Origin: a bacterium | GTDB lineage: Bacteria; BMS3Abin14 | Direction of reading: 5' to 3' | Assembly (NCBI GenBank): GCA_029210545.1 | Contig: JARGFV010000021.1 | Span: 1 to 30,895, forward strand | Length of the DNA: 30,895 nucleotides | Shown here: piece by piece, positions 1-30,895 of the stretch | Numbering within the stretch: the stretch's first letter is position 1 | How the letters are laid out: the number at the start of each line of letters is the position of its first letter | Notes under the pieces: generated by a model | Told to the model about the DNA's origin: nothing | Databases searched by the model: none | What the model saw: the letters and a program-made list of their open reading frames with translations, nothing else | Made by a program: the position numbers and the translations under genes

Positions 1-337
1 ACGCTCGCCACTCTCTAACTCGACGCTGGAAGGTCCGTAGTTGTCCTTCCTGATATTCGCCCGGATACTGTTCGCACAACCAATCGAAAAGAAACTTGCC
101 CTCCAACTCTGACGCGTCTTCCAATATATCCTCACACAGCCCCCAGTGCCGCTCAAAGGGATCCGAACGCGTTCTCCAGGTATGCTCTACTCGCATTTGC
201 GACGGCAACTTCCCTGACTTGAGATACTTGCGAGCTGTCTTAGGATCCAAATCCGATCGCAACGCGGCCTTCGACAGGTTCCCGGTCTTTTGATACTCCT
301 CCATTAACTTCCTCACTTTCCTGTCTGGCGTCATCAT
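1..337 (-). CDS. istA: IS21-family transposase IstA, N-terminal part (cut by window edge)
   Basis: An open frame begins at 337 and runs off the left edge (112 codons visible). The protein starts MMTPDRKVRKL, has a helix-turn-helix-like region with LSKAALRSDLDPKTARKYL (about residues 20-40), and ends at the edge in EGQLRTFQRRVREWRA. This basic HTH region followed by QLRTxQRRVxEWRA is typical of the DNA-binding N-terminus of IstA, the DDE transposase of IS21 elements. The start is supported by an AAGGAGG ribosome-binding site about 8 bases upstream. The catalytic domain and the partner istB would lie outside the window. Whether the element is intact cannot be seen. Confidence 0.85.
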   Translation of the reverse strand, partial: MMTPDRKVRKLMEEYQKTGNLSKAALRSDLDPKTARKYLKSGKLPSQMRVEHTWRTRSDPFERHWGLCEDILEDASELEGKFLFDWLCEQYPGEYQEGQLRTFQRRVREWRA

Positions 338-379
338 AAAAACTCATCCTCCTTAAAGGAGAGTCTTCAATAACGCCGG

Positions 380-425
380 TCATTAGGGAAGTGTAATTGT
401 CGTCAGTAGGGAAGTATAATTGTCG
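380..425. repeat. Two tandem 23-bp repeats at the IS21 end
   Basis: Units 380-402 and 403-425 differ only at two positions (383/406 and 392/415). They lie between the istA start codon and the presumed element tip, as expected for terminal transposase-binding repeats. Confidence 0.8.
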
Positions 426-431
426 CCGGGC

Positions 432-557
432 AACTATGAAAAGAAACGCGCCGAAGGAAAGAAACACAATCAGGCGATTCGGGCACTGGGTCGTCATTTG
501 TGCCGCACAATCTTCAAAATGCTCAAGGAGGACAGGGAATACGAGATCAGGGATTAG
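432..557 (+). pseudogene. IS110-family transposase, C-terminal remnant
   Basis: From 432 the plus strand encodes NYEKKRAEGKKHNQAI, then RALGRHLCRTIFKMLKED, ending at TAG 555-557 (41 residues). The Y-x-K-K-R-A-x-G-K-x-H-x-x-A-I pattern followed by R-HL is the usual end of IS110/IS116/IS902 transposases (the DEDD/serine type). Everything upstream is missing because the IS21-type end begins at about 431. This is a broken gene, most simply explained by insertion of the IS21 element into an older IS110 copy. Confidence 0.7.
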
Positions 558-700
558 GGCGAAAATCGCTTGAAAATTCCAGCGGGATGTTCAGGCCGGG
601 AATTGAGCAATACCCCCCGACAATGTCAAGAATTGACAAGTTCCCCCTTTGATCCCGAAACTACAAAACGACAGGTGAAATCGTAGCTACGACATAGATC
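558..700. other. Non-coding remnant between IS110 tail and fic
   Basis: No plausible gene is present. It probably includes the downstream end of the IS110 copy. It holds a C-run/G-run pair (ACCCCCCGACA, then TTCCCCCTTT) around an imperfect palindrome at about 624-638, and a 12-bp palindrome TCGTAGCTACGA just before the fic stop. No T-run terminator is evident. Confidence 0.4.
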
Positions 701-1813
701 CTATTCGTCCTCTGGCCATAACAGGCGGTAGCTGACGTTCCTGCCGGCGCCAGGATTTTTTATCAGGACCCCCTTTTCGACCAGATCCGAAATGTCTCTT
801 TTTGCGGTCTCACGACTGACCCTGGTCATCCCCTTATATTTTCTGTTGGTCAGCCCTCCTTCAAAACCTTCCGGACCTGAATCAAGTAAGCGATTGACAA
901 CCTTTTTTTGACGTTCGTTAAATACTACGGCAGCCCACTGCTGCCAGAATCTTACTTTTTGCAGCGCGCCTCTTACCTCCCCCTCAGATCTCTGTATCGC
1001 TCTATTGAAACACTGTAGAAACCACAATAGCCAGCCCGTGATCTCTCCATCTCCCTTCTGAGTCTTTTCAAGCATGTCGTAATACTCATCGCGGTCAGCG
1101 TTTATTTGAGCGGACATGCTGTACATGCGAAAGTCCTTCCGTTCATCTTGAGCTAACGCCATATCGGTGATAGCTCGTGCAATGCGTCCATTGCCATCCT
1201 CAAAGGGATGAATTGACACAAACCAGATATGGGCCATCGCAGCACGCACAAGGCCATCCAGTTCGCTCGATGAATGCCACCACCTGAGGAACCGGTCTAT
1301 TTCCCCCTTGAGGCGAGCCGCGGGAGGAGCCTCGTAGTGAACACGCTCTTTCCCTACAGGGCCGGACACTACCCGCATCGGCTCTGATCCCTTGCGCCAA
1401 TCAGCCACAGGGATTTTGTTCATGCCGGAGTAGCCGGTCGGGAAAAGCGCCGCGTGCCATCCTTTGAGCCTTTTTGGCGTCAGTCTCTCATCGTGCCTGG
1501 TCGTGGCGTCAATGAGCATTTCAACCAGCCCGTCTACCTGCCTTTCCGCAGGCGGCAGGCCGGCGGTCGGCAATCCGAGTCGTCGCGCGACCGAGGATCG
1601 GACGGAGTTTCTGTCCAGCCTCTCTCCTTCTATGGCAGCGGTCGTGAACGCTTCCTCCGTCAAAACTTCCGCTTTCATCTCAAGACCAATGTAGTCAGCT
1701 TCTCCCAGGAGCCTTCCTTGTAATTGACGTGAGATGCCAAGCGGACGAAGGATGACGTCGCTTTTCCATCTCAAACCGGGCCAGTCCTTTGTTTGCCATA
1801 TGTATTGAACCAT
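701..1813 (-). CDS. Fic-family protein (DUF4172-type N-terminus, winged-helix C-terminus)
   Basis: 370 aa. Fic enzymes transfer AMP or another nucleotide part onto target hydroxyls. The catalytic loop HPFEDGNGR is complete at residues 202-210, including the catalytic His and the phosphate-binding GNGR. An inhibitory-type motif TAAIEG at 58-63 precedes the Fic core, fitting a class II, self-inhibited Fic protein. The N-terminus (VQYIWQTKDWPGLRW) matches the DUF4172 region common in these proteins. The last 60 residues (about 310-370, with SRETAKRDISDLVEKGVL) form a winged helix-turn-helix, so DNA binding and self-regulation are likely. Length is normal for the family. It stands alone between mobile-element debris, which fits an accessory or toxin-like gene. 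The target is unknown. Confidence 0.93.
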   Translation of the reverse strand: MVQYIWQTKDWPGLRWKSDVILRPLGISRQLQGRLLGEADYIGLEMKAEVLTEEAFTTAAIEGERLDRNSVRSSVARRLGLPTAGLPPAERQVDGLVEMLIDATTRHDERLTPKRLKGWHAALFPTGYSGMNKIPVADWRKGSEPMRVVSGPVGKERVHYEAPPAARLKGEIDRFLRWWHSSSELDGLVRAAMAHIWFVSIHPFEDGNGRIARAITDMALAQDERKDFRMYSMSAQINADRDEYYDMLEKTQKGDGEITGWLLWFLQCFNRAIQRSEGEVRGALQKVRFWQQWAAVVFNERQKKVVNRLLDSGPEGFEGGLTNRKYKGMTRVSRETAKRDISDLVEKGVLIKNPGAGRNVSYRLLWPEDE

Positions 1814-1828
1814 TTATGCCCCCTTATT

Positions 1829-1903
1829 GGGTCACATTTTGCCCCGGTAGCCTTGCACTAGTGGGTCACAAGTTGACCCAATTATATTACTTAAACGGGT
1901 CAC
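1829..1903. promoter_or_regulatory. Operator-like array of GGGTCAC sites over the Fic promoter
   Basis: GGGTCAC occurs at 1829-1835, 1863-1869 and 1897-1903, exactly 34 bp apart each time. The middle copy forms a perfect inverted pair with TGACCC at 1874-1879 (GGGTCA, 5-base spacer, TGACCC). The outer site lies in the -35/-10 spacer, the middle palindrome at the expected transcript start, and the last in the leader. The arrangement suggests repression by a DNA-binding protein, possibly the Fic protein's own winged helix. That last step is inference. Confidence 0.6.
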
Positions 1904-1909
1904 TGTCTA
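1881..1909 (-). promoter_or_regulatory. Sigma70-type promoter of the Fic gene
   Basis: On the minus strand, TAGACA (1909-1904) and TATAAT (1886-1881) are separated by exactly 17 bp. The predicted transcript start is near 1874, leaving a leader of about 60 bases before the ATG at 1813. Confidence 0.75.
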
Positions 1910-1928
1910 TAATGTTTTTTAAAGGGGA

Positions 1929-1957
1929 GCCCCCTCAGTGTCAGTGACCGAGGGGGC
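1929..1957. repeat. Stem-loop GCCCCCTC / GAGGGGGC
   Basis: Perfect 8-bp arms at 1929-1936 and 1950-1957 enclose 13 bases, with an inner GTCAGTGAC. No T-run follows on the plus strand. On the minus strand a few T residues follow (1923-1913), so a weak terminator upstream of the Fic promoter is possible. Confidence 0.4.
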
Positions 1958-1961
1958 AACC

Positions 1962-2258
1962 GTGGGGTCAGTTTCTCACCTTTCACACTTTTCTTAATCT
2001 GAGGGTGATTCGGGAGATGTAGCCCGGCTGAAGTTGGAGGTATTCGCCGATCTCCCTCTGGGTATAGGTATCTGCAATGAAAGCATCGGAGCCTAAAAAG
2101 ATCTGATACTTCGCCTCTTTGAGTGGAGATTCTGATCCAATACCTGCTTTTTCCACCAGCCAGGATTTGTACCGACCCTGCAGTACAGGTCCTATACGTT
2201 GATATTTCCAGTTATCGTAAGAAATCTCAAAAGTGTGAAAGGTGAGAACTGACCCCAC
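1962..2258. mobile_element. 297-bp inverted-repeat element carrying a deleted RAYT transposase
   Basis: The ends are near-perfect inverted repeats: 1962-1992 (31 nt) and 2229-2258 (30 nt), differing by one extra T in the left copy. Each begins GTGGGGTCAG and ends TTTCACACTTTT. Between them lies a single minus-strand open frame with RAYT-like pieces. The terminal GGGGTCAG is a style I associate with REP-associated Y1 transposase units. The element looks like a short, non-autonomous derivative. No clear target duplication is visible. Confidence 0.65.
1983..2258 (-). pseudogene. Internally deleted REP-associated (Y1/RAYT-like) transposase
   Basis: The 91-codon frame opens with GTG inside the right inverted repeat and stops inside the left one. 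Its middle reads GPVLQGRYKSWLVEKA, resembling the QGRYKxxLV segment of Y1/RAYT transposases. It then jumps to IFLGSDAFIADTYTQREI and GEYLQLQPGYISRITLR, resembling the C-terminal helix-turn-helix. The catalytic HUH motif, the active tyrosine and the usual YIHLNPVRAG segment are absent. It is therefore a deletion remnant, unlikely to be active. The first dozen residues are simply translated inverted repeat. Confidence 0.6.
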
Positions 2259-2260
2259 AG

Positions 2261-2530
2261 GAGTGCCTTGCCGCCTACGCCACAGACAGCGGGGTCAACA
2301 GGTATCCTGTCGGTGCCTACGGTTTTTCTCAACTTTCAACTGTCATCCCGAAAGCGAACCTGCCCGCCGCGGAGGAGCAATACAGGTTCCAGGCCGGCAC
2401 CTTCAGTTATTTCTGCGCCGATGGCGAATCCTATCTCATTAACGTCAAAGTCGACGACCGTGCCCTCGATCCCCTGGCCGCCACCCCCAACGGCATCACT
2501 CCGGACAGCTACGAAGCCTATGCGCGGTGA
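2261..2530 (+). pseudogene. C-terminal fragment of an unknown protein, beheaded at the element boundary
   Basis: An open frame of 89 codons with natural-looking composition starts directly after the 297-bp element (GAG at 2261, no start codon) and ends TGA 2528-2530. Segments include VNRYPVGAYGFSQLSTVIP, AAEEQYRFQAGTFSYFCADG and VDDRALDPLAATPNGITP. I do not recognise the family; the tail could belong to a secreted or pilin-like protein. No upstream part of the gene is found on the other side of the element, so the 5' portion was deleted rather than merely interrupted. Confidence 0.5.
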
Positions 2531-2699
2531 ATAACGCGGCCCTTTCAAGGCAGCCATTCCACAACTGCCATGGGCTTCATGTCCGGCGTTGAGTCCCCGG
2601 ATCCCCTGGACTCTCAATCCCCAGCCAATCTTGCCGTCCCCTCGCTTCAAAAACCCTGTATCCTCCAAATATGCTAAAGTTGTAAAATATATTTTTTGA

Positions 2700-2716
2700 T
2701 CACGCCGTTGGCGTGA
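2700..2716. repeat. REP-like palindrome, copy 1 (TCACGCC-GTT-GGCGTGA)
   Basis: A 17-nt hairpin with 7-bp arms. The same arms with loops GTC and GCA recur at 9980-9996 and 29691-29707, always between genes. This copy sits in the leader of gnd. Confidence 0.6.
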
Positions 2717-2719
2717 CTT

Positions 2720-2743
2720 CCTCCTTCGCTGAAGCTACGGAGG
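2720..2743. repeat. Imperfect palindrome in the gnd leader
   Basis: CCTCC and GGAGG arms flank TTCGCTGAAGCTAC, which itself contains a TTC-GCT-GAA mini-hairpin. It directly follows REP-like copy 1 and resembles short interspersed repeats seen between genes of many environmental bacteria. Confidence 0.3.
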
Positions 2744-2781
2744 ACAAGCAGGGTCCCTCGGCCCAAAAGGAGGTTTCTGAC

Positions 2782-3684
2782 ATGCAGCTTGCTATGCTGG
2801 GCCTCGGGAGGATGGGGATGAACATGGCCCGCCGGCTCATGGGAGGCGGCCACGACGTGGTCGCGTACAACCGCTCCCGGGACAAGACGGACAAACTGGC
2901 CAGGGAAGGGGCGATCGCCGCCTACACCCTCGCCGAGGTTGTGGAGAAGCTCCTCCCCCCCAGGGCGGTCTGGATCATGCTGCCGGCCGGAAAACCGGTG
3001 GACGACACCATCACGGAACTCAAACCGCTGCTGGAACCCGGGGACATCGTCATCGACGGGGGCAACAGCTACTACAGGGACGACATCCGCCGGGCGGCTG
3101 AACTCGAACCGGCAGGTGTCTCCTACATCGATGCCGGGGTGTCCGGAGGGATCTGGGGCCTTGAGCTCGGGTACTGCACCATGGTGGGCGGACCGAGGGA
3201 GAAGTACGATCACCTCGAACCGTTCTTCAAGACCCTGGCGCCCGAAGACGGATACCTTTACTGCGGCGGCCCGGGCGCCGGCCATTTCGTCAAGATGGTC
3301 CACAACGGGATCGAGTACGGGATGATGCAGGCCTACGGAGAAGGGTTCGAGATCCTGGAAGCTTCTCCCTACGGCCCCGGGCTGGACTATTCGCAGGTGG
3401 CGCACCTGTGGAACCAGGGCAGCGTCATCCGTTCCTGGCTCCTGGAACTGGCCGAGGACGCCTTCGCGAAAGAAGCCCGCCTGGAAGATATCACCGGCCA
3501 CGTGGACGATTCAGGTGAGGGGCGCTGGACGGTGCAGCAGGCTCTTGATACTGCTGTCCCCGCCCCGGTGATCACGGCCTCCCTCTTCGCCCGGTTCCGC
3601 TCCCGGCAGGAAAGCTCCTTTTCCAACCGGGTCCTCGCGGCGCTGCGGAGGGAGTTCGGGGGGCACGGGGTGAAAAAGAAGTAA
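2782..3684 (+). CDS. gnd: 6-phosphogluconate dehydrogenase (decarboxylating), short GndA type
   Basis: 300 aa. Oxidises and decarboxylates 6-phosphogluconate to ribulose-5-phosphate in the oxidative pentose phosphate pathway (cytosol). The Rossmann motif GLGRMG is at 7-12. NRS at 30-32, after the second strand, is the type that binds the NADP phosphate in classical enzymes. Substrate and catalytic segments are GGNSYYRD (93-100), VSGGIWG (120-126) and KMVHNGIEYG (171-180, catalytic Lys171). It is far shorter than the 470-aa enteric enzyme and matches the short form without the long C-terminal tail. The start at 2782 is chosen for its AAGGAGG site 8 bases upstream; the frame is open 23 codons further, but only across repeat DNA. 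Probably co-transcribed with zwf. Confidence 0.93.
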   Translation: MQLAMLGLGRMGMNMARRLMGGGHDVVAYNRSRDKTDKLAREGAIAAYTLAEVVEKLLPPRAVWIMLPAGKPVDDTITELKPLLEPGDIVIDGGNSYYRDDIRRAAELEPAGVSYIDAGVSGGIWGLELGYCTMVGGPREKYDHLEPFFKTLAPEDGYLYCGGPGAGHFVKMVHNGIEYGMMQAYGEGFEILEASPYGPGLDYSQVAHLWNQGSVIRSWLLELAEDAFAKEARLEDITGHVDDSGEGRWTVQQALDTAVPAPVITASLFARFRSRQESSFSNRVLAALRREFGGHGVKKK

Positions 3685-3864
3685 CGTATCGGGGTAACGG
3701 GGTATGGGAGTATCGGAGAGGAAGGGCATAGCCCAGGATATCTGGCAATGGATCGGTGGAACGGATTAACGGTGTATCGGAGAAGAAGCCTCGGGTTTTC
3801 ACCCCGACACACCAAAACCCCGACACTCCGACACTCCGACACCGACAAGACTGGAGATCACAGC
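3685..3864 (+). repeat. Simple-repeat spacer between gnd and zwf
   Basis: 180 bases made of degenerate CCGACAC/GTGTCGG-like words: GTATCGG and GGTAACGGGG repeats on the left half, then CCCCGACAC, ACCCCGACACT and CTCCGACACTCCGACACC on the right. The two halves are partly complementary and could fold together. No gene is seen. The upstream open frame of zwf crosses it but has no codon-like character. Confidence 0.5.
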
Positions 3865-5451
3865 ATGGCCAATCACAAAAAAACTGACATGCCACCTGGA
3901 ATCTCCAGTCTTGTGGAGGGCCATGCCACCATGGAAGCTCCCAATGTCTCGTGCCTGCTGAACCGGCCTGTTGATCCGTGCACGGTGGTGATCATCGGCG
4001 CCTCCGGAGATCTCACTGAAAGGAAGCTCATCCCCGCCCTTTACAGCCTTTTTGCCAGGGACGGGCTTCCGGACCCGTTCACCGTGGTCGGCTGCGGACG
4101 CACAGTCATGACCAGCGAACAGTTCCGCCGGAAGATGGAGCCGGCGATCCGGGAAAAGGACCCCGAAGTGGCCCGACGTGAGCAGTTCTCGTCCCGCCTG
4201 CACTACCGCTCTCTCGAATACGACTCGCCGGGATCGTACGCTGACCTGGCCGCGTTCCTTGATGATCTGGATGAAAGCAGCGGTACCGGCGGCAACCGGA
4301 TCTTCTACCTGGCCCTGCCCATGTTCCTTTACGGGATGACGGCAAAACTCCTCGGCGAAAGCGGCCTTTCCAGGCAGGGCGCAGAGGGTAAAGGATGGAC
4401 ACGCCTCGTGGTGGAAAAACCGTACGGCAGCGATCGCGCCTCAGCGGCGCGACTGGACAAGGTCGTCCATGAAAGCTTTGCCGAAAGCCAGGTCTTCCGC
4501 ATCGACCACTACCTTGCCAAGGAAACGGTGCAGAACATCCTGATGTTCCGGTTCGCCAATACCATCTTCGAACCGCTCTGGAACCGCGACCACATCGAAC
4601 ACGTGGATATCATCGCGTCCGAGACCCTTGGCGTGGAAAAGCGCGCGGGCTACTACGATAAGGCCGGAGTGCTGCGGGACATGTTCCAGAACCACATGCT
4701 GCAGCTCCTGGCCATGACCGCCATGGAGCCGCCCAACCGGTTCGAATCGGAGGCGGTCCACGACGAGAAGGTGAAGGTATTTCGATCCCTGCGCCCGTTC
4801 CCCGTGGACAACATCTTCGAGAACCTCGTCCTGGGGCAGTATGGCCCCGGAACGGTGGACGGCAAACCTGTCAGGGGATACCTGGAGGAGGAAGGCGTGG
4901 ACCCGGCCTCGACAACCCCGACCTACGGGATGATGCGGCTTTTCATCGACAACCCGCGATGGCAGGGTGTTCCGTTCCACCTCACGAGCGGCAAAAGGCT
5001 GGAAGGGAAACTCACCGAGATCGCCATCAGGTTCAGGGGGACTCCCTTGACAATGTTCGAAGATCTGCCGGGGGGGGAACCGTCCTCTGCCAACGTTCTT
5101 ACCATGGGCATCCAGCCGAGGGAGCACATCACGCTGACGTTTAACACAAAAAGCCCGGGAGCCAGGACCTGCCTGAGAACGGTCAGGATGGATTTCGATT
5201 ACCTGCAGGGTTACACCGGGCCGCACCTGGAGGCCTATGAAAAGGCCCTCCTGGACTGTTTGAACGGCGACCAGATGCTGTTCTGGAGGCAGGACGGGAT
5301 CGACCTGGCCTGGGGTTTCATGGAGCCGATCCTCCATATGTGCGAGACGTGCCGCGAAAAGGAGCGGCTGCTCCACGCCTACGAGGCGGGTTCCTGGGGC
5401 CCGAAAGCGGCCGCAGAATTGAAGGGGTTGATGCTGAAGCAGTGCAAATAG
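3865..5451 (+). CDS. zwf: Glucose-6-phosphate 1-dehydrogenase
   Basis: 528 aa from the ATG at 3865. First enzyme of the oxidative pentose phosphate pathway: glucose-6-phosphate to 6-phosphogluconolactone, making NADPH. Motifs: coenzyme fingerprint GASGDLTERK (45-54), EKPYG (184-188) and the substrate/catalytic signature RIDHYLAKE (212-220). A later RWQGVPF...SGK segment is also typical. The length is slightly above the usual 480-510, with about 35 extra residues at the N-terminus before the Rossmann fold. A GGAG lies upstream of the ATG; a further 39 open codons upstream lie in simple-repeat DNA and were rejected. It follows gnd on the same strand. No 6-phosphogluconolactonase gene (pgl) is present in between or nearby. 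Confidence 0.96.
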   Translation: MANHKKTDMPPGISSLVEGHATMEAPNVSCLLNRPVDPCTVVIIGASGDLTERKLIPALYSLFARDGLPDPFTVVGCGRTVMTSEQFRRKMEPAIREKDPEVARREQFSSRLHYRSLEYDSPGSYADLAAFLDDLDESSGTGGNRIFYLALPMFLYGMTAKLLGESGLSRQGAEGKGWTRLVVEKPYGSDRASAARLDKVVHESFAESQVFRIDHYLAKETVQNILMFRFANTIFEPLWNRDHIEHVDIIASETLGVEKRAGYYDKAGVLRDMFQNHMLQLLAMTAMEPPNRFESEAVHDEKVKVFRSLRPFPVDNIFENLVLGQYGPGTVDGKPVRGYLEEEGVDPASTTPTYGMMRLFIDNPRWQGVPFHLTSGKRLEGKLTEIAIRFRGTPLTMFEDLPGGEPSSANVLTMGIQPREHITLTFNTKSPGARTCLRTVRMDFDYLQGYTGPHLEAYEKALLDCLNGDQMLFWRQDGIDLAWGFMEPILHMCETCREKERLLHAYEAGSWGPKAAAELKGLMLKQCK

Positions 5452-5609
5452 AACAGAAAACAGGAATCAGAATTGACAAACCGGTACTGCACAACTGCAG
5501 CACTTTGTCCTCCATGTAACAATCCGTAAATTCCCATTTATTCGAGATCCTGCTCTTGTCAGCCAGGCCGGTACAAGCTCTTTTCCCCAGTCCAGGAATG
5601 TCGCCAGGT

Positions 5610-5634
5610 AAAAAGCCGGAGCGAATGCTCCGGC
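5610..5634 (-). terminator. Rho-independent terminator of the 5686-6492 gene
   Basis: Perfect 8-bp stem GCCGGAGC / GCTCCGGC (5615-5634) with a 4-base loop, followed on the minus strand by five T residues (5614-5610). It lies about 50 bases past the minus-strand stop. Confidence 0.8.
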
Positions 5635-5646
5635 CAGAGGTTCCTC

Positions 5647-5693
5647 CTGATTTCTGATTACTGATTTCTGATTACTGATTACTGATTACTGAT
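5647..5693. repeat. Heptamer tandem repeat (CTGATTA/CTGATTT)
   Basis: About six units of CTGATTA or CTGATTTCTGATTA run from 5647 to 5693. The stop codon and last residues of the minus-strand gene lie inside the repeat, so slippage could alter that protein's C-terminus. Confidence 0.7.
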
Positions 5694-6492
5694 CAATATA
5701 GGGAGCCAGTATCGCCGAGTATTTCAGGTCCTCATTATCCTGCCGGGCGGTGACAGATGCGAGGAACCGGCGCATGTCCAGGCTGACCTTGCCGGGCACG
5801 AGTTCCCCGACCAGTTCCTTATAGCGGATAGTTTCCTCTTCGGTGGCCTGTTTTTCCAGGATCTCCCAGACAGACTCGTAGGCGATGGAAGGCGCCCTTT
5901 CGTCATGGGGATGGGCATAGGCCTCCTCGAGCATGAGGTCGAAGAGAATCCATATGGAGCCCCGCCGCTTGCCCTGGAGGAGCTCCGCCAGGGATCTGAA
6001 GCGGCTGTAGGACCGTTCCATGACCAGGAATCGCATTATCCTCCACATCGCCACCAGGATGTCGTCCTCCGGGACACCGAGGATCACCGATGTGAAATCA
6101 TCGGGGCAGGTGTAATCCTCAGCGGAGCCGGTGGAGGGCAGCGGCACCCGTCCCCCATATCCTTTCCCCCGGCCGTCTTCCCGCAGTTCATCGGCCTCCT
6201 TGAGGATCTCACCTCCATCCACTTCCGGGGCGCTCCACTCCGCTACTTCAATCTGCTTGCGATCGATGGGTGTCGTGTGTTCGATGGCGCGCAGGTCCAT
6301 CTCTTCGGCAAGTTTCCGGTGCCGGATATAAAGCTGTCCCCTCCGTCCGTTGTAACGGAACGCGTCTGGATGCTCCAACGTGTCGCCCTTCTCCGAGGAA
6401 AGGGATTCGAACAGCTTGTGGAGAAAATCGTGCTCCACTGCGAGCAGGCCGTCACTGAGGAACTTGGGGTGGACAAGATGGACTTTTGGCAT
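5686..6492 (-). CDS. Uncharacterised protein with possible pyrimidine-dimer glycosylase-like N-terminus
   Basis: 268 aa. The N-terminal 75 residues (MPKVHLVHPKFLSDGLLAVEH at the start, then RYNGRRGQLYIRHRKLAEEM and HTTPID) resemble bacterial and archaeal proteins annotated as pyrimidine dimer DNA glycosylase/endonuclease V-like: HPK-L near the start, conserved H/E, and an RH..L..EM segment. The rest (about 80-268) is acidic, mostly helical and unrecognised. The start at 6492 is chosen for GGAG five bases upstream; 16 extra open codons upstream come from repeated CCTGAAAC DNA. It ends in a heptamer repeat and is followed by a terminator, making it the last gene of the minus block. The function is tentative; it may be only structurally related. 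Confidence 0.5.
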   Translation of the reverse strand: MPKVHLVHPKFLSDGLLAVEHDFLHKLFESLSSEKGDTLEHPDAFRYNGRRGQLYIRHRKLAEEMDLRAIEHTTPIDRKQIEVAEWSAPEVDGGEILKEADELREDGRGKGYGGRVPLPSTGSAEDYTCPDDFTSVILGVPEDDILVAMWRIMRFLVMERSYSRFRSLAELLQGKRRGSIWILFDLMLEEAYAHPHDERAPSIAYESVWEILEKQATEEETIRYKELVGELVPGKVSLDMRRFLASVTARQDNEDLKYSAILAPYIDQ

Positions 6493-6550
6493 GGGAACTC
6501 CAGTTTCAGGTTTCAGGTTGCAGGAAAGAGATTGTAACACAAAGATCTTT

Positions 6551-6576
6551 TCTCCGCGTCTCCGCGTCTCGGCGTC
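6551..6576. repeat. Three 8-bp tandem units TCTCCGCG/TCTCGGCG
   Basis: Units at 6551-6558, 6559-6566 and 6567-6574 in the short gap between two minus-strand genes. A GC-rich palindromic run (CCGCCGCGGCGCGGCGG) follows directly and overlaps the end of the neighbouring gene. Confidence 0.5.
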
Positions 6577-6608
6577 ACCGTGTCAGGTGATCCGCCGCGG
6601 CGCGGCGG

Positions 6609-7352
6609 CTACCGTCGTCTTCCCCTCGGCCTCCTCGGACCGGGACGGACAGTGACGCTCCCGTCCTGACGGGAACCGCCCTCACCCTGGCTTTTCGAGT
6701 CTGTCACCTGCCCGAGGCTCTCCTTCTGGAACCTGAGGCCTTCTTTCTGCTTTTCGAGCCAGTCGTCGGTCTTCCCGCCGCCCGGTTCCTTCCCCGCGAA
6801 TTTTTCTTTTCCCCTGGGTCCCTTACCCGGCTTGGCCCGGCTGTCGCTCCTGGCGCGGTCCTCGGAAGGACGGGTCCCTTCCCGGGCCATGCTGTCATCC
6901 CCGGAGGGAGCACCCGACCGGACCAGCAGGAAGATCCCGACAAGGACGAGAAACACCCCGGCGCCCGAGTACAGGGTTTCCGGCCCGGCCAGGTCGGCCG
7001 CCATTACCCTGCCCATGAACGCCAGGGGCAGGATGACGGCGACGAAAGTCAGGACCTTGACCCTGAACTGGAAAAGGTTCCTCACCTGCATCCACTGTGG
7101 GACCGGCGGTTCGGCAACGAACAGGGAGCAGATGGCCGAAGCCAGGAAATAGAGGAAAGCGGCCCGGATGAAGTAGGGAATCACTTCGGCTCCGCTGCCG
7201 GGCCGCATCGTAAAACCGGACCCGGCGGCCAGGCTCACGACCTCCATCACCCCGCGGCCGAGGGAACCGAGGGCCAGAACAGCCAGGGCCAGGGCCGCGA
7301 CCATGAAAAAGTACCTGATGCCTGCGATAAACGAGGTGAAAAGCTGTATCAT
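6609..7352 (-). CDS. UPF0114/YqhA-like membrane protein with long charged tail
   Basis: 247 aa. Residues 1-145 hold about four hydrophobic segments (near 8-30, 60-80, 100-118, 128-145). The stretch from LFVAEPPVPQWMQVRNLFQF through KVLTFVAVILPLAF to LYSGAGVFLVLVGIFLLV fits the UPF0114 (YqhA) pattern of LF..P.W..V.NL..K followed by two membrane helices. The function of that family is not established. Residues 150-247 form a hydrophilic tail rich in K, R, G, E and S, ending PGPRRPRGRRR, which is not part of the family and should lie in the cytoplasm. An AGGAGGG site lies about 10 bases before the ATG. It follows the slipin gene with a 238-base gap containing a dispersed leader motif. Confidence 0.55.
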   Translation of the reverse strand: MIQLFTSFIAGIRYFFMVAALALAVLALGSLGRGVMEVVSLAAGSGFTMRPGSGAEVIPYFIRAAFLYFLASAICSLFVAEPPVPQWMQVRNLFQFRVKVLTFVAVILPLAFMGRVMAADLAGPETLYSGAGVFLVLVGIFLLVRSGAPSGDDSMAREGTRPSEDRARSDSRAKPGKGPRGKEKFAGKEPGGGKTDDWLEKQKEGLRFQKESLGQVTDSKSQGEGGSRQDGSVTVRPGPRRPRGRRR

Positions 7353-7590
7353 TCCGGTGTATCCCTCCTGTAGGTTTAATAGAGCCAGGACTCTGTCGGA
7401 CTATCCGTTTCAGACTCCTGGGTACTATGAGCTATGAACTAAGTTTGACAGGTTCGCAAAAAGTCCAAGCGTAACTTATCGCGAGTCCATCAAGTTTGAA
7501 CCCTTAGCTCGTAGCACCAGGTTCTTGGTTCCCTGCCCTGAGCAAGCCACAGGCCCTGAGCCTGGTCGAAGGGCGGAGCGCGTCGAAAGG
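7353..7590. other. Gap with one copy of the dispersed leader motif
   Basis: No gene is seen. Read on the minus strand, TTGATGGACTCGC and GCGAACCTGTCAA form an imperfect inverted pair around GACTTTTT (about 7446-7492). The rest, near 7530-7590, has CCTGAGC and GGTCGAAGG words typical of interspersed repeats (CCCTGAGCAAGCC, CCTGAGCCTGGTCGAAGG). Confidence 0.4.
7446..7465 (-). repeat. Dispersed leader motif, copy 1
   Basis: Plus-strand form TGACAGGTTCGC followed by AAAAAGTC. The same 20-nt pattern (TGAYA, three to four variable bases, TCKC, AARAAGTC) recurs at 9922-9941, 12525-12544 and 30799-30818. All copies lie upstream of minus-strand genes in the same orientation. This one is about 95 bases before the UPF0114-like gene. 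Confidence 0.6.
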
Positions 7591-8370
7591 TCAGTTCTCT
7601 TCCTTTAAAGACTTTTTGACCATTTTCATGAACCCGCTGAGAAGGTCCATGGGGATGGGGAAGAGGGTCGTAGAGTTGTTCTCCGTGGCGATCTCCCGCA
7701 GGGTCTGCAGGTATCTCAGCTGCAGGGACTGGGGGTTCACGGAGAGGATGTCGGCCGCCTGGGCCAGCTTGTCGGCCGCCTGGAACTCACCTTCGGCAGT
7801 GATGACCTTGGCCCTTCTTTCCCGCTCGGCCTCGGCCTGCTTGGCCATGGCCCTCTGCATCTCCTGCGGGAGGTCGACGTGCTTGATCTCCACGTTGGCC
7901 ACCTTGACCCCCCACGGGTCGGTGGCGGTGTCCAGGATCTCCTGGAGCTGGTGGTTGATCTTCTCCCTCTCGGAAAGCAGGTCGTCGAGTTCGAACTGGC
8001 CCAGGACGCTCCGCAAGGTGGTCTGGGCAAGCTGGCTCGTGGCGTAGAAATAGTCCTCCACTTCCACGATGGCCTTGCCGGGGTCCATGACCCTGAAATA
8101 GACCACCGCATTGACCTTCACCGAAACGTTGTCCTTGGTGATGATGTCCTGGGGCGGCACATCCATGGTCACCAGGCGCAGGCTGACACGGACGGCTTTT
8201 TCGATAAGGACAACAACAATTGTGATCCCGGGCCCCCGGAACCCCGTCAGTCTTCCGAAACGGAACACGACAAGCCTGTCGTATTCGGTGACGATCTTGA
8301 TGCTCGCCAACACCGCCAGGATAACCAGCACAAGGAAAAACAGGACCGGATTAGCAAAAACAATACTCAT
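7591..8370 (-). CDS. Slipin (stomatin/SPFH family membrane protein)
   Basis: 259 aa. Starts [20 protein letters not shown] (one membrane hairpin), then [18 protein letters not shown], the canonical start of a slipin SPFH domain. It continues with [15 protein letters not shown], the coiled region [20 protein letters not shown], and an [14 protein letters not shown]-type end. Slipins form oligomeric membrane scaffolds and are coupled to NfeD proteases; here it lies directly downstream of an NfeD gene, the classical pairing. The ATG at 8370 is preferred over the 23-codon upstream extension because the membrane segment begins right after it and a GGGGGTGAC sequence precedes it. A 93-base gap with a GCGTC/GACGC inverted pair separates it from nfeD. 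Confidence 0.93.
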
Positions 8371-8463
8371 TGTCACCCCCTGAGTTTTTCGTATGTCCGT
8401 GTGGGCGTGGTGCGTCAATGCTTCAGTTTTCGCTGCCACGCTTCACAGACGCACGCGATTACG

Positions 8464-9921
8464 TTACGTCTCTTCTCTGATCAGCTCAACTTGCAGTTTC
8501 ATCCCCTTGATATCGACAACTCTGATATTAGATCCTTCAGGGGCTTCCCGGTCGCAGACAGCTGACCAGATCTCCCCATGGACCCTGACCTTCCCTTCGG
8601 GAGACAGGTCGGTCGTCGCGACACCTTCCGCACCCGCCATCCCTTCGATCCCCGTAACGGGTTTCCGCTTGTGGGTTCGCATGACCAGCGTCAGCCCGAC
8701 CACAATAAATCCCGCTGAGAATATTGTAGCAGCTAAAATCAGGGATCGGGACAATTGAAGATAGGGGTCAGCGCTTTCAAAAAGCATGACGCTTCCCAGA
8801 AACATCGCGAATGCTCCACCGACGGTGAGCATCCCGTAGGACACCACCTTTACCTCGAGGATGAACAGGATGATCGCCAGCATGATGAACAGCAAGCCGG
8901 CGTAGTTAATGGGAATGACCTGGAAAGAGAAAAAAGCCAGGATGAGGCATATCCCGCCCAGCACCCCGGGCAGGATGACCCCCGGGTTGGCGAGTTCGAA
9001 GAACAGGCCGTAGATCCCCAGCATCATGAGGATGTAGGACACGTTGGGGTCGGCAAGGGCGGCCAGGATCCGGTGACGCCAGCCCATAGGCCGCTCCACG
9101 ACCCGGGCCCGGGCAAGGGCAAGGGTGATCTCTTCGCCCGCAACGGTGACCACCCGCCCCTCCATTGCCTCGAGGAGTTCATCCATATCCTCGGCGACCA
9201 GGTCGATGACGTTGAGCTTGAGAGCCTCGTTCTCGGTCACCGAAACGCTCTCACGCACTGCCCGCTCGGCCCAGTCCGCGTTGCGGCCATGTCTTTCGGC
9301 GATGGACCGGACAAAAGCCACCGTGTCGTTGAGGACCTTTTGCCCCATGACATCGGTGTCACCCGAAGCCGGCGCTCCGGACTCCGGTTCCGATTTCTGT
9401 TCTTCCCCGTTTCCCCGTTTCCCCGCTTCCTGGCCTTGCTCCCCCTCCCCCTCTCGCCCACTCTCCCCCTCGGGTTTTTCCTTTTTCCCCCCAAACGGAC
9501 TCCCCCCCCCGATGTTCACGGGGTGAGCGGCCCCGATGTTGGTCCCGGGAGCCATGGCAGCCACGTGAGCCGCCATAGTGATAAAAACGCCCGCCGAGGC
9601 CGCGCGGGCCCCCGGAGGAGCGACGTAAACCGCCACCGGGATCTCGGCAGCGAAAAGGGCCTTCACGATCTGCCTGGTGGAGGTCATGAGCCCCCCCGGC
9701 GTATCGAGCCGCAGGACCAGCAGCCCGGCACCTTCCCCGGCGGCAGCCGCAAGCTGTTTCTCAATGTAATCGGCGCTCACCGGGCTTATGGGTCCGTCCA
9801 CGGTGATCTGTACCACAACGGGAGCCGGTTCGGTTTCGTCCGCCGATCCGGAGATGGCTCCGCCAGACATCGAAACAGACACCCCAAGGGTCATGGATAC
9901 GATCAGCATGAGGCGGGACAT
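8464..9921 (-). CDS. NfeD-type membrane serine protease (NfeD1b, long form)
   Basis: 485 aa. Signal or anchor at 1-26, ClpP-like protease domain about 34-240, four to five membrane helices about 290-420, and a C-terminal OB-fold NfeD domain about 425-485. The nucleophile is probably Ser109 (GARAASAG) and the general base Lys195 (GQKVLNDTVAFV), by analogy with the archaeal PH1510 protease that cleaves stomatin. Between them, residues about 143-190 form a hydrophilic G/E/K/S/P insert, coded partly by three 8-bp DNA units. It forms the stomatin-operon pair with the slipin downstream. Start at 9921: GAGG lies 6 bases upstream and a signal sequence follows; the upstream 45 open codons are basic, low-quality and run through a REP palindrome. 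Confidence 0.93.
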   Translation of the reverse strand: MSRLMLIVSMTLGVSVSMSGGAISGSADETEPAPVVVQITVDGPISPVSADYIEKQLAAAAGEGAGLLVLRLDTPGGLMTSTRQIVKALFAAEIPVAVYVAPPGARAASAGVFITMAAHVAAMAPGTNIGAAHPVNIGGGSPFGGKKEKPEGESGREGEGEQGQEAGKRGNGEEQKSEPESGAPASGDTDVMGQKVLNDTVAFVRSIAERHGRNADWAERAVRESVSVTENEALKLNVIDLVAEDMDELLEAMEGRVVTVAGEEITLALARARVVERPMGWRHRILAALADPNVSYILMMLGIYGLFFELANPGVILPGVLGGICLILAFFSFQVIPINYAGLLFIMLAIILFILEVKVVSYGMLTVGGAFAMFLGSVMLFESADPYLQLSRSLILAATIFSAGFIVVGLTLVMRTHKRKPVTGIEGMAGAEGVATTDLSPEGKVRVHGEIWSAVCDREAPEGSNIRVVDIKGMKLQVELIREET

Positions 9922-9941
9922 TGATAACCTCGCAAAAAGTC
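9922..9941 (-). repeat. Dispersed leader motif, copy 2
   Basis: Directly abuts the nfeD start codon. The GAGG that serves as its ribosome-binding site lies inside the motif (minus strand GACTTTTTGCGAGG, then TTATCA, then ATG). Confidence 0.65.
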
Positions 9942-9974
9942 TCCTGTAGAGTTTCCGGGAGCCATTTGGCAATT

Positions 9975-10001
9975 GGCGGTCACGCCGTCGGCGTGACCGC
10001 C
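9975..10001. repeat. Perfect 27-nt palindrome containing REP-like copy 2
   Basis: 13-bp perfect arms GGCGGTCACGCCG and CGGCGTGACCGCC around a single T. The core 9980-9996 is TCACGCC-GTC-GGCGTGA. It lies in the 134-base gap between the zinc-ribbon gene and nfeD. With no T-run, termination is unlikely; an RNA-end-protecting or protein-binding REP role is possible. Confidence 0.75.
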
Positions 10002-10055
10002 CGCCAGGATGGAGTCCAGGCAAATTTCTCAATATTGAGTCCATCAGATTACCCA

Positions 10056-11369
10056 TCAGATCTCGACTCCCAGGGTGGAGATCGGAACCGCAAGGCCCTT
10101 GAACGGCTCCACCAGGTCCGGCCCCCTGCGGTGGAAGGGGACCAGGACCAGGGACTGGCTGGTTCCTTTCCTGTTAAAAAGTTCCCGGGGCCCTGTCCCG
10201 GCCACCACATCGGCCATCTCGTCCGCCCCTTCCGGCGGCAGAGCGACCGGGAGGGTCCGCAGCCCCAACCGGCTTTCGTAGGGGATCGGTTCCGCCGGGA
10301 AATCGGCATGATAATACCGGGCTGTCAGGTTGTAAAGGAGCCTCGGTGACCGGACCGAAAAGGCGGGAACGTAGAGGTGCCGGTCTTCTCCCTGTCGTTT
10401 CCAGAAGGGGAGAAAGGTCGTCGCCGCGTCCCGGGCCGGCCGGTTGTTGCCCGCCCACATGCACTCTCTTTCCCGAAGCCTCCCGCCGGCTGCCTCCCAG
10501 CCCCTTGCGCAGGACCTGCAGAACCTCAGGTGGGCACCGGGATCGTCATCCAGGTCGCCGCCGCACTCGGGACAGATAAGGGGCGCCAGTTTCAGGCGGG
10601 TCTCACCCGGAGAACGGCTCTCCTTGAGGTCGAGGTTGTCCAGGAGGGTCTCCATCTCCTCGTGTCTGATCTGCCTGATCAGCGACCCGCCCACCGCGTC
10701 GATGAGCATAAGGCGGATCTGGCGCCCTTCCCGGATCTCTACAAGGGAGAGGGGAAAAAAAAGGATAGAGCTTTGTTCCCACAGCCGGAACCTCTTCTCC
10801 CGGGTGATCTTGAACCCCGGATCCTGCATCCCGTCGAAGAAATCCGCTTCCATCTTCCGGCTGTGCTTTTCCCTTTCCCTCTGGATAGGGGCGAAGGGGA
10901 TCTTGCCGGCGTTTTCCCGGGTGGCCAGGTACAGGTGAAGGGACTGGACACGGTAGCCTGGAGAGAAAAGACCGGGGGAAAGATCCTCGTGGGCCGGCCT
11001 CATGAGATCGAGGTCGCGAGTCTGGAGCTTTTCAACAACCCCCGGATCTCCTTCCAGGACCGTCCTGTGCCCCTGAAGCCACCTGATGGCGTGACCCGTC
11101 GTTCTGTAGAAGGGGCAATAAAAGGGCATGACTGACCGGAGCAGCGGCGGTTTCCACCCGTTCTTCATGGCGATCCGGGTGACGTGGTGGGCGGTCTCCT
11201 GCACGCTGATCTTCGGCTTGATGAGAAAACTCAGCCAGGCGGAGCGGGCGCCCATGATCATCAGTCCCGCACCGCAGTAGCGGCAGCGCGTTCCGGTGGC
11301 CTGCTGGTCGAAGGTGACTTCGCCGCCGCACTGGGGACAATGATGGCTGACGTAACAGGAAAGGTTCAC
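10056..11369 (-). CDS. Zinc-ribbon protein, partner of the SPFH protein
   Basis: 437 aa. An N-terminal zinc ribbon has Cys11, Cys14, Cys29 and Cys32 (CPQC, then CRYC). A second ribbon lies near 265-290 (CPECGGDL, then CRSCARGW). The long segments between show no membrane helices and no enzyme motif that I recognise; KPKISVQETAHHV and MPFYCPFYRTTG are notable conserved-looking pieces. It begins 15 bases after the SPFH gene's stop, in the same frame, with a GTG start and only a distant AGGA as ribosome-binding site. In Bacillus subtilis ydjFGHI, a zinc-ribbon protein also accompanies a zinc-ribbon SPFH protein; the similarity here is of arrangement, not shown homology. Confidence 0.75.
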   Translation of the reverse strand: MNLSCYVSHHCPQCGGEVTFDQQATGTRCRYCGAGLMIMGARSAWLSFLIKPKISVQETAHHVTRIAMKNGWKPPLLRSVMPFYCPFYRTTGHAIRWLQGHRTVLEGDPGVVEKLQTRDLDLMRPAHEDLSPGLFSPGYRVQSLHLYLATRENAGKIPFAPIQREREKHSRKMEADFFDGMQDPGFKITREKRFRLWEQSSILFFPLSLVEIREGRQIRLMLIDAVGGSLIRQIRHEEMETLLDNLDLKESRSPGETRLKLAPLICPECGGDLDDDPGAHLRFCRSCARGWEAAGGRLRERECMWAGNNRPARDAATTFLPFWKRQGEDRHLYVPAFSVRSPRLLYNLTARYYHADFPAEPIPYESRLGLRTLPVALPPEGADEMADVVAGTGPRELFNRKGTSQSLVLVPFHRRGPDLVEPFKGLAVPISTLGVEI

Positions 11370-11384
11370 TGGACCGGGGCGGTC

Positions 11385-12509
11385 CTACTCGATCTTCTCG
11401 CCGCAATGAAGGCAGTACCTTGCCCCCTGGGGGACCTTGTTGCCGCATTTCGAGCAGACCGGTGTTTTTTTTTTGACCTCCTGGCCGCACTGATGGCAGA
11501 AACGGGCATCCGCTGGCAGGTCCTGGCTGCAGCCGCCGCATACCTGGCCCCGGACAACGGGTGTGCCGCAGCGGAAACAGAACCTGGCGTCACCGGGAAG
11601 GGCGGCCTTGCACTGGGGACATGGGTCACCCGCGGATACTGCTGTCTTTCCCGCACCCTCCAGGGTAGACCTTAAAAAGGCGGGCACCATCATCCCTAAC
11701 CCGGCGCCAAGTCCCAACCCCATCCCGGACTCCGCGGCGCCGCCTCCCCCGCCTTCCCCTTGCCCCGCATCGCCCATGAACTGGGCGGCCTTGAACCTGA
11801 GGTAATCCCCTTCGCCGACTGCTGTCATGCTGCCGCGCTCGTCGATAATCTTCTGGACGTCGTCCGGAGGGGTTATGGACTGGATGATGAGGTCGCGCAG
11901 TTCGATACCATACTTGAGAAACTCATCCCTGATCCTGGCTTTGGCTGCGGCGCCCAGCTCTTCGTAGACCTGCGCGAGGTCGAGGATCGACTCCAGGTTC
12001 TCTCCCAGAAGGTCGTTGAGGCGGGAGATGATGACCGCCCGCAGATAGTCTGAGATCTCGTCAGTGGTGTAGATCCCCTGGGTCCCCACCAGCACATTGA
12101 CGAACAGCATGGGCTGGACGACCCTGATGGTGTAGTTGCCGTGGGCCCTGAGCCGCACCATACCCAGGTCCTTGTCCCGGAAAGCAACGGGGTCCCGGGT
12201 GCCCCAGGTCAGGTTCGTGAAGGTCTTCATGGAGACGTAATAGACCGCTACCCTGAAGGGGCTCTTGAAGTTGAAGGGAAGGCTCAGGGCCTTGGTCAGG
12301 AGAGGCAGGTTCTGGGTGGTGAGGGTGTGCCGCCCGGGTCCCAGGACATCCAGCGCCCGGCCGTCCCGGAAGAACACGGCCGTCTGGTTCTCGTTAACGA
12401 CCAGCTGGGCACCGAACTTGATATCACCGGTCCCGTCGACGGGGATCCGGTGGACCATGTCCTTCCCTACGTTATCGACCCATTCGAGAACCTCGATGAA
12501 CTGGCTCAC
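11385..12509 (-). CDS. YdjI-like SPFH-domain protein with three C-terminal zinc ribbons
   Basis: 374 aa. An N-terminal SPFH/Band-7 domain (about 10-240) with FIEVLEWVDN, FGAQLVVNENQTAVFFRDG and LGPGRHTLTTQNLPLL, which is the style of the YdjI or 'virion core' SPFH family, not of slipin. Then comes a glycine-rich linker (about 248-280), followed by six CxxC pairs forming three zinc ribbons (CPQC/CFRC, CGGC/CHQC, CSKC/CLHC; about 297-374). There is no membrane helix at the N-terminus, so it probably works as a soluble or peripheral scaffold. The GTG start has AGGAG 8 bases upstream. It heads the downstream half of the block; a structured repeat separates it from the two helical-protein genes. 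Confidence 0.9.
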   Translation of the reverse strand: MSQFIEVLEWVDNVGKDMVHRIPVDGTGDIKFGAQLVVNENQTAVFFRDGRALDVLGPGRHTLTTQNLPLLTKALSLPFNFKSPFRVAVYYVSMKTFTNLTWGTRDPVAFRDKDLGMVRLRAHGNYTIRVVQPMLFVNVLVGTQGIYTTDEISDYLRAVIISRLNDLLGENLESILDLAQVYEELGAAAKARIRDEFLKYGIELRDLIIQSITPPDDVQKIIDERGSMTAVGEGDYLRFKAAQFMGDAGQGEGGGGGAAESGMGLGLGAGLGMMVPAFLRSTLEGAGKTAVSAGDPCPQCKAALPGDARFCFRCGTPVVRGQVCGGCSQDLPADARFCHQCGQEVKKKTPVCSKCGNKVPQGARYCLHCGEKIE

Positions 12510-12524
12510 TTGGTTGTCTCCTAT

Positions 12525-12634
12525 TGATAGGGTCGCAAGAAGTCCTGGCGGGACTTCCCGCTCAACGGAAATCGAAAAGTGTGATTTTCGCTTTCCTCAC
12601 GGATAAGTGACACCATCGACCAGTCACTTATCCG
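12525..12634 (-). repeat. Structured leader repeat, copy 3 (motif plus hairpins)
   Basis: Begins with the 20-nt motif (12525-12544). Then follow AAGTCC/GGGACTT, a 12-position stem 12567-12578 with 12585-12596 (one mismatch, 6-base loop), and a perfect 12-bp stem CGGATAAGTGAC / GTCACTTATCCG (12600-12611, 12623-12634). A small GCACC/GGTGC stem follows at 12636-12652. It lies in the leader of the SPFH gene and aligns with the copy at 30799-30895. Confidence 0.65.
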
Positions 12635-12662
12635 GGCACCGCTCACAGGTGCGTTGATGATT

Positions 12663-13166
12663 CTAACCGTTTTCTTCCATGCTCTTTCTTCGCCCGTCGA
12701 ATATCTCTGCCAACCGGTCCAGGGCCTGTTCGAGATCACCTGTCCAATCCTGCCCGGTGCCGACGGCCTCCACCTGTCCTACGCACCCTGCCAGTCCTAC
12801 CGATGTTTCCAGAAGGAGGAGATCCACCTCGTAGAGGCGCTCCAGGTCCTCCAGGGTGATCCCCGTCCGGTCGAACCACCCGGCATATCCGGAGGGGGCA
12901 TACCGGATCTCGTCCTCCATCCGCTCAAGCCTGGTGACGATCCTCTCCAGGTTGCCGATGGCCCTCAGGTTTCTCATCCCGCCCGACCTGGACAGGTCGT
13001 TCATGGAGTCGGCAAGCCCGGCCCTGCACCGTGACACCTCGGCGGCGGCTTTTTCCCGGACGGCGAGGTCGGCGGCGCGACGGTTCTCCCTGTCCTGGTA
13101 CCCGGCGATCCCCGGGATGATGCGTGTGATCTTTTCCAGGAGGGCTCCCACTTTCGGTTTTGTCAT
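12663..13166 (-). CDS. Small helical protein of unknown function in the SPFH cluster
   Basis: 167 aa. Starts MTKPKVGALLEKITRIIPG, then IAGYQDRENRRAADLAVREK, a long helix-rich centre (NLERIVTRLERMEDEIRYAP), then SGYAGWFDRTGITLEDLERL and LYEVDLLLLE. No signal peptide or membrane segment. The 'GY..rEnrR.aD..vRe' start and 'ir.aP.GYaG.Fd...i..edLe.LYe.D' centre resemble unnamed proteins that I associate with SPFH/zinc-ribbon neighbourhoods; this is a memory-based link. It overlaps the upstream gene by 4 bases (ATGA), so the two are translationally coupled. A GGAGGAG site precedes the ATG. It is not PspA-like in any motif I can see. Confidence 0.7.
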   Translation of the reverse strand: MTKPKVGALLEKITRIIPGIAGYQDRENRRAADLAVREKAAAEVSRCRAGLADSMNDLSRSGGMRNLRAIGNLERIVTRLERMEDEIRYAPSGYAGWFDRTGITLEDLERLYEVDLLLLETSVGLAGCVGQVEAVGTGQDWTGDLEQALDRLAEIFDGRRKSMEENG

Positions 13167-13720
13167 GGTTTGCTCCTCCGGGAAGGGGCAGCCTTGATCT
13201 TCACCTTGCCCTCCTCGTTCACGACCCGGAAAACCACCTTATCCACACCATACTTTTCCCGGACCATTTTCGTCTGCTGTACAAGAGCTTCACGAAGCCT
13301 GGCCATGTCAGGCCCCTTGCCGTTGCCCACTTTCTGATACTCCCTGCTTAAAGTGGAAACCAGCTTTTCCATCTGGTTGTGTTCCGTTGCGCCGGTTGAG
13401 ACCTCTAACACATCCGCCGGGGCTTCCGGCGCGGAAGACGCACTCCCGCGAATCTGGCGCCGCGGCCGCCTGCCCTCCTCCAGGTCCCTGAGGTTTTTCT
13501 GCCAGTACTGGTGGTAGGTGTTGTAACGGGAGATGACCTGCTGGTTCCTGAACTTCAGGGCAGTGTTGGTGATGGCTATAGAGGACATGGTGCGCACCTC
13601 CCTTGCCACTTTTTCAGCCAGCATTTCAGGCGGCCTGCGTTCAATTCCGGAAAAATACTGTTCGTAGGCAGTCTTGAGCTTGTGAATATCCTGTTCCAGC
13701 CTTCGAATCCTGTTTTCCAT
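13163..13720 (-). CDS. Coiled-coil protein, similar to an MXAN_5187-type C-terminal family
   Basis: 185 aa. Begins MENRIRRLEQDIHKLKTAYE, a coiled coil, then QYFSGIERRPPEMLAEKVAR. A middle region RFNS-like (LKFRNQQVISRYNTYHQYW) and a basic end follow, with VDKVVFRVVNEEGKVKIKA. The pattern 'RIR.LE..i..L...ye.yF.G...PPe.l' matches a small family that I associate with myxobacteria and other Deltaproteobacteria. Its role is unknown. The start at 13720 has GAAGGG 5 bases upstream; the open frame extends 195 codons further but overlaps glmU and repeats, so it was cut. It is the first gene of the minus block, with a good promoter just upstream. Confidence 0.7.
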   Translation of the reverse strand: MENRIRRLEQDIHKLKTAYEQYFSGIERRPPEMLAEKVAREVRTMSSIAITNTALKFRNQQVISRYNTYHQYWQKNLRDLEEGRRPRRQIRGSASSAPEAPADVLEVSTGATEHNQMEKLVSTLSREYQKVGNGKGPDMARLREALVQQTKMVREKYGVDKVVFRVVNEEGKVKIKAAPSRRSKP

Positions 13721-13754
13721 GATCCCTTCCCCGGAAAAATTCCCGTAGTTGGAA

Positions 13755-13783
13755 ATGATAACAGAGGGACCAACTGATTTCAA
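13755..13783 (-). promoter_or_regulatory. Promoter of the minus-strand SPFH block
   Basis: Minus strand TTGAAA (13783-13778), 17-bp spacer, TATCAT (13760-13755): one mismatch from consensus in each box. The -35 box lies inside a perfect 13-bp hairpin (13774-13804). Confidence 0.65.
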
Positions 13784-13804
13784 AGCGAAAAGCTTTGAAA
13801 TCAG
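13774..13804. repeat. Perfect 13-bp inverted repeat over the -35 box
   Basis: CTGATTTCAAAGC, loop GAAAA, GCTTTGAAATCAG. It covers the -35 box of the minus promoter in the divergent gap, so it may be an operator. With no T-run, it is not a terminator. Confidence 0.6.
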
Positions 13805-13869
13805 CCGGCTGGGAACAGGCGGATACCGACAGACAGGCCGCAAGACCCCAGATACCGAGGGGTTCTGAC

Positions 13870-13929
13870 ACCCGAAATCCGCTGTAGGACCCTTTTTGTT
13901 CCGGGCCAAACCAATGGCGGATTTCGGGT
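13870..13929. repeat. 60-bp repeat bounded by ACCCGAAATCCGC inverted pair, copy 1
   Basis: ACCCGAAATCCGC at 13870-13882 and its exact complement GCGGATTTCGGGT at 13917-13929. The same pair bounds 27553-27709. Confidence 0.65.
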
Positions 13930-13934
13930 TCCCC

Positions 13935-13963
13935 TTGACACTCCTGCGTCTTACTGAGATATA
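13935..13963 (+). promoter_or_regulatory. Candidate promoter of glmU-glmS-clc-pcrA
   Basis: Perfect -35 TTGACA (13935-13940), 17-bp spacer, then an AT-rich GATATATGAT at 13958 as a poor -10. It is the only good -35 in the gap before glmU. Confidence 0.45.
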
Positions 13964-14041
13964 TGATTTTTGAGCTTTTTCAGAGCGTTTGTGCCTGATC
14001 CTGGCCGGCGCCCCGGTCCGACTGGAGAACCCCCACCAGGA

Positions 14042-15466
14042 ATGAGTTTCAAGACTGCCTCTCTCGCCGTCATCGTCCTCGCCGCCGGGAAAGGGACCAG
14101 GATGAGTTCCTCCGTCCCCAAGGTCCTCCATGAACTCAGGAGCCGCCCTCTGCTCGACCACGTCCTTGACGCAGCCCAGGGACTTGACCCTGGAAAGATC
14201 ATCGTGGTGACGGGGCAGGGAGGCGGGCAGGTTCAGGACCTCGTCGCGCAGCGCAAAGAACCGATCCAGGTCGTCATCCAGGAACCTCAGCTCGGCACAG
14301 GACACGCTGTCGCACAGTGTCTGGACAGCCTGAAGGGGCCTGAGGATATCGTGGCGGTACTGTCCGGTGACGTTCCGCGCCTGGGCACCGGAACCGTTGT
14401 CAGCCTGTACCAGGCGGTTTCCGGGGAGGGGGCTGCCGTAAGCGTTCTCACGGGGCGGATCGGCGACCCGGCGGGCTACGGCCGGATACTACGGGACCAG
14501 GACGGCAAGGTCACCGGTATCAGGGAACACCGTGATCTGGCACCCGGCCAGGAGGATATCGACGAGGTCAATTTCGGTGTCTATGCCTTCGACGCGGCCT
14601 TCCTGCGCGAGGAGCTGCCGAAGCTCAAAAACGCCAACGCGCAGGGAGAGTATTATCTCACAGACATCATCGGTACAGCAGCCACCACCGGCCGTACCGT
14701 GGCAACCCGGACCCTGGAGGACCCGAACGAGGCCCGGGGCATCAATACGCTCAGGGAACTGGCTGAAATGGAGAGAGAGATGAACCGCAGTCACCTGGAA
14801 AAGCTGATGGCGGCAGGGGTCCGTATCGTGGACCCTGAGCGGACCTGGATAGACGATACCGTCACCGTGGGTCCGGATACCGTGATCTACCCCTCGGTCT
14901 TCCTTCACGGGCAAAGCTCCGTCGGATCAGGGTGCATCATCAGGCCGGGGGCAGTCATTACCGATACCGTCATCGGCGACAGGGTGGAGATCCGGCCATA
15001 CTGCGTGATCACCGGATCCGCCATCAGCGATGATGCGGCTGTCGGTCCCTTCGCCCACCTTCGTGCCGGTTCCGAGATCGGCCCGTCGGCACGGATCGGC
15101 AACTTCGTGGAAACAAAAAAAGCGATCATCGGCGAGGGAAGCAAGGTTTCCCACCTCACCTACGTGGGAGACGCCGAACTGGGCCGGGGAGTCAACATCG
15201 GGGCCGGCTGCGTGACCTGCAACTACGACGGCTTCAACAAGTACCGGACCGTCATCGAGGACGGGGTGTTCGTGGGGAGCGGAACCATGCTGGTGGCTCC
15301 CGTCACCCTGGGCAAGGGATCCCTTGTCGGCGCGGGCTCCACCGTTACCGCGGATGTTCCTCCCGACGCCCTGGCGGTATCCCGGGCTCACCAGTCTGTC
15401 AAGGAGGGCTGGGCTGCCAGGAGACGGGCACGCCTGACGGGCGCGGAAGGGGAGGACAGAGACTGA
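14042..15466 (+). CDS. glmU: Bifunctional GlmU: GlcNAc-1-phosphate uridyltransferase and GlcN-1-phosphate acetyltransferase
   Basis: 474 aa (usual about 456). Makes UDP-GlcNAc for peptidoglycan and lipid A in the cytosol. The N-terminal nucleotidyltransferase has LAAGKGTRM near residue 15 and VPKVLHEL. The C-terminal left-handed beta-helix has hexapeptide repeats and the acetyltransferase signatures HLRAGSEIG, NFVETKKA and VNIGAGCVTCNYDG. The start ATG at 14042 leaves a normal N-terminus (SLAVIVLAAGKG); its ribosome-binding site is weak (AGGA touching the ATG), and the frame is open 24 codons upstream without a better site. The stop overlaps the glmS start by one base (TGATG), so the two steps of the same pathway are coupled. 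Confidence 0.96.
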   Translation: MSFKTASLAVIVLAAGKGTRMSSSVPKVLHELRSRPLLDHVLDAAQGLDPGKIIVVTGQGGGQVQDLVAQRKEPIQVVIQEPQLGTGHAVAQCLDSLKGPEDIVAVLSGDVPRLGTGTVVSLYQAVSGEGAAVSVLTGRIGDPAGYGRILRDQDGKVTGIREHRDLAPGQEDIDEVNFGVYAFDAAFLREELPKLKNANAQGEYYLTDIIGTAATTGRTVATRTLEDPNEARGINTLRELAEMEREMNRSHLEKLMAAGVRIVDPERTWIDDTVTVGPDTVIYPSVFLHGQSSVGSGCIIRPGAVITDTVIGDRVEIRPYCVITGSAISDDAAVGPFAHLRAGSEIGPSARIGNFVETKKAIIGEGSKVSHLTYVGDAELGRGVNIGAGCVTCNYDGFNKYRTVIEDGVFVGSGTMLVAPVTLGKGSLVGAGSTVTADVPPDALAVSRAHQSVKEGWAARRRARLTGAEGEDRD

Positions 15467-17295
15467 TGTGCGGGATCGTCGGATACATCGGCAGCCGGAA
15501 CGCCACCGAGATCCTCCTGGATGGGCTGCGGCGTCTTGAATACCGGGGATACGATTCGGCCGGTATCGCCGTCATCAGTGAAGGCGAACTGGCACTGCGA
15601 CGCAGCGTGGGCAAGATCGCCGCTCTCGAAGATGCCGTGCGCAGGGAACCCCTTTCCGGAAGCGCCGGCGTGGGGCACACACGCTGGGCCACCCACGGAA
15701 AACCCAGCGAGGAGAACGCCCATCCTCATCGGGACTGTTCCAGACGGCTGGTGGTCGTCCACAACGGGATCATCGAAAACTACCGGAAAATCAAGGAAAA
15801 TCTGTCCGGTTCCGGTCACCGGATGGTTTCCGAAACAGATACCGAGGCCATCGCCCACCTCGTTGAAAGCCACTATGACGGGGACCTGGAAACGGCGGTT
15901 ACCAGATCCCTCGGGGAGCTGACGGGGGTCTACGCCCTCGCCGTCCTTCACGCCGACAACCCCGGAACTATCGTGGTGGCGCGCAGCGGACCGCCCCTGG
16001 TCATCGGTCTCGGCAATCAGGAAATGTTCGTAGCCTCGGATATCCCGGCCATCCTCCACCACACCCGCCGTTTTATCTACCTCGATGACGGACAGGTGGG
16101 CGTCGTGACCGCCGACAGCATCCGGCTCACAGGCCCGGACGGGAACGAGGTCACCCCCGAACCGGTCACGGTTCCATGGGATCCGATACAGGCGGAAAAG
16201 GGCGGTTTCAAGCACTTCATGCTCAAGGAGATCCACGAACAGCCCGAAGCACTGGCCGACACCCTCAGGGGCAGGTATTTCGAGGAAAACGGGCAGATCG
16301 CCCTGGATGACATCTCCCTTACCGGCGCGTTTATCGAAAAGATCGACCGGTGCGTCACCGTCGCCTGCGGGACGTCGTGGCACGCCGGACTGGTGGGCCA
16401 GTTTCTCATCGAGGAACTGGCCAAGGTTCCGACCACGGTGGATTACGGATCCGAGTTCCGTTACAGGAACCCCATTGTGGGGGAGCGCACCCTCGCCGTG
16501 GCCATCTCCCAGTCGGGTGAAACGGCCGATACCCTGGCCGCCCTGAGGGAGTGCAGGGACAAGGGGGCGACCATCCTTTCCATCTGCAACGTGGTGGGGA
16601 GCATGATCACGAGGGAGTCCGACGATGTCCTATACACCCACGCCGGACCCGAGATCGGGGTAGCCTCGACGAAAGCGTTCACCACCCAGATCGTCTGCCT
16701 CGCGCTCCTGGCCGTTTACCTGGGCCGCCGCAGAGGGGTCCTGGACCCGGAACGGGCCAGGGAGATTCTGGACGCCCTGATCCTCCTGCCTCAACAGGTC
16801 GAGAAGATCCTCGAGACCGACAGCGCCATTGAAGAGCTCGCCGGCCTTTTCTACCAGCACTCCGACTTCCTCTACCTGGGCAGGGGCATCAATTACCCCA
16901 TCGCCCTCGAAGGCGCGCTGAAACTCAAGGAGATCAGCTACATCCACGCTGAAGGGTACCCGGCCGGAGAGATGAAGCACGGACCCATCGCCCTCATCGA
17001 CGAGACCATGCCGGTCCTGTTCCTCGCCCCGGGTGACAAGGTCTACGAAAAGATCCTGTCCAACATGGAGGAGGTCAAGGCGCGGGGCGGCATCGTCATC
17101 GCCCTCACCGATCACGAGGACCCCCAACTCCTCGAAAAGGCCGACCACCTCATCCGCATCCCCGCAACGGACCCGCTCCTGACACCCGTGCTGGCCACCA
17201 TCCCCCTGCAGCTTCTCGCCTATCATATCGCTGTCCTCAAGGGCACCGACGTGGACCAGCCCAGGAACCTGGCCAAGAGCGTCACCGTGGAGTAG
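15466..17295 (+). CDS. glmS: Glucosamine-6-phosphate synthase (isomerising)
   Basis: 609 aa, exact family length. Converts fructose-6-phosphate and glutamine to glucosamine-6-phosphate, the entry to the amino-sugar pathway. An N-terminal Ntn glutaminase domain has the catalytic Cys2 (MCGIVGYIG) and YRGYDSAGIA. Two SIS isomerase domains follow, with CGTSWHAG, SQSGETADT, AEGYPAGEMKHGP and the conserved tail DVDQPRNLAKSVTVE. GGGGAGG within the end of glmU is its ribosome-binding site. No glmS ribozyme can exist here, since the gene overlaps glmU. Confidence 0.98.
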   Translation: MCGIVGYIGSRNATEILLDGLRRLEYRGYDSAGIAVISEGELALRRSVGKIAALEDAVRREPLSGSAGVGHTRWATHGKPSEENAHPHRDCSRRLVVVHNGIIENYRKIKENLSGSGHRMVSETDTEAIAHLVESHYDGDLETAVTRSLGELTGVYALAVLHADNPGTIVVARSGPPLVIGLGNQEMFVASDIPAILHHTRRFIYLDDGQVGVVTADSIRLTGPDGNEVTPEPVTVPWDPIQAEKGGFKHFMLKEIHEQPEALADTLRGRYFEENGQIALDDISLTGAFIEKIDRCVTVACGTSWHAGLVGQFLIEELAKVPTTVDYGSEFRYRNPIVGERTLAVAISQSGETADTLAALRECRDKGATILSICNVVGSMITRESDDVLYTHAGPEIGVASTKAFTTQIVCLALLAVYLGRRRGVLDPERAREILDALILLPQQVEKILETDSAIEELAGLFYQHSDFLYLGRGINYPIALEGALKLKEISYIHAEGYPAGEMKHGPIALIDETMPVLFLAPGDKVYEKILSNMEEVKARGGIVIALTDHEDPQLLEKADHLIRIPATDPLLTPVLATIPLQLLAYHIAVLKGTDVDQPRNLAKSVTVE

Positions 17296-17298
17296 CCA

Positions 17299-19080
17299 GT
17301 GTCTCCATCGAGCCGCAACATCACGGAGATCCGGCAGAACCTCAGGCGCCGGTACACCGATTTTCTGTTCACCGAGGGTACGATCATGATCGGCCTCGCG
17401 GTGCTCATCGGCCTTTTAAGCGGCCTGGGCGCCGTGGGCTTCATAGCCCTCATAGGCATTATCCGCGGGGGCGCGTGGACGCTGTGGGGCTCATACAGCG
17501 GGTTCGTGGCCGGGGACATAACGAGCATCTTCATTCCCCTGGTCCCCGCCCTGGGCGGACTCATCCTTGGCCCCATTTCCGCCCTCTTCCCCTCCGAGGC
17601 CAAGGGGCATGGTGTGCCCGAGGTCATGGAGGCGGTCGTCCTCAAGGGCGGTGTCCTGAAGGTCCGAACGATCTTCATCCGGGCCATTGCTTCGGCCGTG
17701 ACCATCGGCACCGGGGGCTCGGCAGGCCGCGAGGGCCCCATCGCGCAGATCGGCAGCGCCATCGGCTCTTTCACCGGACAGGTTTTCAGGATGTCAGCCA
17801 ACAATACGCGGACCCTTCTCGGGTGCGGAGCCGCGGGCGGCATCGCCGCCACCTTCAACGCCCCCATTGCAGGAGCCCTGTTCGCCCTGGAGATCATCCT
17901 CGGCGACTGGCAGGTGGCCACCTTCAGCCCGGTGATCATGTCTTCGGTCATCGCCACCACAACGGCCCGCTACATCCACGGCAACGAGCCGGCCTTTCAC
18001 GTTCCCCAGTACCAGCTTGTAAGCCCCGTGGAGATCGTCTTCTATATCATCCTGGGCCTCCTGGCGGGGCTCTTTGCCCTCCTGTTCATTCACACCCTGG
18101 ACAAGTTCGAGCATTTCTTCGAGGAGCGCATCCCGGTACACCCCTGGCTCAAGCCGGCCGTCGGCGGACTGCTGGTCGGTATGATCGGCCTCATGTTCCC
18201 CCAGCTTTTCGGCAACGGTTACGAAGCCATGAGCGAAGCCCTCATGGGCAACATGGCATTCTCCCTGATGTTCGGGCTCCTCTTCCTGAAGATGGTCACG
18301 ACCTCCCTGACTCTCGGCTCGGGAGGTTCGGGGGGAGTCTTCGCGCCCTCTCTTTACATCGGGGCCATGCTCGGCGGGACCTTCGGCAGTGTCGTCCACA
18401 GCCTGTTTCCCAGCGTCACCGCGACCAAGGGAGCCTACGCCCTTGTCGGGATGGGAGCCACGGTAGCCGCCGCGGCCCACGCGCCCCTGACGAACATCCT
18501 CATCCTGTTCGAGCTCACCGGCGACTACCACATCATCCTGCCCATCATGGTGGCGTGCATCATGAGCACCCTGGTCATCAGGGGGCTGTCTCCCCACTCC
18601 ATCTACTCCATCCGCCTTCATCAGAAAGGGATCACCATCGAAGCCGGCAAGGAGGTCAACGTCCTTCAGAGTCTCAAGGTACGTGACGCCATGACCTCCG
18701 AGGTGGAGGTGATACCCGAGAACATGCGGTTCCAGGAGATCCTGAACCACATCACCATGAGCAAGTTCTCCAACTTCCCCGTGGTCGACAGCAAGGGGCA
18801 GCTTACCGGGATCCTTTCGTTCCAGGATATCCGACAGCACGTCTTCGACCCGGACCTGGAACACCTCGTGGTGGCAAGTGACCTTGCGACCCATGCAGTG
18901 ACCACCGTCAACCCCTCGGACAACCTCAAGGACGCCCTGGCCAAGCTTGCCTACCGCAGCATCGAACAGCTACCGGTGGTGGACGCCAGGGACCCGAAGA
19001 AGCTGGTGGGCATTCTCACCCGCCGGGACATCATCACGGCATACAACAAGGCGATCTTCCATTATGAAACAGCAGGGTAG
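17299..19080 (+). CDS. ClC-type chloride channel/antiporter with CBS domains
   Basis: 593 aa. The membrane part (about 28-445) has the ClC filter motifs GHGVP (103-107), GREGP (143-147, gating Glu145) and GGVFAPSLYIGAMLGG near 345-360. Two cytoplasmic CBS domains (about 460-585, VRDAMTSEVEVIPENM onward) may sense adenine nucleotides. It probably moves chloride, in exchange for protons or passively; the type cannot be settled from sequence. The GTG start 3 bases past the glmS stop has GGAG 8 bases upstream. Tight spacing places it in the glmU-glmS transcript, and its 3' end overlaps the helicase gene. Confidence 0.93.
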   Translation: MSPSSRNITEIRQNLRRRYTDFLFTEGTIMIGLAVLIGLLSGLGAVGFIALIGIIRGGAWTLWGSYSGFVAGDITSIFIPLVPALGGLILGPISALFPSEAKGHGVPEVMEAVVLKGGVLKVRTIFIRAIASAVTIGTGGSAGREGPIAQIGSAIGSFTGQVFRMSANNTRTLLGCGAAGGIAATFNAPIAGALFALEIILGDWQVATFSPVIMSSVIATTTARYIHGNEPAFHVPQYQLVSPVEIVFYIILGLLAGLFALLFIHTLDKFEHFFEERIPVHPWLKPAVGGLLVGMIGLMFPQLFGNGYEAMSEALMGNMAFSLMFGLLFLKMVTTSLTLGSGGSGGVFAPSLYIGAMLGGTFGSVVHSLFPSVTATKGAYALVGMGATVAAAAHAPLTNILILFELTGDYHIILPIMVACIMSTLVIRGLSPHSIYSIRLHQKGITIEAGKEVNVLQSLKVRDAMTSEVEVIPENMRFQEILNHITMSKFSNFPVVDSKGQLTGILSFQDIRQHVFDPDLEHLVVASDLATHAVTTVNPSDNLKDALAKLAYRSIEQLPVVDARDPKKLVGILTRRDIITAYNKAIFHYETAG

Positions 19081-21328
19081 GACCCTTTTTCCCCTCGACG
19101 ACCTCAACCCCAATCAGCGCATGGCGGTCACCCGGACGGACGGGCCCCTCCTCGTGCTGGCCGGAGCCGGGAGCGGCAAGACCCGTGTCATCACCTACCG
19201 GATCGCCTACCTCCTCCAGGAGCGGAAGATCCCTCCCTACGCCATCCTCGCCGTGACCTTCACCAACAAGGCCGCGGGGGAGATGCGTGAGAGGGTGATC
19301 AGTCTCGCCGGCAAGGAAGGCCGTTCCGTCTGGATCTCCACCTTCCACTCGGCCTGCGTCCGGATCCTTCGTCAGCACGTCGAGAACCTCGGGGTCAGCA
19401 GGCACTTCTCCATCTTCGACGACAACGACTCGAGCCGCCTCATCAAGGAGGTCCTGGCCGGGATGAACATCGACGCCCGCGTCCTGCCTCCCCGCCGGGT
19501 TTCCTACCTCATCAGCAGGGCCAAAAACGCCCTTCTGGGGCCCGACGAAATGATCGAGCACGGTGAGTTGAGGCGGGATCACCTCATGGAAAAGGTGGTG
19601 CAGGCATACAGGATGTACGAGGAGGGTCTCCGGAGATCCCAGGCCCTGGATTTCGATGACCTGCTGCTTTTCACCTGGCGGCTTTTCGAGGAGCGCCCCG
19701 AGGTCCTGCGGTCCTACGAGAACCTCATCCACTACCTCCTGGTGGACGAGTACCAGGATACCAACCACGCCCAGTACCAGATCATTCGCCAACTTTCGGC
19801 GAAGCACCGGAACCTGTGCGTGGTAGGGGACGACGATCAGAGCATCTACCGGTGGCGGGGAGCCGACATCACCAACATCCTGGATTTCGAGAAGGACTTC
19901 CCCGAAGCGGAGGTGGTCACCCTCGGCGAGAACTATCGATCCACCGGCCACATCCTGGGCGCCGCCTCCTGTCTCATCGCCAGGAACACCGGGCGCAAGG
20001 AGAAGGAACTCCTGGCCATCCGGCCCGACGGACAGCAGGTCACGGCCTACGCGGCCATGGACGAACGGGAGGAGGGGGATTTCATCGCCGCGTCCATCCA
20101 CAACCTGATCCGGAAGGAGAGTTTTTCCCACGGCGACTTCGCGGTATTCTACAGGATCAACGCCCAGTCCCGCGCCATCGAGGATGCTTTCAGGAGGATG
20201 AACATCCCCTACGTCATCGTGGGCGGCGTGAGGTTCTACGACCGCAAGGAGATCAGGGACGTCATTTCCTACCTCCGCCTCGTCCTCAACCCCGCGGACT
20301 GGGGAAGTTTCGAGCGGGTCATCAATTCGCCGGCAAGGGGGATCGGCAAGGTCTCCGTAGAGAAGGTGAGAAAGGCCGGGACGGAAGGCCGGATCCCGGA
20401 AGAGGCCGTATCCTTTGCCCTGGACGGGGGGACGATCAAGGGTAAAACCGCCGGAACCATGGGCGGCTTCCTCGAGACCATGGCCGTCCTGCGGGGTAAA
20501 CTTGCCGACGGACTGCCCCTGGACGAGTTCGTGGTGGCCGTACTCGATGAGACAGGCTACTTAAGAGCCCTGCAGACCGAGGGGACCGATGAGGCCAGGG
20601 CCCGGGTGGAGAACCTCCAGGAGTTTCTCACCGTGGTGGACGACTTCCTGTCGGGAGCGCCCACAGGGGAGATGGACGCGGTCCGGACGCTGGCTGCGTT
20701 CCTCGACCAGATCTCCCTCGTGTCCGATATCGACAAATGGCAGGAAGCCGGCTCAACGGTCACCCTGATGACCCTCCACACCGCCAAGGGGCTCGAGTTC
20801 CCCGTTGTCTTCGTGGCCGGCATGGAAGAAGACCTGCTCCCCCACTACCGGGCCCAGGGAGAGCCGGCCGAGATGGAGGAGGAAAGGCGCCTGTGCTACG
20901 TGGGCATGACCCGGGCAAAGGAGCGGCTCTTTCTGACCATGGCCCGCAGGAGGCGGCTGTTCGGGCAGTACGACAACACTTCACCGTCAAGATTCTTCAG
21001 CGAGCTTTCCGGGGAAAACGTGCAGCTTTCCGAGGACACCGCCTACCCCATTCCAGGCATCACCGATCCGCTCTCGGCCATATCGACCCCATCGGTACCG
21101 GTCTCCACCGGAGGAAAGATGGCCATCGGAGATTTTACCTTCGTCCCGGAACCGGTGGAGGGAACAGACAGCCTGCGCCCCGGCATGGATGTCCGTCACC
21201 CCATGTTCGGGATGGGCCAGGTGATGATCGTGGAAGGGTCCGGACCCGACGCCCGGATCACCGTCTACTTCCCGAGGGGCGGGAAGAAAAAGCTTATCGC
21301 GAAGTACGCGAATCTGGAAATTATTTAG
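19064..21328 (+). CDS. pcrA: ATP-dependent DNA helicase, PcrA/UvrD type
   Basis: 754 aa. Superfamily 1A 3'-5' helicase for nucleotide excision and mismatch repair and removal of RecA. Motifs in order: NPNQRMAV (Q motif), Walker A GAGSGKT (34-40), VTFTNKAAGEM, LVDEYQDTN (II), GDDDQSIYRWRGA (III), LGENYRS (IV), TLMTLHTAKGLEFPVVF (V), and RRLCYVGMTRAKERL (VI). The C-terminus has the Tudor-like tail seen in PcrA (RHPMFGMGQVMIVEG, then KLIAKYANLEII). The ATG at 19064 overlaps the ClC gene by 17 bases; a 39-codon upstream extension lies wholly inside that gene and was rejected. Confidence 0.96.
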   Translation: MKQQGRTLFPLDDLNPNQRMAVTRTDGPLLVLAGAGSGKTRVITYRIAYLLQERKIPPYAILAVTFTNKAAGEMRERVISLAGKEGRSVWISTFHSACVRILRQHVENLGVSRHFSIFDDNDSSRLIKEVLAGMNIDARVLPPRRVSYLISRAKNALLGPDEMIEHGELRRDHLMEKVVQAYRMYEEGLRRSQALDFDDLLLFTWRLFEERPEVLRSYENLIHYLLVDEYQDTNHAQYQIIRQLSAKHRNLCVVGDDDQSIYRWRGADITNILDFEKDFPEAEVVTLGENYRSTGHILGAASCLIARNTGRKEKELLAIRPDGQQVTAYAAMDEREEGDFIAASIHNLIRKESFSHGDFAVFYRINAQSRAIEDAFRRMNIPYVIVGGVRFYDRKEIRDVISYLRLVLNPADWGSFERVINSPARGIGKVSVEKVRKAGTEGRIPEEAVSFALDGGTIKGKTAGTMGGFLETMAVLRGKLADGLPLDEFVVAVLDETGYLRALQTEGTDEARARVENLQEFLTVVDDFLSGAPTGEMDAVRTLAAFLDQISLVSDIDKWQEAGSTVTLMTLHTAKGLEFPVVFVAGMEEDLLPHYRAQGEPAEMEEERRLCYVGMTRAKERLFLTMARRRRLFGQYDNTSPSRFFSELSGENVQLSEDTAYPIPGITDPLSAISTPSVPVSTGGKMAIGDFTFVPEPVEGTDSLRPGMDVRHPMFGMGQVMIVEGSGPDARITVYFPRGGKKKLIAKYANLEII

Positions 21329-21436
21329 GCCGGATCTCAGATCTCAAAAAGAGCTACCAGATAATTTTCAATCAAACGAGAAATGCCTGGAATTTGAGAT
21401 GTGGGATAGGAGATCAGATCCTCCCGCCCTTGGACC

Positions 21437-21465
21437 TTGACATCCCGTTTCACCTTCTTTATACA
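21437..21465 (+). promoter_or_regulatory. Promoter of the thioredoxin-like gene
   Basis: Perfect TTGACA (21437-21442), 17-bp spacer, TATACA (21460-21465), with the start codon 46 bases further. It lies in the 183-base gap after pcrA. Confidence 0.7.
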
Positions 21466-21511
21466 TCGGGAGGTTTCCACCTCAACGCGGCAGACGTCAA
21501 GGAGTGTCCGT

Positions 21512-22117
21512 TTGAAAGCAGTCCGCATCCTGTGCCTTCTCATCCTCGTCTCCTTTCTTCTCACCTTGTCTATCGGCGTTCAGGCCCAGGAAGAGGAGCG
21601 CCCGGACTTTTCCCTCCTGGAGTTCAAGAGCGGGGAGCAGAAAAATTTCAATGACATCCTCATGGCCAAGGTCAACATCCTGGTGGTCACCTCCACTACC
21701 TGCGGCTCGTGCATCAGTGAACTCAAGGCGCTGGACTGGATCCGCGCCAAGTACAAGGGGGACATGGCGGTTGTCGCCGCCTTCATCGACCGGAGCGGGG
21801 AATCGAGGGTGTACCGGTATCTCGAGTATTACGATTTCGACCTTGACATGTTCCTCGTCGATCCTGGCGGAGCAGTCCCTGACAGTTTTAAGACAACCAC
21901 TGTTCCCACCATGATCATGTTCGACAGGAAGGGCAATGAGCGGTACCGCAAGGTGGGTTACAACGACGGCGACGAGAGCAACATCATCACCCGGATCGAG
22001 GAGATCATGTACAGCAGGAAGCCCGCCCTGACCGCAACCGCCGCGGAAGGTGACGCGTCAGCTCCTGCCGCCGGGGCGCCGGCGGCGAAGACGACGGGGT
22101 GCGCGAGTACAGGCTGA
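21512..22117 (+). CDS. Exported thioredoxin-fold protein with CGSC motif
   Basis: 201 aa from a TTG start at 21512, chosen because AAGGAG lies 7 bases upstream and a signal peptide follows at once (KAVRILCLLILVSFLLTLSI, cut near VQAQ-EEE). The mature part has a thioredoxin fold of the TlpA/AhpC kind: FSLLEFKSGEQKNF, the redox pair Cys64-Cys67 in TTCGSC, and the cis-proline loop TTTVPTMIMF. The C-terminus is an alanine-rich tail (TATAAEGDASAPAAGAPAA) ending CASTG. It probably acts in the periplasm in thiol exchange or cytochrome maturation; the substrate is unknown. It has its own promoter and terminator, so it is a single-gene unit. Confidence 0.85.
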   Translation: MKAVRILCLLILVSFLLTLSIGVQAQEEERPDFSLLEFKSGEQKNFNDILMAKVNILVVTSTTCGSCISELKALDWIRAKYKGDMAVVAAFIDRSGESRVYRYLEYYDFDLDMFLVDPGGAVPDSFKTTTVPTMIMFDRKGNERYRKVGYNDGDESNIITRIEEIMYSRKPALTATAAEGDASAPAAGAPAAKTTGCASTG

Positions 22118-22124
22118 TTATAAG

Positions 22125-22152
22125 AAAGTGAAAGGTGGAAAGTGAAAGGTGG
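22125..22152. repeat. Tandem 14-bp repeat (AAAGTGAAAGGTGG x2)
   Basis: Two exact units at 22125-22138 and 22139-22152, then partial GGTGGAAG copies. A similar pair, ATTCCTCCTTCC twice, lies at about 22223-22250. Confidence 0.7.
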
Positions 22153-22172
22153 AAGGTGGAAGTTAATTTCAT

Positions 22173-22194
22173 GCCGGCTGAGCGCCGGCTTTTT
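22173..22194 (+). terminator. Terminator of the thioredoxin-like gene
   Basis: GCCGGC (22173-22178), 5-base loop, GCCGGC (22184-22189), then five T residues (22190-22194). It lies about 55 bases after the stop. It lacks a T-run on the minus strand, so it serves the plus strand only. Confidence 0.75.
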
Positions 22195-22251
22195 AATGCA
22201 ACTTTGACCTTGCTCTTCTTCCTGATTCCTCCTTCCCTATTCCTCCTTCCG

Positions 22252-23649
22252 CTATAACCCGGAAGGAGGGTTCCACACCTCCACCATCCGGTCGGTCGTG
22301 TCGCCTCCCGCGACGAGGACACGGCCGTCAGGGAGAAGGGTGGCCGTATGACCCGCCCTCGGGACCCTCATGCGCCACGGCAGGAGGGTCGACTCCCCGG
22401 TGGTGAGATCGATGATCTCGGCGGAGGTGGAAGTGTCGGTGCTTGGACCGCCTCCGATGACGAGAAGCTTATCGGTATCGATCAGTGTTGATGTGTGGAA
22501 AGCTCTTGGAACATTTAACTTACTATCAGCTGTGAAAGTCAAAGAGCCAACATTAATGATTTCACAACTCTTTAAATAACCAACCTGTCCGAAACCGCCT
22601 ACTACCACTGCTTCTTGGCCACTAATTTGTGAAATGGAATGACCTACTTTCCCCATTGGCAAATTAGTTGTCCCTACTGCTTTCATTGTATTCAAGTCAA
22701 GAAGGACTATTTCGCTCAAATAATTTAAGGTTTCTTGTCCTCCAACACATAACAACTTGTCATTAATAACTTCGCACGAGGGACTGATTCTTTCCGAATC
22801 AATTCTCAGGAAAGGTAAAATATATTCACTAATGGACTTATCTGAATAATCCAAAGCACTACTATCAATCCGCCAAGCATCTCTTATAACACTATTGAAA
22901 CCACCTATTAAAATAGCCTCAGCAACATACTTAACCACTGAAAAATCAACTCTATAGCTGTCTAAAAGGCGAGGATACACTTCAAAACCCTTCAAATCCA
23001 CGACCTCGTACAGGTTGTCCTCGACAGTGTCGGAGCCCTTGAAAACGAAAAGACGGTTGCCGGCCGTGTCGTGAACAACCTCCTGGCCCGACCTCGGGTA
23101 GACGAGGCTGGCGGCCCATGCGCTCGAAGCGAACCGTTCGCCGTCGGCCGTGAGAACCTCGATGACACGCGTATTACGGGTACCGCCAAGGACGTACAGG
23201 TCACTGTCGACGAGCACCGCTGAATGGTTACAGCGTGGGTGCAGAAGGGTCCCCGCCGGGGAAAAGCCTCCTGACTGCACGAGGGGGACGGTCACCTCGC
23301 CATCGGTCCCGTCCGGCACATGCACCTGCCCCTCCAAGATCACCTGTCCGCCGGTGATCGCCTGGACATTCAGGAAACCGGATCGTCCCAGGTCGAAGTC
23401 CGCGGTGTGGGAATCCCAGGGAAATTCAAACGTCCTCGACGAAGACCCGCCGTCAAACACGAACCTGACCGTACCGATATAGGGAGTCAAGGAGCCCGCG
23501 GGGAGGGCGTCCATGTCGAGGACCGATTCCCAGTCGGCAGGGAGCTGGAGGCTCACCTTAAGATGCCCTTCCGGGTCCTCACCAGCGCAGGCGCCCAGCG
23601 CCATGACACCGGCGAGGATCAACGGCACCCCGAGGCGCAGCCGCTTCAC
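22252..23649 (-). CDS. Kelch-like beta-propeller lipoprotein with an AT-rich middle
   Basis: 465 aa. Lipoprotein signal at 1-21: VKRLRLGVPLILAGVMALGA, then Cys21. After an N-terminal beta domain (about 25-150), kelch-type repeats follow with HSAVLVDSDLYVLGGT, AEAILIGGFNS, INDKLLCVGGQE, QEAVVVGGFGQ, TDKLLVIGGGP and HTATLLPDGRVLVAGGD, about six blades. It is likely anchored in the outer or inner membrane; the ligand is unknown. The GTG start has GGAGG 7 bases upstream and overlaps the stop of the PEGA gene (GTGA). The part between about 22455 and 22990 is clearly AT-richer than the rest and looks like exchanged or foreign sequence. It is the last gene of the run from yggT. Confidence 0.85.
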   Translation of the reverse strand: MKRLRLGVPLILAGVMALGACAGEDPEGHLKVSLQLPADWESVLDMDALPAGSLTPYIGTVRFVFDGGSSSRTFEFPWDSHTADFDLGRSGFLNVQAITGGQVILEGQVHVPDGTDGEVTVPLVQSGGFSPAGTLLHPRCNHSAVLVDSDLYVLGGTRNTRVIEVLTADGERFASSAWAASLVYPRSGQEVVHDTAGNRLFVFKGSDTVEDNLYEVVDLKGFEVYPRLLDSYRVDFSVVKYVAEAILIGGFNSVIRDAWRIDSSALDYSDKSISEYILPFLRIDSERISPSCEVINDKLLCVGGQETLNYLSEIVLLDLNTMKAVGTTNLPMGKVGHSISQISGQEAVVVGGFGQVGYLKSCEIINVGSLTFTADSKLNVPRAFHTSTLIDTDKLLVIGGGPSTDTSTSAEIIDLTTGESTLLPWRMRVPRAGHTATLLPDGRVLVAGGDTTDRMVEVWNPPSGL

Positions 23650-24908
23650 CAGGTCACCTCCACCCGGGTTCCGCCGCCCCCCGACGCGCTCGACATGCTT
23701 CCGATGACCAGGGCGGCCCCCAGGATGACCGCGTATCTGCGCCATCCGGACATGATCCCGCTCTCTTCCGGCCGGCCTTCAGGTACCGGTTCGGCCTCGG
23801 GCAGGTTCACGTTGACCTGACCCGCCTGGGTTGACCATGTTTGCCTGAGGGGCTCCACCATGGCTTCCATCCTCGCCATCCCCTCTTCCACACTGTCACC
23901 CGCCTCCCAGATGGTGCCGCGGCCGACGGTGAGTCCCTCACGATCAAGGAGCCAGGCCTGGAGAGTGCTTTCATCTCCTTCCGGGATGAGGATGTAATCA
24001 ACTTCCAGCCTGCTCACAAGCCGGGCAAGGTACCCCTTGTCGCCGGCCCGAAGCCGGCCCATGAAAAATGGCGCGTACTCACCTTCGGGCCCGCCCGGCG
24101 CCAGATCCTGCCTGATATTCGTGGGCGTGAGCCGGTCCATTTCCACCACCCCGTACCAGGGTTCGTAGCCGGGCGCTGCCAACTCGATATAATGACCCCC
24201 GGGAGGGAGCTCGAGGGTGCTGTTTAACGCTCCCCTCTTTTTTCCGTCGACGATGACGGCCATGTCGGCAGGTGAGCCCGTCACCTTCAGGAACGCTTTG
24301 GCTCCTCCGGATACCTCCCTTCGAACCCGCAGGTATTGCTCAACCGTCCCGGGAGAGTATCTCTCTTCCGGCAGTTCCCGCTCCATGTCCAGGGCGGCCG
24401 CCCTGGCAAAGGGCACTCCATGCCCCTTACCTTCCCTGGCCCTGAGAACCATCCCCTCGAGGATGTACATCTCGAAAGCCAGGTCGGCCCGTAAAGACGT
24501 ATCGCCCGGGATCGACACCAGTTCTCTCATCCGCTTCAAGGATCTGAGGGCCCGGTCGTATTCAAAACCGTAATAGGCGTCCCACGCTTCGGACAGGACC
24601 GGTCCCGAGCTCTCCATGGCGCTGCGGTAGGCAGTGAGGTGGGAAGCCGCGATAGCCTCGCCGGACTGCCGCCACTGTTCCAGCATCCCGGCGACCTGCT
24701 CCTTGTCCTTTATGAGGAGCAGCGGATCCATGTAAAGCTGCCGCTGAACCTGATCCCACGCAACCCTCATCTCCGGGACCTGGAGAGTCGGTTCGAGCAC
24801 TGCGAGGCTGCCGGGAGGCAGGGAGACTGCCCCGGCAACGCTGACCCTCAGCATGACCAGCGCCATCGCCCAGGCCATGCCCCTAATGGAGAGTGCGCTT
24901 GTTTTCAT
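23646..24908 (-). CDS. Exported PEGA-domain protein
   Basis: 420 aa. Signal peptide at 1-28. Residues about 45-200 are helical, TPR-like in character. The PEGA-type beta domain is about 205-260 (LKVTGSPADMAVIVDGKKRG, then LPPGGHYIELAAPGYEP). A domain with VDYILIPEGDESTLQAWLLD follows, then a C-terminal hydrophobic segment (YAVILGAALVIGSMSSA) and glycine-rich tail. It is probably periplasmic, held by the C-terminal helix. PEGA domains are usually linked to surface or periplasmic structures. It overlaps the peptidase gene by 26 bases and the kelch gene by 4, so the three are coupled. The ribosome-binding site is unusual: GAGG touches the ATG. Confidence 0.8.
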   Translation of the reverse strand: MKTSALSIRGMAWAMALVMLRVSVAGAVSLPPGSLAVLEPTLQVPEMRVAWDQVQRQLYMDPLLLIKDKEQVAGMLEQWRQSGEAIAASHLTAYRSAMESSGPVLSEAWDAYYGFEYDRALRSLKRMRELVSIPGDTSLRADLAFEMYILEGMVLRAREGKGHGVPFARAAALDMERELPEERYSPGTVEQYLRVRREVSGGAKAFLKVTGSPADMAVIVDGKKRGALNSTLELPPGGHYIELAAPGYEPWYGVVEMDRLTPTNIRQDLAPGGPEGEYAPFFMGRLRAGDKGYLARLVSRLEVDYILIPEGDESTLQAWLLDREGLTVGRGTIWEAGDSVEEGMARMEAMVEPLRQTWSTQAGQVNVNLPEAEPVPEGRPEESGIMSGWRRYAVILGAALVIGSMSSASGGGGTRVEVTW

Positions 24909-25899
24909 CCTCTTCTTCTCTGCCGCCTGGCGTCCCGAAGGCCGTCCCGGACACAGCCGCCCCCGTCAGCATTATCTCCTCATCGTCCCACTGCTTCAGT
25001 TTTTTGGCGGAAGCGACCCTCTTCCGGTACGTCGTAAAAAGGAACAGGAACGTGATGAGACCCCACACGGACGCGGTGCTGAAAATGGCCGGCAGCCAGG
25101 CTGCCCTGAATTTCGCGTACCGCTCGAACCCCCGCAGTATCTGAGCCAGGGACAGGCCGAAAGCCTCCCTGGCCCCCTCCCCGAGACCGCCGAGTTCCAT
25201 GGAACCGTTCAGCAGCCTCGCGACGGAATCGTCTCCGAACTCCCTGGTAAGGTACCGGATAAAGAGGTAGCTGCGGGCGTAGGCGGCCTCAGCCAGGGCC
25301 GGCTGCCGGGGAAAGGCGCTCTCCAGTTCGGCAAAGGCCGGGGCCGCGCCGCTTACCTGTGCCCACCCCAGGTGAAAAAGGCGGGGGAGCGTCATCTCTC
25401 CGGCCACGTAGGTCGCCAGTCCCTCCTGAAACCAGAGGGGCAGCCTGGTGTGGCCGGCGATCTCGGCATCACCCAGGAGCAGGTGCGCCATCTCGTGCCG
25501 AAGGAGCGACCAGTAGCGGGTTCCACCAGCCTCCATGGCGCCCGGCGTCATGATGAGGACAAGACCGAGGCCGGGATATGTGAGAGCTCCCGCCCACTCA
25601 GGGGCAGGGCGCGAGGCGGGCTGGAGTTCTAAAAACTGTTCCCTGCTGCCGGCGATGACGATGTCGTAGGGACCGATGGCTTCGAGACCGAAAAAGACCG
25701 AGGTTTCATCCAGGAACCGACCCGCCTTGTCGAGGACCTGCCGGGCCAGGATATCCGACGATCCGCTGTAGCGTACAGTCAGCCTCCCTGCTGAAAGGGT
25801 CTGCCACCCGGGGCCTGTGCTATCCAGTGTGGATCCTGAAGCAGGGAAGAAGAGAAAAAGGAGGGGAACCGCAGCCAGTAGCTTTTGGACACCGGTCAC
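24883..25899 (-). CDS. Membrane-anchored gluzincin peptidase (peptidase MA-like)
   Basis: 338 aa. Signal peptide at 1-22. The zinc motif HEMAH is at 135-139, with the third ligand probably Glu159 in WFQEGLATYVAG: the HExxH...E gluzincin pattern of the peptidase MA-like family. One membrane helix near 268-292 (WLPAIFSTASVWGLITFLFL) is followed by a basic stretch and an acidic cytoplasmic tail (REEEDENKR). The active domain therefore faces the periplasm. It starts with GTG, overlapping yggU by 4 bases (GTGA). The next two genes encode exported proteins that may be its substrates or partners; that is inference from order only. Confidence 0.85.
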   Translation of the reverse strand: MTGVQKLLAAVPLLFLFFPASGSTLDSTGPGWQTLSAGRLTVRYSGSSDILARQVLDKAGRFLDETSVFFGLEAIGPYDIVIAGSREQFLELQPASRPAPEWAGALTYPGLGLVLIMTPGAMEAGGTRYWSLLRHEMAHLLLGDAEIAGHTRLPLWFQEGLATYVAGEMTLPRLFHLGWAQVSGAAPAFAELESAFPRQPALAEAAYARSYLFIRYLTREFGDDSVARLLNGSMELGGLGEGAREAFGLSLAQILRGFERYAKFRAAWLPAIFSTASVWGLITFLFLFTTYRKRVASAKKLKQWDDEEIMLTGAAVSGTAFGTPGGREEEDENKRTLH

Positions 25900-26165
25900 C
25901 GGAAACGATCCTTCAGTTCGTCAAGGGTGACGCCTTCAAATTCGAGGAGCTTGGACCGGCCCCGCTCTCCGGACACGATATGGACCCTGCTCCGGGCAAC
26001 CCCTGCCCCCTTGGCCAGGAGTTTTATCAGTGAACTGTTCGCCGCGCCCTCCACCGGAGGAGCCGTAAGGCGAACGATCAGCACACCGTCTTTCCAGCCT
26101 TCAACGGCATCCTTCGAAGCCCTTGGCTTGACCTGGATCCTGACTCTTGCCGATGCGGACACCAC
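25896..26165 (-). CDS. yggU: DUF167 family protein (YggU type)
   Basis: 89 aa, full family length. VRIQVKPRASKDAVEGWKDG, then LIVRLTAPPVEGAANSSLIK and VHIVSGERGRSKLLEFEG are the standard conserved stretches of the UPF0235/DUF167 family, whose function is not known. Two GTG codons open the frame; the first is used here. It lies between a small exported protein (12-base gap) and the peptidase (4-base overlap). In many bacteria yggU neighbours yggT and divIVA, as it does here two genes away. Confidence 0.93.
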   Translation of the reverse strand: MVSASARVRIQVKPRASKDAVEGWKDGVLIVRLTAPPVEGAANSSLIKLLAKGAGVARSRVHIVSGERGRSKLLEFEGVTLDELKDRFR

Positions 26166-26177
26166 GACCCCGGACCT

Positions 26178-26621
26178 TCAGGGCGCCTCGAACCGGACAC
26201 GCAATGTCGGGAAGGAGTGAACGGCGTTTTCGGATGGGACGAGAGAGAACTCGTGAACCCCCGTGTTCAGGGTGGAAGAGACCTCGCTCTCGAGAAGCTG
26301 TATGTCCTCTTCAAAGGTAAACGGCACAGGTTCACCGTCTACCGCAGCGGTGATATCCAGGGCGGTGATCCCTTCCCCGCCATCATCCGGGCTGAACCGG
26401 GCGATAATGGACCACTGCCGGGATGGCTCTCCGGACATGGTCGTGATCGACCGATAACCCATGCTCCTGACAAACCACTCCCCGAAACCGGATTCATCGA
26501 CCGGCGGCATGATACCGGGTCCGCGAACCTTTACGCAGGAGGAAGGGGCCACCATGAGCAGCAGGAGGGTAAAAACGGCGAACAGGCGCGGCAGGCCGGA
26601 GGTCATGGGAAGGAGGCTCAA
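26178..26621 (-). CDS. Small exported protein or lipoprotein of unknown function
   Basis: 147 aa. N-terminal hydrophobic segment LFAVFTLLLLMVAPSSCVK: a signal sequence with a Cys but a poor lipobox (PSSC), so lipid attachment is uncertain. The mature part is acidic and beta-rich (YRSITTMSGEPSRQWSIIA, ITALDITAAVDGEPVPFTF, FPTLRVRFEAP); no known domain is recognised. A TTG start 8 bases past the divIVA stop is preferred because GAGG lies 5 bases upstream; the ATG five codons later lacks one. It is tucked between divIVA and yggU. Confidence 0.65.
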   Translation of the reverse strand: MSLLPMTSGLPRLFAVFTLLLLMVAPSSCVKVRGPGIMPPVDESGFGEWFVRSMGYRSITTMSGEPSRQWSIIARFSPDDGGEGITALDITAAVDGEPVPFTFEEDIQLLESEVSSTLNTGVHEFSLVPSENAVHSFPTLRVRFEAP

Positions 26622-26629
26622 AAGGACCT

Positions 26630-27139
26630 CTACTCCTTTTCCCTGCTCAAGAGGTACTTGACGTTTTCGTCTCTCCCGACTTCAGCCTCGAGAGCTTCCG
26701 TGGTGATCTGCAGCATCTGGAGATGGCTCTTGGCGGCGGCCTTGACTGCTGTTTCGAACTGGGCGCGGATGCGGCGAACCTCGACGATCTGGTCCTTGAT
26801 GACCGCCAGTTTGCGATGAGCGTCATCGACCGTCTTTTCCGCCTTGAGTTCGGCCTCCTTGAGGATGATCTCGGCCTCTTTCCTCGCCGAGTTTTTCATG
26901 TCCTCGGTGATCTTCTGGGCCGTCATCATGGTCTCTTTAAGAGTCTGCTCCCGCTGTTTGAGTTCCTCGTACTGGTTGGTCAGACGTGCCAGTGTCTCTT
27001 TAAGTTTCCCGTTCTCACGGATGAGTTCCTCGAACTCGGATGCTGCCAACTCCAGGAAGTTTTCCACCTCCCGGGCGTCGAGCCCTCTCAACTTGGTCCT
27101 GAACTGCTGACTCTGGATATCCAGGGGTGAAAGGCGCAT
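26630..27139 (-). CDS. divIVA: DivIVA-domain protein
   Basis: 169 aa. N-terminal DivIVA lipid-binding segment MRLSPLDIQSQQFRTKLRGL, then DAREVENFLELAASEFEEL, followed by a continuous coiled coil to about 150. DivIVA proteins gather at curved membranes (poles and septa) and recruit partners. Gram-negative versions occur next to yggT and yggU. An AGGAG-type site precedes the ATG. The tail EVGRDENVKYLLSREKE is charged. Confidence 0.93.
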   Translation of the reverse strand: MRLSPLDIQSQQFRTKLRGLDAREVENFLELAASEFEELIRENGKLKETLARLTNQYEELKQREQTLKETMMTAQKITEDMKNSARKEAEIILKEAELKAEKTVDDAHRKLAVIKDQIVEVRRIRAQFETAVKAAAKSHLQMLQITTEALEAEVGRDENVKYLLSREKE

Positions 27140-27163
27140 GACCGTTCTCCTTTCAGCCTCCCC

Positions 27164-27463
27164 TCAGCGTAACGACATGGCTATCCCGTAAAGGGACTGG
27201 ACGAGGAACGTCTGCAGGAAGATGATAGCCAGGATCGCGATGATGGGAGAAAGATCGAACATACCGGCTCTCGTGGGCAGGAACCTGCGAATGTAGCCCA
27301 TGACCGGTTCGGTAACACGGATCAGGAACTGGTAGATCGGATTGTACGGATCCGGCGAGATCCAGGATGCGAGGGCCCTGATGATGATGAGCCACATGTA
27401 GAGGTTGAGCACGATGGACAGGATTTTGGCGATGGCAGTGATGAGGTTGCTGATGACGAACAC
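27164..27463 (-). CDS. yggT: YggT family membrane protein
   Basis: 99 aa from a GTG at 27463. Two membrane segments: about 8-28 (TAIAKILSIVLNLYMWLIII) and 75-95 (IIAILAIIFLQTFLVQSLYG). Between them lies the conserved RALASWISPDPYNPIYQFLI, then RVTEPVMGYIRRFLP. This matches the YggT family (osmotic stress and cell division context). The GTG is chosen for GGGAGG 7 bases upstream; the 65 further open codons are repeat-derived. First gene of the seven-gene run that ends with the kelch lipoprotein. Confidence 0.93.
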   Translation of the reverse strand: MFVISNLITAIAKILSIVLNLYMWLIIIRALASWISPDPYNPIYQFLIRVTEPVMGYIRRFLPTRAGMFDLSPIIAILAIIFLQTFLVQSLYGIAMSLR

Positions 27464-27512
27464 TGTTGAACCTCCCGTATTAACTTCGGAAATTGCCCCG
27501 GTAGCTCCCATA

Positions 27513-27541
27513 ACTATATAAAGGCCGGAGAAATAGTGCAA
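27513..27541 (-). promoter_or_regulatory. Candidate promoter of the yggT-divIVA run
   Basis: Minus strand TTGCAC (27541-27536), 17-bp spacer, TATAGT (27518-27513). The -10 is good, the -35 weak. It lies about 50 bases before the yggT start. Confidence 0.5.
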
Positions 27542-27552
27542 GGAGTGTAACA

Positions 27553-27709
27553 ACCCGAAATCCGCGATTGATTTGGGCCGGCCTCCGGTCGGGGTGTCTG
27601 AGGGGTCTGTTTTTGACACGCCGGTCCTGGTACCTGGACTTTTCGGCATCGACGCCACCCGCCGACCCCGAAGTCCCGACCAAACGGGCCTTCCTCGCGG
27701 ATTTCGGGT
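27553..27709. repeat. 157-bp repeat bounded by ACCCGAAATCCGC inverted pair, copy 2
   Basis: ACCCGAAATCCGCGA at 27553-27567 and its exact 15-bp complement at 27695-27709. The inside has CCGGCCTCCGG and GGGGTGTCTGAGGGG words. Copy 1 is at 13870-13929 with a different inside. Confidence 0.65.
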
Positions 27710-27901
27710 ATGGTTCCCCCCTGCCTGCGGCAGGCAGGCTCAGGAACACGCAACCCGCTGTTTTCAGAACCGTCCACCAGATCGGGAAGCCCGATGCCAT
27801 GAGCAAACTCTCCTGAAAGAGCCAGACCAGCATGGGCTGTGATTGGGTCCTGGGTCATTTCAAGCTTGAAACGTAACTTACCATACCAGCAAGGTTTTTT
27901 A

Positions 27902-27944
27902 TCCCCAGAATCGCGAAAAACAGATTCAATCGCGATTCTGGGGA
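27902..27944. repeat. Perfect 15-bp inverted repeat
   Basis: TCCCCAGAATCGCGA (27902-27916), 13-base spacer, TCGCGATTCTGGGGA (27930-27944). No T-run follows on either strand, so it is not a plain terminator. Confidence 0.7.
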
Positions 27945-28002
27945 AGGAAAAGGGGACATCTCTACTTTGCGTTGACAGAGGGTGCAAGGAACCATTCCAT
28001 TT

Positions 28003-28039
28003 AAAAAAACCGGCCAGAAAACCCCTGCCTTTCAGGCCG
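28003..28039 (-). terminator. Terminator of the TauE/SafE-like gene
   Basis: Minus strand CGGCC, T, GAAA, then TTTC, T, GGCCG (28039-28011), followed by seven T residues (28009-28003). It lies about 20 bases after the stop. Confidence 0.7.
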
Positions 28040-28056
28040 TGGAGTGGGTCACTTTC

Positions 28057-28761
28057 CTAAAGCCACATCGCCATCAGCTCAACGATAATGATCCTCAGGG
28101 CGATAACTGCCAGCAATCCCTTGTAAATGATCCTGAAAACACGTTCGCTGATCCTGTTCAATAACGCCTTGCCAAGAAGGATCCCGGCGATGACCATGAC
28201 GCCGAGCCATACCAGGACCTGGCTGTAATCCAGGGCGTTGGCCCCGATGACCATCCCGAAGAGAGGGATCTTCACCAGGTGTCCAACAGCCTGGCAGGCT
28301 GCCTTGGTGCCCACCAGTTCCTCCTTGGCAATATCGCCGCGGAGGAAAAAACGGGCGATCAGGGGGCCGACGGAACCGAAAAAGATCCCCAGGAGACCGG
28401 CGAAGAACCCGACGGGAACAAAGGTCCTGTATCCCCCCATCTTTCCCTTTCCGTCCATCGGAAGGAACACCACCACCAGGATGAAAATACCCATGGAAAG
28501 CCTGATCACCTCGGGATCGATCATCCTGAACACGATGATGCCGATGAGCGCCCCCGGAAGCATCCCCAGGACGAAAAAGGCCACCACCCTCCACTTTACG
28601 TGGCGGTAAAACACGGCGATACGCGTACCGTTGCTCATGAAAGCTACTGCCGCGTGCAGGGAGATGATGAATTCGGCCTGAATGACCGAAGCGATGACAG
28701 CCAGGATGACAGACCCTCCTTGACCGTCAGGAAAAGTCGGGTTATAAGAAACCGTGACCAT
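28057..28761 (-). CDS. TauE/SafE-family (YfcA-like) permease, doubtful 5' end
   Basis: 234 aa from the ATG at 28761. Seven or so membrane segments. The pattern GQGGSVILAVIASVIQ, ISLHAAVAFMSNGTRIAVFY, KWRVVAFFVLGMLPGALIG, PVGFFAGLLGIFFGSVGPLI, LVGTKAACQAVGHLVKIPLF matches TauE/SafE anion permeases (sulfite, sulfonate or other organic anions). The start is odd: the ATG lies inside a 26-bp palindrome, with no ribosome-binding site. An ideal AAGGAGG comes later (about 28721), but only ATC or CTG follows at the right distance. The first half of the family's first helix seems missing. Either it starts at an unusual codon or its 5' end was lost. Confidence 0.75.
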   Translation of the reverse strand: MVTVSYNPTFPDGQGGSVILAVIASVIQAEFIISLHAAVAFMSNGTRIAVFYRHVKWRVVAFFVLGMLPGALIGIIVFRMIDPEVIRLSMGIFILVVVFLPMDGKGKMGGYRTFVPVGFFAGLLGIFFGSVGPLIARFFLRGDIAKEELVGTKAACQAVGHLVKIPLFGMVIGANALDYSQVLVWLGVMVIAGILLGKALLNRISERVFRIIYKGLLAVIALRIIIVELMAMWL

Positions 28762-28774
28762 GTGGTCACGGTTT
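28749..28774. promoter_or_regulatory. Perfect 26-bp palindrome between divergent genes
   Basis: AAACCGTGACCA, TG, TGGTCACGGTTT: 12-bp perfect arms. It lies in the gap between the divergent permease and prenyltransferase genes, a natural place for an operator controlling both. It could also act as a transcription stop, since A and T runs flank it. Confidence 0.6.
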
Positions 28775-28799
28775 TAATTTCCAAGGGGAGGAAAGGCAC

Positions 28800-29690
28800 A
28801 TGAGTGACGCTGTGAAAGTATGGGCCGCCCAGGTCAGGGCCCCATTCCTGCTGCTGGCCGTCATGCTCGTTCTGGTCGGGGGGTCGCTGGCCCACGACGC
28901 CGGCCTGTTCGACGCCCTCCGGTTCACCCTCTGCCTGGTGGGCACTGTCCTGATCCACGCGTCGGTGAACCTGTTCAATGAACTCTCCGATTTCCGAACG
29001 GGGATCGATTCTGACACCCGAAGGACCCCCTTTTCCGGAGGCAGCGGGAACCTGCAGGCGAAACTGACATCTCCAGGCGCGGTGCGCCTGGCCGCCTGGA
29101 GCACCCTCGCAGTTTCGGGCCTCATCGGGCTCTACCTTTCCCTCCAGGCGGGCTGGCTCCTGGTGGCCCTGATCCTGGTGGGCGGGCTGGTCACGGTATT
29201 TTACACGAGCCACCTGGCGAAGATCGCCATGGGCGAGCTGTTCGCTGGGGTATGCCTGGGGAGCATGGTGGTGGTGGGCACCTATCTCGCCATGACGGGG
29301 AACGTCACCTCCACAGTCGTTCTGGTTTCGATACCGCCGGGCATCCTCACCTCCCTGCTCCTTTTCCTCAACGAGTTTCCCGACCTGGAGGCGGACCGCG
29401 CAGGCGGCCGCAGGCATCTCCTGATCCTCCTGGGCAGGAAGGTCTCCGCGCTCGTGTACACCGCCTGTCTCATTGTCTGCTACGTGTTCATCCTGGCCGG
29501 TGTGCTTACGAACCGTTTCCCGGCGCTGATCCTCATTACGCTCCTGACCGTCCCCCTGGCGGTGAAGGCGGCCGCAACCACCCTGAAGCATCACGACAGC
29601 TTCGAGAAGATGATCCCGGCCCAGGGGGCCAACGTTGGCGTGGTCCTGGCAACGGACCTGCTCATCGCCCTGGCCTACTTCTTTCACTAG
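28800..29690 (+). CDS. UbiA-family prenyltransferase (MenA-like)
   Basis: 296 aa, eight or nine membrane helices. Two Asp-rich sites of the UbiA superfamily: NLFNELSDFRTGID (58-71) and NEFPDLEADR (190-199), which bind Mg-prenyl diphosphate. RRTPFSGGSGNL after the first site is typical of MenA-like enzymes that prenylate 1,4-dihydroxy-2-naphthoate. Function in menaquinone making is likely but not shown, and other UbiA enzymes (ubiquinone, heme) cannot be fully excluded. A GGGGAGG site lies 9 bases before the ATG. It diverges from the permease and ends right before REP-like copy 3. Confidence 0.88.
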   Translation: MSDAVKVWAAQVRAPFLLLAVMLVLVGGSLAHDAGLFDALRFTLCLVGTVLIHASVNLFNELSDFRTGIDSDTRRTPFSGGSGNLQAKLTSPGAVRLAAWSTLAVSGLIGLYLSLQAGWLLVALILVGGLVTVFYTSHLAKIAMGELFAGVCLGSMVVVGTYLAMTGNVTSTVVLVSIPPGILTSLLLFLNEFPDLEADRAGGRRHLLILLGRKVSALVYTACLIVCYVFILAGVLTNRFPALILITLLTVPLAVKAAATTLKHHDSFEKMIPAQGANVGVVLATDLLIALAYFFH

Positions 29691-29707
29691 TCACGCCGCA
29701 GGCGTGA
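29691..29707. repeat. REP-like palindrome, copy 3 (TCACGCC-GCA-GGCGTGA)
   Basis: It starts at the base after the UbiA-family stop codon. A GGGGTTTT follows, so a weak terminator role is possible. Same arms as at 2700 and 9980. Confidence 0.6.
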
Positions 29708-29887
29708 TCGGGGTTTTCCGACACGCTGCCAAGGCCAGGTACCAAGCCCCGGTCTCTTCTCCGTATCCTCAGATTTTCTCCGTGGTGAATGCTCTTCAGG
29801 CTTTGACGGCATAAGCCAGAGCTTTCCCCCTTTTCCCCTTTCCCCTTGTCCTTTTATACTTCCTCCCAACCTGCCCCGGGAGGAAAT

Positions 29888-30336
29888 ATGAGCCGTCCAT
29901 CAGGATTTACCGTCCGTTTGCCCGTGCTGGCCTGCATCCTGGCCGCATGGGCTTTCCTTTGTCCGCCTGGCACGGCCTGGTCCTACACCAGCCCGGTGAC
30001 CGAGGACATCAGCTCCTTCATAAACTCCGGGGACATGGGTGGCGCCCGCAAAAGGGCCCGATCGTACCTGGATCAGGACCCACGGAACTATGAAAAGGCA
30101 AAGGAGCTGGACTGTGAACCCTGGGCCCGGATCCTGGTGGCCCGCGTCGCCGCGGCACGCTTCCACGACAGATACGAACCGCAGCTTGACTACGCCGACC
30201 TGCTCACCGGCCAGCGCAATCCAAGTATGCCACCTTGTGCTGGAACGCGGTCACGGCTCTGAACGAAGGGAAAATGCCACACTTTATGAAACAGGGAGGG
30301 GAGAGGAAGAACAGGGCGCAGGGCGGAGAAGCATAA
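29888..30336 (+). pseudogene. Small exported protein split by a frameshift
   Basis: The ATG at 29888 has GGGAGG 5 bases upstream and encodes a signal peptide (MSRPSGFTVRLPVLACILAA, cut near TAWSYT). The mature part has YTSPVTEDISSFINSGDMG, then ARKRARSYLDQDPRNYEKAK and RFHDRYEPQLDYADLLTGQR. After about 30218 the frame gives an unlikely PSMPPCAGTRSRL and stops at 30262. In the frame shifted by one missing base, the sequence goes on naturally as KYATLCWNAVTALNEGKMPH, then FMKQGGERKNR, to TAA 30334-30336. A single-base loss near CGCAATCC is the simplest cause. I do not recognise the family. A sequencing or assembly error is also possible. Confidence 0.65.
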
Positions 30337-30441
30337 TATAAAAGCTTTAACGCCCAAGGCCACCGAGGTGATCTAAATCAGGGGGAAGGGCTTTCTTTCT
30401 ACTTTCTTCTCGGGAGAGAACCTCCCTGGTATCTCCTGGGT

Positions 30442-30774
30442 TCACTTCGCCAGCTGGGCCTGAATAAACCCCTCCAGGATGTGCCTGTCCTCCTCGGGCA
30501 TTTCGTTGAACTGTACCCCCATCCCCGGCTTCCGGCCCCTGCCTGGCGGACTGTTCCAGACCACTTTCCCCTTGACCCGTATCAGGTTTTCCTGGCCGGG
30601 CAGTTGAAAGGCCAGTGCCAGTACCGTACCGAGAGCAAGGGGCTCGGATGTCTGGATGAACATCCCACCCTTGCTTATATTGGGCATGAAACTGCAGACA
30701 AGCTCCATGGGGGATTTGAAGGTGACCTCGATCCACACATCCACCCGGGGGTGTTTCCGGTTTTCCACTTTCAT
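30442..30774 (-). CDS. PilZ-domain protein
   Basis: 110 aa, a stand-alone PilZ domain. The c-di-GMP site is visible: RKHPRVDV at 6-13 (RxxxR) and NISKGGMF at 32-39 ([DN]xSxxG). The rest (LALAFQLPGQENLIRVKGKV, then PGMGVQFNEMPEEDRHILEG) is the usual barrel and final helix. It probably binds c-di-GMP and changes a partner's activity in motility, exopolysaccharide or similar; no partner gene is nearby. AAAGGGA lies 8 bases before the ATG. A structured leader repeat lies just upstream. Confidence 0.93.
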   Translation of the reverse strand: MKVENRKHPRVDVWIEVTFKSPMELVCSFMPNISKGGMFIQTSEPLALGTVLALAFQLPGQENLIRVKGKVVWNSPPGRGRKPGMGVQFNEMPEEDRHILEGFIQAQLAK

Positions 30775-30798
30775 GGGCGATTCCCTTTGAAACGATAA

Positions 30799-30895
30799 TG
30801 ATAATCTCTCAAAAAGTCTGATCCGGGACTTTTCGCTCCACGGAAAGGGAAAAGCGTCGTTTTCCCTTTCCTTACAGAGATTACTGATAGATCGC
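30799..30895 (-). repeat. Structured leader repeat, copy 4 (cut by window edge)
   Basis: 20-nt motif at 30799-30818, AAGTC/GACTT, then a perfect 12-bp stem GGAAAGGGAAAA / TTTTCCCTTTCC (30842-30853, 30860-30871) with a 6-base loop. TAATCTCT (30802-30809) pairs with AGAGATTA (30876-30883) as a closing stem. It aligns with 12525-12634. It lies upstream of the PilZ gene. Confidence 0.65.

Follow-up and report, generated by a model that had tools for sequence, protein, structure and literature searches.

Bacterial MITEs, exemplified by Chunjie, are present in tens to more than 100 copies (PMC10969869). The ends of BOX elements resemble those of a resident insertion sequence (PMC3049150), as is the case here, and some members of the IS1182 family have been reported to target palindromes (IS1272, PMC5678879).

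The window analyzed here, a stretch of 30,895 nucleotides from a 2.72-Mb draft genome of 241 contigs (G000), carries two copies of a structured repeat. From its sequence features, the repeat is very probably a MITE family (probability roughly 0.88) whose elements measure about 155 bp, end in terminal inverted repeats, duplicate 6 bp of an intergenic palindromic target, and have an IS1182-like candidate driver. Elements of this kind are already known, and the present family appears to be undescribed in the literature searched; literature matches to the end sequence (human Rap1b) are presumably primer matches and unrelated. The repeat matters because it is an abundant mobile element, accompanied by a transposase that may drive it, in a phylum of bacteria with few known genomes.

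Two Copies in the Window and Their Genome-Wide Family

Two regions of the window had been paired in a first-pass annotation, and both copies are real: each begins with the same end motif, which a small hairpin and then a 12-position stem (6-base loop) follow, and in the stem a C-G pair is swapped for G-C. The swap is at stem position 7 (C-G in copy 1, G-C in copy 2), and the T·C mismatch at position 6 of copy 1 is a G-C pair in copy 2, as had been described. The extents needed revision. Copy 1, previously ended at 12634, runs through a fourth hairpin to about 12661, and the end of copy 2 at 30895 is the end of the contig (C21) and no biological boundary. The features discussed below are as follows.

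7441-7497, unstranded: minimal form of 45 bp (7447-7491), flanked by a perfect target duplication of 6 bp, AAGTTT, at 7441 and 7492
9925-10042, unstranded: diverged relative sharing the A-end (GATAACCTCGCAAAAAGTC...), located at the 5' end of a gene (8464-10056)
11385-12509, minus strand: SPFH/Band 7 gene, downstream of copy 1
12526-12661, plus strand: copy 1, nearly complete from the A-end to hairpin D, with the E-end deleted (alignment with 23 other copies)
12526-12545, plus strand: A-end terminal inverted repeat of copy 1, annotated earlier as a 20-nt motif
12535-12561, unstranded: hairpin A of copy 1
12567-12596, unstranded: hairpin B of copy 1, a 12-position stem with a 6-base loop and a T·C mismatch at position 6
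12600-12634, unstranded: hairpin C of copy 1
12636-12652, unstranded: hairpin D of copy 1
12653-12661, unstranded: remnant of the E-end hairpin and terminal repeat of copy 1, about 19 bases being absent relative to intact copies
12663-13166, minus strand: gene upstream of copy 1, which in element-free relatives abuts the SPFH gene directly or nearly so
30442-30774, minus strand: PilZ-domain gene, downstream of copy 2
30800-30895, plus strand: copy 2, which runs from the A-end through hairpins A and B into the junction with a second module and is truncated by the contig end
30842-30871, unstranded: hairpin B of copy 2, a perfect 12-position stem

Copy 1 starts GATAGGGTCGCAAGAAGTCC... at 12526 and lies between two minus-strand genes; copy 2 starts GATAATCTCTCAAAAAGTCT... 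at 30800. A 21-base pattern spanning the small hairpin and the start of the stem matches twice in the window against 0.02 matches expected, and the folding of both copies beats that of shuffled sequences on either strand (z -3.2 to -3.9).

A sequence search with copy 2 returned at least 40 close copies in the genome, and the search with copy 1 gave the same result. The 13-bp end motif TCGCAAAAAGTCC has 305 exact occurrences in the 2.72 Mb (reversed control, 0), and the core pattern of hairpin B has 150 in the genome (control, 0). Element pairs, target sites, and gene contexts were surveyed in about 754 kb of stretches that include the window, the remainder being covered by pattern search. The 754 kb contain 49 pairs of inward-facing ends separated by less than 300 bp; most of the elements so delimited measure 154-155 bp in all, and element lengths overall range from 45 to 279 bp. 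The ends are inward-facing terminal inverted repeats of about 20 bp (GAYRGRSTCGCAAAAAGTCC), where MITEs have about 4-30 bp, and the elements are, like MITEs, short (less than 500 bp), non-autonomous, and present in many copies.

Read from A to E, an element consists of the A-end GAYAGRGTCGCAAAAAGTCC with hairpin A, followed by hairpin B (arms GGAAAGGGAAAA/TTTTCCCTTTCC), hairpin C (arms AAATCAATGAC/GTCATTGATTT), hairpin D (arms GCGCCCC/GGGGCGC), and the E-end hairpin GATGGACTCGCAAAAAGTCCATC. The row of hairpins is unusually regular. The shortest forms, about 46 bp long, amount to scarcely more than both ends, and composite forms of 234-279 bp contain additional modules. In several composites, GATAGATCGCCAAAGTC-type hairpins connect one hairpin B module to another (L005, L002, and G000:C16:5568-5847), and copy 2 looks, from its sequence, like the start of such a composite. 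Some element copies contain runs of N. Contig ends fall within 170 bp of the end motif in 19 of 41 cases examined, compared with 3% of random interior windows; this concentration indicates that the repeat breaks the assembly, the window's end at 30895 being one case.

The diverged element at 9925-10042 has a differing interior (GCCATTTGGC... and the palindrome GGCGGTCACGCC), and similar elements are found at G000:C8:39107, C3:44583, C6:15377, and C55:764, which suggests a second subfamily. Elsewhere in the window (1973-2248), the two 20-bp arms of a perfect inverted repeat, TTCTCACCTTTCACACTTTT, are 236 bp apart; the repeat is possibly another small element.

Target Site, Candidate Driver, and Distribution

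The 6 bases flanking the element are exactly duplicated in 17 of 41 copies (mean 1.5 and maximum 6 when pairing is shuffled) and agree to within one mismatch in 25 of the 41; no comparable signal was found in these copies at lengths other than 6 bp. Target duplication of this sort is a MITE character. The target is palindromic (TTCAANNTTGAA), with a flank composition of TTC-AANNTT-GAA.

A candidate for the mobilizing enzyme is encoded by a DDE_Tnp_1 gene of 520 amino acids (G000:C1:15775-17337), which is bounded by the ends GACGGCATCGCAAAAAGTATC and GATGGACCCGCAATTAGTCAC. Its domains, DUF772 and DDE_Tnp_1, are those of the IS1182 family, and its best NCBIfam model is IS1182 (E 1.6e-33), with a score of 116 bits that lies below the curated cut-off of 270. 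The homologues from two other genera begin at GACGGACTCGCAAAAAGTATC (G009) and GATGGCTTCGCAAAAAGTATC (G007), so that related autonomous elements with matching ends, as expected for a MITE, are found in G000, G007, and G009, the match being close at one end only. In the G000 element the second end matches the MITE less well, and its flanks, AACCTT and AATATT, fit the AANNTT target, are unlike each other, and form no duplication. A relative, the MAG SZUA-204, also carries the transposase. A PDB sequence search with the transposase gave no meaningful match. Other candidates were rejected: two 3-kb end pairs (C8 and C6) and a 1.6-kb end pair in G006 enclose ordinary genes and no transposase, and the other DDE_Tnp_1 genes in the family have no bounding end motif.

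Because the ends are shared, we infer that the IS1182-like transposase would recognize them in trans and move the MITE, and it may join the MITE to target DNA with a 6-base stagger.

The 12 genomes of the phylum that were sampled all belong to one family. Besides the window's genome, 9 of the 11 other family genomes contain the end motif, from a handful of times to 153 times, and it occurs at most once in the sampled genomes of other families; among the genomes sampled, the repeat is confined to one family. The E-end had no match in the genome_contigs scan and is absent from viral contigs, and the full element had no match among plasmids.

Maintenance of Pairing in the Hairpins

To examine the fold, 24 copies were aligned, drawn from four genomes that represent three genera; 96.2% of stem cells in this alignment are paired, and several copies come from each genome, so the counts are non-independent. 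For the E hairpin the count is limited to its three outer pairs, since this hairpin has two length variants that misalign. Changes on both sides are seen at 17 of 45 pairs, whereas 6.2 are expected after shuffling and none of 500 shuffles reached as high a number, and the covariation score is 0.139, compared with 0.026-0.059 when partners are slid. Part of the hairpin variation is a reflection of subfamily descent, since most copies in the window's genome are similar.

The earlier proposal that the fold has been kept through compensatory changes is thereby upheld and extends to five hairpins across genera. RNA under selection on one strand should show G·T more often than A·C. The half-changed pairs are instead balanced, with G·T in 16 cells and A·C in 23, each at 10 pairs; A·C is about as common as G·T, and therefore selection on a single RNA strand is not supported. 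The observations point to pairing that is maintained at the DNA level, either through selection and function or through hairpin-templated repair, two processes that are not separable here. The hairpins would then be maintained as DNA, by a role of folded DNA in transposition or replication or by templated repair.

Within the MITE reading, there is a substantial chance, if somewhat short of even, that the covariation is unselected, the palindromes of diverging copies being kept matched by replication or repair that uses the opposite arm as its template. The two sides of a pair change together, half-changed pairs being few at some positions (G-C 28, A-T 8, A-C 1). This fits such a process, as do the balanced numbers of the two kinds of half-state (G·T and A·C), which are expected of one acting on DNA. 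Some mismatches are nevertheless branch-wide (C·A at columns 49/66 in copies from G004 and G009), and the keeping of five separate hairpins across genera is explicable by selection too. The selective counterpart, in which the IS1182-like transposition machinery would recognize or process the five covarying hairpins as folded single-stranded or cruciform DNA, seems to us unlikely; if true, the MITE would be an array of structure-based recognition modules and more than just two ends.

Two points of method follow. Covariation between two copies shows a kept palindrome and by itself is no proof of a regulatory RNA, and comparing the frequencies of G·T and A·C mismatches offers an inexpensive way to distinguish strand-specific RNA selection from DNA-level maintenance.

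Gene Context and Comparison with Known Systems

Gene contexts were taken from a simple gene finder and are approximate (there are some errors, and one window gene is called on the wrong strand); by this measure no copy among the 49 falls within a predicted gene, even though coding sequence makes up 85% of the total, in keeping with the mostly intergenic position of MITEs. The 48 copies found between two predicted genes occupy 28 tandem, 11 divergent, and 9 convergent gaps, close to the background of 269, 55, and 58; the convergent share is 19% for the copies (9/48) versus 15% for the background. In tandem gene pairs, a hand count gave 14 copies in one orientation and 12 in the other. One element copy (L010, around 1501) lies directly 3' of the apparent 3' end of a tRNA gene (...GGTTCGAGTCCCG...CTCCA).

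The first-pass annotation had placed both copies in the leaders of genes and had itself named a lack of preference for leaders as evidence to the contrary; there is neither enrichment at gene starts nor orientation bias, and the leader role fails on that ground. All eight relatives with usable sequence upstream of the SPFH gene have an empty site (the contig of a ninth is too short), and in these eight the same upstream gene ends at or near the SPFH start. Copy 1 is therefore an insertion between two neighboring genes, and the empty sites are those expected of a mobile MITE. Position and orientation upstream of orthologues, which a cis-regulatory leader would conserve, are not conserved. Effects on neighbors, such as the parting of the gene pair at 12509/12663, would be side effects. 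A PilZ homologue in G010 (51% identical) is immediately preceded at its start by two tandem partial copies of the element (L152), and no element was found upstream of the homologue in G007, the other of the two checked. The G010 association is not strong evidence for a conserved role, because intergenic copies are so numerous.

That the repeat is a structured RNA leader, either riboswitch-like or an attenuator, under selection ahead of particular genes (SPFH and PilZ, for example) is accordingly most improbable, for all that the predicted fold on the gene strand is stable, the covariation strong, and the G010 homologue provided with copies just upstream. Against these stand the lack of enrichment at gene starts and of orientation bias, the element-free SPFH orthologues, A·C mismatches as frequent as G·T, and the finding of no Rfam match in the window with covariance models at the gathering score. 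Terminator and promoter scans at copy 1 found nothing. Also most improbable is a palindromic repeat of the REP/BIME type that a RAYT transposase (Y1, IS200/IS605-like) mobilizes. Such a repeat would account for the many copies, their location between genes, the palindromes, and the composites in tandem but not for the 6-bp target duplication, lacking in REP/RAYT systems, or the terminal inverted repeats of about 20 bp. Both features would be expected from a DDE enzyme and are not expected from a Y1 enzyme.

As a putative MITE family, the repeat compares most directly with bacterial MITEs such as Chunjie of Geobacter uraniireducens, being likewise short and mostly intergenic, with terminal inverted repeats, target duplications, predicted secondary structure, and both full and partial copies. 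It differs from Chunjie, as judged by description, in its five separate internal hairpins, one of them very GC-rich, and in its 6-bp AANNTT target. BOX of Streptococcus pneumoniae (PMC3049150) is similarly modular and base-paired, with a variable number of internal modules, but has another sequence and host; the modules here are distinct hairpins, and composites reach from 234 to 279 bp. Repeated extragenic palindromes of high copy number also characterize REP/BIME elements with RAYT (PMC2817692, PMC3733652), which are 20-40 bp long, whereas the present elements are about 155 bp and have terminal inverted repeats and target duplications. The IS1182 family, which includes IS1272, is approached through the transposase, whose best match is the IS1182 model at a score under the family cut-off, and through the palindromic target of the MITE; unlike IS1272, which acts by stem-loop replacement, the MITE has a 6-bp duplication.
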